A stretch of 64,000 bases of DNA from Methanofollis aquaemaris (GTDB lineage Archaea; Halobacteriota; Methanomicrobia; Methanomicrobiales; Methanofollaceae), in NCBI RefSeq assembly GCF_017357525.1, contig NZ_CP036172.1, forward strand, positions 1,152,561 to 1,216,560, written 5' to 3'. The position numbers and the translations under genes are program-made. The notes under the pieces are model-generated. The model had not been told where the DNA came from. It saw only the letters and a list, made by a program, of their open reading frames with translations, and ran no database searches. Shown piece by piece: positions 1 to 64,000 of this stretch (positions are counted from its first letter, which is position 1; each line of letters starts with the position of its first letter).

Positions 1-1767
1 CTTCGTGAGGGTGAGGTCGAGGGGGTCGTTCTCGTCGGGGGCGACGGTGATCCGCTTCTCGCCGGTGAAGAACCCCTCCTTGTGCACCGTGACCGTGTGG
101 TTCCCGACCGGGAGGTAGAAGGGGTTGTCCGCGGTGCGGGTGGTGTTGGTGCCGTCGACGTAGACGAAGGCGCCGTCGGCGGCGGGGGTGGCGTTGATCT
201 GCACCGTGCCGCCGTATATGAGCGGGAGGTGGTCGGTGCCGAAGGCGCCGAGGGACAGCGGTTGGTCGCAGATGCCGTCGAAGTCGGCGTCCGCAGCCCA
301 CTCTGAGATGTTCTGCGCGGGATCCTGGAGCCAGAGGTTGCCGCCGAGGAAGGGCCCGCCGGCGATGTTGGTGCCGGGGGTGCGGGTGGTGTTGAGGGCG
401 GCGGCGGAGGACATCATTGTTGCATGGATGTTGGTGGGGTTGTCGAAGCGGCAGTTGGTGATGTTGACGTTCATGGAATAGTAGTAGAAGAATGCGCCGC
501 CGCCTTCGTAAGTTGCGGTGTTGCCGGTGAAGGTGTTGCCGGTGAGCGTGGCGCGCTTGCACTCCCCGAAGTATGCCCCGCCGCCGCCTTCGTCTGCGGT
601 GTTGCCGGTGAAGGTGGTGTTGGTGAGCGTGGCGTGATGGCAAACATTAAAGTATGCCCCGCCGCCTTCGTTTGCGGTGTTGGCGGTGAAGGTGGTGCCG
701 GTGAGCGTGGCGGCATAGCAGCCGTGGAATAATGCCCCGCCGCCGCCGTATGTTGCGGTGTTGCCGGTGAAGGTGGTGCCGGTGAGCGTGGCGCCAGTGC
801 AAACACTGAAGTATGCCCCGCCGCCGTAGTCTGCGCTGTTGCCGGTGAACGCCGTCCCCTCGATCAGGATGTTGTCGACGTCCTGGGCAGAGAGCGCACC
901 GCCGCTTGCTCCCTTCCCGGTCACCGTGTTCCCGGCAAAGGTGCAGTTCGTTATGGTGAGGCGCTGTAAGTAGCGTCTTGGAGTCCCGGTGGCGTTGATC
1001 CCGGCGCCGCCCTTACCGTTCAACTGGTTGTCGGAGATGTTGAGGTCGAGGAAGGTGGCGTTGTCGGCGGTGACGGTGAAGGCCGACGCGCCGGAGGTGC
1101 TGGTGATGAGCGGTTGCACCGGCGAACCCTCCCACCGTTTCACCGTCACGTTCGGTTTGTCGATGACGAACCCCCCCTCGTACGTATGCCCCTCCACGCC
1201 CCGGATGTGGATGGTGTCGCCCGCGTCGAGATCGGTGATATCCAGGAGACTGGAGACGTTCCCGGTGCCGGTCTTGGAGACGTACCAGTCCCTGGGGTGA
1301 CCGGAACCGTCGCCGTCCGCCAGGACGACCGCCGCCGGCGCGGGTGCGGCGGCGACGTTGATATCGACCGAAGAAGTGTTCGCGACCGACGCGCTCTCGT
1401 TGACGGCGGTGAGGCCGACGACGTGGGTGCCGGGTTCGAAGAACGTGTGATTGAAGGTCGATTCGTTCCCGACCGCCGCGACACCGTCGACCGTCCAGTT
1501 CCAGAGATCGACCGCGAGGCCCTGCACCGCAGCGGTGAACCTGACCGTCAGCGGCACCGTGCCGGCGGGCGGATCGGCGGCGAGCGAGAGGTTGAGCGCC
1601 GGAACGGTGGCGTTCGTGATGTTCGAAGGCGGTTCGAGTGGCGCCGTGGTTTCAGACGGGCCCGCGCCATCCTCGCCGCCGGCGACCGGCAGGACGAGAC
1701 AGAACAGGACCGCCAGTAAAACGATGAAAAGAGCTGCATTTTTTCGGAAGGGGGGCATTTTGTTCAT
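1..1767 (-). CDS. Partial surface protein: PKD, beta-helix repeats, PEGA
   Basis: The gene runs off the left edge, so 589 codons are visible and the C-terminus is missing. The ATG at 1767 follows a strong GAGGAGG ribosome site. Residues 9-30 form a signal peptide. A PKD-like domain spans about 56-139, and a right-handed beta-helix region begins near 159. Around residues 305-425 several 26-27-residue repeats alternate FTGNTA with GGGAYF, recalling the FxxN/GGA(I/L) repeats of Chlamydia Pmp proteins. A PEGA-like domain begins near 520. The protein is very rich in Thr, Asn and Gly. It is inferred to be an exported cell-surface or adhesin-like protein; the ligand is unknown. An AT-rich stretch at about 1857-1875 is the likely promoter. 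Confidence 0.8.
   Translation of the reverse strand, partial: MNKMPPFRKNAALFIVLLAVLFCLVLPVAGGEDGAGPSETTAPLEPPSNITNATVPALNLSLAADPPAGTVPLTVRFTAAVQGLAVDLWNWTVDGVAAVGNESTFNHTFFEPGTHVVGLTAVNESASVANTSSVDINVAAAPAPAAVVLADGDGSGHPRDWYVSKTGTGNVSSLLDITDLDAGDTIHIRGVEGHTYEGGFVIDKPNVTVKRWEGSPVQPLITSTSGASAFTVTADNATFLDLNISDNQLNGKGGAGINATGTPRRYLQRLTITNCTFAGNTVTGKGASGGALSAQDVDNILIEGTAFTGNSADYGGGAYFSVCTGATLTGTTFTGNTATYGGGGALFHGCYAATLTGTTFTANTANEGGGAYFNVCHHATLTNTTFTGNTADEGGGGAYFGECKRATLTGNTFTGNTATYEGGGAFFYYYSMNVNITNCRFDNPTNIHATMMSSAAALNTTRTPGTNIAGGPFLGGNLWLQDPAQNISEWAADADFDGICDQPLSLGAFGTDHLPLIYGGTVQINATPAADGAFVYVDGTNTTRTADNPFYLPVGNHTVTVHKEGFFTGEKRITVAPDENDPLDLTLTK
530..850 (-). repeat. Tandem 78-81 bp coding repeats of the beta-helix
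   Basis: Four to five imperfect direct repeats of 78 or 81 bp, differing by one Gly codon in the GGG(G) run. Each encodes an FTGNTA strand followed by GGGA(Y/L)F and ATLTG. They are in frame and form beta-helix coils, so length variation between strains is plausible. Confidence 0.75.
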
Positions 1768-2465
1768 TTCAAGGCCTCCTCGGGAATCGAACGCCAGCAT
1801 CATCTCTCAGGAGACAAAGGCGTTCCCGTCGGGGGGTTCGGATTCTCGCGATTGAATTTTAGATATTATATATGTTTTTGTTTTGAACTCGATTGGCCGC
1901 GGCGGACCGAAAAAAAGATCGATTCTTTGAGGATCGGGTAAAATTGATCCCGGTATCCGGGGGCGTCCGGATTGAGAATGCACTGGACCGAACAGAGGAA
2001 GACCTACCGGTGTCCGATAGCACACCGTCACACAGATTCGGGGGGAAGAAGAAAAAAATAGGCTGTGTGGAATTTTTCATGAGGGGAAAGCACGCCTCAA
2101 GCATACGGAATGAAAATATCATCTCAGAGAATGAGGAGCGAATCGAAGTCGAGCATCATGCCGCCCCCCGGTGCGAGACGACGGAAAAGATTCTGCAATT
2201 GAGGGCGGCACATCCGATCATCACGCCATTCTCACACCACACGCGCCGGCGACTCCGCCCGCCGACCCTGCCCCGAAAGATCCGCCCCGCAAGCAGAGGG
2301 ACGACCATGAAAACTATCGAGTCGGCCCCCGCGACCTTTTGATCTCGGCCCGCCGGAAAAATTTCGACGCCCCCGACCACCCCATTGAAAAACTACTTTG
2401 GCTCTCAACACGCACCTGACTCCTCATGAACACCCGCCCCTCACCGGGCGGCGAGAGGGATAGAG
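1768..2465. other. Intergenic region, divergent promoters and decayed repeat
   Basis: No convincing gene is present; the short ORFs here lack ribosome sites and recognisable domains. The left part is AT-rich promoter DNA for the surface protein. About 2140-2230 matches the reverse complement of 48220-48350 in segments (GTCGAGCATC, GAGGGCGGCAC) but lacks its G-rich core, so it is a decayed copy of the dispersed intergenic repeat. A small hairpin (CCGCCC 2434-2439, GGGCGG 2446-2451) lies just before the ileS ribosome site. Confidence 0.5.
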
Positions 2466-5400
2466 GTGAAAGAGGTAACCAGCAGTTATGATGCACAGGC
2501 AGTCGAGGCCTCTGCCCGGAAATTCTGGCAGGAACACGACACCTACCACACCGTCAAGGAACTCAGGCAGAACAGCAAACCGTTCTTCTTCGTGGACGGC
2601 CCGCCCTACACCACCGGGCACATCCACCTCGGCACCGCGTGGAACAAGATCATCAAAGACGCCATCCTCAGACAGAAGCGGATGAGCGGATTGAACGTCA
2701 TCGAGCGTGCCGGCTACGACATGCACGGCCTCCCCATCGAAGTGCAGGTCGAGCACGAACTCGGGTTCACCTCGAAGAAAGACATCGAAGCCTACGGCAT
2801 CGACAAGTTCATCGAACACTGCCGGGAGTACGCCCTCGTCAAGATGGAGGAGATGTCGGACCAGTTCAGGGAACTCGGCATCTGGCTCGACTTCGACCAC
2901 CCCTACCAGACCCTCAAGAAAGAATACATCGAAGCCGCCTGGTGGACGCTCAAAGAGGCCGAGAAGAACGGGAAACTCGAACGCGGCTCCCGCGTCGTGA
3001 ACTGGTGCCCCCGGTGCGAGACGGCGATCGCCGACTCCGAAGTCGAATACGACGACGCCGTCGACCCCTCGATCTTCGTCAAGTTCCCGGTCAAAGGCGC
3101 CGAGAACGAATACCTCGTCATCTGGACCACCACGCCCTGGACCCTGCCGGCGAACGTCGCCATCGCCGTCCACCCCGAGATCACCTACGCCCTCGTCGCC
3201 GCCCGCAAAGACGGCCGCGAGGATAAACTCTGGATCGCAAAAGACCTCGTCGAGAACGTACTCAAGAAAGGCAAATACCAGGAGTTCGACCTCCTCAAGA
3301 CCATGCCCGGCACCGACCTCGTCGGCACCGAATACGAATCCCCGCTCGTCGGGCAGGTACCCCTCCAGGCCGAGATCCCGCACCGCGTCGTCCTCGCCGA
3401 CTACGTCGCCCTCGAAAACACCGGGCTCGTCCACACCGCACCCGGCCACGGGTGGGACGACTTCCTCACCGGCATGCGCGAAGGCCTCCCCATCTTCTGC
3501 CCCGTCGACGGCAGCGGCCGGTACACCAAGAAGGCCGGCACCTTCGAAGGCCTCTACGTCAAAGACCCGGAGACCAACCAGCAGGTGCTCGACGCCCTCG
3601 GCGACCACCTCCTCCACAAAGGGAAGATCACCCACCGCTACGGCCACTGCTGGCGGTGCAAGACCCCGATCATCTACCGCGCCACCGAACAGTGGTTCAT
3701 CAAAGTCTCGGAAATACGCGACGAACTCCTCGCCGAGACCGAGAAGGTCGACTGGTACCCCGACTGGGCGGGCAGCGCCAGGTTCCACGACTGGGTCGAA
3801 GGGGCCCGCGACTGGTGCGTCTCCCGCCAGCGGTACTGGGGCATCCCGATCCCGGTCTGGCAGTGCGACACCTGCGACCGGCGCGAGGTCTACGGCACCG
3901 TCGAAGAACTCGAAACCGCAAGCGGCCGGTCGGTCAAAGACCCGCACCGCCCGTACGTCGACGAGGTCACCGTCCCGTGTTCCTGCGGCGGCACCATGCA
4001 CCGCGTCTCCGACATCTTCGACGTCTGGTTCGACTCCGGGGTCGCCTCCTGGGCCACCCTCGGCTTCCCGGCACAGCGCGAGGAGTTCGACAAATACTGG
4101 CCGGCCGACTTCATCACCGAAGGCCAGGACCAGACCCGCGGCTGGTTCTACTCGCAACTCGGCGCCTCGATGGTCGCCTTCGGCCGCTCGCCGTATAAGT
4201 CGGTGCTCATGCACGGCTTCGCCCTCGACGCCGAAGGACGCAAGATGTCCAAGAGCCAGGGCAACGTCGTCGTCCCGTCCGAAGTGATCGAGAAGGCCGG
4301 CGTCGACGTCCTCCGTCTCTACGTCCTCTGGGCCAACGCACCCTGGGACGACATGAAGTTCAACTGGGACGGGGTCAAGACCGTCAACCGGGCGCTCAAC
4401 ATCCTCTGGAACGTCTACCGCTTCCCGCTGCCGTACATGACCCTCGACCGCTTCGCCCCCGCCGTCGCCGCCGACGGCGCCTGGGACGAGACGAGCGTGA
4501 AGACGCTCCTCGACGGCATGCCCGACGAAGACCGCTGGATCCTCTCGCGCATCAACACCCTCTGCACAGAGATCGGCGAGGACTTCGAGGAGTACAACCT
4601 CCACAAGATCACGAGGGCGCTCGTCACCTTCGTGCTCGAAGACCTCTCCCGCTGGTACCTCCAGATCGTGCGCCCGCGGATGTGGCTCGAAGAGGACGCA
4701 CCCGAAAAACGGTGCGCCTACGAGACGGTCTACTACGTGCTCCGCAGACTCGCGCAACTCCTCGCGCCCTTCACCCCGCACCTCACCGAAGCGATCTATC
4801 AGAACCTGCGGTGCGAGGGCGACCCCGAGAGCGTGCACATGCTCGACTGGCCCGAGGCCGACGCCGACCTCGTCGACGAAGACCTCGAAAACGCGATGGC
4901 CGTCGTGCAGCACTTCGACGACGCCACCGCCACCGCGAGACAGGACGGCAAACGCAAACTCCGCTGGCCGGTCGCCGAGGTGACCGTCGCCACGAGTGCC
5001 GAAGAGGTCAAGGCGGCCGTCATCAGGCTCAACGACCTCTGCACCTCGCGGGCGAACGCGAAGAAAGTCGCGGTCGTCGGCGAACACTGGGAGAAGATCG
5101 GGTGGCAGGCCGAACCGGTGATGCGTGCCATCGGCCCGAAGTTCGGACGCGACGGTCCGAAGGTGAAGGCGGCGATCGAGGCGGCCGACGGGAACGCCCT
5201 GAAGGCCGCCCTCGCCGAGGCGGGCACCGCCGCGCTCGGCGAGATCGAGGTGACCCCCGAGATGGTCACGTTCACCGAGGCCATGCCCGAAGGAATTTTT
5301 TCCGCCGCAATGGACGGCGCCACCGTCTACGTCGACGTCAACCTCACGCCCGAGATCGAGGCCGAAGGGTTTGCCCGCGAAGTGATCCGGCGTCTCCAGG

Positions 5401-5639
5401 ACATGCGCAAACAGCACGATCTCAAAGTGGACGACCACATCGCCGCCGAGATCGCCATCGCCGACGCGCGGATCGCCGACCTCGTCGGCACCTGGGCGGA
5501 CGGGATCGCCGGCGAAGTGCGGGCCGCCGCACTGGAGATCCGTGACGGCGCCGCGCTCACGGGCGAATGGGCGTTCACCGCCGAGTGGGAGGTCGAAGGC
5601 GTCGCGATGACGATGGGCCTCTCACTCGCCGACGAGTGA
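2466..5639 (+). CDS. ileS: Isoleucyl-tRNA synthetase
   Basis: Class I aminoacyl-tRNA synthetase that charges tRNA-Ile in the cytoplasm; 1057 residues, the normal length for archaeal/eukaryal-type IleRS. The HIGH-type motif is HIHLG at residues 52-56 (after DGPPYTTG) and KMSKS is at 593-597. A CP1 editing domain lies between them, and paired cysteines (CDTC and PCSCGG) suggest zinc binding. The C-terminal half carries the anticodon-binding region (WYLQIVRPRMW). The start is GTG at 2466, preceded by GAGAGGG. The gene is very GC-rich with strong third-position bias, which produces long antisense shadow frames. Its last 18 bp overlap the convergent thg1 gene. Confidence 0.97.
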   Translation: MKEVTSSYDAQAVEASARKFWQEHDTYHTVKELRQNSKPFFFVDGPPYTTGHIHLGTAWNKIIKDAILRQKRMSGLNVIERAGYDMHGLPIEVQVEHELGFTSKKDIEAYGIDKFIEHCREYALVKMEEMSDQFRELGIWLDFDHPYQTLKKEYIEAAWWTLKEAEKNGKLERGSRVVNWCPRCETAIADSEVEYDDAVDPSIFVKFPVKGAENEYLVIWTTTPWTLPANVAIAVHPEITYALVAARKDGREDKLWIAKDLVENVLKKGKYQEFDLLKTMPGTDLVGTEYESPLVGQVPLQAEIPHRVVLADYVALENTGLVHTAPGHGWDDFLTGMREGLPIFCPVDGSGRYTKKAGTFEGLYVKDPETNQQVLDALGDHLLHKGKITHRYGHCWRCKTPIIYRATEQWFIKVSEIRDELLAETEKVDWYPDWAGSARFHDWVEGARDWCVSRQRYWGIPIPVWQCDTCDRREVYGTVEELETASGRSVKDPHRPYVDEVTVPCSCGGTMHRVSDIFDVWFDSGVASWATLGFPAQREEFDKYWPADFITEGQDQTRGWFYSQLGASMVAFGRSPYKSVLMHGFALDAEGRKMSKSQGNVVVPSEVIEKAGVDVLRLYVLWANAPWDDMKFNWDGVKTVNRALNILWNVYRFPLPYMTLDRFAPAVAADGAWDETSVKTLLDGMPDEDRWILSRINTLCTEIGEDFEEYNLHKITRALVTFVLEDLSRWYLQIVRPRMWLEEDAPEKRCAYETVYYVLRRLAQLLAPFTPHLTEAIYQNLRCEGDPESVHMLDWPEADADLVDEDLENAMAVVQHFDDATATARQDGKRKLRWPVAEVTVATSAEEVKAAVIRLNDLCTSRANAKKVAVVGEHWEKIGWQAEPVMRAIGPKFGRDGPKVKAAIEAADGNALKAALAEAGTAALGEIEVTPEMVTFTEAMPEGIFSAAMDGATVYVDVNLTPEIEAEGFAREVIRRLQDMRKQHDLKVDDHIAAEIAIADARIADLVGTWADGIAGEVRAAALEIRDGAALTGEWAFTAEWEVEGVAMTMGLSLADE

Positions 5640-6344
5640 ACTGAGATACCGGCGCCCTTCGGGTGCCGAAAAAAGCGGCAGGTCTTCGTCGGCGACGACA
5701 CATCGGCGTTCGACGACGACCCGCTCCCCGGTTACCGGGTTCATCCCCTCTTTTGTATAGTGCCCGTGCTTCACCAGCGTGCCCCGCCGCTGCCACGCGG
5801 GCGTCTCCGCGAGGTTCACGCCGCGCGCGAACATCAGGTCGTGCATCCCGGCGGCGTTCAACCCCTTCAGCCGTGCGGCGACCTCGCGGGGCCCGAGTCC
5901 TTCGCCGAGGAGCGCGGCCTGGCAGTAGGCGTTGATATGGTTGCGCCACGCCTCGGCCTGGCGCATACGAAGGTACTCCAGGGCGTACGCCGGCGTCGCC
6001 GGGATCACGCGGCTGTCGAAGGCGACCGGGTCATCGAGGCCCGCCTCAAGGGTGAAGGCGCTCGCCGCATACGAGGCCGCGACCGAGTCGAGTTTCTCGA
6101 CCCGACCGCCGAAGGGGAGGGCGGCGAAGTAGAGACTGATCTCGTCTGAGAACGTGTAGGCAAAGAGCGGGTTCAACCCGCCGTCCGCGAGGAGACGCCG
6201 GCACGTCCCGACCATCGCCGCGTGAAACCGCGCATCGAAGGGTTTCTCGCAGGTGCGGGTCAGGGCATGGAAAGCCCGGCCGTCGAGACGGAGGAGGACC
6301 GGAGGATAGATGGCAAGATTTGAAAAAATCTCGTGGGTGTCCAT
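5622..6344 (-). CDS. thg1: tRNA-His guanylyltransferase (Thg1 family)
   Basis: Member of the 3'-5' nucleotide polymerase family that adds G-1 to tRNA-His or, in Thg1-like proteins, repairs tRNA 5' ends. It has 240 residues, a normal length. Diagnostic motifs are RLDGRAFH near the N-terminus and YTFSDEISL, which supply the metal-binding carboxylates, followed by the conserved KLDSVAASYAA segment. The start at 6344 fits the family's short N-terminus. It lies 23 bp downstream of the PRC-barrel gene on the same strand, so the two are probably co-transcribed, and it ends tail to tail with ileS with an 18-bp overlap. Whether it acts on tRNA-His or as a repair polymerase cannot be told from sequence. 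Confidence 0.92.
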   Translation of the reverse strand: MDTHEIFSNLAIYPPVLLRLDGRAFHALTRTCEKPFDARFHAAMVGTCRRLLADGGLNPLFAYTFSDEISLYFAALPFGGRVEKLDSVAASYAASAFTLEAGLDDPVAFDSRVIPATPAYALEYLRMRQAEAWRNHINAYCQAALLGEGLGPREVAARLKGLNAAGMHDLMFARGVNLAETPAWQRRGTLVKHGHYTKEGMNPVTGERVVVERRCVVADEDLPLFSAPEGRRYLSSLVGE

Positions 6345-6367
6345 GTTCTCGCGCCGGACACCGTCGT

Positions 6368-6637
6368 TTAGAGCTTCTTCTCTCCGCCGGCCTTCCTGAA
6401 CGCGCTGGAAATGTGGCGGATGATGATGATGTCGCCGATGGTCTTGATGACCCGGTACGGGATCAGGTAGCCGCGGTGGCCCTTGGGATCCGCGATATCG
6501 GTGTTGAGGTTGCCGACGGCGAGGGATTCGATCTTCTTGCCGTCGATATCGAGGAGGACATCGTCGACGTCTCCCACGTAGACCGCCTTCTCGGTGTAGA
6601 CATTCATCCCGAAGAGCTGTGTGACCTGTGTCTTCAT
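6368..6637 (-). CDS. PRC-barrel domain protein
   Basis: Small cytoplasmic protein of 89 residues with a PRC-barrel fold: KAVYVGDVDDVLLDIDGKK, then SLAVGNLN and YLIPYRVIKTIGDIIII. Archaeal members are common single-domain proteins thought to bind RNA or protein partners, some linked to cell division (CdpB-type). The ATG at 6637 was chosen over an upstream in-frame ATG because a TATA box at 6661-6666 lies 26 bp before it, predicting a leaderless transcript; the longer frame would run through the divergent promoter. It probably forms an operon with thg1. Confidence 0.82.
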   Translation of the reverse strand: MKTQVTQLFGMNVYTEKAVYVGDVDDVLLDIDGKKIESLAVGNLNTDIADPKGHRGYLIPYRVIKTIGDIIIIRHISSAFRKAGGEKKL

Positions 6638-6689
6638 CGCTATCGGTTCAAGGTATAGACTATAAACATTAAAAATACTATCATTCGCC
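6638..6689. promoter_or_regulatory. Divergent promoter with one central TATA box
   Basis: The 52 bp between the two divergent ATGs (6637 minus, 6690 plus) contain TATAAA at 6661-6666, read as TTTATA on the other strand. Its centre is exactly the midpoint, so both start codons lie about 26 bp away, the archaeal TATA-to-TSS distance. Both transcripts are predicted to be leaderless; neither gene has a ribosome site. Confidence 0.6.
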
Positions 6690-7835
6690 ATGAACGGATC
6701 CCTCAAGATCGGGCATCTATTCGGGATTCCCATCTATCTTCACTGGACATTCCTGCTGGTCATCCCCCTCTTCGCATGGATCATCGGCAGCCAGATCGTG
6801 CTCACGACCGAGTTGCTGGCCGACCTCTTCGGGCTCGAGATCACGATGACCCTCTACCTCCAGGGGTGGATGCCCTACATCCTGGGGACGCTGGTGGTGC
6901 TCGGGCTTTTTGCGGGGGTGCTGGTCCACGAACTGGCGCATTCGCTGGTGGCGAAGTCGAAGGGGCTCAAGATCCATTCGATCACGCTCCTCATCTTCGG
7001 CGGGGTGGCCTCGATGGAGGAGGAGATGCCCGACCCGAAGGTCGAACTCCCGATGGCCCTGGTCGGGCCGCTGACGAGCGGGGCGATCGGCGGGATCTTT
7101 CTGGCGATCACCTATGCGGTGGCGGCGGCCGCGGGAGTGGGCGGCCTGGATCCGGCGGTGGCCGGGGTGCTCGTCTTCTTCTTCGGATACCTGGCGCTCC
7201 TCAACATCATTCTCTTCCTCTTCAACCTGCTCCCCGCGTTCCCGATGGACGGGGGCCGGGTGCTGCGGGCGTGGCTGGCGAAGAAGATGCCCCTGCACCA
7301 GGCGACGAAGATCGCCGCGGATGTGGGCCGGGGTTTCGCGGTCTTCTTCGGGATCTTCGGGTTCCTGGTGCTCAGCCCGATCCTGGTCATCATCGCCTTT
7401 TTCATTTATATCGGGGCGAACCAGGAGGCGACGATGGTCCGCTACAACTTCCTGCTCAGGGATGTGCTGGTCAAAGACGTGATGACCGCCCCGGTGACGA
7501 CGGTGAGCCCGGACCGGCCGGTGATGGAGGTGGTGCAGATGATGTACGAGACCAAGCACCTGGGGTTCCCGGTGATGGACCGGGGGGTGGTGATCGGGAT
7601 GGTGACGCTCGGCGACGTGCATGCGGCGCCGCCGATCGACCGCGAGGCGATGCAGGTGCGCGACCTGATGTCGAGGGAGGTGGTGATGCTCAAGCCGTCG
7701 TCGCCGCTGACCGAGGCGATGCGGATCATGTCGCGGACCGGGATCGGGCGCATACCGGTGATGGAGGAGGGGGAGTTGGTCGGGATCGTGACCAGGACCG
7801 ATGTGCTCACGACGCTGGAGATCAAGGAGGCGTAG
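6690..7835 (+). CDS. Site-2 protease-like M50 metalloprotease with CBS pair
   Basis: Intramembrane zinc metalloprotease of the M50/Rip3-like class, 381 residues. The zinc motif HELAH is at residues 80-84 inside a membrane segment, and the third ligand is D187 in PMDGGR. Six or so membrane segments fill residues 10-245. Two CBS domains follow (about 258-310, VKDVMTAPV, and 320-375, VRDLMSREV); these usually sense adenine nucleotides and may gate the protease. The substrate is unknown; such enzymes often cleave membrane-bound regulators. Start ATG 6690 is predicted leaderless from the TATA box at 6661. Confidence 0.93.
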   Translation: MNGSLKIGHLFGIPIYLHWTFLLVIPLFAWIIGSQIVLTTELLADLFGLEITMTLYLQGWMPYILGTLVVLGLFAGVLVHELAHSLVAKSKGLKIHSITLLIFGGVASMEEEMPDPKVELPMALVGPLTSGAIGGIFLAITYAVAAAAGVGGLDPAVAGVLVFFFGYLALLNIILFLFNLLPAFPMDGGRVLRAWLAKKMPLHQATKIAADVGRGFAVFFGIFGFLVLSPILVIIAFFIYIGANQEATMVRYNFLLRDVLVKDVMTAPVTTVSPDRPVMEVVQMMYETKHLGFPVMDRGVVIGMVTLGDVHAAPPIDREAMQVRDLMSREVVMLKPSSPLTEAMRIMSRTGIGRIPVMEEGELVGIVTRTDVLTTLEIKEA

Positions 7836-7848
7836 AGGGGAGAACTTT

Positions 7849-8008
7849 GTTGAAATCCTCAATTCCTCTCCTCATGACAGGGAGGGTGATGGAAACAAGC
7901 ACCTCGCTGCCCCTCGACTATCTTCGCCGTGGGGGGGACGACCGGAGGGAGTCGAGAAGATCTCTGATCTTCGAGTCCGGGGGGTCTCCCCCCGGCGCGA
8001 GACGGCCG
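7849..8008 (+). repeat. Dispersed intergenic repeat, copy 1
   Basis: About 160 bp closely matching 36678-36836: shared blocks include TTCCTCTCC, CATGACAG, AAGCAC, CTATCTTCG and GGCGCGAGACGGC. Like the other copy it starts just after a stop codon and ends with a G/C hairpin (GGGGGGTCTCCCCCCGG here). Confidence 0.7.
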
Positions 8009-8325
8009 CATACTTCTCATGAGGATTGAAGCAGACGGCGAGCACGCGATCCAAATTAGATGACCCTCACCTGATCCGAATTCAGCGATCCCCGGCCTAT
8101 CGGCATTCGCCGGGGGTCCGGGGGCGGTATCCCCCGGCGCGGGGACGGCGATACACTTTCCATGAAGATATTTTTCAACAGCACGCACCGACGAGATGAT
8201 CAAATCTTTTCCCTTCACTCGTCACCCCTCGACGGGGCTCATGGGGCCTGTCGGCCCCTGAGTCCCTTCTCATGAAGAGGATCATAGACGGCGGGCATGT
8301 GATCAATCAGATTTGGTCTAATTTG

Positions 8326-8553
8326 GGCTCTGTAGAAATCCTCTTGATAGTTCTCTTCGACGGGGGGTTGCACCCCCCGGACCCCCCGCCGCACGATAGG
8401 CGGAGGACGGCAGCACTCACTTTATGATCATCTATTATGCCTTCCCGCTCCTATCTTCCTCCCGGGGGTCCGGGGGCAGAGCCCCGGCGGGAGGCTATGG
8501 GAAGGCGGATGACACGCATTCTTCCTACGATAAGTGAGGTTTTCTACAAAGCC
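8326..8553 (+). mobile_element. MITE-like element, copy 1, with 8-bp target duplication
   Basis: 228 bp, no coding capacity. The left end GGCTCTGTAGAAATCCTC (8326-8343) is an inverted match (16/18) to the right end (8536-8553). It is flanked by direct repeats CTAATTTG at 8318-8325 and 8554-8561. Inside are two G/C-rich hairpins (near 8370-8393 and 8458-8488), the second bracketed by GCCTTCCC and GGGAAGGC. Confidence 0.85.
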
Positions 8554-8898
8554 CTAATTTGGTCTATAATGATCTCCTGCACATCGTCGTCGCGATGATC
8601 TGTGGGCATAATTCTCCCGCCCCTGGTGCTTCAGACACAGGTCTTGCGGCGATTATTTCCCGTCGCCCTCCCCCTAAGGCAGTGCGTGTTCAGGAAAAGT
8701 ACACATACTGGCGCAAATCACTCGCGATAGAGAATCAACACTCCATGAAATCTTAATCTACACAAATGCGCCAGGCGCATGGGCCGCCGCCACGATGGAG
8801 AGGTTTGGCATCTGTATCATTTGGGCGGGGATTATTGTTCTTAATCTTTGTGATCATAGCGTCTAATTGCCCCTAAATGAATGAATAAGACTGTAGAC

Positions 8899-9090
8899 AG
8901 GCATATATATAGCAAAATTATATTCCAGATTGAGGATACCAACAGTGGTATTCTAAAAGGGTTGGAAACCTCAAATCAAATGTTAAATCCAACCTTTGTA
9001 TCGCCCGGAGGCTATAGTGCTTCTGGTTATCATTGTAAATAACTATACTGCCTTGTGGCTTCCACGTGATCGTAATGCTGAGGAAAAAAC
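8899..9090 (+). promoter_or_regulatory. Promoter and structured leader of the secreted-protein gene
   Basis: A TATA box (CATATATATAG, about 8902-8912) predicts a start near 8935 and a leader of about 155 nt, long for this window. It contains inverted repeat ATACCA/TGGTAT (8936-8941, 8946-8951) at the predicted start and GGTTGGA/TCCAACC (8960-8966, 8988-8994). The ribosome site is GAGG, seven bases before ATG 9091. Confidence 0.5.
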
Positions 9091-9774
9091 ATGAAAAAGG
9101 CAATTGGTCTTGGAGTTGCTTTTGCTGTGCTTATGATAATGGCACTTGCACCGGCAACGACAGCGTATAAGTTTTCTGCGAACGAAACCCAACTTCAAAT
9201 TATAAATGATCTTCAGGGTCAAGACATAACTAAAGGAGAACTCTACGAAATACTTCAGCCGGAACTTGTGGAAGGTCTGTCTGAGGAAAGACAAAAGCTT
9301 CTTTATGAGACAAAAGTAAATTGGCCAGACTATTCAAAAGTATACGCATCTTCTCAGGGGGATTCAGAAAGTACGAACGTAAAGGAGACAATCATAATTA
9401 ATACAAATGATGTTGATTCTGACCCTACTCCAGCCATTTTAATGCGTCACCTTTCTGATATCACAGCGTCTGGAAGAGAATTAGAGGGTCGTTCTGAATC
9501 TTGGGTGGTATTTCCACCATATCTCAAGATGCCAACAGGTGAGATCACATCAGCAGTCTGTAAATTAGATGAGGGTGGAGAGACTGGTACAGTGCTTGCA
9601 TATGAAACAGAAGGTGCTGAAGACACTTACAATTTAAAAGCAGAAGTTAGCGTAACTGTGTCTGAACCAGGGGAATATTTCTGTCATGGTGAACACTATT
9701 TTACCGCTCCAGTAGGTTTTACTCCACCTGTAGTACAAGGACCAACAGCTTCAGATCTAGTTACTGTTAGATGA
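9091..9774 (+). CDS. AT-rich secreted protein of unknown function
   Basis: 227 residues; not recognised. Residues 1-25 are a clear signal peptide (MKKAIG, hydrophobic core, ATTA cleavage region). The mature part is acidic and hydrophilic, rich in Glu, Ser and Thr, with two cysteines (SAVCKLD and YFCHGEH) that could form a disulfide outside the cell; the second half looks beta-rich. No membrane anchor is visible, so it is probably released or wall-associated. Its base composition and codon use are far more AT-rich than those of its neighbours, which, with the adjacent mobile elements, suggests recent acquisition. It has a long structured leader. Confidence 0.8.
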   Translation: MKKAIGLGVAFAVLMIMALAPATTAYKFSANETQLQIINDLQGQDITKGELYEILQPELVEGLSEERQKLLYETKVNWPDYSKVYASSQGDSESTNVKETIIINTNDVDSDPTPAILMRHLSDITASGRELEGRSESWVVFPPYLKMPTGEITSAVCKLDEGGETGTVLAYETEGAEDTYNLKAEVSVTVSEPGEYFCHGEHYFTAPVGFTPPVVQGPTASDLVTVR

Positions 9775-9812
9775 CAAAATTTACAAAATTTCTTTCTTGA
9801 GTGAGGAAAAAA

Positions 9813-10364
9813 ATGAACCCGACTACGCCTGGTGCATCCTATCTTCATCTGATGATACGAACACTCACCCATCCTGCCGGGGCTTTTCAGGAGGTGAGAG
9901 CGATGAGTGCAGGGGCGGTCCTTGTATACGGCCTCGGGATCGTCCTCTTCAACCTGCTCATGACCGTCCTTCTCGCGATGACGAGCGGGTTCACCCCCGA
10001 ACTTCTCCTGCCGGTGGCGGTCTCGTCGATTCTGGTCGTCTGTCTCGGGGGGTTCTGGCTCCATCTCTTTGTCTATGGGCTGGGCGGGCGGAGCGGGGTC
10101 GGCACCACCTTCAAGGTGGTCATCCTTGGGCTGACCCCGACGGCGCTCCTCGGATGGATCCCGGGCGTCGCCCTCGTCGGGTTCCTCTGGTCTTTTGTCA
10201 TTCTCTATTTCGGGCTCCAGGAACTCCAGGAGTTCTCGAAAGGGGAGGCGGCCCTGGCGCTTGTCCTGGTCTTTGGCATCCCTCTCCTTGTCCTCGCCGT
10301 CCTTGCCGTAACCCCAGGCTTCTCGGTCTTCTGGCTTGCGCCAGGAAGAATCACCTGGGTGTAG
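9813..10364 (+). CDS. Yip1-like multispanning membrane protein
   Basis: 183 residues, about five membrane segments. It has the layout of three other proteins in this window (23813, 24952 and 36972): a short N-terminus ending in HPAGAFQEVR (the others have DPVETFR), then hydrophobic helices, a GLTPTALLGWIPGV segment and a FGLQEL motif matching IGIREI/VGIREF in the paralogues. That is the Yip1-family pattern common in methanogens; its role in archaea is unknown. The ATG at 9813 is preferred over the GTG at 9801 because GAGTGAGG lies six bases before it. Return to high GC here contrasts with the gene upstream. Confidence 0.8.
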   Translation: MNPTTPGASYLHLMIRTLTHPAGAFQEVRAMSAGAVLVYGLGIVLFNLLMTVLLAMTSGFTPELLLPVAVSSILVVCLGGFWLHLFVYGLGGRSGVGTTFKVVILGLTPTALLGWIPGVALVGFLWSFVILYFGLQELQEFSKGEAALALVLVFGIPLLVLAVLAVTPGFSVFWLAPGRITWV

Positions 10365-10843
10365 GGAGGTTTGAGGGAGACCAGGTGGCGGTCGGAAACC
10401 CCCTGATAAATCGCCTCTGCGATGGGGACCGCGGGCCTTGCGGCCCCTGGTCCCCCTCATCATGAAGATTGGTCGTGGGCGGCACACACCCCGATCAAAA
10501 CTGACGGTCCCTACCTGATCCACTGCTCTGCCATCCACGTCTATCGCCATTCGCCGGGGGTCCGGGGGCGGCACGTCCCCCGGCGTGAGACGGCGACACA
10601 CTTCTCATGAAGACCCGTACGAGAGAGCACGCACTCAATCAAAACTGACGGCCCCCCTCTGATCCACCAACAAGAGATCCCCCCTATCGCCCTCACGGGG
10701 GTCTGGTCCGTACCCTGCGGTATGACGTATGAAGAACACAGGAAAGCACTTCCCCACCCTTTGCAGTCTCAGGAGAGGCGAGGATAAGGTCGGCCCCCTC
10801 CATTCTCACCTGAGAAGAGAATTCCAACAGAATCGAATTAAAG
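10365..10843. other. Intergenic region with hairpin repeats
   Basis: No gene seen. 10544-10612 is a near-copy of 8096-8165 with a G/C hairpin (CCGGGGG/CCCCCGG), followed by TTCTCATGAAGA, a string also found beside the other copies. The remainder shows no coding or RNA signal. Confidence 0.5.
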
Positions 10844-11073
10844 GGCTCTGTAGAAAACCTCACCTATTGTGGGGGGGATGTGTGTCGCCCGCCTTCCCCC
10901 CTCTTCGGCCGGGGGCGCTGCCCCCGGACCCCCGGGATGAAGATAGTGCCAGGAAGGCACAATCAATCGCCATGAAGATCGTAATGCCGTCCACCGCTTA
11001 TCTTCCGCGGGGGGACCGGGGGGCGGCCAAGCCCCCCGCCAAAGATAAATGTCCAGAAGATTTCTACAGAGCC
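10844..11073 (-). mobile_element. MITE-like element, copy 2, with 8-bp target duplication
   Basis: 230 bp in inverted orientation to copy 1. The ends are GGCTCTGTAGAAAACCTC (10844-10861) and the inverted GGCTCTGTAGAAATCTTC (right end at 11073). Direct repeats AATTAAAG flank it at 10836-10843 and 11074-11081. The right repeat contains the stop codon of the gene at 11076-11498, so insertion occurred at the gene's very end and the duplication kept the stop. Confidence 0.87.
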
Positions 11074-11075
11074 AA

Positions 11076-11498
11076 TTAAAGATTTAATTGCCCCTTCTCA
11101 CGCAGATAATTTCCAGGTCCGGTCGTTGCATACATTGCCGTCAGGATCTGTTCCAGGGGAGCGAGAATTGAAGTTTCCGATTCAAATGCATCGGCAAGCA
11201 TCCTCAGACCATCCTGGATACGTTCGAAATGAACCGGTTCGAGTTCGACCGTTGCATCTCCCGAACGAAGGCGTTTGAACCGTTCCATCAACCCGTTATA
11301 ACTGGTGTTGAGAACAAAGTCGGCCAGAAGATAGTCCTCCGCAAAAGAATATCTGAGCGTCCGGCCGGTGATCCCGTATGCTGCGGAAAAATAGTAGATC
11401 TTCTTCTCAATCGTTTCCGCCCTCTTCATCATCAGTTCAATGCGCCGCAGTTCTGCGACCAGTTCTTTTCTGAAGAAATCATCTTTTGCCATGGGCAT
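11076..11498 (-). CDS. Hypothetical protein, probably partner of the HTH gene
   Basis: 140 residues; no family recognised. The sequence is helical and charged (KDDFFRKELVAELRRIELMMKRAETIEKKIYYFSAAYG) with no signal peptide or membrane segment, so a cytoplasmic, possibly oligomeric protein. It starts seven bases after the HTH gene on the same strand, with AGGAG just upstream, so the two form one transcription unit; the alternative start at 11492 is equally possible. The stop codon lies inside the target duplication of the adjacent mobile element. A toxin/antitoxin-like pair is conceivable but no toxin motif is visible. Confidence 0.7.
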   Translation of the reverse strand: MPMAKDDFFRKELVAELRRIELMMKRAETIEKKIYYFSAAYGITGRTLRYSFAEDYLLADFVLNTSYNGLMERFKRLRSGDATVELEPVHFERIQDGLRMLADAFESETSILAPLEQILTAMYATTGPGNYLREKGQLNL

Positions 11499-11505
11499 CT
11501 ATCTC

Positions 11506-12111
11506 CTACCTGATATATCCGGGAAATCCTCTGTCATAATCGTCTGCTGTCGCGTACGGAGGGGCAGGGGAGAGTGAGTCGGGTTCACCGACGCACCACC
11601 CGTCCCCGGCACCCCATCCGTTTCCTGCCGCGGGCCTGACAGGGAAGTTCTTCCACTCCTCTTCAGTCGAGGTTTCAATATCTGAGATGTCGGCTGCGGA
11701 CGCATCCTCTCGGAGATAGTCATGAATTTCCCGAACGTTCTCGTCGCCAAGCATCCGTCCGATCAACGAATTGTTCAGGATATCAAGTGACCGGACGATC
11801 GGCGACGCCGGGTTCAGTGAGTATCTGGGAATCTGGTCGGTGCCGGCGGTGAGGATACCCCACTCGACAAACTTCCTGACCACCTTCCCGACCGTGTTCC
11901 TGCTCACGCCTGCTTCTTCCGAGAGTTCGGTGATGTTGAACTCCATGCCTTCAAGTGGTAAAAGGAATTCGAGAAGCCGTAATTCACAGGTGTTCCCGAA
12001 CACCCCTTCAAACGGACGAATCATATCTATCACAATTTTTTTGATGGGAATGATCTTCACATTCGGTCCTGGTGGAAACCATGCATACTGATGCATCAAT
12101 GGAGTGATCAC
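11506..12111 (-). CDS. Winged-helix transcriptional regulator
   Basis: 201 residues. The central part is a winged helix: LRLLEFLLPLEGMEFNITELSEEAG, recognition helix SRNTVGKVVRKFVEWGIL, and a wing leading to YSLNPASPIVRSL, about residues 43-115. The N-terminal 30 residues and the Pro/Asp/Gly-rich C-terminal tail (WGAGDGWCVGEPD) have no recognisable fold. Initiation at the methionine before IRPFEG is possible. It probably regulates its own operon with the 140-residue protein downstream; the target is unknown. Confidence 0.75.
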   Translation of the reverse strand: MITPLMHQYAWFPPGPNVKIIPIKKIVIDMIRPFEGVFGNTCELRLLEFLLPLEGMEFNITELSEEAGVSRNTVGKVVRKFVEWGILTAGTDQIPRYSLNPASPIVRSLDILNNSLIGRMLGDENVREIHDYLREDASAADISDIETSTEEEWKNFPVRPAAGNGWGAGDGWCVGEPDSLSPAPPYATADDYDRGFPGYIR

Positions 12112-12162
12112 TAATATTGTCGCGGGTGATAAAAATTTTGTGCATTGTTCCGGAGGCCGATA

Positions 12163-12450
12163 TTACAGCCCCTTTGAAGCGGAATATCCATGGTTTTCCA
12201 GTGCTGAGACCGCCTTACTGATGTTGGAAATGTAATATTTGTCTTCTTTTTTCGCGATTTTTGTAATATATCCTTCGTTCAGCAAGATTTTCAGGGCTTT
12301 TTTGAATGAGAGATGATCGCGGCCGGGAAATTTTTTTAGGTATAATTTTTTCAACATTTCTGAGTGATACCCCCTATCTGATCGTACGCTTCTCCTTTTG
12401 TAAAGTAGATTCAGAATAAAGAGGGTTTCTTCAGTGAGTTCGCTCGACAT
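12163..12450 (-). CDS. Small winged-helix-like protein
   Basis: 95 residues, more AT-rich than its surroundings. Composition and pattern (LFILNLLYKRR, SFKKALKILLNEGYITKIAKKEDKYYISN) suggest a small winged-helix fold in which a helix is followed by a beta-hairpin wing. Basic overall, so nucleic-acid binding is likely. A TATA-rich stretch near 12475-12487 gives a very short leader. Nothing ties it to a known family. It may belong to the accessory region with its neighbours. Confidence 0.6.
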   Translation of the reverse strand: MSSELTEETLFILNLLYKRRSVRSDRGYHSEMLKKLYLKKFPGRDHLSFKKALKILLNEGYITKIAKKEDKYYISNISKAVSALENHGYSASKGL

Positions 12451-12744
12451 GGGGGCCTATGACGATCTGGAATTTCATATTATATATTGAGTATCCATAG
12501 AAATTCCGAAATCTTTCTCTCCCCGGCGCGAGAGGGCAGTGAAATTTCTGCGATCGGGTGGCGGCACACCTGATCATTTTTGTCGGGAGAGTCGTCGCGA
12601 ATGTCGCACCTCCCCCCGCCGACATTCCGACTTTCGGTCCATTTACCTCTTCTTTTTATCCCCCCACTCCCTCCCTCTCCTCAGTGCGCCGCCGCCGCTC
12701 GTCAGGACGAAACGGCGGCGGACCGCACCGGAGGAAGAAAAACC

Positions 12745-13065
12745 ATGCAAAAACTATCTCACGCGGTCCCCGGCAGGGGGACGAGGAACAGCACGAAGAG
12801 CAGGGCTATGGTGGAAACTCAGGAGGTACGAGACGGCAGCCCCCGCGACCACCTGTGCGCCAACACCGGACCATCGATGACTGCCACGTTCTCCTCTACC
12901 TGTGAGGATATACCCGCGATCGATCCGGTGCCGCTCTACCTGGTGCCCCAGATGGTGACGGCGGCGGTCCACCGCTGCGGCGAGGCGCTCGCCGAACTGC
13001 ATGTGCGGCGGGGCGGGATGCATTTCTATACGATCACCGTGGTGACGCGGGGGGAGGAGGCATGA
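12745..13065 (+). CDS. Hypothetical protein, first gene of replication cassette
   Basis: 106 residues, unrecognised. The ATG at 12745 is preceded by GGAGGAAG, which decides against the longer frame from 12580, whose extra residues are Pro/Arg-rich noise. The C-terminal 60 residues look folded (VPLYLVPQMVTAAVHRCGEALAELHVRRGG, then FYTITVVTRG). It overlaps the next gene by ATGA at 13062-13065, implying translational coupling, so it probably serves the replication protein encoded two genes downstream. Confidence 0.55.
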   Translation: MQKLSHAVPGRGTRNSTKSRAMVETQEVRDGSPRDHLCANTGPSMTATFSSTCEDIPAIDPVPLYLVPQMVTAAVHRCGEALAELHVRRGGMHFYTITVVTRGEEA

Positions 13066-13397
13066 ACGGCACGCTCCGTCCGGGCGCCGACGAGACGCTC
13101 CACATTTTTGTCGGCCGCGGACATTTCCGGATCGCCGCCGACGATCTGCGGGCCTTGCTCTCGCGGGGGAAGACGGTGCCGGTGACGACCGAGGAGGTGG
13201 AGACGAACGAAGACGGGACGGTGACCGGCCGGACGGCGATCGTCGGGCACGCGGCGGTGAACCCCGCGGGCCGGGCGGTGAAGGTCTTCACGACGGTCGG
13301 GCACTTCATCGTGCCGCTGGTGAGCGTGCGGCGGGTGGTGCGGGGCGAGGCCGCCTCGGCGCCGCTCTTTCCGCTGATCCCGGAGGGGTGCCCGTGA
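13062..13397 (+). CDS. Hypothetical protein, second gene of replication cassette
   Basis: 111 residues, not recognised. It is beta-rich with a repeated pattern (FVGRGHFRIAADDLRALL and TVGHFIVPLVSVRRVV) that suggests two related halves around GHF. No membrane segment. It overlaps both neighbours by four bases (ATGA upstream, GTGA downstream), so the three genes form one tightly coupled cassette. An accessory role for the PrimPol-helicase is inference from position alone. Confidence 0.6.
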   Translation: MNGTLRPGADETLHIFVGRGHFRIAADDLRALLSRGKTVPVTTEEVETNEDGTVTGRTAIVGHAAVNPAGRAVKVFTTVGHFIVPLVSVRRVVRGEAASAPLFPLIPEGCP

Positions 13398-16219
13398 TCA
13401 AAGCGGCACTCGCCGCCCTCTTCTCCGGGGGCGGTGTCGTGGAACTCCGCGCCCTCGCCGACCGGTTCACGCACTCGGGCTACTTCGACGACTCTGCAAA
13501 ACTCGCGGCCGCCGCCGAAGCGCTCGACGCCGACCCGGAGACGAAGGGGACGTACGTCACGCTCAACGTCGTCGACCCGGCCCTCCTCGCGAGGCGGGCG
13601 AACCGCGTGAAGATGCGGTTGACCAGGAGCGACCCGACCACAAGCGACGCCGACATCCTCAGACGCCGGTGGTTGCCCATCGACCTCGACCCGGTGCGGC
13701 CGAGCGGGGTGTCGTCGACGGACGCGGAACACGACGCGGCGATCGAGCGGGCCGACGCGATCGCTCGCTGGCTCGCGGAGCAGGGCTTCCCCGCACCGAT
13801 CGCGGCCGACTCGGGCAACGGCGCCCACCTGCTCTATGCGATCGATCTGCCCAACGACGAGGCGGCGACGGCCCTCGTGAAGGGCGTGCTCGTCACCCTC
13901 GACGCCTTGTTCTCCGACGAGGTCGTCGTCGTCGACACCGCGAACTTCAACGCCGCCCGCATCTGGAAACTCTACGGCACCTGCTCGCGCAAAGGCGACC
14001 ACACCCCCGAGCGCCCGCACCGGCGGGCACGACTCCTCGCGGTGCCGGACCACCCGGAGACCGCCGACGCCGACCTGCTCAAAAAGATCGCCGACCGCTT
14101 CCCCACCGGAGCCCCGGCACCGCCCCGGAAAGGGAAGGCTGGCATCGACCTCGGCGCATGGCTCCTCGAGCACGGGATCTCGGTGCGGAGCGCCAAACCC
14201 TGGCAGGGGGGCACCCTTTTTGTCCTGGAGGACTGCCCCTTCTCCGGGGCGCACCACGACGGGGCGTTTGCGGTCCAGTTCCCCTCGGGCGCGATCTATG
14301 CCGGGTGCCACCACGCCTCCTGCGGCGGCGGAACACAGCGGTGGCCGGAACTCCGCGGGATGTACGAGAAGAAGCGGAAGGCAACGGCGCCGCCACCTCC
14401 ACCCATCCCTCCGGCACCCGAACCGGTCCATCGGGAAAAGGCGCTGGAGATCCTCACCCGCGGCGACCCCCTCGCCTTCCTCCTCGACACCTTCGGCCGC
14501 GAGCACGTCGGCGACCGCATCGTCGCCGAGTGCCTGGTGATGTCCCTCGCCTCGCAGTCGGTGAAGAACACCAGCGGGCTGCACGTTGCCATCTCCGGCA
14601 TCTCCGGCAAAGGCAAGACCCACGCGTGCAACACCATGCTCAAGCAGGTGCCGGCCGCGTACCGCCTCGCCAGCACGGTCTCGGACAAGGCGCTCTACTA
14701 CAACGACCGACTCAGGCCGGGCACCGTCTTCCTCTTCGACGACGTCTCCTTCTCCGACGACCTCCAGCAGGTGCTCAAGGCCGCCACCGCAAACTTCAGG
14801 GAAGGCATCGAGCACCAGACCCTCACCAACGACCGCAAACTCCAGATATGCCGCATACCCGAACGCTGCGTCTGGTGGCTCGCGAAAGTCGAGGACGTCG
14901 GCGACGACCAGGTGATGAACCGGATGCTCACCACCTGGATCGACGACACGATTCGGCAGGACGACCGGGTGCTCAGGTACCGGAAACATGCGGAGACGCG
15001 GGAGGTGAAGGAGGACGAAGACGAGGACGAAGAAGATCCCGACCTCCCGGTCTGCCGGGCGATCTGGGAGGTGCTCAAGGAAGAGCGCCTCCACGTCTCG
15101 GTGCCGTACGCCGAGGCGGTGCAGTTCTCTTCCTCGGCCAACCGCAGGAACCCGGTCATCCTCTTCGACCTCATCAAGGCCTCGGCGCTGCTGCACCGGT
15201 TCGGGCGCGAGGACTACGGCGGCGGCATCCGCGCGAACCGCGAGGATTTCGCCGCCGCGGCCCGGATCTACGCGGCGATCAACGGCGACGCCGGGGGGCA
15301 GGAGACAAAGTTGACGAAGAACGAGGCGGCGGCCCTGGAGACGGTGGCGACGATGGGGTGGGAGCAGTTCACGGTCCGAATGCTGCAGGAGGCGCTCGGG
15401 CTCTCGTACCAGCAGACCCGCCGGATTCTTCTGGGGTACGAGAGCCGCGGCACGACGTACTCGGGACTGCTGGAGAAGTGCCCGGCGATCAGTTACCTGG
15501 ATACCATGGTCACCGAGGACCAGGACGGGCGTGCGGTGCGGCGGCGGGAGCATCTCTTTCTCTTCGACCTGGAGGTGTACCGACGGTGGGCATGCGGGTC
15601 GGCGGTCTGGATCGTCGGTGGTGATGAGGACGACGAGGACGGTGGGCATGACCCCGGTCCCGGTCCGGGGGGTGACGACGATTTCAGCATTTCAGCAGAT
15701 TTTCAGCAGAATTTCAGCAGTTGCTGTCATGATCAAAACGCCAGGAAAGGCGCTGAATCTCACGGTACTGGTACAGAGAGAGAGATAGATCTCTCTCTCA
15801 AGAGTAAAGTACAGCAGAACACACCCCCACACAGCACCACCGGTGCCCCGGTGTCCGGGTGTGGGTGTGCGTGCGATCCCCGGAATGCTGAAACTGATCC
15901 CGAGATCTCACCGTGTGGCGGAGATAATCGCGATCAAACTACACCACGCCGCCTGTTGAATGACAGCACCTGCCGAAACCTGCTGAAGATCGCTGAAAAA
16001 CAGGGGGGTCTGCTGAAAGAATGTTCGGGAACGATCCCTCTCCCCGGCGTGCTCGACCGCCGGGAGTTCACGCGGGTGACGACCGATCTCGGCCGCTGCG
16101 ATGTGTGCGACGCGGGGCGGGCGGCGTACCGCTCGGAGGACGGGCGGGCGGTGTTGTGCGAGAGATGTTATGCGAGGGTGGTGAGGGAGTGGAACGGGGG
16201 GCGGGGGGTGAGGGGGTGA
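13394..16219 (+). CDS. PrimPol-helicase replication protein of an integrated element
   Basis: 941 residues. The N-terminus has archaeo-eukaryotic primase features: DxD (D97, D99 in PIDLDP), DSGNGAH (about 139-145) and a KGD..ERPHR segment. A zinc-knuckle-like stretch follows (CPFSGAHH then CHHASCGGG). A P-loop ATPase domain has GISGKGKT near 403-410 and Walker B FLFDDVSF near 445, then an Asp/Glu-rich spacer and winged-helix segments. A low-complexity tail ends in a CxxC...CxxC zinc ribbon. This is the layout of plasmid and provirus primase-helicases. GTG 13394 has GGAGGGG upstream and overlaps the previous stop. The tail DNA contains iteron-like repeats and shows a shift in composition. Confidence 0.8.
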   Translation: MIKAALAALFSGGGVVELRALADRFTHSGYFDDSAKLAAAAEALDADPETKGTYVTLNVVDPALLARRANRVKMRLTRSDPTTSDADILRRRWLPIDLDPVRPSGVSSTDAEHDAAIERADAIARWLAEQGFPAPIAADSGNGAHLLYAIDLPNDEAATALVKGVLVTLDALFSDEVVVVDTANFNAARIWKLYGTCSRKGDHTPERPHRRARLLAVPDHPETADADLLKKIADRFPTGAPAPPRKGKAGIDLGAWLLEHGISVRSAKPWQGGTLFVLEDCPFSGAHHDGAFAVQFPSGAIYAGCHHASCGGGTQRWPELRGMYEKKRKATAPPPPPIPPAPEPVHREKALEILTRGDPLAFLLDTFGREHVGDRIVAECLVMSLASQSVKNTSGLHVAISGISGKGKTHACNTMLKQVPAAYRLASTVSDKALYYNDRLRPGTVFLFDDVSFSDDLQQVLKAATANFREGIEHQTLTNDRKLQICRIPERCVWWLAKVEDVGDDQVMNRMLTTWIDDTIRQDDRVLRYRKHAETREVKEDEDEDEEDPDLPVCRAIWEVLKEERLHVSVPYAEAVQFSSSANRRNPVILFDLIKASALLHRFGREDYGGGIRANREDFAAAARIYAAINGDAGGQETKLTKNEAAALETVATMGWEQFTVRMLQEALGLSYQQTRRILLGYESRGTTYSGLLEKCPAISYLDTMVTEDQDGRAVRRREHLFLFDLEVYRRWACGSAVWIVGGDEDDEDGGHDPGPGPGGDDDFSISADFQQNFSSCCHDQNARKGAESHGTGTEREIDLSLKSKVQQNTPPHSTTGAPVSGCGCACDPRNAETDPEISPCGGDNRDQTTPRRLLNDSTCRNLLKIAEKQGGLLKECSGTIPLPGVLDRREFTRVTTDLGRCDVCDAGRAAYRSEDGRAVLCERCYARVVREWNGGRGVRG
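15682..16018. repeat. Iteron-like inverted repeat array in the rep gene tail
   Basis: TTTCAGCA(G) occurs four times at 15682, 15690, 15701 and 15712. The inverted form (C)TGCTGAAA recurs at 15886, 15980 (one mismatch) and 16010, with GCTGAAA at 15992. Between the sets lies an 11-bp-arm palindrome (15776-15786, 15789-15799). All of it is in frame within the replication gene. Confidence 0.55.
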
Positions 16220-16289
16220 TCCCCTTCGATCCTCCGATACCGGCGGCCCAACTCCTTACCATCAATCGCGGTTGAACGCGGGGTCCACC

Positions 16290-16558
16290 TCCGCGGCGTC
16301 TCCGCCGTCTTCATGATGTACGCATAGTCCTCCTCAGCGATCACCCTCATCGCCTGCCTCCTGTCGTGATGAAGGTGAGATCAGGGGTTTGAACTCCATC
16401 GGTGGGTCGAAGGCGGGGGTGTCCCTGTCGATCCCCTGCTGCCCGACATAGACGATGAGGGTGTCGCCGGGTCGGGTTCTGTTGATGATGGCGAGATATC
16501 GTTTCGGGACGCCCCAGAGATGATGTGTCGGGTGCTCCGCGACCCTCGCCGCCCACAT
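16290..16558 (-). pseudogene. Degraded EVE-domain protein gene
   Basis: The first frame from ATG 16558 reads like the start of an EVE/UPF0310 protein (a fold that recognises modified DNA bases): HHLWGVPKRYLAIINRTRPGDTLIVYVGQQ. It then jumps to FDPPMEFKPL, skipping the family's middle strands, and terminates at 16334. The expected C-terminal motif AMRVIAEEDYAYIMK appears in another frame from about 16353. At least two deletions and a frameshift are therefore present, and the product would be about half length. A TATA-like stretch near 16576-16586 lies just upstream. EVE genes often belong to defence or mobile regions. Confidence 0.7.
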
Positions 16559-16743
16559 ATGAATAAGAATAATATCGAAAAATTTATTGTAGACGGTACA
16601 TGATAGCCTTCCAAGCACAGGAGGACATATCCCCCCGTTTCGGAATCTTCAAACATTCAATATTCTTAAAAAAACCCGCAGATTTGCTCTGTGACGATTC
16701 AGCCCCTCCGGCATGTGCACAAAAAAAACATGAGGACTGGACC

Positions 16744-19700
16744 ATGGTTTCAGAGCGAACAGCATATATGATGCTCTTCATCCTCGGACTCTGCCTGCTC
16801 GCAGGGCCGGGGGCGGCACGGAACATCTCGGCCGGCGACACCTTCTTTGCGTACGAGGACTCGAAAAACCTCGACTTCTCCGCGCTCAACGAGACGGTGT
16901 TTGCGGAGACCGGGGAAGATCTCGAGTACCTCACCAGGTACACGAACGACAACCCGAATTATGATATAGAAAACCAGTTTACATTTCAGAAGGACGGGAC
17001 GGCATACAGGATTCAGGAAGATCTAGCCTCCTATGCCTACAGAGATGAAGACTTCGGCACCTACTTCGCCCATTTTAAGAATGGCAGTGTCTCGGACGTC
17101 GAGGTCTACCTCTGCAAGCCCAAACTCACCCTCGACATCGTCCTTGCAGATAGCCACACTGTCTCGGTCGCCGACCAGACCGTGGCCCCGAGCACCAGGA
17201 TCGCCTTCAAGATCAACTCCGGCAAGGTCGGACTCTCCTACCGCGACGGCGACGCATATGCTCAGGCCAAGATCGAACTGAGGATCCCGAACGGCACGGT
17301 CGTCTCCGGGATCGGCGACGTGGACCTGAAAAAACTGAACCTCACCGCCCAGACAGTCTATGCCGGGAACGACGCCTCCCTCAAAGACCTCGAACCCGGC
17401 CCCTACAGCGTCCAGGCAGTCTGGGACAGCCCCGAAAGTTTTGACGACTATGCCACGGGCTCCAACAAGATCTGTTTCACCATCTCCGAGACCGGCCTGT
17501 CCATCAAAACCGACAGGGAATCAATTAACAGGAACTACGACTTTCCCGTGACGATCTGCGGGGACGCCAAAAAGGCCTACTACCTCTACATCACAGACGC
17601 CGGGATCCCCGCCAACCGGTACCCGCAGCTCAAACACGGACAGCCGGGCGTGACCCCGATGGATGGGGCACTCTTTTCCGGTGCGTCCGATACCGGTGCC
17701 GACACCCTTGCCAACGATGAACGTGCAAAGGACGCCGACGGTGCGACCGTCAACCGCACGGCGGCCATCGTCACCACCACCACTTCCGGCACCAGAACCC
17801 TCGGGTTCTACACCTCCACCGCCACCGCGGCGCAGGCCTACACCATCAAGGTCGTCGACCCCGACGATGTCTCAGAGCACGCCGAGGTGACGGTGCGGAT
17901 CGAAGAAGGCGAACTCACCATCGCCGCCGATGGCCCGGGCCCCTACTTCTTCGGCGATGAGATCAGACTCTCAGGCACCAGCACCGACAGCAACGACGTC
18001 TACCTCTTCATGACCGGCCCAGGCCTCCACGCCGACGGCGTCTCGCTCGTTACCCCTGCGAAACCCACATCCGATGGCGCCTTTGTCAGGCGCAGCGTCG
18101 AGTGCGACGACACCTGGGAGTACTGCTGGGACACCTCGGTCCTTGCCGACACCGGCGAGCTGGGCACCTACACCGTCTACGCCGCCAGTGCCGACACGAA
18201 CGAGAACGGTTATGTAGGCGCAAAGAATCTGGAGGGCGTGAACTACCAGAGCATATCTCTTGAATTCCCTCGACCCTCTGTATCGGCCTCGATGAGCAGG
18301 ACCATTATCCGGCAGGGCGACTCTCTCCGGATCGATGTGAGGCCGACCGGGAACCCTCCCGGCATCAGGATCTGGATCTTCGGAGAGAACGGTCCGGTCA
18401 TGGAGACCATCACAGAACAATACTATAACAGGTGGCAGTATTCCCTGAGTCCGGAGGAGACCGTCAACCTTTCAGGCGACTACTATGTCATCGTCCAGCA
18501 CCCCATGGAAGACGAGGTGTTTGATGTGCGCCCCCTCCACCCGGAAAACGCGTCCGACTTGAGAATCATCGATACCCACGGCACGGTCACTGACCTCGGC
18601 ACGCTTTCGCCGCAGGACGCGGCACAGACCGTCGCCGATACCGTCTCATCCTGTGACGATACCGCGGTTCAACTCTCCTTCGAGGTGGAGGAGTGCAGGT
18701 ACCTCTTTTTCGACGTATCGTTCTATTCAAACGAGGGCCGGATCGCCGACGGGAAGATCCGGCTCGATGGATGGTCCAACTTCCCGGCCGGGACGCTGCT
18801 CGACTGGACGCTGACCCCGTACAACGAGACGACGGTCCTTGCATCGGGGGAGACCGAAGTCAGGTCGATTTCATCGGATGCGTGGGATGTCGAGGTGGAT
18901 CTCTCGGCCCTTGACGGAGGAAATTACACGGTCACGGTCTCCGGCCCGGACGGGACAGTGAAGGACTCTCTGAACTTCACCCTCTACGGGGGCTCGGAGA
19001 TGATGTATCCTGAGTCCGGAGACTATGGTATCAAATACGCCTTCGTGCATCCTTCCCTTGCGGAACCCTTCGGGGGTAGATATTATGAAGAGGAATTCAA
19101 CACCCTCATCACCCTTATCCCGAAAAACAGCGAGGGTTCGCCGTTCCCGTCTGATAACGACCTGAAGATCGAATCGAGGAGAGACGGATGGTCGGCGATC
19201 CGGTACATCATCGAGGTCGACGGCAACAAGATCACTTCCGGAAACGAATACGGGGTCACGACGATCAAAGGGTGGAGCCTCGCATATCCCGCGGAGAGGG
19301 ATGTGCAGGTGCATCTCAGGGCCGTGTGCGAGGTCTGGGATCCGGATTACTTCTCCTGGTACTCCGGAGAGGAGAGGGGGAAGGATTTCAACCTCCTCAC
19401 GATCGTCCAGACGGGCCCGGACGGCACGGCCGTTCCCGGCAGTGCGTTCATGATCAACAAGAGCGTCAGGCCCGGACCGTCTCAAGCCCAGAACGTGACC
19501 GCTCTCTCGCCGGGATGGAACTTTGTCTCGGTCCCGAAGGCCCTCGCCGCGGGGAACAACACCGCGGCGATCTTTGCTGCGGTGGACACGGCGGGGCACT
19601 CGATCTTTGGTTATGACACGGCGGGCAGGCAGTGGGTGGCCCTCAAGGCGGCCGACGAGATCGCTCCGCTGGAAGGGTTCTGGATCTATGCGAACGGATC

Positions 19701-20049
19701 GACGACGGTGCCTCTCACGTTCTCGACCGTACTCCCGTCTCAACCGGCGGAACGCAATCTCTCGACAGGATGGAACGCCGTCGGGGTCGCGGGGGCGGTG
19801 GCCGGCCGTGGCGGCGGCGGCAGACTTTCACCTGATCTCGGGTGGGCCACTTCGGCGCGGGACGCGCTCTTCTCGGTCAACGGGAAGTGGACGACCCTGA
19901 TCGGGTTCGACCCGGAGCGGCAGGCCTTCGAGACGGCGATCGTCAGCGGAGGGAGCGATGTGCATGCCGACAGCAGGCAGGTGTACCCGAACCAGGGGTA
20001 CTGGCTGTATATGACCGAACCGGGAACGCTCTCCGGCCTTGCGGGGTGA
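16744..20049 (+). CDS. Large methanogen surface protein (DUF3821-like N-terminus)
   Basis: 1101 residues. The ATG at 16744 has GAGGA upstream and begins a signal peptide (YMMLFILGLCLLAGPGAA, about 8-27), so the longer frame from 16600 is rejected. The mature N-terminus, RNISAGDTFFAYEDSKNLDFS, is the pattern of DUF3821-type S-layer-associated proteins of Methanomicrobiales. Several beta-sandwich-like domains with IIRQGDSLRIDV and many N-glycosylation sequons follow. The last 180 residues contain two LSPGWN/LSTGWN modules also typical of methanogen surface proteins. There is no C-terminal anchor; the next gene, five bases on, has one, so the pair may work together in the cell envelope. Confidence 0.85.
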   Translation: MVSERTAYMMLFILGLCLLAGPGAARNISAGDTFFAYEDSKNLDFSALNETVFAETGEDLEYLTRYTNDNPNYDIENQFTFQKDGTAYRIQEDLASYAYRDEDFGTYFAHFKNGSVSDVEVYLCKPKLTLDIVLADSHTVSVADQTVAPSTRIAFKINSGKVGLSYRDGDAYAQAKIELRIPNGTVVSGIGDVDLKKLNLTAQTVYAGNDASLKDLEPGPYSVQAVWDSPESFDDYATGSNKICFTISETGLSIKTDRESINRNYDFPVTICGDAKKAYYLYITDAGIPANRYPQLKHGQPGVTPMDGALFSGASDTGADTLANDERAKDADGATVNRTAAIVTTTTSGTRTLGFYTSTATAAQAYTIKVVDPDDVSEHAEVTVRIEEGELTIAADGPGPYFFGDEIRLSGTSTDSNDVYLFMTGPGLHADGVSLVTPAKPTSDGAFVRRSVECDDTWEYCWDTSVLADTGELGTYTVYAASADTNENGYVGAKNLEGVNYQSISLEFPRPSVSASMSRTIIRQGDSLRIDVRPTGNPPGIRIWIFGENGPVMETITEQYYNRWQYSLSPEETVNLSGDYYVIVQHPMEDEVFDVRPLHPENASDLRIIDTHGTVTDLGTLSPQDAAQTVADTVSSCDDTAVQLSFEVEECRYLFFDVSFYSNEGRIADGKIRLDGWSNFPAGTLLDWTLTPYNETTVLASGETEVRSISSDAWDVEVDLSALDGGNYTVTVSGPDGTVKDSLNFTLYGGSEMMYPESGDYGIKYAFVHPSLAEPFGGRYYEEEFNTLITLIPKNSEGSPFPSDNDLKIESRRDGWSAIRYIIEVDGNKITSGNEYGVTTIKGWSLAYPAERDVQVHLRAVCEVWDPDYFSWYSGEERGKDFNLLTIVQTGPDGTAVPGSAFMINKSVRPGPSQAQNVTALSPGWNFVSVPKALAAGNNTAAIFAAVDTAGHSIFGYDTAGRQWVALKAADEIAPLEGFWIYANGSTTVPLTFSTVLPSQPAERNLSTGWNAVGVAGAVAGRGGGGRLSPDLGWATSARDALFSVNGKWTTLIGFDPERQAFETAIVSGGSDVHADSRQVYPNQGYWLYMTEPGTLSGLAG

Positions 20050-20054
20050 TCGCG

Positions 20055-21149
20055 ATGGGACGGTTCTTTCGGGGGCTTGTCCCCCTCCTCATCCTCGCCC
20101 TTGTCGGGTGTGCGCTGGCCTTTCCCCTGCTCCCGATGGAGTTCTCGGGCACGGTCACGATCGACGGAAAATCGGCGCCCGCCGGTACGGTCGTCACCGC
20201 CATGATCAACGGCCACGCCTGCGGGTCGGCCGCCCTCGGAGAGGCAGGCATCTATGGCGGCGACGCCGTCTTTGACTCTCGATTGAATGTCAGCGGCGAG
20301 GAGGGCGAGGCGGGTAAGACGATCACCTTCTCGGTCGGCGGGACAAAGGCGCAGGAGACGGCGGTCTATGTGCCGGGCACCGCTGCCGCTCTCGACCTGA
20401 CAGTGACGAGCGGAGGTTCTTCAAAGCCTTCCGGTCCGGGGGGTTCGGGCGGCGGCGGGCCGTCGGGCAGTCATCGCTCCGCGCCACCGGTTCAGTCTTC
20501 CGCACCGGTGATGGAGTACACCGGGAACGCTCCTCTCGATCTCGACAGCGAGGGGGCGGCCCGGTTCCGGACCGTCGTCTCGACCTCTGAGAATGACGCA
20601 AACCTTGTCATCGACGAGGGGGTGAAGGCCCTCAACCGTTTCGGCCGGCCGCTCGATTCGGTGACGGTGAAGAGCGTCCCTCCCGACGAACTCCCTTCCT
20701 CCGATGACGAGGCGGTCCCGTTCGGCCGGGCCCTGAAGGGTGAGCCTGCGGGGGCGACCTTCGACCCGGCGATCGAGGTCAGTATCACGCTCACGCCTGA
20801 GGAGTGGGAGCGCCTTGCGGCGGGAGAACAGTTCGTGGTCAGGTGGTACGACAGTGCGACCGGCACATGGGAAGCGCTCGAAACGACGGTTCATCCTTCG
20901 ACCCGCACAGTCACGGCGAAGGTCTCGCATTTCACGATCTTCGCCGTCTTTGCCAGGGCTGCGCCGGCGCCGATCGTGACCTCGGCGGGACAGGCGTCGG
21001 CCGCCATCGGGGCGGACACTCTGCCTCCGGCGCCGGACGCCGCGGCGCCTGCCCCTGAGACGGGGTGGTCGTCGCTGTGGTTGGTCGGCCTCGGTGCCCT
21101 CGCGGTTGCGGGAGGAGGAGTTTTTCTTCTCCATATGAAGAAGAAGTGA
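20055..21149 (+). CDS. Membrane-anchored methanogen surface protein
   Basis: 364 residues. A signal peptide covers 1-26. The domain starting FSGTVTIDGKSAPAGTVV (about 30-115) is a beta domain common in methanogen exported proteins. A Gly/Ser/Pro linker near 120-150 leads to a second domain (ANLVIDEGVKALNRFG, GATFDPAIEVSITL, VSHFTIFAVFA; about 170-300), and a C-terminal membrane helix (SSLWLVGLGALAVAGGGVFLL) ends in basic residues. The ATG at 20055 is preceded by GGTGAT at four bases; a GTG at 20046 overlapping the previous stop is an alternative. It is probably co-translated with the 1101-residue protein. Confidence 0.83.
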   Translation: MGRFFRGLVPLLILALVGCALAFPLLPMEFSGTVTIDGKSAPAGTVVTAMINGHACGSAALGEAGIYGGDAVFDSRLNVSGEEGEAGKTITFSVGGTKAQETAVYVPGTAAALDLTVTSGGSSKPSGPGGSGGGGPSGSHRSAPPVQSSAPVMEYTGNAPLDLDSEGAARFRTVVSTSENDANLVIDEGVKALNRFGRPLDSVTVKSVPPDELPSSDDEAVPFGRALKGEPAGATFDPAIEVSITLTPEEWERLAAGEQFVVRWYDSATGTWEALETTVHPSTRTVTAKVSHFTIFAVFARAAPAPIVTSAGQASAAIGADTLPPAPDAAAPAPETGWSSLWLVGLGALAVAGGGVFLLHMKKK

Positions 21150-21164
21150 AATCCATAACTCTCC

Positions 21165-21308
21165 TCATCCCCGGGAGAGGAGCGAAAGATTCTCTCCCTC
21201 ATTTTTTCGGTACGTATTCAACTCCGACTTCGACGCCCCGAACTCTTCTGCGAGGTCGACGGCGATCACCTCCCCATCCCCGTCAAGTTTCATACCGACG
21301 TTTTTCAT
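21165..21308 (-). CDS. Possible 47-residue protein overlapping the orc1 end
   Basis: Reading frame MKNVGMKLDGDGEVIAVDL, AEEFGASKSELNTYRKN and so on, with GAGG directly before ATG 21308. It overlaps the last 26 bp of orc1/cdc6. The pattern vaguely recalls AbrB-type DNA-binding antitoxins, but it is too short to be sure. Low confidence that it is expressed. Confidence 0.3.
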   Translation of the reverse strand: MKNVGMKLDGDGEVIAVDLAEEFGASKSELNTYRKNEGENLSLLSRG

Positions 21309-22479
21309 CCTCGGCAACGCCGGTACGCCGGTGCACCGACGCCCCCGATGAATCCGCCGAAAGCACCGCCTCCACCCCCTCCGGGATCCAGATCTCCCGC
21401 GTCCTTCCCTGCCCCTTCTTCCACCGCCGCGTCCCCACCAAACACTGCGCCTCCAGTTCTGTCACCCGCTCGTAGAACATCGTGTAACTCATCGGCTCGA
21501 CCGCCGCCACCGCCTCGTACACCCGGCCCGAGGTCGTCTCCTCCTCTCGCCTCGCCATCCCGACGAGCACGGTGAGCACGGTCCGCTCCGGGGGAGCGAG
21601 CGTCTGCACCGCGGCGGCGAGGCGGGCGTGCCGGGCGACTGCGAACACCGCCTCCACGTCCCCGGCCTCCACCGCCGTCCGTCCCGCTCGTTCGGCATGG
21701 ATCACCGCCTCCTTGAGGAGGCACAGACCTACCCGGAGGTCGCCGCAGCCAACCGTCCGCTCCGCGACATCGTCGAGGACGGACGCCGGCACCACCCCCG
21801 GATAGATCCCGACCCGCACGCGGTCGGCGAGGATGCTCCGCACCTCGTCGGCGGTGTAGGGTGGAAAAAAGATCGTGCCTGCCTGGAGGCTCGAACGGGT
21901 GGAGGGGTCGAGGACGGAGGAGAGGACGAGGGCCATCGACGAGTCGGTCATCACCACCCCGGTCCTCGCACCCGGACAGGTCTCGTGGAGGCGGAGGATG
22001 CGGATGAGCACGCCGTTGAGCACTCCCCTCGGGACGAGGTGGTTGGCGTCGTCGAGGCAGACGACGAGCACCGCCCCCCGTTCGGCAAGGGTGCGGCCGA
22101 TTTCGAAGAGCATCCGGGAATTCGAGGCCCCATGGGTGGGCGGGGAGTGGCCGAAGAGGGCGAGGTAGATCTCGCGGAGCACGGCGGAGGTTGTTTTCCT
22201 GGCCTGGCAGGAGACGAGCACCGGCACCACCCGCTTCGTCGTCTCCTCCACCTCGGCGAAGATCCGGCGGACCGCGGTGGTCTTGCCGGTGCCGGGCGGG
22301 CCCTGGATCAGGGTGTTCAGCGGACTGCCGCCGCGAAGGGTGGGGCGGAGGGCGAAGGCGAGGTCTTCGACTTGGGCGTCGCGGTGGTTGAAGACCTCGG
22401 GGAGGTGGTCGGCCTCGAAGAGGGCGGGGTCGCGAAAGAGCGTCTGGTCGGCCATGAGGGAGTGGGGGTATGGTGTCAT
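21283..22479 (-). CDS. Orc1/Cdc6-family replication initiator ATPase
   Basis: 398-residue AAA+ protein. Walker A GPPGTGKTT is at residues 60-68, Walker B is VVCLDDANH, and sensor and winged-helix regions follow (GCGDLRVGLCLLKEAV; TSGRVYEAVAAVEPMSYTMFYERVTELEAQ). Orc1/Cdc6 proteins bind origin repeats and load MCM. The extreme C-terminus is short and irregular. Start 22479 is favoured by a TATA-like TATAT at about 22503-22507, predicting a leaderless transcript; ATG 22455 is the alternative. It is flanked by degraded genes and the rep cassette, so an element-borne initiator rather than the main chromosomal one is plausible. No canonical origin-recognition repeat was spotted nearby. Confidence 0.88.
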   Translation of the reverse strand: MTPYPHSLMADQTLFRDPALFEADHLPEVFNHRDAQVEDLAFALRPTLRGGSPLNTLIQGPPGTGKTTAVRRIFAEVEETTKRVVPVLVSCQARKTTSAVLREIYLALFGHSPPTHGASNSRMLFEIGRTLAERGAVLVVCLDDANHLVPRGVLNGVLIRILRLHETCPGARTGVVMTDSSMALVLSSVLDPSTRSSLQAGTIFFPPYTADEVRSILADRVRVGIYPGVVPASVLDDVAERTVGCGDLRVGLCLLKEAVIHAERAGRTAVEAGDVEAVFAVARHARLAAAVQTLAPPERTVLTVLVGMARREEETTSGRVYEAVAAVEPMSYTMFYERVTELEAQCLVGTRRWKKGQGRTREIWIPEGVEAVLSADSSGASVHRRTGVAEDEKRRYET

Positions 22480-22559
22480 GGGGGAGGGGTGGGAGGCGGA
22501 GGATATAGGAGTAGGCCATGCGGGGTGAATGTGAACGGGGCGTCACCTCTTCACCTGCC

Positions 22560-22740
22560 CATGAAAAAATCGCCGGTGTCTTTTATCGCGCCGGACTCGT
22601 GGAGCGTTACGGGTCGGGGATCGAACGGATCATCCGGGCCTTCCGCGATGCCCGCACCCGAGATCGTCAGCACGCCCCTCGGCTTCACGATCACCATGCG
22701 CACGAGTTCCTTCACCGATGGCAAAGCATGTTCTTGAACG
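22560..22740 (+). pseudogene. Remnant of AlbA/Schlafen-type ATP-binding regulator
   Basis: KIAGVFYRAGLVERYGSGIERI matches the conserved C-terminal segment of AlbA_2/Schlafen-like ATP-binding transcriptional regulators (N..IA..FY..GLIERWGSGI.RI). The expected continuation, AMPAPEIVSTPLGFTITMR, is present but in a different frame from about 22648. The N-terminal domain is absent. It is therefore a frameshifted fragment. Confidence 0.6.
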
Positions 22741-22904
22741 ACGGGGCACGTCGCGGCGGGACATGCACGATGTCCAGTTCAGGGAGACGGGAGATCACCG
22801 TGATGATGCGTGATGAGTACGTGATGATGCGTGATGATGCGTGATGGGGCCACATACCTGATCGCGAGGAATCTCTCACTGACATGGTCGGGGCGTAAAC
22901 GAGG
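22741..22904. repeat. Intergenic stretch with short tandem repeats
   Basis: GTGATGATGCGTGATGA-type units recur about three times at 22799-22846. No gene is recognisable. The repeats sit between the AlbA remnant and the XhlA-like gene. Confidence 0.45.
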
Positions 22905-23150
22905 TTATCCCCACCCCATCACCCGCACCACCACCGCCGCGATCCCCCCGACGACTCCCCCGGCGCCGGCGGCGATCCCCCGCTCCCTCCTTTCCTCACC
23001 GACTTTCTCGCTCTGCCAGTTCTCAAGCGCCCGCAGTCGCGTCTCCATCTCGGCGTCGCGTTCTTCCATCCGCTCCAGCGTCCGGCAGATCCATTTCACG
23101 TCCCGGTTCGTCTCGACGATCATCTCCCGCAGGTCCCGCTCGGCGGCCAT
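22905..23150 (-). CDS. XhlA-like coiled-coil membrane protein
   Basis: 81 residues. A heptad-patterned helix (LREMIVETNRDVKWICRTLERMEERDAEMETRLRALE, split here only by reading) is followed by a basic stretch and one Gly/Val-rich membrane helix ending RVMGWG. This layout matches XhlA/hemolysin-like small proteins found next to viral lysis or tail genes in bacteria and archaeal proviruses. Function in this archaeon is unknown. It is divergent from the 167-residue gene with a 107-bp AT-rich promoter between them (TTAATATTACTTATGG). Confidence 0.6.
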   Translation of the reverse strand: MAAERDLREMIVETNRDVKWICRTLERMEERDAEMETRLRALENWQSEKVGEERRERGIAAGAGGVVGGIAAVVVRVMGWG

Positions 23151-23257
23151 CGTCCTCTCCTCGATCTCAAAATAGCGGTTAAGACAGATTAATATTACTT
23201 ATGGTAATAGAGAGGTGTGCCGGCGACATCCCGGGAGTCCTGGCAGGAGAGAGAGAG

Positions 23258-23761
23258 ATGGCAGATTTTGTCCTGTCCACCACGAACAAGACGTCGGTGC
23301 GCAAACTCACCGCACCGATCGCCGATGCCGCCGCGTTCAACGGCGTCATCGAGAATGTCCTGACGAACAACCCGTGGGGGTGCACCCCGTGGGAGGGGGC
23401 CGGCGAGTCCCACGCCGCGGTCGAGAAGGCCGCCGAGACCTATACCGCCCGGATCGTCTACGAGGACGAGTTCGGCGGGGTCATCGGAAACGCCTCGGCC
23501 CGTGCGCCGACGCTCGCCGGGTTCAACGCCGCGAAGACCGAACTCCTCGGCAACACCGACCTCGAAACCGCGGTCGGCGGTTCCGCGGTCGCCGACCCGG
23601 ACCGCGAGTCGTACGCCTGCCGCCTGCGGTGCCACGCCGCAAACGGCGAGGTCTACTTCGTCGTCTTCACCCGCACCTCGGTGCGGATCTCAAGTTACGA
23701 GGACGACGCGATCCGGGACGCGATCGAGACCTGGGCCGACGGCGTCGCCGCCCTGGCCTGA
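23258..23761 (+). CDS. Hypothetical protein, possibly element-derived
   Basis: 167 residues, not recognised. The ATG at 23258 has GGAGAGAG just upstream; the earlier ATG at 23201 has no ribosome site. The protein is acidic and alternates beta strands (ARIVYEDEFGGVIGNASARA, YFVVFTRTSVRISSYED) with short helices and ends in an amphipathic helix (AIRDAIETWADGVAAL). It has no signal peptide or membrane helix. Position beside the XhlA-like gene raises the possibility of a viral structural or accessory protein, but nothing in the sequence proves it. Confidence 0.65.
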   Translation: MADFVLSTTNKTSVRKLTAPIADAAAFNGVIENVLTNNPWGCTPWEGAGESHAAVEKAAETYTARIVYEDEFGGVIGNASARAPTLAGFNAAKTELLGNTDLETAVGGSAVADPDRESYACRLRCHAANGEVYFVVFTRTSVRISSYEDDAIRDAIETWADGVAALA

Positions 23762-23812
23762 GGGGAGAAATAAAGGGAGAGGGTTACTTCCCCCTCCCTC
23801 AGAACAGGGGTC

Positions 23813-24370
23813 TCAGACCACCTCAAAGGAGGGGCTGATCGTAAAGTAGGCGAGGAACGCCACGAAAAGCACGAAGAGGATGATCACCGGCATGAAGACA
23901 GCGACCGCGGCCTTCCCGGTCGTGGTGTCGTGGATCTCCCTGATCCCGATGACCGCGAGGGCCACGGTCCAGAGGTACGCGAGGAAACCGAGGATCGGGA
24001 TCCACCCGAGGAGCATGCCGGGGGTGGCGGCGTACGCCAGGGCCTTGATGGTCTCGCCGAGACCGTTCCCGCCGATGATAAGGGCGACGAAGATATGGAT
24101 GATCAGGCCGACGACGAAGAGGCCGATGATCCCGCCGATGATCCCGCCGATGATCGCACTGATACCGGCGACGATCCCGCCCCCGGCCCCCATGCCGGGG
24201 AGGGCGCCGAACCCGGCCATCGTCATGAGGCCGATTAGGACGGCGTTGACGGCGAGGATGGCGACGAAGTATTTGAGCGCCTCGCCGAGGTCGTCACCGT
24301 GTGCGGTTCTGAAGGTCTCTACGGGGTTCAGGAGGAACCCTTTCACTCGTTCAACAATGTCTGGAGACAT
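23813..24370 (-). CDS. Yip1-like membrane protein, paralogue A
   Basis: 185 residues with five or so membrane helices after a soluble start, MSPDIVERVKGFLLNPVETFR. It is very similar along its length to the protein at 24952-25527 and related to those at 9813 and 36972. Gly/Ile-rich middle helices (GGIIGGIIGLFVVGL) contain GGNG and GWIPILG. Yip1-domain proteins shape vesicle traffic in eukaryotes; in archaea the role is unknown, perhaps membrane organisation. An AT-rich box about 27 bp upstream of ATG 24370 predicts a leaderless message. Confidence 0.82.
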   Translation of the reverse strand: MSPDIVERVKGFLLNPVETFRTAHGDDLGEALKYFVAILAVNAVLIGLMTMAGFGALPGMGAGGGIVAGISAIIGGIIGGIIGLFVVGLIIHIFVALIIGGNGLGETIKALAYAATPGMLLGWIPILGFLAYLWTVALAVIGIREIHDTTTGKAAVAVFMPVIILFVLFVAFLAYFTISPSFEVV

Positions 24371-24951
24371 GATAGGAATATAAAACAGTTTTATTTATTT
24401 TTATCTACATGAGCGACGAATATTCCAGGATTTTAATCATCTTTAACGATTTTATGTGTGTGATATAGAGTTTTCAACTATTCATCTTGACTCAAAATTC
24501 CCTTCCCGGCAAAAAATGAAAAAATACCGGCTCTGTAACAATCTTCCAGAGCCCCCCAGGCCTTCGCGTCAGGATAGGACCGGGGACGGCAACCCTCTCT
24601 TCATGGTCATTGATTTTGCCTTCCCGTCCCTATCACAATCCCGGTGGTCCGGGGGCGGCGCCCCCGGCGAGAGCATGGAGGAAGGCGGGCAATCAGACAG
24701 GCCGCCGAACTCTCCAGGATGTACCACAGCCATCCTTCGATCAAAAACAACAGCGTTATCGTAGCCTGGCAGCGTATCGCTCCCCCACACCGCACACAAA
24801 AATCCGGCACTCATCTCCGCGGTGCGTTCTCCCCGGTGGATCGCCACGGCTGTCCCCATCTCCATTTCTAAGAAGACTCGAAGAACCGCTCACCGGCCCG
24901 GACCAAAAAAAACAGAGGGGATCTATTCCCCCATCGCTTCCATCTTCCCCC
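24371..24951. other. Intergenic region with decayed MITE copy
   Basis: 24371-24410 is the TATA-bearing promoter of paralogue A. 24529-24700 is a decayed mobile element. Between 24700 and 24950 no gene is convincing: a minus-strand frame with a CxxC pair at its start lacks a ribosome site. Confidence 0.5.
24529..24700 (+). mobile_element. MITE-like element, copy 3, right end lost
   Basis: The left end GGCTCTGTAACAATCTTCC resembles the copy 2 end. It then aligns with the interior of copy 2 in reverse complement: TCTTCATGG, ATTGATT, TGCCTTCC, GGTCCGGGGGC, GCGCCCCCGG and GGAAGGCGGGC. No right terminal repeat or target duplication can be found, so it is an old or deleted copy. Confidence 0.65.
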
Positions 24952-25527
24952 TCACGCCATCGCACCGGCGGCGACCGCCACTGCGGCGACCATCACGATG
25001 AGGACGATGAAGAGCCCGAAGAGGACGACCACCGGCAGGAGCACGGCGACCGCCGCCTTCCCGGTCGTGGTGTCGTGGAACTCCCTGATCCCGACGACCG
25101 CGAGGGCCACGGTCCAGAGCAGCGCAAGGAAACCGATGACCGGGATCCACCCGAGGAGCATGCTGGGGGTGGCGGCGTACGCCAGGGCCCTGATGGTCAC
25201 TTCGAGGCCGTTCCCGCCGACGAGGAGGGCGACGAGGATGTGGACGATGAGGCCGACGACGACGAGGCCGATGATCTCGCCGATGAATGTCCCGACGATC
25301 GCACTGATACCCGCGACGATGCCGGTCGCGCTTTCCATGCCGGTGATCTCGGAATATGACGAACCGAACCCGGCCATCGTCATGAGGCCGGTGAGGACGG
25401 CGTAGACCGCGAGGATGGCGGCGAAGTACGTGAGCACCTCGCCGAGGTCGTCACCTTTTGCATTCCTGAATGTCTCTACCGGGTCCGTGATGAACCCTTT
25501 CGCTTTTTCGATGATGTCAGGCGACAT
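24952..25527 (-). CDS. Yip1-like membrane protein, paralogue B
   Basis: 191 residues, a tandem paralogue of the protein at 23813: MSPDIIEKAKGFITDPVETFR, then LTYFAAILAVYAVLTGLMTMAGFG, GGNGLEVTIRALAYAATPSMLLGWIPV and VGIREFHDTTTGKAAVAVL. The two are nearly superimposable apart from the Ala/Val-rich last helix here. A TATA-like AATAATTAAAT about 29 bp before ATG 25527 predicts a leaderless transcript, so each paralogue has its own promoter. Function unknown. Confidence 0.82.
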   Translation of the reverse strand: MSPDIIEKAKGFITDPVETFRNAKGDDLGEVLTYFAAILAVYAVLTGLMTMAGFGSSYSEITGMESATGIVAGISAIVGTFIGEIIGLVVVGLIVHILVALLVGGNGLEVTIRALAYAATPSMLLGWIPVIGFLALLWTVALAVVGIREFHDTTTGKAAVAVLLPVVVLFGLFIVLIVMVAAVAVAAGAMA

Positions 25528-25685
25528 GATAATGATAGAAATGCAGAGTGTTTGGATTTAATTATTCCGGGCCACATTGCATTTCTTTTCAGGAATAAAA
25601 ATCGCAGAGTGAGATTTCACCTCAGCCGTCACCCACCTGATACGGTCCTGTACGGTGCCGCCTTCTTGATGATCGCCCCGCCGCC

Positions 25686-27335
25686 TCACTCGAACGAGAG
25701 AAACTCTTCCACCCTGGTCTCGCCTGCAACCTTCCGGAAGCCCGCCAGGTCATGGAACGGCCGCTTCACGATCACCTTCGCCACCGTCTTCTTCCCGATA
25801 CCGGGGATCCAGCGCAGTGCAGTGTGCGGGAGGGTGTTCACCGGTATCGGCGCCGGGAGCGCGGTGACGGAACGGTGTCCCCACCCGACGACGACGGCGT
25901 CGAGGAGCGTGCCGGCGGGCACCTGGAGCGGGAGGCCGACGAGGATCGGGTACGACCCCATCTGCCGCCCGAAACTCGTCGCGCCCGGCACCTCGACCCC
26001 CACGTCCCTGAGCAGCGTGCCGGTCGGGAAGACCCGCTGGAGCATCGGGAGGTCGAAATGTTTGTGCACCCACTCCTTGAACGCCCGGAACTCGCGGGCA
26101 TGTTTGCCCAGGGTGTTCTCCTCGTAGGCCCTGGTCCCGGCAAAGGGCATCAACTGCCTGATGTTCACCCGGCGGACCATCAGCCCGGCGTCGAGCACCT
26201 GCTGGAGGAAGGCCCGGTTCTGCTCGTAGGTCGCCGGGGTCTCGCCGGCCAGACCGCAGACAAAGTTGATCCCCGGCAGGAGGTCGGGCACCCCGTCCCG
26301 GCGTGCGCCGCCGACCTCGTTGACGATCTCGATCGCCCGCAGCACCGCGTCGGGGAGGGCTTTGAGGTTGTTCGCCTCGATCACCGCCGGGTCGGCGGTC
26401 TCCATGCCGAAGGCGGCGACGTCGCCGGGGGTGTGGCCGGCAACCACCGCTTCGAGGGCGGCGCGGCTCTCCTCCTCGTGGCGGGCGATGGTGCCGGGGT
26501 TGACATTGTCGATATGGAGCGTCAGTAGGTCGGGCGCCGCCGCACGGACCCGCGTGAAAAGATCTTCGATGAGGTCTGGCCGCGGCCGCGGGAACTCGGC
26601 CTCGCCGCTCGTCCCGTAGGCGAGGAGGTCGGGCTGTCGGCCGAGCCTGAAGTGGCGGGCGCCCGCCTCGTGGAGGGCCGCCACCTCGGCGGCCAGGCCC
26701 GAGACCGAGCGGTAACGCGGGAGGCCGTAGAAGGGTTCGGTGCAGAACGAACACCCGCCGCCGGCCGCACGGGCACACCCCTGCGCCGTCTCGAGTTCGA
26801 GCATCACCCGCGGGAACATCGGGTGCTGGGCCACCACGCCCGCACCGAGCACGCTCCAGCGATCGATATCGGCATAGTTCGCCGTCCCCTCGGGTTCGCC
26901 GCCGGAGAGGAGGGCGTCGAGGGCGGCCGACGGCGACCCCCTGAGCAGGTGGTCGAACCCGGCCACCGCCGTCTCGACCGCCTTCGCCCCGCCCTGCGGC
27001 GCATACCCAAACCCGATCGGCCCGCCGATCACCGTCGTCGGCCCGCGGAGGAGCGTGCCGATCTGCGAGAGTTCGGTGAGGGTCGCCGGCGTGCCGGCGA
27101 GATATTTTCCCGGCACCGTGATCCCGGCGATGACCAGGAGGAGTGCGGCGTCGCCGGCGGCCCTGAGGAGGGCCGGATCCTCGCGCACGGCGTCGATGGT
27201 GGTGTAGCGCACCGCATACCCGCGGTCCTTGAGCACCCCGGCGCAGTACCTTATGTACGGAGAAATATAGGGCGGGACGCCGAGGCATGCGGGTTCGTCC
27301 ACATACCCGTCCAGAATAAAGGCTTCAGAGGTCAT
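25686..27335 (-). CDS. Radical SAM protein with CX7CX2C and C-terminal HhH
   Basis: 549 residues. The N-terminal 170 residues resemble a B12-binding-like Rossmann region (VIGGPIGFG). The radical SAM cluster is C187-x7-C195-x2-C198 (GCARAAGGGCSFC), unlike the usual CX3CX2C. The barrel follows (LHIDNVNPGTIA, FGMETADPAVIEANN, GINFVCGLAGET), then a beta region and, near residue 510, a helix-hairpin-helix (PGIGKKTVAKVI) that suggests nucleic-acid contact. It is the last gene of an operon in which it overlaps mptE by 11 bp. The long in-frame extension upstream is noise; ATG 27335 fits the overlap. A tRNA- or nucleotide-modifying reaction is possible but unproven. Confidence 0.8.
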   Translation of the reverse strand: MTSEAFILDGYVDEPACLGVPPYISPYIRYCAGVLKDRGYAVRYTTIDAVREDPALLRAAGDAALLLVIAGITVPGKYLAGTPATLTELSQIGTLLRGPTTVIGGPIGFGYAPQGGAKAVETAVAGFDHLLRGSPSAALDALLSGGEPEGTANYADIDRWSVLGAGVVAQHPMFPRVMLELETAQGCARAAGGGCSFCTEPFYGLPRYRSVSGLAAEVAALHEAGARHFRLGRQPDLLAYGTSGEAEFPRPRPDLIEDLFTRVRAAAPDLLTLHIDNVNPGTIARHEEESRAALEAVVAGHTPGDVAAFGMETADPAVIEANNLKALPDAVLRAIEIVNEVGGARRDGVPDLLPGINFVCGLAGETPATYEQNRAFLQQVLDAGLMVRRVNIRQLMPFAGTRAYEENTLGKHAREFRAFKEWVHKHFDLPMLQRVFPTGTLLRDVGVEVPGATSFGRQMGSYPILVGLPLQVPAGTLLDAVVVGWGHRSVTALPAPIPVNTLPHTALRWIPGIGKKTVAKVIVKRPFHDLAGFRKVAGETRVEEFLSFE

Positions 27336-27945
27336 GACCGAGGAGGGCGAGGAGACGGCGCGCCCAGGCCAGTTTGCCGCGCTTGACCGGGTCGACGTCG
27401 GGGTCGTCGAGGTCGAAGCCGACGAGGTGCACGACGGTTGCTCCGAGGTCGTGGGCGGCGAAGGCCGCACGGTCGCCGTCGGAGAACCCGCCGAAGTTGT
27501 GGATCCGCCCGAAGGGTGCGGCCTGCGTCGTCCCGACCACCGGCCCGGCAAACCGCGGCGTCCAGTGACGGACGAGCGGGATGTTGTCGCCGTGGGCGTG
27601 GACGACGACGACCGTCCCGGCCTCGTTCATGTCGAGGAGCACGTCGGTCGCCCCGTCGAGGTCGGTGAAGACGGCGTCGGGTCTGACCCCGCGGCCAAAG
27701 AGCACCTCGGCCGCGGCGTCGGCCGCCAGCACCGTCCCCTCGATCGTTTCGATCTCGTCGGGGAGACAGGGTGCGTTCCCGCAGACCGTGACCGTCTTCC
27801 CCTCGATGAGGGCGCGAAGCGCCGGGAGATCGTCGCGGGGGAGGAGGTCGGCAAGGATCCTGGCCGCCTCCTCGTCGCCCTCGCGTTCAAACGCGAAGTA
27901 CGCGAGAATTTCCTCGTAGAGCGGTTCCCACTCCTCAAACTTCAT
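27325..27945 (-). CDS. mptE: 6-hydroxymethyl-7,8-dihydropterin diphosphokinase (MptE type)
   Basis: 206-residue cytoplasmic enzyme of the archaeal MptE (DUF115) family, which activates 6-hydroxymethyl-dihydropterin with ATP in tetrahydromethanopterin synthesis, the C1 carrier of methanogenesis. Family features: VTVCGNAPCLP near residue 70, VLAADAAAEVLFGRGVRPDAVFTDLDG, VVVVHAHGDN and HNFGGFSDGDRAAF. ATG 27945 lies inside the end of the upstream DHH gene (11-bp overlap), and its own end overlaps the radical SAM gene by 11 bp, indicating coupled translation. Confidence 0.9.
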   Translation of the reverse strand: MKFEEWEPLYEEILAYFAFEREGDEEAARILADLLPRDDLPALRALIEGKTVTVCGNAPCLPDEIETIEGTVLAADAAAEVLFGRGVRPDAVFTDLDGATDVLLDMNEAGTVVVVHAHGDNIPLVRHWTPRFAGPVVGTTQAAPFGRIHNFGGFSDGDRAAFAAHDLGATVVHLVGFDLDDPDVDPVKRGKLAWARRLLALLGHDL

Positions 27946-29401
27946 GCTTCGCCTCGTCTTCCAGCCCCACGATCCGCCGGATCTTCTTGAGGATGGGGTC
28001 GATGACCAGTTCGAGGAGGTCTTCTTTCTCCTTGACCAGCGAGAAATAGTTGAGCGGGATGACCGCCGCCGCCATGTTCGCATGGCCGCCGCCCTCCCCG
28101 ATCTCGGCGAGGGCCTCTTCGAGCACCTTGCCGATATGGATCCTGATGTCCCGGTTCCGTGCCGAGAAGATGATGTTCGAGTCGGTGATCCCGTAGACGA
28201 TGGCGGTGTTGACGCCTTCGAGGTTGATGAGGATGTCGGCGGCCTGCGGGACGGCGTCGCGGTTGCGCAGGTAGCCCACGTTCGTGAAGAGGTATCCGGA
28301 GAAGACTTCCCGCCCTTTGATCGCGTTGCCGAGCACGTCGAGGGTCTCCTGCGAGACTGCCGGAGACATGATCTTGTCCAGGATCTCCCGGTCGGTGAGC
28401 GGGAGGAGGAAGGCCGCGTAGTTGAGGTCTTGCGGCGTGATGTTGCGCCTGAAGTCACGGGTGTCGGCCCTGATCCCGTACAGCAGGGCGGTCGCCACTT
28501 TCTTGCCCACCGGGATGTCGAGTTCCTGGAGGTACTGGGTCATGATGCTCGCCGTCGCCCCCATGCCGGGCCTGATGTCGACGAAGTCGACCGCACTGGT
28601 GTCGTGAGTCCCGTTCTTGTGGTGGTCGATGATGATGTTGACCCGCGCCTCTTTGTCGAGGGCGTTGTTCACCCCCGGCGCCGAGGAGTCGACCAGCGCG
28701 AGGTGATCGCATTCGGCCAGGTTCTCGGGGGTGATCGTCTCCATCGTGATGTCCAGGAGGTTGACGAAGGCGCGGTTCTCCTGGTGGCCCACGTTCCCGT
28801 CGTAGAGGATCCTGGTCACCAGCGCTCCTCCGGTGGCCTCGCGCGCGATCGTTGCGAGGGCCATCGCGCTCGAGACCGAGTCGGGGTCGGGGTTGGTGTG
28901 GGCGACAATTCCGAGGGTGCCCTCCCATGAGCCGAGGAGAGTATAGAGTTTGCGTGCTATTCTGGATGCTGAAAGTCTCCTGATGTGGTGGACGGCGCTC
29001 TTGGCGACGACCTCCTGGGGGTAGAGAACGACGTCCGCCCCGGCCGTCGTGAGCATGTCCTTGCTCACCGGGTCGGTGGCGCGGGCGATGAGGTGTGCGA
29101 GGGGAAATTTGATCTCGGCGGTCCTGACCACGGCGAGGTTGGCGTCTTTGTCGTTGGTGAGGACGAACACCACCTCGGGAACCGGGAGGTCGTCGAGCAC
29201 CTCGGGATCGGTGAGTTCTCGTACAATTGCTTCATATTTCTGGTCGCGGAGATCTTCGACGCGTTTTTCGTCCCGATCGAGGATCAGTATCGAGTCGGTC
29301 TCCTTGAGGAGTTCCTCCACGATATTGTATCCCATGCTTCCGCAGCCGCAGATGAGGTATTTGATCTTCCCGGCCGACCCGGGCTGAGCTGCATCGGCCA
29401 T
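27935..29401 (-). CDS. RCK_N domain fused to DHH/DHHA1 phosphoesterase
   Basis: 488 residues. Residues about 12-130 form a TrkA-N/RCK nucleotide-binding fold (LICGCGSMGYNI, ILILDRDEKRV). From about 155 a DHH phosphoesterase follows with VAHTNPDPDS, LVDSS, IDHHKNG and a DHHA1 part including GGGHANMAAAVIP. DHH enzymes hydrolyse nanoRNA, pAp or cyclic dinucleotides such as c-di-AMP; the RCK domain suggests control by NAD(H) or another nucleotide. ATG 29401 is chosen because the TATATA at about 29449-29455 places transcription start near 29426, which excludes the ATGs at 29437 and 29482. First gene of the operon with mptE and the radical SAM protein. Confidence 0.88.
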   Translation of the reverse strand: MADAAQPGSAGKIKYLICGCGSMGYNIVEELLKETDSILILDRDEKRVEDLRDQKYEAIVRELTDPEVLDDLPVPEVVFVLTNDKDANLAVVRTAEIKFPLAHLIARATDPVSKDMLTTAGADVVLYPQEVVAKSAVHHIRRLSASRIARKLYTLLGSWEGTLGIVAHTNPDPDSVSSAMALATIAREATGGALVTRILYDGNVGHQENRAFVNLLDITMETITPENLAECDHLALVDSSAPGVNNALDKEARVNIIIDHHKNGTHDTSAVDFVDIRPGMGATASIMTQYLQELDIPVGKKVATALLYGIRADTRDFRRNITPQDLNYAAFLLPLTDREILDKIMSPAVSQETLDVLGNAIKGREVFSGYLFTNVGYLRNRDAVPQAADILINLEGVNTAIVYGITDSNIIFSARNRDIRIHIGKVLEEALAEIGEGGGHANMAAAVIPLNYFSLVKEKEDLLELVIDPILKKIRRIVGLEDEAKHEV

Positions 29402-29490
29402 TAGAGACTGATGGGACTTGACCGAATAACTATCCATCGCCACAAGGTATATATACGAGTTCAACCAACATATTAGAGTCAAAGTACAGG

Positions 29491-29564
29491 GGCCTGTAGC
29501 TTAGTCAGGCATAGCGACGGACTCTTAATCCGTAGACCAGGGGTTCAAATCCCTTCAGGCCCGT
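29491..29564 (+). tRNA. tRNA-Lys (anticodon CUU)
   Basis: 74 nt. Acceptor arms GGGCCTG (29491-29497) and CAGGCCC (29557-29563) pair fully, with discriminator G at 29564. Anticodon stem ACGGA/TCCGT encloses loop CTCTTAA with CTT at 29525-29527. The T loop is GGTTCAAATC. No CCA is encoded and no intron is present. A T-rich run (CCTTTTT) follows at about 29567. Confidence 0.95.
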
Positions 29565-30144
29565 TCCTTTTTGCTCCGATGGTTTTGTGAATGTTCAACC
29601 CTCAAGAGTGCGTGCGCTCAGCAGGGCGCCGATATTGCAGAGGGAATATTTTCGAAGAGCAATGAGACAGTCACACCCTCCCCACCGGAGGAAGTCGCCG
29701 CAGAACTCGCCTGCTGGAAATTAGAACGGGAATAGAGGACGGGCAGATCCGTGAGAGGGTTGGACTGCCTCTTCGACAGATTGCCGCCCCACACCACCCA
29801 CCTCAATGAGAACCTCAGGAAGTCTACCGGGATGACAGAACCCTCCGCACGATCTCTCCTCCGCCTTCCCTCCACAATCGCAATCCCAGGGGTCTCGGGG
29901 GCAGCGCCCTCGGCGAGAGGATGAAAGAAGGCGTAGAATCGGATAAGCGCCACGAGAGAAGTCCTAGAAGTTCGTTTGATCTCTGTTTCAATATACGCTG
30001 CACTCCTTTCTTCTACCAGAGGGTTTGACCACCCCCCAAACTCCTGTGCGATCGATTCGAGCAGGAAGGCAGAGAAAAAGATCCTGAAAAATGTGGTGAT
30101 TCCACACAACTGATAAAATAACATCCATTTCAAAAATATAACAA
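29565..30144. other. Intergenic region with G-rich repeat
   Basis: No gene is supported. 29862-29935 carries the dispersed repeat core (GCCTTCCC, GGGGGCAGCGCCCTCGGCGAGAGG, AAGAAGGCG, listed in pieces). A short open stretch at 29620-29729 looks protein-like but has no start, ribosome site or match I recognise. A TATA-like GATAAAATAAC at about 30112-30122 serves the acyltransferase gene. Confidence 0.45.
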
Positions 30145-31296
30145 ATGGATATTTTGAAAAAAAAGATAATGGCAAACAGGGTGCGATACTTTGATGAGAT
30201 TAATATTTTAAGGGCTTTTGCAATCCTGGCCGTGATCAGCATCCATGTTTCAACATATTTCACACAGATGAGCACCATCAATCTGCTGGCGACGGTAGAT
30301 ATGGCAATTGATGCCTTCTCTCACTTTGCCGTTCCGCTCTTCATAGCCATCTCAGGCTTTGTTTTGTACAATAAATATTCCGGCACAATAGATCTCAAAA
30401 AATTTTATGAAAAAAGACTGAAGTCCACCCTCCCACCCTATCTCATCTTCTCTACCTTTTACCTGGCAATGACCTATATCGGTTCGATTGTGCTTGCAAA
30501 ATCGGTCAACCTTGACATCCCGCATATTATCTATCGATACGCGACAGGGGGATGTTTTTACCATCTCTGGTTTTTTGTCCTGATCATCCAGCTCTATCTC
30601 CTTTACCCCGCCATACTCTGGATATACCGCTCTTTTGAATCACGAGGCAGAGTTTTCGAACTCCTCCTTGCATCCTTCCTCATAGGAGTGATCTACCGAT
30701 TATGTCCTCTTCCCGATGTATTCATTCTCGGAGTTGCCACACCCATACTGGGGGTTGCCACCAAATTCATGGGATATCTCTTCTATTTCATATTAGGGAT
30801 GGTTGTACGGAGCAGATATGATGAATTGCTGCTGAAATCTGGGTCTAATACATCACTGTGTTGCATGTCAGTTCCTCTGCTCTGCTGCACAATCCTTGGC
30901 GTCTTCGAATACGCCCGGGAGTACTTTAAAATTGATATAACCTCAATCATGCCTTTTGCAGGACAATACTGGCACGGGCTTACTGTTGCGATAACTCCCC
31001 TGTATTATGTGGTTATCTTTGCCCTCTGCTTCAGCATCTCCCTGCACCTTCTCTCCAGTAAAACCGTGATATTCAAGTTGCTCGAAAAAATCGGTCATTA
31101 TTCATTCGGGATCTATCTGGTTCACGCATTCATCTTGTATATGCTTGTGCTGGTATTCCCGAAGTTTGGGTTCGACTGGAACAATTGGTTCTTCTACCCG
31201 CTGACATTTTGTTTGACCCTTATTCTGAGTTATATCTCTGTGGAGATTCTCCAGAAAATCCCCTATAGCACATATATCATCGGGAGCACCAGATAG
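30145..31296 (+). CDS. Acyltransferase 3 family membrane protein
   Basis: 383-residue integral membrane O-acyltransferase (PF01757, OafA/NodX-like), about ten membrane helices. N-terminal signature: YFDEINILRAFAILAVISIHVS, including the conserved R and H (read in two parts), then FAVPLFIAISGFVLY; further helices include FYHLWFFVLIIQLYLLYP and, near the end, GHYSFGIYLVHAFILYM. These enzymes acetylate or acylate surface glycans or exported molecules. Composition is clearly lower in GC than the flanking genes, suggesting transfer. The ATG at 30145 sits 28 bp after a TATA-like box; ATG 30169 is an alternative. Confidence 0.9.
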   Translation: MDILKKKIMANRVRYFDEINILRAFAILAVISIHVSTYFTQMSTINLLATVDMAIDAFSHFAVPLFIAISGFVLYNKYSGTIDLKKFYEKRLKSTLPPYLIFSTFYLAMTYIGSIVLAKSVNLDIPHIIYRYATGGCFYHLWFFVLIIQLYLLYPAILWIYRSFESRGRVFELLLASFLIGVIYRLCPLPDVFILGVATPILGVATKFMGYLFYFILGMVVRSRYDELLLKSGSNTSLCCMSVPLLCCTILGVFEYAREYFKIDITSIMPFAGQYWHGLTVAITPLYYVVIFALCFSISLHLLSSKTVIFKLLEKIGHYSFGIYLVHAFILYMLVLVFPKFGFDWNNWFFYPLTFCLTLILSYISVEILQKIPYSTYIIGSTR

Positions 31297-31311
31297 AGGC
31301 CACAAATAATA

Positions 31312-31351
31312 TTTTTTTGACCGTGGGGTAGTCCTGACACCGACTGTCAGG
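31312..31351. terminator. Convergent terminator region
   Basis: A run of seven T at 31312-31318 just after the acyltransferase stop, and hairpin CCTGACA/TGTCAGG (31333-31339, 31345-31351) between the convergent acyltransferase and ABC ATPase genes. Confidence 0.55.
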
Positions 31352-31367
31352 GAGGAGAGGGTCGACT

Positions 31368-32255
31368 CTACCGCCCCACCGCGACGAGCATCTCCTCCAG
31401 CGACGGGTACCTCGACTCGACCCGCTCCACCCGCCCGCCCGCGGCGGTGACCGCCGCGGTGACCGCGTTCATCCCCTCGACATCCGCGGCCTCGGCCAGG
31501 TACACCCCCTCGGCCCGCGAGAACGAGAGATCGGAGTCGAGGAGACCGGGGTCGGGCACCGTGAAAAAGACTGCATAGGTGAGCGAGCCGAACCGCTCCC
31601 GAAGTTCGGCCATCGTCCCGAAGGCCTCGATCCGGCCGCGTCTGAGGATCATCACCCGGTCGCAGACCGCCTCGACCTGGAAAAGATTGTGGGCCGAGAG
31701 GACGATCGTCTTGCCCTCCTCGCCCAGACCCTTGAGAAACTCGCCGATGAACCGCCCGGTCATCGGGTCGAGACCTGAAGTCGGTTCGTCATAGACCAGG
31801 AAGGAGGGATCATGGATGAGCGAACGGGCGATCGCGACCTTGCGGCGCATACCCTTCGAGAGTTCGCCGATCTTCTTCTCGCCGGGATCGAGGGAGAGCG
31901 AGGCGAGGAGACGACCTCCCCGCGCCCGGATCGTCGCCCGGTCAAGACCGTAGATCTCGCCGAAGAAGGCGAGGTAATCATAGACCTTCATCGTCTCGTA
32001 GAGCCGCGACTCCTCGGGCAGATAGCCAAGAGTCCGCTTGAGCGCCGAGGGGTCGGCGAGGACGTCGGCCCCGCCCACTTCCAGTCCGCCGGCCGTCGGG
32101 AGGGAAAGGCCGGAGAGGATCTTGAGGAGCGTCGTCTTGCCCGCACCATTGTGCCCGACGATCCCGAGCACCTCCCCGTCCTCCAGGTCAAAACTCACGC
32201 CGTCGAGGGCGCGGAAGGTGCCGTATTCCTTCACCAGATCATGTGCCGAGATCAT
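31368..32255 (-). CDS. ABC transporter ATP-binding protein
   Basis: 295 residues, the nucleotide-binding subunit of an ABC-2 type exporter. Walker A GHNGAGKTT is at 34-42; the signature is LSKGMRRKVAIARSL, Walker B is FLVYDEPTSGLDP, and the switch His is in LSAHN. The C-terminal 80 residues form the regulatory extension usual in Ccm/Nat-type ATPases. It is divergent from two permease genes; a shared AT-rich region at about 32283-32294 (GATAAATCATAT) may serve both directions. The exported substrate is unknown. Confidence 0.93.
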   Translation of the reverse strand: MISAHDLVKEYGTFRALDGVSFDLEDGEVLGIVGHNGAGKTTLLKILSGLSLPTAGGLEVGGADVLADPSALKRTLGYLPEESRLYETMKVYDYLAFFGEIYGLDRATIRARGGRLLASLSLDPGEKKIGELSKGMRRKVAIARSLIHDPSFLVYDEPTSGLDPMTGRFIGEFLKGLGEEGKTIVLSAHNLFQVEAVCDRVMILRRGRIEAFGTMAELRERFGSLTYAVFFTVPDPGLLDSDLSFSRAEGVYLAEAADVEGMNAVTAAVTAAGGRVERVESRYPSLEEMLVAVGR

Positions 32256-32392
32256 TCTGAGGAATCTTCTGGCCGGAAACCGGATAAATCATATCCCATT
32301 CAGACCAAACCACTGAGCAGGAGTCGATCGAGATCAGCATTCGCACCGCCCTCACCATCGCACGCTGGGAGACCAGACGCTCTCTCACCTCG

Positions 32393-34138
32393 ATGAGCAA
32401 AGAAGTCCTCCCCGTCACCGCCGTCCTCCTCCTCGCCCTCCTCCTGGCCACCGGCCTCACGGCCCAGAGCGGGGTCCACCTCCACGACGGGATCTACACC
32501 GCCGCCACCGACGACGACGCAGCCGCCGCCATCCTTGCCGGCGACCCCAGGTTCTCGACCACCCATACCGACCTCGCCGCGATCCTGAAAGACGCCGACA
32601 GATACGACCTGATCGTCACCGGCGGACAGGTCTGGGTGGCGAGGTCCGCGAAAGGCGAGGCCGCGCTCGCCGCCTTCGAGACCACCTACCGCCACTACCA
32701 GAATACCATATACGGCACCGCCGACGACCTCTTCGCCGCCTACCCCCTCTGGATCGACACCACCGAGGTCAGAAGCGAACTCGACTTCACCGCCACCGAG
32801 GCAGGGACGAGCGCCGGCATGCAGCGGCCATCACATTCCGCACCAAAACCCTCGGGCACCGTCGAGGCCGTCCCGACCCCCGCGGCCGACCTCGGCATCG
32901 ACGAAGACGCCCTCAGAGAAACCGCCGCCAGAGTCCCGGCAGGCACCGACCAGGTGGACCGCGTCCTCGGCGGCGACCAACAGGACGAACCCGAACTCGG
33001 ACGGTTCAAGACCCCGTCCCAACTCTCCCCGCCCCTCCCCTTCGACTCACTCATCTACGTCTTCGTCTTCATCTTCCCGCTCTACTTCACCTCCCAGTTC
33101 TTCATGATGGCCATCGCCAACGAACGCAGCGGGAGACGGGGCGAGGTGCTCCTCTCCACCCCCGCCGGGCCGGGGACGATCATCGCCGGCAAAGCCCTCC
33201 CCTACTTCCTCCTCATGCTCGCGGTCTCGGCGGCGATCCTCCTCGTCACCGGCGGCCCGCTCGCCGTCCTCCTCCCCCTGATCCCCGTGATCCTCTTCTT
33301 CCTCGCCGCCGCCCTCCTCATCGGCATGACCGCCCGGAGTTTCAGGGAACTCTCCTTCCTCTCCATCTTTTTTTCAACGGTGATGACCGCCTACCTCTTC
33401 TTCCCCACGGTCTTCGCCAACGTCCACGCGGTCAGCCTCGTCTCCCCGCTCACCCTCGTCGTCCTCCTCTTCGAGGGGAGCGGGTTTGGGGCGGCCGACT
33501 ATGTCTACGCCACCGCCCTCTTCTACCTCGGGACCGCCGCGATCCTCTTCCTCTGTATCAAAAACTTCAACGAAGAACGACTCTTCTCGCAGGAACGACT
33601 CACCGCCAAGATCACCGCCTTCGTCGCCGGGGCCATGGCGAGAGGCCACCCCTTCGCCTCGCTCGTCGCCCTCAACATCCTCTCCATCCCGCTCGTCTTC
33701 ATGGTCCAGATGATGTACCTGGTCCTCCTCTTCAACCTCCCTCTCCCCTTCTCGATCGTCTGTCTCATCCTCCTCGCCGCCCTCACCGAGGAAGTCTTCA
33801 AGTCGGTCGGGATCGCCGCCCTCTTCAGGCGGGCGGGAGGGGCGCCGGGATGGAAGACGCTCGGGATCGCCGCCGCGGCGACCGGGTTGGGGTTCCTCCT
33901 CGGCGAGAAACTCCTCCTCTTCGTGATGCTCTCCCAGGTCACCGGTTCGGTCTTCGGCGACGTCCTCTTCTCCGGCGTCGGCCTCCTCTGGATGCCCTTC
34001 CTCCTCCACACCGTCGGCGCCGCGATCGTCGCCGCCTACCTCAAGATCGGCGGGACGCGGGCCTACCCCTTCGGGGTGCTCACCGCCGGGTGCGTCCACG
34101 CCCTCTATAACTTCGTCCTCATCGGAGGCGCCCTATGA
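32393..34138 (+). CDS. ABC-2 permease fused to PrsW-like membrane protease
   Basis: 581 residues from ATG 32393. Residues 1-25 form a first helix, followed by an extracellular domain of about 185 residues and an ABC-2 permease core (FPLYFTSQFFMMAIANERSGRRGEVLLSTP is the cytoplasmic coupling region, read in parts). The C-terminal third differs: AALTEEVFKSVGIAALF, GLGFLLGEKLL, PFLLHTVGAA and CVHALYNFVL give the EE, H and HxxxN pattern of PrsW/CPBP-type intramembrane proteases. The open frame continues upstream with TALTIARWETRRSLTS, typical of a permease N-terminus, but lacks ATG, GTG or TTG, so a non-AUG start near 32333-32339 is likely. Overlaps the next permease by ATGA. Confidence 0.82.
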   Translation: MSKEVLPVTAVLLLALLLATGLTAQSGVHLHDGIYTAATDDDAAAAILAGDPRFSTTHTDLAAILKDADRYDLIVTGGQVWVARSAKGEAALAAFETTYRHYQNTIYGTADDLFAAYPLWIDTTEVRSELDFTATEAGTSAGMQRPSHSAPKPSGTVEAVPTPAADLGIDEDALRETAARVPAGTDQVDRVLGGDQQDEPELGRFKTPSQLSPPLPFDSLIYVFVFIFPLYFTSQFFMMAIANERSGRRGEVLLSTPAGPGTIIAGKALPYFLLMLAVSAAILLVTGGPLAVLLPLIPVILFFLAAALLIGMTARSFRELSFLSIFFSTVMTAYLFFPTVFANVHAVSLVSPLTLVVLLFEGSGFGAADYVYATALFYLGTAAILFLCIKNFNEERLFSQERLTAKITAFVAGAMARGHPFASLVALNILSIPLVFMVQMMYLVLLFNLPLPFSIVCLILLAALTEEVFKSVGIAALFRRAGGAPGWKTLGIAAAATGLGFLLGEKLLLFVMLSQVTGSVFGDVLFSGVGLLWMPFLLHTVGAAIVAAYLKIGGTRAYPFGVLTAGCVHALYNFVLIGGAL

Positions 34139-35208
34139 ACGCACGTCATGTCTGGACCATTGCAAAAAAAGATCTCCGCGGCGTGAAGAGCGAGCGGACG
34201 ATCGTGCTCGCGATCCTCCTCCAGGTCTTCATCGCCATGTTCTCCTCGTTCCTGGTCGTCGGGCTCACCTCGCTCTACGACCCGGCGGCCCTCGGCGAAC
34301 AGGGCGGGGGACTCGCGATCGGGTACGCCGGCGCGGACTCGCCGCTCGCCGGACTCCTCGAAGAACCCGGAGGGTTCACCGTCTATCCCATGAACCTCTC
34401 CGAGGCGGTCGCCGCCCTCAAGGAACGTCAGCTCTCGGCCGTGGTCTATGTCCCCGACACCCCGCCCGACGCCGAGGGGCCGGTGAAGGTCACGCTCTAC
34501 ACGATCAAGAACGACATCCAGGGCGCCGTCGCGTCGGCGGGACTCAAGGACGCCTTCGAGGCCTATGAAGAAGAACTCAGGGACGTGCGGAGCGGGAGGC
34601 TCGCCGCGGTCCCGGTCGACCTCGCGGTGCCGGAGTCTGAGGGCGGGCAGACCTTCTTCCTCTTCGTCTACGGTCTCCTCATCCCGCTCCTCCTCTTCCT
34701 GCCCGCGATCATCTCGGCAAGCCTGGTCATCGACTTCGTCACCGAGGAGTACGGCGCCCAGACCCTCGAGACCCTCCTCTCCACCCCGGTCACCTTTGTC
34801 GAGTGTTTCTGGGGCAAGGTGCTCGCCGCATGGATCCTGGTCCCGCTCCAGGCCGGGGCGTGGCTTCTCCTCCTGGCCGTCAACGGGATCTTCATCGAGA
34901 ACGCCTTCGCCGTCCTCGCCCTCGTCTCGGCGGCGTCCCTGGCCCTCATCCTCCTCGGCGGGGTCACGGCCCTCCATTACCGCGAGCGGACGGCCGCCCA
35001 GTTCGTCTACTCGACGGCCCTCGTCGCGGTGATCCTCGCCGCCCTCGCGGTTCCCGGCAACCCCGGCCACCTCCTTGTCCTCCTCTCGGCCGGCGCCGCC
35101 GGGCCGTGGGAGTATATGATGGTCGCGGCCTCGGTGCTCGGTGCCGTCGTCCTCGCCCTCCTTGCCGGGCGGTACGCACGGGCGATGGGAAACCGCGCCC
35201 GCGGGTGA
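34135..35208 (+). CDS. ABC-2 type permease
   Basis: 357 residues. N-terminus MNARHVWTIAKKDLRGVKSER then helix 1, an extracellular domain of about 140 residues, and five C-terminal helices (FLFVYGLLIPLLLFLPAI, IDFVTEEYGAQTLETLLSTPV as the coupling helix, and so on). It is coupled to the upstream permease-protease by a 4-bp ATGA overlap, so both permeases and the divergent ATPase probably make one exporter. Similar NatB-like systems export ions or small molecules; the substrate cannot be deduced. Confidence 0.9.
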   Translation: MNARHVWTIAKKDLRGVKSERTIVLAILLQVFIAMFSSFLVVGLTSLYDPAALGEQGGGLAIGYAGADSPLAGLLEEPGGFTVYPMNLSEAVAALKERQLSAVVYVPDTPPDAEGPVKVTLYTIKNDIQGAVASAGLKDAFEAYEEELRDVRSGRLAAVPVDLAVPESEGGQTFFLFVYGLLIPLLLFLPAIISASLVIDFVTEEYGAQTLETLLSTPVTFVECFWGKVLAAWILVPLQAGAWLLLLAVNGIFIENAFAVLALVSAASLALILLGGVTALHYRERTAAQFVYSTALVAVILAALAVPGNPGHLLVLLSAGAAGPWEYMMVAASVLGAVVLALLAGRYARAMGNRARG

Positions 35209-35339
35209 ACGGCCCGAACCTCTCCATATTCCAGAAATATCACTGAGGATCATCACAGTTATCCAAAAGATCCAGCGAATGTTCGAGAAGAAAGAGGAAG
35301 AAGTAAATAGAAAAACTCGAAATTGAAGCTGGATCTACT

Positions 35340-36653
35340 ATGGACACATACAGGCCCATTCTGGCCGGAGCAATACTGATGCTCCTCCTCCTTGCCGCAC
35401 CTGTCGCCGCGGCCACGCTCGGCGGCGACCAGGCGTGGATCGAGGTCCGCTGCAACGTCGACGGCGCAGCGGTATATTTTGACAATGATTACAAGGGCAC
35501 GATCGAGAAGGGCGAGCTGAACGTGGCCGTCCTCACGACGGCCGCCCCGTACCACACGGTAAAGGTCGAGAAGGACGGTTACTACACCGCGTCGGCACCC
35601 ATCGGCGGGTACCCCGCGATCGGTGAGACCAGCACCGTCTACCTCACCCTCAACCCGATCCCGACCCCGCCCCCGCCGACCACCGGCACCCTCTCGGTGA
35701 GTTCCTCGCCGAGCGGGGCGAAGGTCTATGTCGACGGTTCGTACTACGGCCGGACTCCCCAGCAGGTCCACGGGCTTGCCGCCGGCACCCACAACCTCGA
35801 AGTGCGGCTTGACGGCTACGACACCTGGAGCAGCTCCCAGCGCGTCAGGGCCGGCGAGACCACCAGCGTCCGCGCCGACCTGAACCCGCACGTCAGCTAC
35901 GGCTCGCTCTATATCACCTCCAGTCCGTCGGGTGCGAAGGTCTACCTGGACGGGAAGTACGAGGGCAAGACCCCGCGGACCATCACCGGGGTCAACGAGG
36001 GCCGTCACTATGTCGAACTCGAAGAGGCGGGTTACCAGGAGTGGACCGGTCCGGTGACGGTCGTCGCGGGGCAGCAGACCTATGTCTCGGCCACCCTCAA
36101 CTCGAACCCGAAGCCGGTCTCCGGCACCATCGATGTCTTCTCCAACCCTGTCGGAGCCTACATCTATCTCGACGGCGAGTACCAGGGCCGGACATACCCC
36201 GAGGGCTACGTGATCATCGGCGTCACGCCGGGCACCCACACGGTCACCCTCAAACTCACCGGGTACACGGATGTTTCCTCGTCGGTGAACGTGAACTCAG
36301 GCCAGGAGTCGTCGGTCAGGATGACCCTGAACCCGGCGGTCCCGTCAGGCGACACCGGTTCGATGGAGATCACCTCAGAGCCGGCAGGGGCCGAGGTCTA
36401 CCTGAACAACGAGTACAGGGGTGTGTCCCCGGTGACTCTCCAGGCGCTGACGCCGGGGAGTTACACCGTCACCCTCAAACTCGCCGGCCACCCTGACTGG
36501 ACGACGACCGCCCAGGTGAACGCGGGTGCGAAGACTCCGGTCGCCGCACAGTTCGCCGAGCCCGCACCGACGACGCAGTCCCCGGCGCCGGTCCTCCCGG
36601 TCCTCGGTGCGCTTGCCCTCTTCGGGTGCATCGCCGCCCGGATGCGGCACTAA
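35340..36653 (+). CDS. Secreted protein with five PEGA-type repeats
   Basis: 437 residues. Signal peptide at 1-23 (ILMLLLLAAPVAA). Five PEGA-like beta domains of 70-85 residues follow: the first degenerate, then GTLSVSSSPSGAKVYVDG, GSLYITSSPSGAKVYLDG, GTIDVFSNPVGAYIYLDG and GSMEITSEPAGAEVYLNN, each ending in the GTHTVTLKLTGY type of strand. A short Pro-rich linker leads to a C-terminal membrane helix (LPVLGALALFGCIAARMRH). PEGA domains are surface modules of unknown ligand. No clear ribosome site precedes ATG 35340. A run of T residues follows the stop. Confidence 0.9.
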   Translation: MDTYRPILAGAILMLLLLAAPVAAATLGGDQAWIEVRCNVDGAAVYFDNDYKGTIEKGELNVAVLTTAAPYHTVKVEKDGYYTASAPIGGYPAIGETSTVYLTLNPIPTPPPPTTGTLSVSSSPSGAKVYVDGSYYGRTPQQVHGLAAGTHNLEVRLDGYDTWSSSQRVRAGETTSVRADLNPHVSYGSLYITSSPSGAKVYLDGKYEGKTPRTITGVNEGRHYVELEEAGYQEWTGPVTVVAGQQTYVSATLNSNPKPVSGTIDVFSNPVGAYIYLDGEYQGRTYPEGYVIIGVTPGTHTVTLKLTGYTDVSSSVNVNSGQESSVRMTLNPAVPSGDTGSMEITSEPAGAEVYLNNEYRGVSPVTLQALTPGSYTVTLKLAGHPDWTTTAQVNAGAKTPVAAQFAEPAPTTQSPAPVLPVLGALALFGCIAARMRH

Positions 36654-36971
36654 TATTTTTTCTTTTTTTTTGAGTGCTGTTGAATCCTCGATTCCTCTCC
36701 CCATGACAGTGAGGGTGACGGGAACCAAGCACTTCGCCGCCCCCCGGCTATCTTCGTCGCGGGGAAGGAGCGTGAGCGAGTTCGAGAAAATCTGTGATTC
36801 TCGAGGTCCGGGGGTCTCCCCAGGCGCGAGACGGCAGGGTGTGATCATTCAGAGCGTGATTCTGTCCTCCGCCTCTCAGTCGTGCGAGGGCAAGGGCGCT
36901 ACGCCAGACCCGTTCCGCTTGCGGCCCCACAAAACCAAACGAATATATCTTTCCCTCTCTGCACTCTCAGT
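36654..36971. other. Terminator, dispersed repeat copy 2 and promoter
   Basis: Poly-T at 36656-36672 follows the PEGA gene and probably terminates it. 36678-36836 is the second copy of the repeat at 7849. A TATA box, GAATATATC (about 36940-36948), lies 27 bp before ATG 36972, predicting a leaderless message. Confidence 0.65.
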
Positions 36972-38183
36972 ATGGGGCAGAAGATCGTCAAAAGAGCACA
37001 GGGGTTCCTCATGGACCCCTTCGAGACATTTCGAGACGCACGAACCGACGATCTCGGCGCCGCCCTCGCGTACTTCGGCGCCCTCCTCGCCGTCAACGTC
37101 GTCCTCCTCTGCCTTCTCGTCATCGGCGGGCTCGTGACGATGTCAGGGGCGGGAGCCGGGGCATTTGTATTTGGCGCGACCATCTCCGTCATCACCGGAT
37201 TGATCGGCACGGTCATCCTTTTCATCCTCGCCGCTCTCCTCCTCCACCTCTTCGTCGTCCTTCTCATCGGCGGGAACGGCATCAAGGAAACGGTCAAAGC
37301 CCTCGCATACGCCGCCACCCCCGCTCTCCTTCTCGGATGGATCCCGCTCGTCGGCGTCCTTGCATGGGTCTGGAGCCTGGGCCTCGCAGCCATCGGGGTC
37401 AGAGAACTTCACGAGACCTCGACCGGGCGGGCCGCGGTCGCAACCCTCTCGTTACCGGTGTTCGCCCTCGTCCTCTTCTTCATTGCCCTCTTCGTGCTGT
37501 TCAGCAATATCCCGGAGGGGCCCTCATATCTGAGCACCCGCTACACCTACGACCTCTCCATCCAGACCAGGACACCCATCGAGAACGTGACGTTCCTCCT
37601 CCCGGCCCCGACATGCGGCGACCGTCCGGCCATCGGCCCTGAACCGATCACCGATGCATTCTATTCTGATCGTCTCCCTGAGAACGTCACGTCCGCCCTT
37701 GTTCAGGTCGACGGCCGGCATTATCTCAGGTTGACCGCACCATCCATGGACGCCGGGGAAGAGATCTCTGTGAGTTATCATAACTACACGTCACTCAGCC
37801 GGAAGTTCGGCCCAGAGGTCGTGCCGCAGTTGATCGACACCCTCCACCCCTTCGACAACGAGTCGCTCTTCGCCCCCACGCAGGGCCCCCCTGGAGAGGT
37901 GAAGACACGCGGCAACAACCCGGGTTTCTCCTACTCCTATACCATCCCCGTCTATGCGCACTACGAGAACGGGACGCGGGTCGAGATAGCCTCCGAGATC
38001 AAGGGAGTGAATAGTTGGTCGGAGTTTTTCGATGCCTGGATGAACAATCAATATTCAGATCGCTATCACCTCGTTATCTCCGGCGAACCCGAGGGCTGGA
38101 TGTATGCCGGCGGGACGATGACGGCAGGGTCGGGGATCTACCGGGAGTGGCAGGTGGGATCTCTCCCGGCCGAGGATGTTTGA
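36972..38183 (+). CDS. Yip1-like membrane protein with extracellular C-terminal domain
   Basis: 403 residues. Residues 1-180 match the Yip1-like paralogues: MGQKIVKRAQGFLMDPFETFR, GGNGIKETVKALAYAATPALLLGWIPL and IGVRELHETSTGRAAVA. Unlike them, the last helix (VFALVLFFIALFVLF) leads to an exported domain of about 220 residues beginning SNIPEGPSYLSTRYTYDLSI, with several N-glycosylation sequons and no further helix. ATG 36972 is set by the TATA box; the longer frame from 36882 crosses the promoter. It couples the membrane scaffold to an outside sensor or binding domain, which is inference. Confidence 0.82.
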   Translation: MGQKIVKRAQGFLMDPFETFRDARTDDLGAALAYFGALLAVNVVLLCLLVIGGLVTMSGAGAGAFVFGATISVITGLIGTVILFILAALLLHLFVVLLIGGNGIKETVKALAYAATPALLLGWIPLVGVLAWVWSLGLAAIGVRELHETSTGRAAVATLSLPVFALVLFFIALFVLFSNIPEGPSYLSTRYTYDLSIQTRTPIENVTFLLPAPTCGDRPAIGPEPITDAFYSDRLPENVTSALVQVDGRHYLRLTAPSMDAGEEISVSYHNYTSLSRKFGPEVVPQLIDTLHPFDNESLFAPTQGPPGEVKTRGNNPGFSYSYTIPVYAHYENGTRVEIASEIKGVNSWSEFFDAWMNNQYSDRYHLVISGEPEGWMYAGGTMTAGSGIYREWQVGSLPAEDV

Positions 38184-38281
38184 GAGGAGAGTCGGGGCGG
38201 TGGACCCCCCCCCACGCCACCGAACATTCCCCGACGCCCTGATCGCATCTTTCAAGAGTCCTGCAACCGATAGATCACACG

Positions 38282-39619
38282 ATGAAAACCGTGGTCATCT
38301 CCCCTGAGATCGCCACCTACGGCGCCATGCTCATCGGCGGGGCGGTGCGGGACGCGGGACACGAGGTCCGGCTCTCGACCGCTCTCGCCGCCGGCGACGC
38401 CGGGGCGGTGCTCCTCAGTCTGTACTCGACGCAGCACCTCATGGACTCCCGCGTGAAGGCGTTCGTCGCCTCGGTGCGAGGGGCGGGCAAACGCTGCTAT
38501 GTCGGCGGCCCGGTCTCGGCGTACCCCGAGTACGTGCTCGGCGAACTCGCACCCGACGCGGTGGTCGTGGGCGAGGGGGAGGAGACGGTGGCGAGGCTCC
38601 TGGAGAGCGGGGTCGCTCCCGACCTGCCGGGGATCGCCTACTTCGACGCCGACGGCAGGACGGTGCTGACCCCGCCGGCACCTCCGGCGCCGGTGCGGCA
38701 CCGTTCGATGCCCCTCATCCCCGTGACCATCGGGCAGCAGTCGGTGCGGGGGGCGAACGTGTATATCGAGACGCACCGCGGCTGCACCGGGGCATGCACC
38801 TTCTGCCAGGTGCCGCGGTTCTTCGGGCGCGAGATCAGGAGCCGCGACCTCGACGAGGTGCGGGCCGAGGCGCGGGCGTTCAAAGAGATGGGCGTCAGCC
38901 GGGTCTCGGTCTCGGGCGGGACCGGGTCGCTGTACGGCTACGACGGGACGACGATCAACAACGACGCCGTCATCGCCCTCCTCGAAGTGCTCGCCGGGGA
39001 GTTCGGGCCAAAGAACGTCTCGGCTCCGGATATCAGGGTGGACGCCCTCACCGACGAGGTGCTGGAGGCGATCAAGAAGTACACCATCGGCTGGCTCTTC
39101 TTCGGGTTCGAGTCGGGGAGCGATTCGGTGCTCAGGCAGATGGGCAAGGGGGTGAGCGTCGAGCAGATGCACCGGGCGGTCGAGTGGTCGCGGCAGCACG
39201 GGCTCAAGGTCGCCGGGTGCTTCATCGTCGGGTATCCGACCGAGACGCCGGAGGACTACGAGGCGACGAAGGCGTTCATCGAGGAGGAGATGCTCGACGA
39301 TGTCTTCATCTCGGTCGCCGAACCGATCCCCAAGACGCCGCTCGCCGACCTCGCCCTGCGCACGCCGCACGAGGAGAACCCGGTCTACGTCCCGCACACC
39401 GGCGAATATCACTCGCTCCATCTCAGCGAAGCGGAGGCGCGGTGGTTCGACCTCTCGATGCATGCCGATATGTACAAGCCTCTCCTCCATGTGGTCACCG
39501 ACGAGGTCTTCAATGGCTATCTCGCCGAGGCGAGGAAGCAGGGCGAGGATGTGCGAAGGGTGACGGCGTTGATCGAGCGGTACGACGGGGGAGACGCCCC
39601 GGCGTCGCCGCGTGCCTGA
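38282..39619 (+). CDS. B12-binding-like radical SAM protein
   Basis: 445 residues. The N-terminal 120 residues resemble a cobalamin-binding Rossmann fold (VVISPEIATYGAMLIGGAVRDAGHEV in two parts, YVGGPVSAYPEYVL, DAVVVGEGEET), though no DxHxxG motif is visible. The radical SAM cluster is canonical, C168-x3-C172-x2-C175 (RGCTGACTFCQ), followed by SGGTG, DIRVDALTDEVLEAIKKY, FGFESGSDSVLRQMGKG and GCFIVGYPTETPED. It looks like the MJ_0865/MJ_1487 type of methanogen B12/radical SAM proteins; the exact family and reaction (methyl transfer or methylthiolation) are uncertain. No operon partner. Confidence 0.85.
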   Translation: MKTVVISPEIATYGAMLIGGAVRDAGHEVRLSTALAAGDAGAVLLSLYSTQHLMDSRVKAFVASVRGAGKRCYVGGPVSAYPEYVLGELAPDAVVVGEGEETVARLLESGVAPDLPGIAYFDADGRTVLTPPAPPAPVRHRSMPLIPVTIGQQSVRGANVYIETHRGCTGACTFCQVPRFFGREIRSRDLDEVRAEARAFKEMGVSRVSVSGGTGSLYGYDGTTINNDAVIALLEVLAGEFGPKNVSAPDIRVDALTDEVLEAIKKYTIGWLFFGFESGSDSVLRQMGKGVSVEQMHRAVEWSRQHGLKVAGCFIVGYPTETPEDYEATKAFIEEEMLDDVFISVAEPIPKTPLADLALRTPHEENPVYVPHTGEYHSLHLSEAEARWFDLSMHADMYKPLLHVVTDEVFNGYLAEARKQGEDVRRVTALIERYDGGDAPASPRA

Positions 39620-39716
39620 GAGAGTCAGGGACAAATGTCGCCGCCGGACACACTCCTCCTTTTTCCCTATCAGTACCCCTCACCCCGGCTCTGCCGGTAT
39701 CCGCGCGATCCTTCCG

Positions 39717-41969
39717 CTATCCTTCGGTTACATCGTCGTTCCCGTACCCGGACGTTTCCAGCTCATTCCGCAACACGAGGGCAACGATCGCAGGCATGAC
39801 GACGATCCCGCCGACGAGCGAGAAGAATATCGTGATCACTGTCGTCTGGCCGAATCCTGAGACGAGAGAAAACGAAGATGCAAGCATGGCCGAGAACCCG
39901 AACAGTGTTGTCAGTCCCGATATGGTGATGGGGGTTCCAATTTTCGTCACACCTTCACGGATGGCTTCGTAGAGTTCCATGCCCTTATCCAGTTCTTCCC
40001 TGCATCGTTCGAGCATCAGAACCGTGTACTCCATCGCAAGACCGATGGTCATCGAACCGAGGCACGCCGTGAGCGGCGTGTACACGATGTCGAGGGCGTA
40101 CATGATCAGGTCGTTCCATCCGATGATCATGACGACAGGCACGATCGGCGCCAGAGAGTCGAACCTGCGGTATGCGAGGAGCATAAATATGGTGATCAGG
40201 AGAAGACCGAAGAGCGTCATCTGGTTCTTCGACCGGACAATCCCTTCGTACACGTTCCCGTATGCCGTGGACCTCCCCGTGGGCCGGATGTCAACCCCCG
40301 GCGGCGGTTCGAGCCAGACCGCATCGCTTCGGATCCGGGAGATCAGAGCGCCCATTCTATCGATCTCCAGATCGTCGGTCGTGAATTCGACCATTGCCTC
40401 CATATTGCCCATCAGGTATGCGTCTCGTACTTCGGCAGGAATACGTGCGACGACCTCCGAGATCTCGATTTCTGATGCGGGAATCGTTCCGCCGTTATAG
40501 TCGCGGATGAGCGTGGCGATGCTGGTATGAGTGGTGACCTCCTCTTGATGCTCGGTCTCGTAGGTTCCGAACGTATCGATCCATTCGAGGATCTGCGGGT
40601 CGAGGATCTTGTCTCCCCTGACGATCACCGGCACGGTCGATCTCCCGCCAATCGCTTCTTCCACCTTTTCGAGGCTGATTTTTGCCGGCATGGTTTCGGG
40701 TACGAAGGACTGCTGGTCGACATTAATGTCTATAGCGTCGTCGTACTGAATGCCGACGACGGCGACGAGCGCAAAGACGAGAAGAATCGGAGCGGGATTT
40801 TTTGCCACTCTTACCGCCAGACCTCCGAGGAATGTATTGTAGTGTCCGATCACCCCCATCTCTGCGGCGTCCGTCAGGTCCTGCCCGCGTCCGGACCTGC
40901 CGTAGCCGAAGAGAGCGAAAAAGGTGGGGACGACGAGGATTGCAAGCAGAAAACACGAGACGACACCGATCAGGCAGGCGGTTCCGAAATCTCTGATCAT
41001 CGGGACTGAAGAGGAGAGAAGGGCCGCGAACCCGAGAGCAGTCGTACACATGGCGACAAGGATCGGACCTGCGTGGGAGAGCGTGGCGACGATCGCCTCG
41101 CGCAGACTTTTGTCCCGGATCTCTTCGTGGAATCGAGAATGGAATTGGACGCCGTAGTCGATCCCGAGACCGATGATCACCGGGAACGATCCGATGACCG
41201 GCGAGGTGACTCGCAGGTCGAAGAACCCGATGATACCGAAGGTCAGGAGGATCCCACACAGGATAATCCCCACGGGAAGGAAGCGGTAGCGGACATGGTT
41301 GAAGAGCAGTCCGATGGCGACGACCATCAGGACGAGTGCAATTCCTATCATCTGCCCCATCTCCTTGCCCATGGCCTCCTGCATCTGTTTGTCGAAGGCG
41401 GGATCTCCGGAGATCGAAACGCTCACCCCGGGAGGCGGTGACGAGACCGAAACGAGGGTTTCGATGGTGTCGAGAAATTGATTCCTGGCATCGCCGGAGA
41501 GGTCCGGTTCAAGGGTAATCAGGAGAAGCGTCATCATCCCCGAAGGTACGTACTGTCTCCGTGCATCTGCCGGGAGACGGGAGATCGCCTCTTCGACGCC
41601 GGCCTCAGAACGGGGGACGAGGCCGTCATTCACCGACCGTATCGCTGCCGGAAGGGATCGAGTCCCGTCCACGCCTTGTTCGTTGGAGATATCTGTTGCA
41701 AGGTGGTCGACATAGTCCAGAACGTCGGGATCCAGCACGTCTCCCGATTCGATGATCAGGATGATCGAATCGGTGCCGAAGGTCTCGATGTAGTGGTCGA
41801 GCAGCACGCCCTCCGGGGAGTCCATATCGACGAACGTCTCAAGGCCGGTCTCCATCCGGATCGATGAAGCGCCGTACAGGGAGAATAGTATCAACGAAAG
41901 GATCAGGCCTGCAAACAGGTAGGGCCGATCGGCGATGACTCTTCCAAGATATGCAAACGTCGTCTTCAT
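39717..41969 (-). CDS. RND superfamily (MMPL-type) exporter
   Basis: 750 residues, twelve membrane helices in two halves. Each half has one helix, a large exported domain (about 40-220 and 410-570) and five helices. Signature stretches: LGIDYGVQFHSRFHEE in helix 4 of the first half and TIGLAMEYTVLMLERCREE in the second, supplying proton-relay acidic residues. Such archaeal proteins move lipids or hydrophobic compounds out of the membrane. It is translated after a 92-residue gene with a 4-bp overlap, and the pair is divergent from a TetR regulator with operator-like palindromes between, so it is probably an inducible efflux system. Confidence 0.92.
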   Translation of the reverse strand: MKTTFAYLGRVIADRPYLFAGLILSLILFSLYGASSIRMETGLETFVDMDSPEGVLLDHYIETFGTDSIILIIESGDVLDPDVLDYVDHLATDISNEQGVDGTRSLPAAIRSVNDGLVPRSEAGVEEAISRLPADARRQYVPSGMMTLLLITLEPDLSGDARNQFLDTIETLVSVSSPPPGVSVSISGDPAFDKQMQEAMGKEMGQMIGIALVLMVVAIGLLFNHVRYRFLPVGIILCGILLTFGIIGFFDLRVTSPVIGSFPVIIGLGIDYGVQFHSRFHEEIRDKSLREAIVATLSHAGPILVAMCTTALGFAALLSSSVPMIRDFGTACLIGVVSCFLLAILVVPTFFALFGYGRSGRGQDLTDAAEMGVIGHYNTFLGGLAVRVAKNPAPILLVFALVAVVGIQYDDAIDINVDQQSFVPETMPAKISLEKVEEAIGGRSTVPVIVRGDKILDPQILEWIDTFGTYETEHQEEVTTHTSIATLIRDYNGGTIPASEIEISEVVARIPAEVRDAYLMGNMEAMVEFTTDDLEIDRMGALISRIRSDAVWLEPPPGVDIRPTGRSTAYGNVYEGIVRSKNQMTLFGLLLITIFMLLAYRRFDSLAPIVPVVMIIGWNDLIMYALDIVYTPLTACLGSMTIGLAMEYTVLMLERCREELDKGMELYEAIREGVTKIGTPITISGLTTLFGFSAMLASSFSLVSGFGQTTVITIFFSLVGGIVVMPAIVALVLRNELETSGYGNDDVTEG

Positions 41970-42244
41970 TGCGTATGCTCCTGTTCTGCTGCCCGGTGCA
42001 GCAGTTCAACGACGATGCGGCAGAGTCGGGGCGGCCTCATGCCGCTCTCCTCCCAGAGTGCGGAGGTCAGGAATTCTCTATCCGGATACCGGAGGCATTC
42101 GAAGAACCCGACTCCGCAGTATTCTCGGACCAGGGTTTCGAAAAGTGCAAAATCTCCATCCTGTGCGGAAAATACCCTGCACGAGACGGTCGGCTCCGCA
42201 GGGGGGTCGTCCACATATGACTCTTGTGTAAATTTATCTGACAC
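41966..42244 (-). CDS. Small hypothetical protein coupled to the exporter
   Basis: 92 residues, not recognised. It has no membrane segment; four cysteines (SCRVF, YCGVGFFECL, LCRIVVELL) and a central FALFETLVREYCGVGFFECLRY helix region give it a compact, possibly metal-binding look. ATGA overlap with the RND gene at 41966-41969 shows coupled translation. The 63-bp gap to the TetR gene contains the operator, so it would be controlled by that repressor. Unusual in being placed first in the exporter operon. Confidence 0.65.
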   Translation of the reverse strand: MSDKFTQESYVDDPPAEPTVSCRVFSAQDGDFALFETLVREYCGVGFFECLRYPDREFLTSALWEESGMRPPRLCRIVVELLHRAAEQEHTQ

Positions 42245-42307
42245 TCATGTCACTATGATCGATGGAGGCCGACCATATATAATGATACTGACACATGTGT
42301 TAGTATA
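42237..42307. promoter_or_regulatory. TetR-type operators between tetR and exporter operon
   Basis: A near-perfect 20-bp palindrome (TACTGACACATGTGTTAGTA, one mismatched pair) lies at 42286-42305, ending two bases before the tetR ATG and after its TATA box (CATATATAATG, about 42273-42283). A second, weaker site, TGACACTCATGTCA, lies at 42239-42252 beside the exporter operon's start codon. The layout predicts repression of both directions. Confidence 0.7.
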
Positions 42308-42889
42308 ATGCCGAAAGTTGTGCCCGAGTACAAGGATGAGGCAAGACGAAGGATCATCGAAGCCGCGATCGCTGAGGCGGATGAAAACGGTTTTTCCAAC
42401 CTGAAAATGGAGAACGTCGCATCCAGGCTTGGTATCTCGCGTGCGACGCTCTACCTCTATGTCAAAAACAGGGAGGAACTGATCTCCTCCGCCCTGGTCT
42501 TCATCAGATCCTGGCTCGCAGATATCCTGCGGGACACATTCTCCAGAGATACTTTCGAGGACACGTTCTCAGCGATCTTCGACAAAATCATCTATCCGGG
42601 GGATGGAACGGGCATGAACGCCGTCCTTGAAGTGTATGCCGGCGCGGTGCGAGACGACATGCTCCATGAAGCCGTTAAAGAAAATTATTCAGTCATCAGC
42701 AGCACGCTCTCCGGCTATCTCGAAGAACAAAAAAGTCTGGGCCGTTTTTCCGAAGACCTTGATGCCGACCTCTCTGCAAGAATCATCATCTCGATAATTC
42801 TCGGGATCAAGATGGGGGTTGCAGCAGGCCTCAGCCGTGAGGAGGCATACCGCATCTGGGATGCCGCCGTCCGCAGGGCACTGGCATAG
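42308..42889 (+). CDS. TetR family transcriptional regulator
   Basis: 193 residues. The N-terminal DNA-binding domain has the TetR signature RRRIIEAAIAEADENGFSNLKMENVASRLGISRATLYLYVKNREEL (read in parts; HTH about 35-56). The C-terminal ligand domain is helical and probably dimerises. It is divergent from the RND exporter operon and most likely its repressor, released by the exported compound. The message is predicted to be leaderless from the TATA box 28 bp upstream, so the operator would cover the transcription start. A T6 run at 42893-42898 follows the stop. Confidence 0.9.
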   Translation: MPKVVPEYKDEARRRIIEAAIAEADENGFSNLKMENVASRLGISRATLYLYVKNREELISSALVFIRSWLADILRDTFSRDTFEDTFSAIFDKIIYPGDGTGMNAVLEVYAGAVRDDMLHEAVKENYSVISSTLSGYLEEQKSLGRFSEDLDADLSARIIISIILGIKMGVAAGLSREEAYRIWDAAVRRALA

Positions 42890-42890
42890 G

Positions 42891-42900
42891 CATTTTTTCA
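42891..42900 (+). terminator. Poly-T terminator after tetR
   Basis: A run of six T at 42893-42898, four bases after the tetR stop codon, the usual archaeal termination signal. Confidence 0.45.
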
Positions 42901-43009
42901 GATCCGGGAGCGGCGGCAGCCTGCGATGTACTTCTTCCCGCGGGCGATCGCCATCTCTGAGACATCCATCTCCAACACACTCATCATGCGCAAGAGCGAC
43001 TGAGGAACC

Positions 43010-43528
43010 ATGACCAAACTCACCGTGCTCAGGGCCGACATCACGGCCCTCGACGTCGACGTGATCGTGAACGCCGCCAACCCCTCGCTCCTCGGCGGCG
43101 GCGGGGTGGACGGCGCCATCCACCGGGCCGCGGGGCCGGGCCTCGACGAGGAGTGCCGGGCGCTCGGCGGGTGCAGGACCGGCGAGGCGAAGGTGACCGG
43201 GGGCCACCGTCTCCCGGCGAGGTGGGTGGTCCACACCGTCGGCCCGGTCTGGCGGGGCGGGGGCGGGGGCGAGGACGACCTCCTCGCCTCGTGTTACCGC
43301 CGCTCCCTTGAGGAGGCGAAACGACTCGGCGCACGGACGATCGCCTTCCCCGCGATCTCGACCGGGGCCTACGGGTTCCCGGCGGAGCGGGCGGCGGCGA
43401 TCGCGGTGCGGACGGTGCGGGCCTACCTGGAGGAGCACCCCGCGGCGCCGGAGGTCTTCCTGGTGGCATATTCGCCGGCCGCCGGGCAGGTGCTCAGCGC
43501 GGCGGTCGAAGAGGCAGGCGAAGGATAG
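43010..43528 (+). CDS. Macro domain protein (ADP-ribose hydrolase type)
   Basis: 172 residues, a single macro domain. Ligand-binding motifs: [26 protein letters not shown] (in two parts), [11 protein letters not shown] and the C-terminal [12 protein letters not shown]. This is the MacroD/YmdB-like class that removes ADP-ribose from proteins or deacetylates O-acetyl-ADP-ribose. TGAGGA four bases before ATG 43010 is the ribosome site. The NYN-domain gene follows 64 bp downstream with its own AT-rich promoter region, so co-regulation is possible but not shown. Confidence 0.93.
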
Positions 43529-43592
43529 GAGTCGGGAAGGTCCGCCGGGGCGCACATTTTTATTTGATGCGCATTATAATTGCGCCGGCATT

Positions 43593-44117
43593 ATGGATCG
43601 GATTTGTATATTTATCGACGGCAGCAATTTCTATCACGGCCTCAAGCATAACCTGGGCAGGACAGACGTCAATTTTTATCACTTCGGCCAGAAATTGTGC
43701 AACGGGAGAAAGTTGATCCGCACCTATTATTACAACGCACCCCTCGACCGCGAGGACAACGACGAGGCCTACCGGGGCCAGCAACGCTTCTTCGACTTTC
43801 TCAAGTCCACTCCCTACATCGAGATCAAACTCGGCCGGATGGTCCAGAGAAACGGGTTCAAGATCGAGAAAGGCGTCGACGTCTACCTCGCCGTCGACAT
43901 GCTCAGGTTCGCCTACACCGACATCTACGACACCGCCGTCCTGGTGAGCGGAGACGGGGATTTTGCATCGGTGGTGAACGCCGTCAAAGACCTGGGAAAA
44001 CATGTCGAGAACGTGCAGTTCCCGTCAGGGTGGTCGGCGCACCTGAGCGAGTGCTGCGACATCAGCACCGTCCTCGACGATGAGTATCTTGAGGAATGTT
44101 TTATGGAGTATCGGTGA
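43593..44117 (+). CDS. NYN domain (PIN-like) RNase-type protein
   Basis: 174 residues of the NYN/LabA (DUF88) family, a PIN-like nuclease fold. Acidic metal-site residues are seen in ICIFIDGSNFYHGLK, in KGVDVYLAVDML and in VLVSGDGDFASVV, followed by KHVENVQFPSGWS. Such proteins are thought to cleave RNA. The in-frame extension back to 43308 overlaps the macro gene and is noise; ATG 43593 begins MDRICIF directly at the domain. No ribosome site is visible and TATA-like TTTTTATTTG at about 43556-43566 suggests a leaderless or short-leader message. Confidence 0.9.
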   Translation: MDRICIFIDGSNFYHGLKHNLGRTDVNFYHFGQKLCNGRKLIRTYYYNAPLDREDNDEAYRGQQRFFDFLKSTPYIEIKLGRMVQRNGFKIEKGVDVYLAVDMLRFAYTDIYDTAVLVSGDGDFASVVNAVKDLGKHVENVQFPSGWSAHLSECCDISTVLDDEYLEECFMEYR

Positions 44118-44774
44118 GGGGGACCGTGAGGAGGAATTTCAGGGGCAAAACAGTACTCCTGTAAGTGGGGCAAGATGAGAGAGAGGATGGATGCATGGCA
44201 GACCTCCGGGAATGAGGAGAGTGGGAAACCCACCGGGGAGAGAGGCCCATGCACGCCTCTGGTGATGGCGATGGGCAAGAGGGATCGCCAGCAGATGCAA
44301 CAGGTGAGGGGCACCCGCTTTTTCTGGCCATATACCTGACTTTTCTTAAGACAAAAACCGATCACTCACCCCATGACTGGGCAAGGGGGTGAAGGGCGGC
44401 GAACTCTCCCCTATAGGTCACAGCGGAGCATGGGGCCAGAGACACAATCGAGCGCAAAGGCACAAAATGGCGCCATCATCAATAAAGCCCGTCGAAAGAC
44501 GGAAAAAATCCGTATAACCATTTTTCAGGCCACATGTATACGTTCGGGCGAGTGAAATCTCAGTAAAAATTAGATGATCATGCTAGAAACCATATATATA
44601 TAAACAAGCATATTTTGCATCGTGGAGATCGATTCGGTCTCCCGGTGGGGGCCCGTTGCCAATGTCCAGATGCCGACGGAACCCCGCACTGTCCGGAGGC
44701 AAGGAGAGTGTACGCGGTTCCTCTTCTTAATCGTGTGCTTTGTCTGTCTCTGGGGGCAAATGGAGGTGGAACAC
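44118..44774. other. Intergenic region and long leader
   Basis: No gene seen at 44118-44580. A strong TATA box (CATATATATATAAAC, about 44589-44603) predicts a start near 44625 and a leader of about 150 nt before the protease ATG, containing GC-rich stretches (GGTGGGGGCCC, GACGGAACCCCG) that could fold. A longer in-frame reading exists through the leader but has no ribosome site. Confidence 0.5.
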
Positions 44775-46067
44775 ATGATAAAAAGAATTGGAATACGAGC
44801 ATTCTCCATGCTCCTGGCAATGCTGCTGGTGAGCGTGACGATGGTGCCGGTAGTGAGCGCCAGCGACGAAAAATGTGAGAACACAAACGCCATCGGTATC
44901 GATGTGCCTGTACCGGAGCCGGTGGTTGTACCATCGGATGAAAAATTACAGTCTCTCAGAGAAAGAGACGATGGAGTGATCATCGAGAGTACAATAACCT
45001 ACCTGACCTATTGGAACAAAAAGATGAAATGGGACTTATCCGAGGAAGAGATCAAGAGATATTCCCAAGATCTTGAAGAAAAAGTACTGGTCGGGTATTA
45101 TGATGCGAACGATGGTTATTACCGCATACATGATCTGGACATCTTTGGCAAAGAATTAGGCTTGGTTCTAGGGCTCAATACTGAGCAAACCATAGCTTTT
45201 GTCCGGACACACAGAGAACAACTTGCGAAGGATCATCAGAACTATCACTGTGACTTCTTCCCACCCAATAACCAGATCAAGCACTACATTTCTCCCAGTA
45301 CTCGGTCGGCACCCTACGCACATGGAAAGATGTACTACCTTTACATTATCACGAATTTCCAGACTCCAAGCAGTGACGGAGCATGGACCGCCGCTCATCG
45401 GGATGATGCAATGAATGACGCATATGTTGGGACGAATGCAATCAGGCAACAAGCGCCTTCAGGTGCGAATGCTGTCAACGACGGTGGTTCTTATACTGTA
45501 ACGGTTTCGGGATCGAATACCGGCGACAATAGCCAGGCCTGGGGAGTAAACGGCTGGATGGAAGAAGCGGCAAGTAATATCGGCTATTCTGACAGCAACG
45601 GTGACGGACGGACGACAGATGACATGGCGAGATCGATCAAAAGTTGGTCCGGAGCGGATACGGTTATAATTCTGTACTTAACCCATGACGACATGGGCGG
45701 TTATGCAATCGGTCCTGATCAGGGTTACGCAGACAGAACCGCACTGTCATACTGGGGCAGGGCAGACTGGGGAAGGTTCGATTCGGTCGCCGCGAGTTAC
45801 GAGCATGAATCATTGCACCTCTATGGTGCCCTCGACGAATATGCAGGAGCAAGTTTCTGCGGACAATCGAGTATTCTTGCTGTCAGCCCGATGCACGACA
45901 TGTACACCAACACAAATCATGTCTCATGTCCTTCGCCAACCAACAGCGTTATGAGGGATCCATACAGCACATCAACAATCAGTACGTCCACCAGGCGGTT
46001 CATCGGTTGGGGTGACAATGACAGTGACGGAATTCTTGATCCGATCGACCCCACGCCGTGGGGTTGA
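44775..46067 (+). CDS. Secreted metzincin-like zinc metalloprotease
   Basis: 430 residues. ATG 44775 has an ideal GGAGGTGG site and begins a signal peptide (1-30, ending VSASDE). The zinc motif is HESLHLYGALDEY at 344-356: H344, E345, H348, G351 and D354, the HExxHxxGxxD form known from snapalysin. A later SVMRD (near 397) could be the methionine turn of metzincins. The C-terminus DNDSDGILDPIDPTP is a thrombospondin type 3-like calcium repeat. The substrate is unknown; it may process surface proteins or degrade extracellular protein. GC is lower than that of flanking housekeeping genes. A PGF-CTERM protein follows 31 bp downstream. Confidence 0.82.
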   Translation: MIKRIGIRAFSMLLAMLLVSVTMVPVVSASDEKCENTNAIGIDVPVPEPVVVPSDEKLQSLRERDDGVIIESTITYLTYWNKKMKWDLSEEEIKRYSQDLEEKVLVGYYDANDGYYRIHDLDIFGKELGLVLGLNTEQTIAFVRTHREQLAKDHQNYHCDFFPPNNQIKHYISPSTRSAPYAHGKMYYLYIITNFQTPSSDGAWTAAHRDDAMNDAYVGTNAIRQQAPSGANAVNDGGSYTVTVSGSNTGDNSQAWGVNGWMEEAASNIGYSDSNGDGRTTDDMARSIKSWSGADTVIILYLTHDDMGGYAIGPDQGYADRTALSYWGRADWGRFDSVAASYEHESLHLYGALDEYAGASFCGQSSILAVSPMHDMYTNTNHVSCPSPTNSVMRDPYSTSTISTSTRRFIGWGDNDSDGILDPIDPTPWG

Positions 46068-46098
46068 TCCCCCCCTCTTTTTCGGACAGGGATCGGCA

Positions 46099-46836
46099 AT
46101 GCACATACCCCTGATTATTGTCATGCTGATGGTCATCACGCTTCCTGCAGTATGTTCCGGTCTTCCCTCCGAACAAACGGTACCCACCGGAGAGTCGATA
46201 AATCTCATTGTCACCTCCCCGAGTGAAGGAGATGAAGGCTGGATCGATGTCGTTCCGCCTCATGTTGCAGTTGTCGGCGAAGTCCGTGCCCCTTCAGGAA
46301 TACGGAGCGTTGTTGTTCAGAGCAATACCGGAGAGGTTGCGTGCGGGAACGGGACGACATTCGCATGCTCCGTGCCGGTCTCAGCCGGGGAGAACATGAT
46401 CACCGTCAAAGCTACCGATAACCTTGGGAACCGGGCTGAAAAAATCCTGAACGTGACCATCCACATCGGGTTGCCCCCGCCTCCGGCGATCACCGTCTCG
46501 GGCAGGGTGACTGATCCGGACGACGGTCCGATCGCCGGTGCGTCCATAGAATTCGAGTCGGAATTTACGCTCGACAACGAACCTCTCATGGTGACGAACA
46601 CCACGGACCAGGACGGCAGGTACCTGATAGAGAACGCACCGGGATACCGGCAGACCATCACTATCAGGAAAGAGGGGTATAAAGATCTCCATCGTGAGAT
46701 CGAGTTCGAAAATCTGACGAACGAATATGATCTGGAGATGGAACCATCTGGCCAGACTGTTCCGGGGTTTGGTCTCCACCTGAGTGTCCTTGCCTTACTG
46801 GGGACTTTTTTGATCCTTCGGAGCAAGGGGAAATGA
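46099..46836 (+). CDS. Surface protein with CarboxypepD_reg domain and PGF-CTERM tail
   Basis: 245 residues. Signal peptide about 1-20 (IPLIIVMLMVITLPAVCSG). A beta domain at 40-130 (VVGEVRAPSGIRSVVVQS, NMITVKATDNLGNRAEK) resembles bacterial Ig-like folds. Residues about 138-215 are a carboxypeptidase regulatory-like domain (VSGRVTDPDDGPIAGASIEF, DQDGRYLIENAPGY). The end, TVPGFGLHLSVLALLGTFLILRSKGK, is a PGF-CTERM signal, which archaeosortase A removes while lipid-anchoring the protein. The ATG at 46099 is 31 bp after the protease stop, suggesting one operon. Confidence 0.85.
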   Translation: MHIPLIIVMLMVITLPAVCSGLPSEQTVPTGESINLIVTSPSEGDEGWIDVVPPHVAVVGEVRAPSGIRSVVVQSNTGEVACGNGTTFACSVPVSAGENMITVKATDNLGNRAEKILNVTIHIGLPPPPAITVSGRVTDPDDGPIAGASIEFESEFTLDNEPLMVTNTTDQDGRYLIENAPGYRQTITIRKEGYKDLHREIEFENLTNEYDLEMEPSGQTVPGFGLHLSVLALLGTFLILRSKGK

Positions 46837-46987
46837 AGGCGTGCGCCTCATCGTCCGAACCAGAGAATAACGCACGCTGTAAAAACCCTTCATTTCGTAT
46901 CATAGAAAGGAATCGAGATGTATTGTCCGATGAATTTGAGTTGCCCGGTTCATCGAAATACGCGATTCGTGAACGAGGGGCGTTTAT

Positions 46988-47998
46988 ATGGGCAATAGAT
47001 TTATTTTTCAGGTTATTACCGTTGCAGTGATTATCAGTTTCATCGGCTTAATTCCTACCGTCGATGCATCCGTTATTCAATTAGAATATTTTCACACAGC
47101 CCGATGTCTCGAATGCGAAGACACCTCCCCGATAATTTCAGATCTGGAAGAAATATACGGGGAATCATTGAATGTGGAAAAAATTGATGTCAATACACCT
47201 GATGGATGGGAACGATGGCATCAATATGGATTTCTCGAAGTTCCTGCGGTGGTCGTGAACAGCACGATAAAAATTCCCCGAGAGGAGATCACCGAAGAGA
47301 ACGTCAGGATGGCGATCAGGCAATCTCTCTCCGGAACCGAAGAGGAGAGCGGGCCACCTGCAATAAACTGGAACATCCCGCTTGCATATTCATTGGGCCT
47401 CTTCTCCGGCTTTTCACCCTGCCTGATGGCAATATTGGGGTTTATACTGGTATATGTCACCGGTTCTTGCAAAGGTCTGAGAAGCAGTCTCATGAACTCG
47501 TTGATATTCGGTATGGGGTTGGTTGCCGCATACATCATCATGGGATGTTGCGTCCTGCTGGTGGGGATATCGCTTGGCAGATTCGGTCCCTATCTATCAG
47601 TCGCAGCGGGACTGATCACGATCCTCGCGGGGGTAAGCCTGACAGGGTTGTTAACGTTCCCGGTGACCACGAACAATTTCATTGATTCCTCGGTACGGAA
47701 ATATTCAACCTCGCTGGCCGGTTTATTCCTCCTGGGCATGCTGTTCTCGATCGTCAAAGCGCCGTGTGCCGCACCGATGATCCTCATACTGCTGAGCAAG
47801 ATCCTGATCGACGGCACGATACAGGACCTCTCGCTCCTATTGATTTTCGGTCTCGGAGTGCTTACGCCGTTTATCGGAATCGGAATCTTCGGAGGATATG
47901 TTTCATTGAGTAAGATAAGAGAATACAGAGAAATCATGAAAGTCAGTAGCGGGATTATTCTGATAGGATTCGGAATCTGGCTGCTCTTCCTGGTATAG
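46988..47998 (+). CDS. Thioredoxin domain fused to CcdA/DsbD-like membrane protein
   Basis: 336 residues. Signal or anchor helix 5-26, then an exported thioredoxin-like domain (about 28-115) with C-x2-C in TARCLECEDTSP and cis-Pro in EVPAVVV. Six membrane helices follow from about 130, with CcdA-type cysteines in SGFSPCLMAILGF and VKAPCAAPMILIL. CcdA/DsbD proteins pass electrons across the membrane to keep outside cysteines reduced; fusing the acceptor thioredoxin makes a self-contained unit. GAGGGG lies eight bases before ATG 46988. It may serve the exported cysteine-containing proteins encoded just upstream. Confidence 0.88.
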   Translation: MGNRFIFQVITVAVIISFIGLIPTVDASVIQLEYFHTARCLECEDTSPIISDLEEIYGESLNVEKIDVNTPDGWERWHQYGFLEVPAVVVNSTIKIPREEITEENVRMAIRQSLSGTEEESGPPAINWNIPLAYSLGLFSGFSPCLMAILGFILVYVTGSCKGLRSSLMNSLIFGMGLVAAYIIMGCCVLLVGISLGRFGPYLSVAAGLITILAGVSLTGLLTFPVTTNNFIDSSVRKYSTSLAGLFLLGMLFSIVKAPCAAPMILILLSKILIDGTIQDLSLLLIFGLGVLTPFIGIGIFGGYVSLSKIREYREIMKVSSGIILIGFGIWLLFLV

Positions 47999-48452
47999 TG
48001 GAGGTGCGGAGCACATAGGAGAAGATGGGGTGAGCACGGATCCGCCGCTTTCCAACTCCATCTTCACGGGGGTGGATACACAGGAGGAAGATTGGGCCGG
48101 CGGGGGGCTACATCGAAGATCCTGAAGAGAGGATTGAGGTCCCCGGACCTATCCTGAAGCAGGGGTCCGGGGGCAGGGCCCCCGGCACCGATGTATGGGA
48201 AGGCGGGATGATCAGGCGTGCCGCCCTCAATCGTAGAACCTTCCCTGTAATCTCGCACCGGGGGGTTGCACCCCCCGGACCCCCCACGACGAAGATAGCC
48301 GAGGGGCGGCACGATGCTCGACTTCGATTCACTCCTCGAACGCAAGGATGAGGGTCAAGGATCGATCCAGTTCTGAGATGATATTTTCATCCCATATGCT
48401 TGAGGCGTGATCTCACCTCATGCGCAATTCTACAAAACCAAAAAAAAAAAGA
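47999..48452. repeat. Intergenic region with two dispersed repeat copies
   Basis: No gene. 48160-48232 holds the repeat core (GGGGTCCGGGGGCAGGGCCC, then CACCGATGTATGGGAAGGCG), matching 50927-51000. 48255-48345 is a second unit, inverted, with hairpin GGGGGGTTGCACCCCCC and a tail matching 2140-2165 in reverse. Confidence 0.65.
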
Positions 48453-50636
48453 TCAGCTGCAACCGCTCCATCCGCAATGCTTGCAGATGCCCTGGTTGCA
48501 CCCCTCGCCGAAGTCGAGTTCCGCCCCGCACTCAGGACAGAGGTTCTTCTTCTTCTTCTTCCCGGCACCGGCGACCTCGGTGATCGTCCAGTTGTCGAGG
48601 GTGGCGATCGTCTGCCTGGAAGCGGCAAGGTCGATGCACTTGCCGACGACGTCCGCACACGAGAGCCCCTCGGCCTCCGGGTTCTTGAGCGCGGCGATGC
48701 AGTTGACCTTGGCAAACTGCCGCACAAACTTCTGGTACGGCACCCCGTTCTGGAGCCCGGTCGAGATGGACCGGCCGAGAGCGTTGGAGTTGGCCTCGCA
48801 CCCGCCGCTTCCCACCGTCCTGATGAAAACCTCCCAGGGCTTGCCGTCCAAGAGGTTGACCGTGATATACAACCGGCAGCACCCTGACTGACCAAGATAG
48901 GTCTTGCCAGAGAGTTCTTTCGGGCGCGGGGTCACCGGCTTCACCTCTCCTTCGACAGGCTTCGTCTCTTTGAGGGCGAGCACCACGTCCTCGCGGCTCC
49001 CGGTCCGGTAGATGGTCATTCCCTTGATGCCGCTCTTCCATGCCATCAGGACCGCCTCGGCGATCTCCTCGCGGGTGGCGGCGTTGGGCATATTGATGGT
49101 CTTGGAGATGGAGGCGTGGACATGCTTCTGGAAGACCGCCTGCATCCGCACATGGTCGCGCCAGTCGATGTCGAGCGCCGTCCTGAAAAGATGCCTGAAC
49201 GAGGCCGGGAGCCAGGCGACGTCGCGGATGGTGCCGGTCTCGTGGACGTGCTCGATCGCCTCCTGCACCCGCGCCTCCTCCTCCTCGGCCGAGAAGCCCA
49301 TCCCGCCGACGACCCGGCGGAGTTCGGCCTCGAAGAGGGGGTGGAGGATCATGAAGGTCTTGCCGACGGTGTTCTTGCGGGTATAGGCATAGGAGAAGAC
49401 CGGTTCGATCCCGCTCGAACACCCGGCCAGGAGTGAGATGGTCCCGGTCGGGGCGATGGTGGTGAGGGCGGCGTTGCGCATCTCCGAGTCGCCCCAGACG
49501 CTCCCTTCGAACGCCGGGAAGGTGCCCTTTTCGCCGGCGAGCGCGTGTGACTCCTCGATCGCCGTCTCGTTCACCAGGGCCATCACCTCTTCGCAGACCG
49601 CCCGGCCCTCGTCGGAGTCGTACGGTATCCCGAGCATCAGCAGGGCGTCGTGGACGCCCATCAGTCCGAGCCCGATCTTCCTCGTCTTCCTGGTCGCCTC
49701 GCCGATCTGCGGGATCGGGAAGACGTTCTCGTCGATGACGGCGTCCAGGAACCGGACGGCCATCCGGGTTATCTTTTTCAGGCCTGCCTCGTCAACCGCC
49801 CCGTCCTTCACGAACTTCGCCAGGTTGATCGAACCGAGCACGCAGGACTCGAAGGGGAGGAGCGGCTGTTCGCCACATGGATTCGTGGTCTCGATGGGCC
49901 CGAGGTGCGGGGCCGGGTTCGTCCGGTTGATCTCGTCGTAGAAGAGCACGCCGGGCTCGCCGTTCTTCCAGATGCCGTCGATGATCCCGTTCCAGATCGC
50001 CCCGACCGTGATCTCTTCGTCGGTATAGGGGTGGGTGATCCAGACTTTGTTCAACTGCCCGGACTCCACGAACTCCATGAACCGGTCGTTGACCATCACC
50101 GAGATGTTGAAGTTCGAGAGTTCGCCTTCGACGCCCTTGGCATGGATGAACCTGAGGATGTCGGGGTGCCAGACATTGAGGATGCCCATGTTCGCACCCC
50201 GCCGGCGCCCGCCCTGCTTGATGACGTCGGTGGCGGCGTTGAAGACTTTCATGAAGGAGATCGGACCGGAGGCCACGCCGTCGGTGGACTGGACCGGAGC
50301 GCCGTCGGGACGGAGGCGGGAGAAGTTGTAGCCGGTGCCCCCGCCGCTCTTGTGGATGAGCGCACCCCATTCGAGGGCGTGGAAGATCTCGGGGATGGAG
50401 TCGCCGACCGGGAGGGTGAAACAGGCCGAGAGCTGGCCGATCTCGGTGCCGGCGTTCATCAGGGTGGGAGAGTTCGGGAGAAAGGAGAGCGAGCGCATCG
50501 CCTCAAAAAATTCCTCGCGTTCGGCGTCGTCCTTGCCCAGCGCGGAGGAAACTCTCCTGCATATATCTTCAAAGGTTTTTTCACCCTTGCGGAGGTAACG
50601 GGCCGCAAGGATACTGTCAACTACTGAATCGGTCAT
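48453..50636 (-). CDS. nrdJ: Adenosylcobalamin-dependent ribonucleotide reductase (class II)
   Basis: 727 residues; makes deoxyribonucleotides using a B12-generated thiyl radical. The active-site trio N252-x-C254-x-E256 lies in NPCGEQ, with partner cysteine C72 (LSACF). Other family stretches are HKSGGGTGYNFSRLRP, ATDVIKQGGRRRGANMG and IAPTGTISLLAGCSSGIEP. The C-terminus carries a zinc-ribbon-like set of cysteines (LCPECG...CKHCGWSGCS) thought to relay electrons. No inserted intein is visible. No ribosome site; an AAGAGTT palindrome and AT-rich box lie just upstream. Confidence 0.95.
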   Translation of the reverse strand: MTDSVVDSILAARYLRKGEKTFEDICRRVSSALGKDDAEREEFFEAMRSLSFLPNSPTLMNAGTEIGQLSACFTLPVGDSIPEIFHALEWGALIHKSGGGTGYNFSRLRPDGAPVQSTDGVASGPISFMKVFNAATDVIKQGGRRRGANMGILNVWHPDILRFIHAKGVEGELSNFNISVMVNDRFMEFVESGQLNKVWITHPYTDEEITVGAIWNGIIDGIWKNGEPGVLFYDEINRTNPAPHLGPIETTNPCGEQPLLPFESCVLGSINLAKFVKDGAVDEAGLKKITRMAVRFLDAVIDENVFPIPQIGEATRKTRKIGLGLMGVHDALLMLGIPYDSDEGRAVCEEVMALVNETAIEESHALAGEKGTFPAFEGSVWGDSEMRNAALTTIAPTGTISLLAGCSSGIEPVFSYAYTRKNTVGKTFMILHPLFEAELRRVVGGMGFSAEEEEARVQEAIEHVHETGTIRDVAWLPASFRHLFRTALDIDWRDHVRMQAVFQKHVHASISKTINMPNAATREEIAEAVLMAWKSGIKGMTIYRTGSREDVVLALKETKPVEGEVKPVTPRPKELSGKTYLGQSGCCRLYITVNLLDGKPWEVFIRTVGSGGCEANSNALGRSISTGLQNGVPYQKFVRQFAKVNCIAALKNPEAEGLSCADVVGKCIDLAASRQTIATLDNWTITEVAGAGKKKKKNLCPECGAELDFGEGCNQGICKHCGWSGCS

Positions 50637-50654
50637 TGTGGTGCACCATAAAAT

Positions 50655-50671
50655 AAGAGTTGGAAACTCTT
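50655..50671. promoter_or_regulatory. Perfect palindrome upstream of nrdJ
   Basis: AAGAGTT-GGA-AACTCTT lies 19 bp before the nrdJ start codon, next to an AT-rich box (ATAAAATAA, 50648-50656). It may be a regulator-binding site at the transcription start; no NrdR-box match is evident. Confidence 0.4.
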
Positions 50672-51080
50672 CTCTACATCAGATCGGCGGGAGAGATAAT
50701 TATTCTCACCCGCAGATCGGCAGGCACGGTGTTCAGGTGGTCGCCCACCCACCCTCGACCGGGAGGGATAACCAACGGGAACGTGAGAGACAGAGCGTGT
50801 TTCGAGGAATGCCGGCCTCGAAGGCTTCCAGCAGCGAGTCAGGAGTCAAAGGTCGCCGCCGGGATGTACCCGGTCGACGGGGGGCGGCGAGGGGCTCTCC
50901 GCCTTCCCCGCCCCATCTTCATCCCGGGGGTCGGGGGCAGCGCCCCCGGCACCGATGTTTGGGAAGGCGAGATGATCAGACCAGCCGCCTTCAATCGCAG
51001 CATCATCACACCCGGGAGCCGCAAGAATGTTCATCCCATATGCTCGAGCCCGAGGGTCATGACCAATTCTCCAACGCCCT
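50672..51080. repeat. Intergenic region with dispersed G-rich repeat
   Basis: 50900-51005 carries the repeat: GCCTTCCCCGCCCC, hairpin CGGGGGTCGGGGGCAGCGCC continuing into CCCGGC, CACCGATGTTTGGGAAGGCG and ATGATCAGACC. The rest, 50690-50900, shows no gene; an AATTATT box near 50695 may be the nrdJ promoter. Confidence 0.55.
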
Positions 51081-51917
51081 TTATTCAGGAGGATCATCGT
51101 CCCCGAGGTGGCGCCGGATGAGGGCCCATGCGACGCTCATGCGGCCGGGAAGGTCGGGCAGGTCGTCGGGGGAGAACCATCCGGCCTCCTCGACCTCCGC
51201 GCCGTCGGGCCGCACCTCGCCGCCGGCGTACTCGGCGAAGAACCCGGCCATCAGGGAGTGGGGGAAGGGCCAGGGCTGGCTCCCGAAGTACCGGAGGTTT
51301 TTGATCGAGACCCCGGTCTCTTCGGCGACCTCGCGGGCGGCGGCGTGTTCGAGAGTCTCGCCGGGTTCGACGAACCCGGCGACGAGGGAGTAGCGGCCGG
51401 GCGGGAACCTGGGCGAGCGCACGAAGAGGATCTCACGCCCCCGCCTGACCAGGACGATCACCGCCGGGGTGAGCGCGGGGTAGACGACCCCGCCGCACCT
51501 GGGGCAGACCTTCGCCACTTCGCCCTCTTTGCGGACCGCAGGCTCGCCGCACCGTCCGCAAAACCGCGTCGTTTCGTCGAAGTGGACGAGTTGCACGGCC
51601 CGCCCCGCGATGGCGAGGCTCTCCTCGTCCACCCGGCAAAAGAGGTCGCGCAGGCCTTGCGGGGTGAGGCCTGGCGGGACGGCGTCTGTGCCGAGGGCGT
51701 AGAAGGGGATGCCGTCGAGGGTGCCGAGCGGGATGGCGTCCGAGGGGTCGGTGCCGTCGGGGAGGGCCGGAAGAATCGGCGAACCGCTTCCATCGCAGAA
51801 GACCTCGCCGCCGCGGACGAGGAGCCACCTGGACGGCCCGGCGGCCGGGTGGTCGGGATGGAAGGCGAGATGTTCGACGGCGAAGTGCGGGCGGGGCACA
51901 GGCTCATGCCCCGGCAT
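51081..51917 (-). CDS. nudC: NADH pyrophosphatase / deNADding Nudix hydrolase
   Basis: 278 residues. The middle holds a zinc ribbon (FCGRCGEPAVR then VCPRCG), followed by the Nudix box GFVEPGETLEHAAAREVAEETG and the NudC-specific SQPWPFPHS motif just downstream, which selects NAD(H). The enzyme splits NAD(H) to NMN(H) and AMP and in bacteria removes NAD caps from RNA. The start overlaps the end of the iron-sulfur flavoprotein gene by 14 bp, so both are translated together; placing it with two redox enzymes suggests a role in pyridine-nucleotide turnover. Confidence 0.93.
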   Translation of the reverse strand: MPGHEPVPRPHFAVEHLAFHPDHPAAGPSRWLLVRGGEVFCDGSGSPILPALPDGTDPSDAIPLGTLDGIPFYALGTDAVPPGLTPQGLRDLFCRVDEESLAIAGRAVQLVHFDETTRFCGRCGEPAVRKEGEVAKVCPRCGGVVYPALTPAVIVLVRRGREILFVRSPRFPPGRYSLVAGFVEPGETLEHAAAREVAEETGVSIKNLRYFGSQPWPFPHSLMAGFFAEYAGGEVRPDGAEVEEAGWFSPDDLPDLPGRMSVAWALIRRHLGDDDPPE

Positions 51918-52485
51918 GGATCTTCTTCAGGAGCCAGGCCATGTTCTGCCCGAGGATCTGCATCGTCTCCAGCCCCTCCGCGTCCTCTTCCACCTCGCCG
52001 GGCCCGAGGCCGAGCCCCAGGTTCCAGTACGAGGAACCGACGGTGACCATGTTGCTGATCCCGAAGAGGTGGTTGATGGTGTCGTAGGCGTGGATACCTC
52101 CGGCGCGGCGGACCGCGACGACGGCCGCCCCGGCCTTGCGGGCGAAGAGCCCGCCGTTCGCGATCGAGACGAACCCGGCGCGGTCGATGAGGGCCTTCGT
52201 CTCGGTGGAGACGTCGGCGAAGAAGGTGGGCGAACCGATGATGATCCCGTCGGCCGCGGTCATCTTCGCGATGCACTCGTTGACGACGTCGGTCTCGATG
52301 ACGCACCGTCCGTCCTTCTTCTCGAAACATTTCATGCAGGCGGTGCAGCCGTGGACCGGCCTGCCGCCGATATGCACGAGTTCGGTCTCGATGCCTTCCT
52401 TCTCCAGTTCCAGCAGCACCTCCCTGAGGAGGCGGGCGGTGTTCCCGTCTTTACGCGGGCTCCCGTTGAACGCGACGACTCTCAT
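51904..52485 (-). CDS. Iron-sulfur flavoprotein (Isf-type, NAD(P)H-FMN family)
   Basis: 193 residues, flavodoxin-like fold: FNGSPRKDGNTARLL binds FMN phosphate, and IIGSPTFFADVS the isoalloxazine. The compact cluster motif C47-x2-C50-x2-C53-x7-C61 (GCTACMKCFEKKDGRC) is the hallmark of archaeal iron-sulfur flavoproteins, which pass electrons from ferredoxin and in some species reduce O2 or peroxide. It is 45 bp downstream of a ferredoxin-type aldo/keto reductase and overlaps nudC. Confidence 0.92.
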   Translation of the reverse strand: MRVVAFNGSPRKDGNTARLLREVLLELEKEGIETELVHIGGRPVHGCTACMKCFEKKDGRCVIETDVVNECIAKMTAADGIIIGSPTFFADVSTETKALIDRAGFVSIANGGLFARKAGAAVVAVRRAGGIHAYDTINHLFGISNMVTVGSSYWNLGLGLGPGEVEEDAEGLETMQILGQNMAWLLKKIHAGA

Positions 52486-52530
52486 GGTGATCTCTCTCGG
52501 GTACTCTCTTGATATATCGTTTTGGCCGGT

Positions 52531-53661
52531 TTATTTCTCGAAGAGCGAGACGGCCTCTTTCAACACTTCTGGGATCTCGATCCCCTGCGGGCAGAGGGAG
52601 AGGCACATCCCGCATTCGGTGCACCACGAGGCCGACCCGCCTTCGCCGAGGAGGGAGCGGTAGAAGAACGCCGCATACGCGGGGTCGTCGTAGAGCGAGG
52701 CATTGTTCACCTGGGCCAGGCACTCGGGGATGTTCACCCCGCACGGGCAGGGCATGCAGTACCGACACCCGGTGCAGGGGACGGCGAGCCGCGCCCGGTA
52801 GACCTCACGCACCGCGTCGATGACTTTGTGCTCTTCGGGCGAGAGCGCACCGGGCCGGGCGGCTTCGGCGGCGGCGAGGTTCTCGTCGAGCGCTTCCGGC
52901 GTCCCCATCCCGGAGAGGACGGTCGTCACCTCGGGGTGATCCCAGACCCACCCGAGCCCCCACTCCGCAGGGCTCCGGCGCACCGGGGCCGCGGCAAAGA
53001 TCTTCTCCACGTCTTCGGGAGTTTTTCCGGCGAGGAGGCCGCCGCGCAGCGGTTCCATCACGACGACCGCGAGGCCTTTCTCCGCGGCGTACCTGACCCC
53101 CTCGGTCCCGGCCTGATAGTGTTCGTCCAGATAGTTGTACTGGACCTGGCAGAGATCCCAGGCGTACTCGTCGACGATCCGCGTGAAGGTCGGGAGGTCG
53201 TCGTGGAACGAGAACCCGGCGTACCGGATCCTCCCGTCGGCCTTCGCCTCGTCGAGGAAGGTGTCGACCTCCAGGTCCCAGAGTTTGTTCCACCGCCGCC
53301 GGGTGAGGGCGTGGACCAGGTAGGCGTCGAGGTGGTCGGTGCCGAGGCGGCGGAGTTGTTCGTCGAGGCAGCGGTCCATCTCCTCGCGGCTCTCCACCTT
53401 CCATGAAGGGAGTTTGGTCGCGAGGAACGCCCGCTCCCGGTAGCCGTCGGCAAGGGCGCGGCCGACGATCCTCTCGCTCTCGCCGTTGTGATACGGCCGG
53501 GCGGTGTCGATGTAGGTGGCCCCGCCGTCGACCGCCGCCCGGATCAGGGCGATGGCCGCCGCGTCGTCGACCCGGCCCTCGGGGGTCTCTGGCAGGCGCA
53601 TGCACCCCATGCCGAGGACGGGGAGAGATTCTCCTGATGATGGCATCTGTCGATAGAGCAT
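52531..53661 (-). CDS. Aldo/keto reductase with C-terminal ferredoxin domain
   Basis: 376 residues. The barrel has the catalytic tetrad D52, Y57, K83 and H117 (YIDTARPYHNG, ATKLPSW, AYLVHAL). The last 90 residues carry two cysteine sets (PCTGCRYCMPCPCGV and WCTECGMCLSLCPQG), indicating iron-sulfur clusters, as in the ferredoxin-fused AKR group of anaerobes. It likely reduces an aldehyde or ketone with NADPH or via clusters. GGAG lies nine bases before ATG 53661. First gene of the operon with the iron-sulfur flavoprotein and nudC. Confidence 0.92.
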   Translation of the reverse strand: MLYRQMPSSGESLPVLGMGCMRLPETPEGRVDDAAAIALIRAAVDGGATYIDTARPYHNGESERIVGRALADGYRERAFLATKLPSWKVESREEMDRCLDEQLRRLGTDHLDAYLVHALTRRRWNKLWDLEVDTFLDEAKADGRIRYAGFSFHDDLPTFTRIVDEYAWDLCQVQYNYLDEHYQAGTEGVRYAAEKGLAVVVMEPLRGGLLAGKTPEDVEKIFAAAPVRRSPAEWGLGWVWDHPEVTTVLSGMGTPEALDENLAAAEAARPGALSPEEHKVIDAVREVYRARLAVPCTGCRYCMPCPCGVNIPECLAQVNNASLYDDPAYAAFFYRSLLGEGGSASWCTECGMCLSLCPQGIEIPEVLKEAVSLFEK

Positions 53662-53975
53662 TCTTATTGATCTCCGTCGGCCGGAACCTTTTTGTTGCCG
53701 GTTGCTTGCGCGATCACATCGTCATGTCTCCCTTTTCAGGTATCTTACCGGTGGAGGGACCGGCAAACCCTCCGGGTCAGGGTTCCGGGATGACCTCGTT
53801 CCAAAAAAAGTATCAGACTTTTTTATGATAACATGAATACTTCTGCCCACATATTTCATAAACTCGCCAAATAAATCGTCGATATCCCCATAAACCTCTC
53901 TCATTGCGGAAAATTCCCAACCTATATGTAGAGGGACGACAATCCCCATTCATCGGAGAAAGGGAGAGAAATACG
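53662..53975. other. Divergent intergenic region
   Basis: TATA-like CCTATATGTAG (about 53920-53930) drives the 617-residue gene with a leader of about 26 nt bearing GGAGAG. A 60-residue minus frame ending at 53722 is open but has no ribosome site. Nothing else is recognisable. Confidence 0.45.
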
Positions 53976-55829
53976 ATGGGAGACGGACACGAAAAAGACA
54001 AAGTCATCTTTGCAGCGACGATGGCCTCGACCTTCGAACCTGACTCGATGACCAACGACAAACTCGAAGCAGCGACGAAAGGGCACGGATCTCTGGTCAT
54101 CCCGGTCTACGCAGCGGCGAACTCGATCGCCGAGGATATCTTCTGTTCGATTGCCGGGCCAGAGATGAGCCTGATGGGCCGCATGACCGTCGTGGACGCC
54201 GCCGCCGGCGAACTACCCCTGGACATGGTCATCGAAAAAGCAGTGCGGGAGGCGATGAACGCCGGAGCCGAACCCGCGAACGCCGCCCTCATCGTGGCCT
54301 CGCTCGCCTACTTCTCAGGTTCCTGCGCCAGGTCGGGTGTCCCGCTCGGCAACCGGAAACTTGGCGCCATCGCACGGATCCACGCCGGAGCGGCACGGAC
54401 CAGTGCGATCGCCCTCGTCACCGGCAAGTCCACCCACCGTATCCAGGCGTTCCCTGCCTATATGGCGATCTACGAAGCACTCATGGACAAAAAACTTACC
54501 AGGGTCGACGGTTCCATCCTCCCGCCCTTCATCTCGGGCGGAACGATCTACGGCCACTCGGCCCTCGGCGAGGACTACAACATCCCTGAACTTGCCTACA
54601 ACGCCGCAAAGGTCGGGACCGAAGCGATGATGAAGAGCATGGCCGGCGCCGGGATCACGCCGCTCGCCCTCTGGCCGGCCCTCATCGGGGCCGCGGTGAC
54701 GATGGAGATCGTCCATCCCGACGCCATCCTCGGCGAGGAGTTCGGGAAGTTCGGCCGCGTCGATTCGTCGTACCTTGCAGGCAAGGGTGCGCGGGACGCC
54801 GCCGGTCTGCCAGAAAAACTCCATATCAGGGGGACGCACGAGGAGTACGACACCGCCAAGGTGCTCGGCGACTTCGGGCTGATCCTCAAAGACATCGGGG
54901 GCCCATCGGTCATCGGGTCGATGGCACTCTCTGAAATTTTCGCTGCCTTCGAGGAGGCGGCATCCATCGGTGCCGGGTTCTCGGGCGGACCGGTGAACCC
55001 GCCCCTCGGCCACCTTGAGGGCGATTGCGTCCCGGCCCTCAGGCTTCTCATGCAGCACCACGGCGACGTCTTTGCGGTCTCGGAAGCGATCCGCGACTAC
55101 AAGATGGACGCCTTCATCGACCCCGAGATGGCGCTCTGCGGCCTCAACACCATCGCGAGAAAGGCCGAGCAGGTGACCCGCGGCAAGGTCACGAAAGCCT
55201 GCATCCTTGCCTCCGAAGGCGTGCGGGACCGCGCGATCTACCGGCGGGCCGCCCACACCTACGACATCATCAAGGCCGGGAAGACCGTCGCCGACGCCAC
55301 GCACATCCTCGACGAGGAGAGACTGGCCTATGTCGAGCGGCGGGGTTCGGCGATCCTCTCGGCGTTCACCGGCCGCGAGATCGCGTTGAAGTTCACCGCG
55401 ATCAAGGCCCACGGCCGCCGGACCGACAAGTTCACCGCGCGCTACTGGGGTTTTGACTCCAATGTCTCGTACGACGTCTCCATCGACGGGAAGCAGTACC
55501 ATGTCGAGAACCTCAGCGGAAAAGAGGTGCCGGCCTTCGCCCTCGAAGGGAAGAACCGGGACGATCCCGACTGGCCGGTCGCCCTCTTCTGCGGGTCCAT
55601 CCTGACGCAGGAACTCCAGTACATCGGCCACACCATCATCAACATCACCGTGCCCGCGGCGGTTGCCGCCCTCATCGGGATGGAGGCGAAAGACGCCGCG
55701 AAAGGGGCCGAAGACGGGGCGTTCCTCACCCGCGCCATCCCCGGCGCCGACGAGAAGGCCTTCGAGGTGGCAAAACTCGCCCAGCGGGTGTACGCAAAGA
55801 TCAACGAACCCTTCCCGCCCGCAGCATGA
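53976..55829 (+). CDS. Uncharacterised 617-residue protein coupled to larC
   Basis: 617 residues; I recognise no family. ATG 53976 follows GGGAGAG at a good spacing. It has no signal peptide or membrane helix of usual length; Ala/Gly-rich helices dominate, with segments such as PVYAAANSIAEDIF, GHSALGEDYNIPELAYNAAKVG, GGPSVIGSMALSEIFAAFEEAA, VRDRAIYRRAAHTYDIIKAG and HTIINITVPAAVAALIGMEA. Conserved-looking polar residues include several His (GHLEGD, MQHHGD, TYDII context). It overlaps larC by ATGA (55826-55829). Because LarC completes the nickel-pincer nucleotide cofactor, a nickel or nickel-pincer enzyme or a cofactor-pathway partner is a reasonable hypothesis, no more. Confidence 0.85.
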   Translation: MGDGHEKDKVIFAATMASTFEPDSMTNDKLEAATKGHGSLVIPVYAAANSIAEDIFCSIAGPEMSLMGRMTVVDAAAGELPLDMVIEKAVREAMNAGAEPANAALIVASLAYFSGSCARSGVPLGNRKLGAIARIHAGAARTSAIALVTGKSTHRIQAFPAYMAIYEALMDKKLTRVDGSILPPFISGGTIYGHSALGEDYNIPELAYNAAKVGTEAMMKSMAGAGITPLALWPALIGAAVTMEIVHPDAILGEEFGKFGRVDSSYLAGKGARDAAGLPEKLHIRGTHEEYDTAKVLGDFGLILKDIGGPSVIGSMALSEIFAAFEEAASIGAGFSGGPVNPPLGHLEGDCVPALRLLMQHHGDVFAVSEAIRDYKMDAFIDPEMALCGLNTIARKAEQVTRGKVTKACILASEGVRDRAIYRRAAHTYDIIKAGKTVADATHILDEERLAYVERRGSAILSAFTGREIALKFTAIKAHGRRTDKFTARYWGFDSNVSYDVSIDGKQYHVENLSGKEVPAFALEGKNRDDPDWPVALFCGSILTQELQYIGHTIINITVPAAVAALIGMEAKDAAKGAEDGAFLTRAIPGADEKAFEVAKLAQRVYAKINEPFPPAA

Positions 55830-57034
55830 AGACGCTGCTCATCGACCCCAGAGTCGGGGGGATTGCAGGCGATATGCTCGTCGCCGCACTTGTCGACCTC
55901 ACCGGTTCGACACAGCCCCTCTTCACTCTTGCCGAAGCGATCGTCACCTTGCGGGGGTGCTCGACCTTCGACGTCGGCATCACCGAGACCGAGAACGGGA
56001 TCAGGGCGAAGAAACTCTCGATCGAGATCGCCGAGAAGAGGAGCGGGTCCGACGGCAACCTTGCGACGGCGATGGAGGAGGTGATCGAGATGGTCGGCCT
56101 CTCGAACGGTGCGGCGGCGAAGGCCAGGGCCGTGCTGAGAGATCTGATCGAGGCAGAGAAGCGACTGCACCCCGCGGGGTTTTCCCGTCATACCGTTGCC
56201 TCGGCCGACACGATCTTCGACATCCTCGGCCCGCTCCTCATCATGGAGGAGGCCGGGCTTTTGGGCTGTCCGGTGTATGCGACCCCGCCGGCCCTCGGCG
56301 GCGGGACAGTCCCGACCGGCAGGGGCGAGGTCGGCGGACCGGCGCCTGCCGCCCTTGAGATCTGTGCCAGGCACCGGATCCCCGTCTCGGAGAGTTCGCT
56401 TGCCATGGAACTCACCACCCCGACCGGCGCCGCCCTCCTCGCAAATCTGGCCACGGTGGTGGATCGTTTCCCGGCGATGGTCCCCACCCGCATCGGGTAC
56501 GGTGCGGGCACCCGCGAGAACAACGGGCGGCCAAACCTCCTGCGGGTCGTCGAGGGGGAGATCGGCGATCTGGTCGAAGAGCGGATCGTGATCCTGGAGA
56601 CCAACCTCGATGACATCACCGGGGAGACGGTCGGCTACACCTTCGAGCGTCTCTTCGCAGCCGGTGCGGTGGACGTCTTTGTCACCCCGGCGATCGGGAA
56701 GAAGCACCGTCCGGTGCAGGTGCTCTCGGTGATCACCGATCACGCCCGGTACCTGGACCTGATCAGCATCATGATGGACGAAACCGGCACCCTGGGGGTA
56801 CGGGTGCGGGAAGAGCCGCGGCTCGTCGCCGACCGGAGCCGCGAGGCGGTGGAGGTCGCGGTGGCCGGGCAGATTTTTCAGGTGCGGGTGAAGACCTCTC
56901 ACGTCGGGGAGCGGGTGGTGGCGGTCAAGCCCGAGTACGAGGACATGAAGGAGATCGCGCTCGCCCTCGGCATGCCCTTCAGGGCGGTGGCCGACGAGGT
57001 GCACCGGCAGATCCCGGGGATCTGCAGAGATTAG
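55826..57034 (+). CDS. larC: LarC-family nickel insertion protein (DUF111)
   Basis: 402 residues. LarC (pyridinium-3,5-bisthiocarboxylate mononucleotide nickel chelatase) inserts Ni using CTP to form the nickel-pincer nucleotide of lactate racemase and related enzymes. N-terminal signature LLIDPRVGGIAGDMLVAALVDL (in two parts), central SADTIFDILGPLLIMEEAGL and TPTGAALLANLAT, and C-terminal ETNLDDITGETVGYTFERL and VKTSHVGERVVAVKPEYEDMKEIA agree with the family; length is normal and it is a single frame. No larA, larB or larE homologue lies in the window. Translation is coupled to the unknown gene upstream. Confidence 0.92.
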   Translation: MKTLLIDPRVGGIAGDMLVAALVDLTGSTQPLFTLAEAIVTLRGCSTFDVGITETENGIRAKKLSIEIAEKRSGSDGNLATAMEEVIEMVGLSNGAAAKARAVLRDLIEAEKRLHPAGFSRHTVASADTIFDILGPLLIMEEAGLLGCPVYATPPALGGGTVPTGRGEVGGPAPAALEICARHRIPVSESSLAMELTTPTGAALLANLATVVDRFPAMVPTRIGYGAGTRENNGRPNLLRVVEGEIGDLVEERIVILETNLDDITGETVGYTFERLFAAGAVDVFVTPAIGKKHRPVQVLSVITDHARYLDLISIMMDETGTLGVRVREEPRLVADRSREAVEVAVAGQIFQVRVKTSHVGERVVAVKPEYEDMKEIALALGMPFRAVADEVHRQIPGICRD

Positions 57035-57215
57035 TGTCGCGTCAACCCCAGATGGCGGACCTTTCGAGACCCCTGAAGATCTGGTACTCCTGTCAGAGGG
57101 GTACGGCATATGATGTCAATATCCTATTTTCCTTCGGCCAACTGGAGATAAGAAGGTAAAACAGCCATAAAAAGAGACCAAACCAAATAAATGCAAACGA
57201 GCCTTACCGAAAATA

Positions 57216-57881
57216 ATGAAAAGGATGATCATGGTATCACTCGTCCTCTGCACCGCCCTCCTCTGTTGCGGATGTGTGCAGACCGCCCCGGAAGAAGATC
57301 AGACGAAAGTCACCCCGCTGCCGGGGACGTCCTATGCCGGGACCGGCAACGCCTCCGAGACGGTCCAGATGGACGCCGGACTGTATCGTTTCGCCATGAC
57401 CTCCAACGGGTCGGGCCCCTTCGTCTTCGAGGTGGAGAACCCTGACACCTACGGACTCCTCGCCCACGGCGAAGGCCCCTACTCCGGCACGCAGGTCTTC
57501 GGGATCTATGAGAACGGCACCTATAACCTGAACGTCACCGCCGCGGGCCCGTGGAGCGTGAACGTGCAGCAGGCGGCCGTGGAAGCCGGACACGCCCTGC
57601 CCTTCGCGGTCAACGGGTCAGGCGACGACGTCGCCGGATGGATCGACCTGCCGCTCGGCGAGACCGAATTCGATGTTGCCAACGACGGCACGTCGTTCTT
57701 TGCGGCCTGCCTCTACAACCAGACCGGTCACCCGGTCATGGATCCGACCGGCACCTATCAGCAGCCGGTGCACGGAAACATGGGCGCCTATAATGGGACC
57801 GTGACAGTGTATATCCCGGAAAAAGGCCCGTACTACCTGAATATCGTCTCTGATGGGAACTGGAGCGTCTCGGTCTCCTGA
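57216..57881 (+). CDS. Lipoprotein of unknown function
   Basis: 221 residues. Signal peptide with lipobox LLCCGC, giving a lipid-modified cysteine near position 20. The mature part consists of two beta-sandwich-like halves with the repeated endings GPWSVNVQQ and GNWSVSVS and contains many N-glycosylation sequons (NAS, NGS, NGT, NVT, NQT). It resembles methanogen exported beta proteins but no named family. An AT-rich CAAATAAAT about 30 bp upstream suggests a leaderless or very short leader. It ends six bases before the convergent HIT gene. Confidence 0.82.
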   Translation: MKRMIMVSLVLCTALLCCGCVQTAPEEDQTKVTPLPGTSYAGTGNASETVQMDAGLYRFAMTSNGSGPFVFEVENPDTYGLLAHGEGPYSGTQVFGIYENGTYNLNVTAAGPWSVNVQQAAVEAGHALPFAVNGSGDDVAGWIDLPLGETEFDVANDGTSFFAACLYNQTGHPVMDPTGTYQQPVHGNMGAYNGTVTVYIPEKGPYYLNIVSDGNWSVSVS

Positions 57882-57887
57882 AACCTA

Positions 57888-58256
57888 TCAGTACCCCTTT
57901 TTTTCCGGGATCACCCCTCGTACCCCGCCCCTCGGGTCCGGGTCGTCGCCCGCATACCGGGGGATGAGGTGGACGTGGAGGTGCATCACCGTCTGCCCCG
58001 CGGCGGCGCCGACATTGACACCGATATTGTAGCCGTCAGGATGATATGTCTCCTCGATCTGGTCGCGGCACCTGGAGACGAGTTCGAGGACGGCCATCTT
58101 CTCCGCGTCGGTCGCCTCGAAAAACGTCGGGACGTGCCGGCGCGGGATGACGAGGATGTGGCCCGGACTGACCGGGTAGCGATCGGCCCGCGCATAGGCC
58201 AGGTCGTTGCCGAGGACGATCTCCCCGGGCGCAGGGTTGCAGAAGGGACAGGTCAT
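57888..58256 (-). CDS. HIT family nucleotide hydrolase
   Basis: 122 residues with the histidine triad HLHVHLIPR near residue 100 and the N-terminal zinc CPFC of the Hint/Fhit-like group, then VLGNDLAYARADRYPVSPGHILVIPRRH (in parts). HIT proteins hydrolyse AMP-linked or dinucleoside polyphosphate substrates. ATG 58256 was chosen because the TATA-like TATTTATT (about 58281-58288) lies 27 bp upstream, predicting a leaderless transcript and excluding the two earlier in-frame ATGs. Confidence 0.92.
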   Translation of the reverse strand: MTCPFCNPAPGEIVLGNDLAYARADRYPVSPGHILVIPRRHVPTFFEATDAEKMAVLELVSRCRDQIEETYHPDGYNIGVNVGAAAGQTVMHLHVHLIPRYAGDDPDPRGGVRGVIPEKKGY

Positions 58257-58430
58257 ACCCAGAGGTCTCATCTTCGACCAATAAATACGTGGCTTTGCTC
58301 CTCCCATCGGACCGCTCGCATGCGGGCGATCTCTCGATCGACTCCCCGTTCATCCGGGCCACTCTGTCACACCGACATCTTCAGACATAATATTTTCGCA
58401 AATAATTTAAAGATAAGTATTAAACAAAAT

Positions 58431-58446
58431 GGAAATATTTATTTCC
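58431..58446. promoter_or_regulatory. AT-rich palindrome upstream of sensor kinase
   Basis: GGAAATA-TT-TATTTCC, perfect arms, 55 bp before the kinase start, in an AT-rich region. It could be a TATA-containing promoter or operator. Confidence 0.4.
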
Positions 58447-58501
58447 CCCTCAATCACTATCATCTATCAACCTGTAAAATCATATTAATGCGTGAGATTT
58501 G

Positions 58502-60571
58502 ATGATATCCCTCCTCTATATCAGTGAAAATACCCCCACACTCGACGAGGCATGCCGGTGCTTTGAAGACGAGGATGACATTTCAGTCATCACCTCGCGC
58601 TCCGCACCCGCTGCCCTCACGATGCTGCACAATCGCTCCTTTGATGCGATCGTCTCAGCATGCAAGATGGCGGAGATGGACGGGATCACCCTTCTCAAGA
58701 TACTCAGAGACGCGGGAGACCTGACTCCCTTCATATGTCTCACCGAAGATGACGATGATGAGACCGTCATCCAGGCCCTCGGCAATGGCGCCGACCTCTG
58801 CATCTGCAGAAAAAGCGATCCTACCACGCTCTCGAAGAAAATCCTGGCCCTGGTGGCCGGCCGAAAAAAGATACACCCATGCCGGGATCAGATCTGCCGG
58901 TTCCTCCCGAAAAATACCGCGGCCGACACACCATCCGGGGATCCGAAGAGAGCAGAACCTTCCCTCCTGACCGCAAGACAAGAGGGAAGAGAGAGAGAGA
59001 CCGGCAAAGTCGGAAAAGAACAGAACGGGGGAGTGGACCCCAGCAGAGAATGTTCGGACATCTTACAGATCTTCAGGGACATATCAGGACCGGACGACCC
59101 GGATAATCCCTTCAGGGAGAGTGAGAGATTCTATACATCCCTTATAGATTCCTTGCTCGACGGGATCGTGATCATCGACCTCTGTGGCAGGATCATCTAT
59201 GCAAACCAGGCCGCCAGGGAGATCGGAGGCAACACCTCGTTCAAAGGTGAGGAAGAGAGCGTATTCGCCTTTATCAGTCCGGGATACATCGGCACGGTGA
59301 AAGAATGTTTGCAGAGATGCCGGACAGAAGACCACACCTTCTCTTTTGAGTGCCCGGCCAGAACTTGCAGGGGAGAAAAAAAGGAGATCGAAGTTCTCGG
59401 GAGTACCATCGCCTATCAGGGAAATCGGGGGCTTACAATCTCATTCAGGGACATTACCGAACGAAAGAAGGCGGAAAAAGCTCTCAAGGAGGCAGAAAAA
59501 AATAAGCAGAACCTGCTCCAGGGGTTCCCGGAATACATCATTGTCTACTCAGACACCCGCGGGGTGATCTATGCCAACCCCGCCGCAGAGGCGGCACTCG
59601 GCAAGCATCCAGACAAAATTACCGGGAAACCGGTTCTCTCCCTTGTCATGGAAGATTTCAGGGAGATCTTCGAGGGAGTTGTTGCAGACAGTCTTTCCGG
59701 GAATCAATCCATGCCGCAGGAGATCATGCTGAAGACCCCGGACAATACGCCTCTCCCGGTCACCGTCAGAGCGACGTCGATCACCTATCAAGACGAAGAT
59801 GCCGTGCTCCTGGTCCTGACCGACATCACCGAGCGGTTGGTCCTCGAGAAGGAGATGGAGTACTACGCCGCCGAACTCAAACATTTCACAGAGTCGCTCG
59901 CCAGGATCAACGATAAACTCACCATCATGGGGAGTATCACCCGCCACGATATCCTCAACCAGCTCACCGTCCTCCTCGCCCACCTCGAAATGGCGGAGGA
60001 GGAAAAGGCCGAAGACCCCGCATTCCTCACCCACCTCAGGCCGATCCACAAGGCTGCAACCAACATCCAGGAACAGATCGAGTTCACCCGCGACTACCAG
60101 GACATCGGGATCAGGGCACCGCAGTGGTGTATCATGGAAAGAATGGTCGTCAGGCTGAAACCCCGGACCATCACGATCCAATCAGAGGTCAGGGGGGTCG
60201 AGGTCTATGCCGACCCGCTCTTTGAACGGGTTCTCTTCAACCTCCTCGACAATGCCGAACGACATGGGGGGGAGGTCAGCACCATCCGGATCTCATGTCG
60301 GGAGGAAGAGCACGGGCTTGTGATCCTCTGGGAGGACGACGGCACCGGGATCAAAGAACAGGAGAAGGAGAAGATTTTCAAACGGGGGTATGGGAAAAAT
60401 ACCGGCTTCGGCCTTTTCCTCTGCAGGGAAATCCTCTCGATCACCGGGATCGAGATCAGGGAGACCGGGAAATACGGGAAAGGCGCACGCTTCGAGATCC
60501 TGGTTCCAGAAGAGGGGTATCAAATGGAGCGGGATCCGACGGGTGCCCCGCACCACCCGACGCAGGCCTGA
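58502..60571 (+). CDS. PAS sensor histidine kinase with degenerate receiver domain
   Basis: 689 residues, cytoplasmic. Residues 1-125 have a receiver fold (LLYISEN, FDAIVSACKMAEMDGITLLK, TPFICLTEDDD), but the phospho-acceptor Asp is replaced by A53 and the following Pro by A57, so it cannot be phosphorylated normally. Two PAS domains follow (about 200-315 and 325-445). The H-box is SITRHDILNQL with H482, the form common in methanogen kinases, and the ATPase domain (570-675) has LFNLLDNAERHG, WEDDGTGI and GFGLFLCREIL. No membrane segment. ATG 58502 rather than TTG 58499 because GTGAG precedes it. No response regulator gene is adjacent, so its partner is elsewhere. Confidence 0.92.
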   Translation: MISLLYISENTPTLDEACRCFEDEDDISVITSRSAPAALTMLHNRSFDAIVSACKMAEMDGITLLKILRDAGDLTPFICLTEDDDDETVIQALGNGADLCICRKSDPTTLSKKILALVAGRKKIHPCRDQICRFLPKNTAADTPSGDPKRAEPSLLTARQEGRERETGKVGKEQNGGVDPSRECSDILQIFRDISGPDDPDNPFRESERFYTSLIDSLLDGIVIIDLCGRIIYANQAAREIGGNTSFKGEEESVFAFISPGYIGTVKECLQRCRTEDHTFSFECPARTCRGEKKEIEVLGSTIAYQGNRGLTISFRDITERKKAEKALKEAEKNKQNLLQGFPEYIIVYSDTRGVIYANPAAEAALGKHPDKITGKPVLSLVMEDFREIFEGVVADSLSGNQSMPQEIMLKTPDNTPLPVTVRATSITYQDEDAVLLVLTDITERLVLEKEMEYYAAELKHFTESLARINDKLTIMGSITRHDILNQLTVLLAHLEMAEEEKAEDPAFLTHLRPIHKAATNIQEQIEFTRDYQDIGIRAPQWCIMERMVVRLKPRTITIQSEVRGVEVYADPLFERVLFNLLDNAERHGGEVSTIRISCREEEHGLVILWEDDGTGIKEQEKEKIFKRGYGKNTGFGLFLCREILSITGIEIRETGKYGKGARFEILVPEEGYQMERDPTGAPHHPTQA

Positions 60572-60616
60572 GCCCCCGGTCCGTGCCCCGGTACACACCC
60601 GATACCGGAACCCCCC

Positions 60617-60717
60617 TCTGATCATATCCCCGAATAATTTCGATCAGATCATTCATCCGGATTGAAGCACATGTTCCGGACCGAACGGATTTTCTCCTGC
60701 CGGGGGAGACCCCCCGG
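60617..60717. terminator. Hairpins between convergent kinase and dehydrogenase genes
   Basis: TCTGATC/GATCAGA (60617-60623, 60642-60648) follows the kinase. CCGGGGG-AGAC-CCCCCGG at about 60702-60719 sits at the stop of the aldehyde dehydrogenase. Both could end transcription; neither has a long T run. Confidence 0.4.
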
Positions 60718-62145
60718 TCACCCGCGCCGGTGCAGGACCATCAGCCGCGGTTCGGTCATCTCCTCGATCGCATACCGCGGGCCTTCCCGCCCGAGGCCCG
60801 AGGCCTTCACCCCGCCGTAGGGCATGGCGTCGGCCCTGAAGGTCGGGATGTCGTTGACGATCAGGGCGCCGACCTCGCACTCGTCGAAAGCGTGAAAGGT
60901 GCAGTCGAGGCGGTTGGTGAAGACGCCGGTCTGGAGACCGAAGGGGGAGTCGTTCACCATCGCAAGCACGGCCTCGAAGTCGTCGAAGGGGGTGACGGTG
61001 ATCACCGGCGCAAACATCTCGGTGGCGTTCACCCGCATCGTCGGGAGGGTGTCGGTGAGGACGGTGGGCGCAAAGAGGGTGCCGGCCCGCGTCCCGCCGG
61101 CGAGGAGGGTCGCACCGTCAGAGACGGCCTCCAGGATCTTTTCTTCGGCCGCCGCCGCAGCCTGCTCCGAGATCATCGGGCCCACGTCGACCGCCGGATC
61201 TTTCGGGTCGCCGGCCCTGAGCGCACCGGTCCGTTCCAGGACCATCTCCAGGCACGCCCGAAAGACCGAGCGGTGAAGGAAGACCCGCTGGACCGAGATG
61301 CAGACCTGGCCGGCGCCGGAAAAACCGCCCTGCACGATCCGCTCGGCGGCATACGTGAGGTCGGCGTCCTCGTCCACGACCACCGCGGCGTTCCCGCCGA
61401 GTTCGAGGCCGACCCGTTTTCTCCCGGCGATCTCGCGGAGGTGCCAGCCGACGGCCGGGCTGCCGGTGAAGGAGAGGTACGCGATCCGGCCATCCCGCAC
61501 CATCCACTCGGCGAGGCCGGTGGTGCACGGGACGACCGAGACGGCCTCTTCGGGGTACCCAGCCTCGATGAGGAGTTCGCCCAGGACCAGGCCGGAGAGC
61601 GGGGTCTTCGAAGATGGCTTGAGGATCACGGCGTTGCCGGCGGCCACCGCCGGGCCGATCTTATGGCAGGCGAGATTGAAGGGGAAGTTGAAGGGCGTGA
61701 TCGCGAGCACCGTGCCCAGCGGGACGCGGCGGAGATATCCGGTCCTGCCCGCCGTCGCCGGGGTGAGGTCGAGGGGGATCACCTCGCCGCAGATCCGCCC
61801 GGCCTCCTCGGCAGAGAGGAGGAGGGTCTCGACGGCGCGTTCCACCTCGGCCCTCGCAAGGACAGCCGTCTTCCCGCTCTCCAGGACGATCGTCTCCGCG
61901 ATCTCGTCTTTTCGGCCTTCGATGAGCGCGGCAAGCCGTTTGAGCACGCGGATCCGTTCATGCGTCGGGAGTTTGCGGGTGCGGCCGAAGCCGTGCTGCG
62001 CCGCACGGACGGCGTCCTCTAGGTCGGTCGGGCCGGCAAGGCAGACGGCGCCGACGAGAGAGTTGTCGTAGGGAAAACGGACGTCAAGGATCTTCTCGCT
62101 CGTGCGCCACTCCCCGCCGACAAGGAAAGGTCGAGGGTCTGTCAT
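60718..62145 (-). CDS. NAD(P)-dependent aldehyde dehydrogenase
   Basis: 475 residues, full-length ALDH. Cofactor region: VLAITPFNFPFNLACHKIGPAVAAGNAVILKPS (in parts) and FTGSPAVGWHL; catalytic Glu in LELGGNAAVVV; catalytic Cys C282 in GAGQVCISVQR; C-terminal FAPVITV and GLGREGPRYAIEEMTE. It resembles the archaeal group containing lactaldehyde dehydrogenase CofA (coenzyme F420 pathway) and non-phosphorylating glyceraldehyde-3-phosphate dehydrogenases; sequence alone does not choose between them. Single-gene unit, convergent with the kinase. Confidence 0.93.
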   Translation of the reverse strand: MTDPRPFLVGGEWRTSEKILDVRFPYDNSLVGAVCLAGPTDLEDAVRAAQHGFGRTRKLPTHERIRVLKRLAALIEGRKDEIAETIVLESGKTAVLARAEVERAVETLLLSAEEAGRICGEVIPLDLTPATAGRTGYLRRVPLGTVLAITPFNFPFNLACHKIGPAVAAGNAVILKPSSKTPLSGLVLGELLIEAGYPEEAVSVVPCTTGLAEWMVRDGRIAYLSFTGSPAVGWHLREIAGRKRVGLELGGNAAVVVDEDADLTYAAERIVQGGFSGAGQVCISVQRVFLHRSVFRACLEMVLERTGALRAGDPKDPAVDVGPMISEQAAAAAEEKILEAVSDGATLLAGGTRAGTLFAPTVLTDTLPTMRVNATEMFAPVITVTPFDDFEAVLAMVNDSPFGLQTGVFTNRLDCTFHAFDECEVGALIVNDIPTFRADAMPYGGVKASGLGREGPRYAIEEMTEPRLMVLHRRG

Positions 62146-62317
62146 AAGAGGGAATACGTGCGGGCCTGGATATGGACGTTTCGGCGGGGGGAGTGATCAA
62201 AACGAAGAGAGCGATGCCCTGACGGCCGAACGAAACGCCGCTCACGTGCGTCCGTCGACAGAATTCTTATAAGATGAAGTCCCCTGTCTGCGCGACTGCA
62301 CGGGGGTTCGGGGCCGG
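62146..62317. promoter_or_regulatory. Divergent promoter region of ALDH and TPR genes
   Basis: GC-rich spacer without a gene. TTCTTATAAG at about 62261-62272 is the TATA candidate for the TPR gene; no obvious box was found for the dehydrogenase. Confidence 0.4.
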
Positions 62318-64000
62318 ATGCAAAATCACGAGGACGGAATAGATTTCCCGAAATGTCTGTACATTTTCCTGCGGCAACTGTTCGTCATAGGGATGCATAC
62401 GGCGGTCCTGGTCCTTATCATCGGATTGATCCTGTTGGCGATCTATTCTATCGTGCAATGGTCCGGGATTTCTGAGACTTCCTTTACAATAATAATGGTC
62501 CTCTCTGTACCGGTTATCACGGGGGGATGTCTCTGGCTGATCTCGCTTGACCGCACGTACGCCAGGAAATGTCGATCTGATCTCAAACAGGCCCGAATAC
62601 TCCTGCTCCCCCATGAGATCGAGATCAAAAAGGCCTCTTATAGATTCTACAAATGGATCGACAGGCCAATATTTATTTTCGTTAAATCTCTCTTGCTCAG
62701 CACCTTTATCGTATGGATCTTCACCCTCCTCGACCTGGTGATCTTCGATCTCTCGCGGGAAAAACTAAATAATTCAACTTATTATCTCGTTCAAAGCCTC
62801 AACGCACTCTTTAATCGTGATCTCATCGCCCCGATCCTGATCCTCGCCGCCGTTTACTTAACCTTCAAACTGCTCAACCGGGCACGGAACACCCTGATCA
62901 TCGAGGATGTGCAGGGGGCGGAGAAAAAGAACGAGAAAAAAGAGAAGAATAGCGAGAAAAAAGAATCGCCGAACTATCACCTGATGCTCATCGAGGAACT
63001 CAACAAAATTTATCAGATTTACAGCGATGTCGATAAACAGCGCCCCATCAAGACCTCGATGGCAGAGAAATGCGACATCACCTCGGCATCCCTGAGGTCA
63101 GGAAGTCTGGACAACCTTCTCAACAGCGCGACTCTCTCAGATCTCAAAGTCAGTTTCGGCTCGATATCCATCCCGTTGGGACTGATATTGTCCCTGGCAA
63201 ACAGGTTGCTGAAGGGCCCCCGCCTCCTCCTCTCGGTCGACCAGGAAGACGAGACGGTCAGACTCAGTGCGGTGCTGGTATCTCCCAGAAACCTCAGCTG
63301 GCAGGTCGCACGTCAGATCCCGCGAGCGCAGAGCGACGACGCAAGCACAGTGCGCCCGACAAAAAAACAACCAGACAGAGAGATCCTCTGCACCGAGATG
63401 GTCAGAGAACTTGCCCACCGGATCTTCACCGGCATGACCCACGGGAAGACCCAGCGCTGGGAATCGACACGGGCGTTCCTCGACGGCCTTTATTATTATC
63501 GCAAGGGCCTCAGGGCGCCGAAAGACCAGATATTCTATCTCAAAGAGGCAGAAGACAAATTTGTCGAGGCACTCGGATATGATGAAGGCTACAAATTTGC
63601 CTGGTACAACCTCGGCGTCGTCTATTCCGAGATGAAGCGATACAATGCAGCAGAGGAGGCATTTTCCCGGGCGACCGAGATCGACCAGACCCGGTGGGAA
63701 CCCTACTACGCGAAGGCGGTAACCATCTGGCACCGGATGATTACAGAGGGGGAAAAGGTGTTCTGCGAAAAAAGCACCCCAGAAAGTCCGCCTTGCTGCA
63801 ATAAGGGACTGCTTTCCATTCTTCGGTTTATCATCCTGAGTTTTACCCAATTTCTCAAATCTTTTTTCAACAGCGCTCGATGGAGGGATCAAAACAAGAA
63901 TAAAAAATCATGCCCCTCCCCATCTCATCAGGACGAGGTCCGGGATCCCACGGCAAAATACCGGGAAATCATCGCAAACCTCGATCAGGCAGAGAGGATC
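62318..64000 (+). CDS. Partial membrane-anchored TPR protein
   Basis: 561 codons are visible and the frame stays open to the window edge. Four membrane helices lie in the first 200 residues (FVIGMHTAVLVLIIGLILLAIYSIV, TIIMVLSVPVITGGCLWLI, FVKSLLLSTFIVWIFTLLDLV and LIAPILILAAVYLTFKLL, each in parts), followed by a Lys/Glu-rich charged stretch near 208-225 and a soluble region. A TPR unit, WYNLGVVYSEMKRYNAAEEAF, lies near residue 430, with a related DGLYYYRKGL...LKEAEDKFVEAL unit before it. Likely a membrane scaffold for protein contacts. TTATAA near 62265 is the probable TATA box, giving a leader of about 25 nt. Confidence 0.75.
   Translation, partial: MQNHEDGIDFPKCLYIFLRQLFVIGMHTAVLVLIIGLILLAIYSIVQWSGISETSFTIIMVLSVPVITGGCLWLISLDRTYARKCRSDLKQARILLLPHEIEIKKASYRFYKWIDRPIFIFVKSLLLSTFIVWIFTLLDLVIFDLSREKLNNSTYYLVQSLNALFNRDLIAPILILAAVYLTFKLLNRARNTLIIEDVQGAEKKNEKKEKNSEKKESPNYHLMLIEELNKIYQIYSDVDKQRPIKTSMAEKCDITSASLRSGSLDNLLNSATLSDLKVSFGSISIPLGLILSLANRLLKGPRLLLSVDQEDETVRLSAVLVSPRNLSWQVARQIPRAQSDDASTVRPTKKQPDREILCTEMVRELAHRIFTGMTHGKTQRWESTRAFLDGLYYYRKGLRAPKDQIFYLKEAEDKFVEALGYDEGYKFAWYNLGVVYSEMKRYNAAEEAFSRATEIDQTRWEPYYAKAVTIWHRMITEGEKVFCEKSTPESPPCCNKGLLSILRFIILSFTQFLKSFFNSARWRDQNKNKKSCPSPSHQDEVRDPTAKYREIIANLDQAERI

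Follow-up and report, generated by a model that had tools for sequence, protein, structure and literature searches.

What connects a sizeable protein that belongs to no recognised family with LarC, a protein of nickel-pincer nucleotide (NPN) biosynthesis? The question is raised by two genes on the forward strand of a 64,000-nucleotide stretch of the Methanofollis aquaemaris chromosome, referred to here as the window. The first gene (53976–55829) has an ATG start that follows a purine-rich stretch and encodes a protein of 617 amino acids, called P617. The second (55826–57034) encodes a LarC paralogue of 402 amino acids, a member of PF01969 that scores 318 bits against this family and lies above the NCBIfam cut-offs for both LarC1 (TIGR00299) and LarC2 (NF052512). 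The stop codon of P617 and the start codon of LarC share the four bases ATGA (55826–55829, forward strand), so that the overlap reported in the initial annotation of the locus is confirmed, and by its sequence it represents a putative case of translational coupling. In NPN biosynthesis, LarB and LarE prepare the pincer nucleotide, which is metallated by LarC, and LarC also cytidinylylates the precursor with CTP (PMC11796402). The initial annotation took the linked LarC to be a maker of NPN, and its partner to be either a new NPN-dependent enzyme of the racemase or epimerase class or a chaperone for the cofactor.

P617 is a real gene, with relatives that are 45–98% identical and with dN/dS values of 0.04–0.10 against congeners. 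Within the genus its dN/dS is far below that of its LarC, and the protein is under strong purifying selection. The view that it belongs to no nameable family has held up, in that searches of Pfam, NCBIfam and the PDB with the single sequence or with a profile turn up no relative, and no match to an unrelated enzyme has emerged. DUF7065, Fe-ADH_2 and GetA were considered as identities and rejected because the matches fall below the cut-off, occur in few members of the P617 family or are implausible. A relationship to LarC itself was rejected for lack of profile similarity, and the viral contigs searched contain no relative. An apparent 1186-amino acid fusion form in one genome (G330) is merely an open frame that extends out of the gene, upstream of an ordinary start.

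The racemase or epimerase assignment has fared less well. P617 does not match the LarA profile PF09861 (Lar_N/DUF2088), and its alignment, when compared with eight archaeal LarA proteins by hhalign, gives a probability of 0.1%. An AlphaFold2 model of the full-length protein, with 23 sequences as input, is poor (pLDDT 58) and its Foldseek matches are meaningless. Residues 352–617, the C-terminal half (55029–55826, forward strand), give a confident model (pLDDT 84.6, pTM 0.79) that is helical with one small beta sheet, for which there is no match below E=0.4 among PDB and viral folds. There is thus no relation to LarA by profile, by sequence or by the fold of the C-terminal half, and nothing in the data points P617 to the racemases.

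The conservation of P617 is pronounced. An alignment of 22 diverse homologues, the most distant of them 45% identical, has about 107 invariant positions, which include five histidines (H37, H194, H247, H283 and H346), four lysines (K128, K151, K376 and K396), arginines that include R127, R134 and R141, and several aspartates and glutamates. In LarA, a lysine covalently holds the NPN, a histidine coordinates the nickel and one or two further histidines are catalytic. Invariant residues of these two kinds are present in P617 as well, though on no mapped structural site, and, as a point against the NPN reading, they are common in all sorts of enzymes. The same conservation bears on the idea that P617 is no enzyme and instead stores the cofactor or nickel, or acts as a chaperone or scaffold for either. 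Such a role would suit a protein that is linked to a cofactor-handling domain and has no recognisable catalytic fold. However, the invariant positions, of which many are polar (H, K, R, D or E), together with a dN/dS below 0.1, resemble those of an active site, and the Methanomicrobiales that have no LarA show no other NPN user for a chaperone to serve. A purely accessory function is considered very improbable.

A search that covered 393 genomes of its phylum finds P617 in 46 of them, and it is present in 22 of 61 relatives. The pairing with LarC, first seen in the window, is conserved: in all 36 measured loci with a full LarC, which come from several families, LarC starts between -4 and +18 nucleotides from the P617 stop, and in 14 of the 36 the 4-bp overlap is identical to that of Methanofollis. 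When the neighbours of the 38 P617 loci with longer flanks were clustered, LarC or LarC2 was the sole neighbour to recur across lineages (35/38 loci), so that LarC homologues are linked to P617 nearly always. At locus L047 the LarC partner was detected by HMM and at L053 P617 lies at a contig edge. The exceptions are L102 (genome G330) and L038 (G230), where P617 is intact without an adjoining LarC and the genome has one LarC.

Two P617 loci stand out by the label of their contigs. L045 carries P617 (71% identity) and LarC on a contig labelled Desulfuromonadaceae, and L053 carries P617 (63% identity) at the edge of a contig labelled Thermoprotei; transfer or mis-binning is possible in both. 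Just upstream of P617 in Methanofollis, the reverse strand (51904–52485 and 52531–53661) encodes an aldo/keto reductase of the ferredoxin type and an FMN reductase that depends on NADPH. A single distant f8 locus likewise has both in the vicinity of P617 (loci noted are L092, L088 and L091), and as neighbours they are non-recurrent, occurring in 4/38 and 3/38 loci, respectively.

P617 and its LarC also come and go together. In a panel of 80 genomes, at least two LarC proteins are found in 22 of the 24 Methanomicrobiales with intact P617 and in 2 of the 24 without it (Fisher p=4.8e-9). In both of those P617-less genomes the extra LarC is a relic: G014 has a truncated LarC that is 75% like a linked copy from Methanoculleus, and G054 a LarC2 remnant that is 86% like such a copy. 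P617 and LarC are decaying jointly at L057 and in G343, and G046 has an internal deletion in a P617 that lies next to a LarC. Among the decaying pairs (L057, L135, L136, L132 and L133) there are internal deletions, a deletion-made junction of P617 and LarC, and LarC2 remnants. The patchy distribution among the relatives and the presence of decayed copies in several genomes could be taken to mean that the pairing is accidental, or that it hitch-hikes on a mobile segment. Against this stand the lack of any other recurrent neighbour across lineages, the tight spacing kept across families, the different LarC2 architecture of the partner in the families labelled f8 and f14 (see below) and the joint gain and loss of P617 and the extra larC. 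For practical purposes this explanation is refuted and its probability negligible.

The linked LarC is an unusual member of its family. Its LarC1-like half (55826–56560, forward strand) has the HFHEVG motif replaced, reading FSRHTVAS at that place, and its LarC2 half (56579–56992, forward strand) contains the motifs ETNLDD..GE, GKKHRP, ETGTLGVR and KPEYED. A comparison of 34 housekeeping LarC proteins with 27 P617-linked copies indicates that this pattern is general. In the linked copies the LarC2 residues E243, T244, N245, D247, D248, E252, D268 and K277 are kept in 27/27, as are K278, R280, G306, G309, R311, R323, K342 and E356; all LarC2 residues that are invariant in the housekeeping proteins are retained except P273, H317 and one instance of L308. 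The LarC1 motif residues F106, H107, E108, V109 and G110, on the other hand, are retained in just 0–13 of the 27 (F106 in 1, H107 in 13, E108 in 5 and G110 in none), H149 is retained in 3, and in several linked proteins whole LarC1 segments are deleted. In the same 18 genomes the LarC1 and LarC2 halves are 54.5 and 49.7% identical among housekeeping copies and 44.8 and 57.9% identical among linked copies, which reverses the order of conservation. Because the within-genus dN/dS reveals no clear contrast between the two halves of the linked LarC, the case for a reversal rests on this wider comparison.

The LarC2 half of the linked LarC aligns with PDB 6bwo, which, together with 6bwq and 6bwr, represents the solved CTP-binding domain, LarC2. 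Having kept LarC2 and shed the LarC1 motif, the linked protein would be expected to carry out CTP and pyridinium-nucleotide chemistry with no insertion of nickel. The suggestion in the initial annotation that this LarC makes NPN thus finds no support, since its LarC1 half is missing the motif present in every canonical LarC, and LarB, LarE and a further, intact LarC are encoded in the genome for that purpose. On the 2.75-Mb single-contig chromosome of M. aquaemaris, larB is found at 2,229,660 (242 bits) and larE at 2,253,979 (196 bits), both above cut-off and far from P617, and a second, canonical larC lies at 1,394,726 and is the best LarC match of the genome (385 bits). The absence of larA, larB and larE is thus correct for the 64-kb window, but larA alone is truly absent, with no copy in the whole genome. 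To our knowledge, the LarA superfamily (PF09861/COG3875), comprising racemases and epimerases, contains the only NPN enzymes. Judged by its gene content, M. aquaemaris therefore encodes the standard NPN pathway whilst its sole known user is missing.

P617 does not by itself account for this situation. In the 80-genome panel, half of which lacks P617, nearly every genome encodes LarB, LarE and one canonical LarC, whether or not it has P617. P617 thus tracks the additional LarC and not the core pathway. The panel Methanomicrobiales contain no LarA; it occurs in most f8, f14 and f22 members and in some f9 members, and is also present in most of the f8, f14 and f22 genomes that bear P617. P617 was rejected as the explanation of larBCE without larA in methanogens, as genomes that have neither P617 nor larA retain larBCE; the pathway is not there for P617 alone. 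Given how widespread larBCE is in the LarA-less Methanomicrobiales, a further general user of, or role for, NPN must exist. A weak Lar_N match in Methanofollis (L146:531-1640; G005:C1:1053732-1053887) falls in a DUF362 protein that carries 4Fe-4S domains, and many larA-less methanogens have similar weak matches on the same stretch of the profile. DUF362 proteins and LarA are grouped in one Pfam clan (PMC11770544), and the protein is possibly another candidate for an NPN user or binder.

The most distant P617 proteins provide a different view of the partnership. In f8, which presumably comprises Methanosarcinaceae-type genomes, and in f14, P617 is 45–49% identical to that of Methanofollis and is followed by a gene for LarC2 alone, which in the two cases scanned exceeds the NF052512 cut-off. 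Eight f8 loci also contain LarB, and most of them a full LarC as well, within about 6 kb; larE was not found among the f8 genes scanned around P617, and larA is absent from the f8 clusters. In Methanofollis, P617 is clustered with neither larB nor larE. In a LarC2 tree, which is weakly resolved owing to few columns and long branches, the linked copies form one clade (100/95) and the stand-alone LarC2 proteins another (100/99), and the two are not joined. A single origin for them is unsupported by the tree, and the association may therefore have arisen twice or diverged far. Proteins that consist of LarC2 only are also seen in f9 genomes in which P617 was not detected (L145; G130:C30:56672-57082; compare MK0293, PDB 3c19), which suggests independent roles for LarC2.

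LarC2 might have been recruited to P617 for CTP chemistry that is unrelated to NPN, either to cytidinylylate some other phosphate metabolite used by P617 or to regulate P617 through CTP binding. The loss of the LarC1 motif, which makes it less likely that the linked copy handles nickel, is compatible with this, as are the existence of stand-alone LarC2 outside lar clusters (MK0293) and the two P617 genes without a LarC partner. However, the f8 clusters unite P617 and LarC2 with larB and a full larC, and the LarC2 residues kept in the linked proteins are those of canonical LarC, suggesting the same substrates. Such a role apart from NPN is considered unlikely.

With a partner that retains LarC2 and sheds LarC1, P617 is most simply taken for a protein that consumes the cofactor and has a LarC2 of its own to load or activate it. 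P617 would then represent a non-LarA enzyme family that uses NPN or a cytidinylylated NPN dinucleotide and is served through the LarC2 domain of its own LarC. A rough probability of 0.48 is attached to this reading, in which the link between P617 and the cofactor is deduced from gene linkage. The original proposal of an NPN-dependent partner is in this sense retained, given that the conserved linkage to LarC makes a non-LarA partner the best interpretation, and only its placement among the racemases and epimerases finds no support. LarB, LarE and the housekeeping LarC, whose genes are present elsewhere in the genome and whose activities are predicted from their families, would make NPN. The linked LarC, inserting no nickel, would bind CTP and the pyridinium nucleotide and, by analogy with LarC2 biochemistry, may activate the cofactor, hand it over or trim it for P617. 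P617 would in turn bind the cofactor, for which the histidines and lysines conserved in all homologues, five and four in number, may serve as nickel ligands or points of attachment, and would catalyse a hydride-transfer type of reaction on a substrate.

It can also be envisaged that P617 acts jointly with LarC2 in making or altering a cofactor, with P617 in the place of LarC1 in some other step of metallation or tailoring, to give a variant pincer nucleotide, with another metal or as a CMP-capped dinucleotide, for use by other proteins. LarC1 is lost from the linked LarC just where P617 is present, and in f8 and f14 LarC2 alone is retained beside P617, as though P617 had assumed the function of the missing domain. 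Moreover, the f8 clusters hold the biosynthetic larB and larC without larA, and the larA found elsewhere in Methanosarcinaceae-type genomes is a possible user. Yet profile comparison reveals no resemblance of P617 to LarC, almost all of the genomes concerned also have a canonical LarC, and the biosynthetic proteins of the pathway are small and widespread, in contrast to the large and patchily distributed P617. Such a biosynthetic function is judged unlikely. For P617 as a cofactor-consuming enzyme, a bolder formulation is that it constitutes the first non-LarA nickel-pincer family, with a fold of its own, whose cofactor, a cytidinylylated NPN dinucleotide, comes from a LarC2 stripped of the nickel-inserting half. 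This is doubtful at present; if true, it would amount to a second mode of cofactor use.

Comparison with known systems helps to place the pair. P617 resembles LarA in occurring in genomes with LarB, LarC and LarE and, in f8, in taking the usual place of larA in the lar cluster. It differs in size (617 against approximately 420 amino acids), in having no match to the LarA profile and in a C-terminal half that has no PDB fold match. LarC is a CTP-dependent nickel-inserting cyclometallase (PDB 12bi for the full-length protein and 6bwo for LarC2), of which the linked protein is a member with its LarC2 motifs kept and the HFHEVG of LarC1 lost; the f8 and f14 partners, as LarC2 alone, are like the stand-alone LarC2-type protein of Methanopyrus, MK0293. 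The separate fates of LarC1 and LarC2 provide a natural experiment on the role of each half of LarC. If genome G396 is that of Methanosarcina acetivorans, a methanogen amenable to genetics possesses a P617 homologue.

In a survey of genomes, about 15% encode larBCE but no larA, which has led to the prediction of non-LarA NPN proteins, with none found so far (PMC11796402). Similarly, larBCE in Haloferax has been annotated as possibly serving an enzyme with an NPN cofactor (PMC8305020). P617 fits the prediction in being a non-LarA protein of an organism, M. aquaemaris, that has larBCE and no larA. It departs from it in that the prediction is chiefly cyanobacterial, whereas P617 is seen, in profile searches centred on its own phylum, in archaea and on one bacterial-labelled MAG contig, and in that methanogens lacking P617 are also without larA. 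P617 is therefore best described, from its genomic context, as a candidate non-LarA NPN protein in methanogens and as part of the answer, with a concrete and conserved gene pair, P617 and LarC, now taking the place of "some unidentified" NPN protein.
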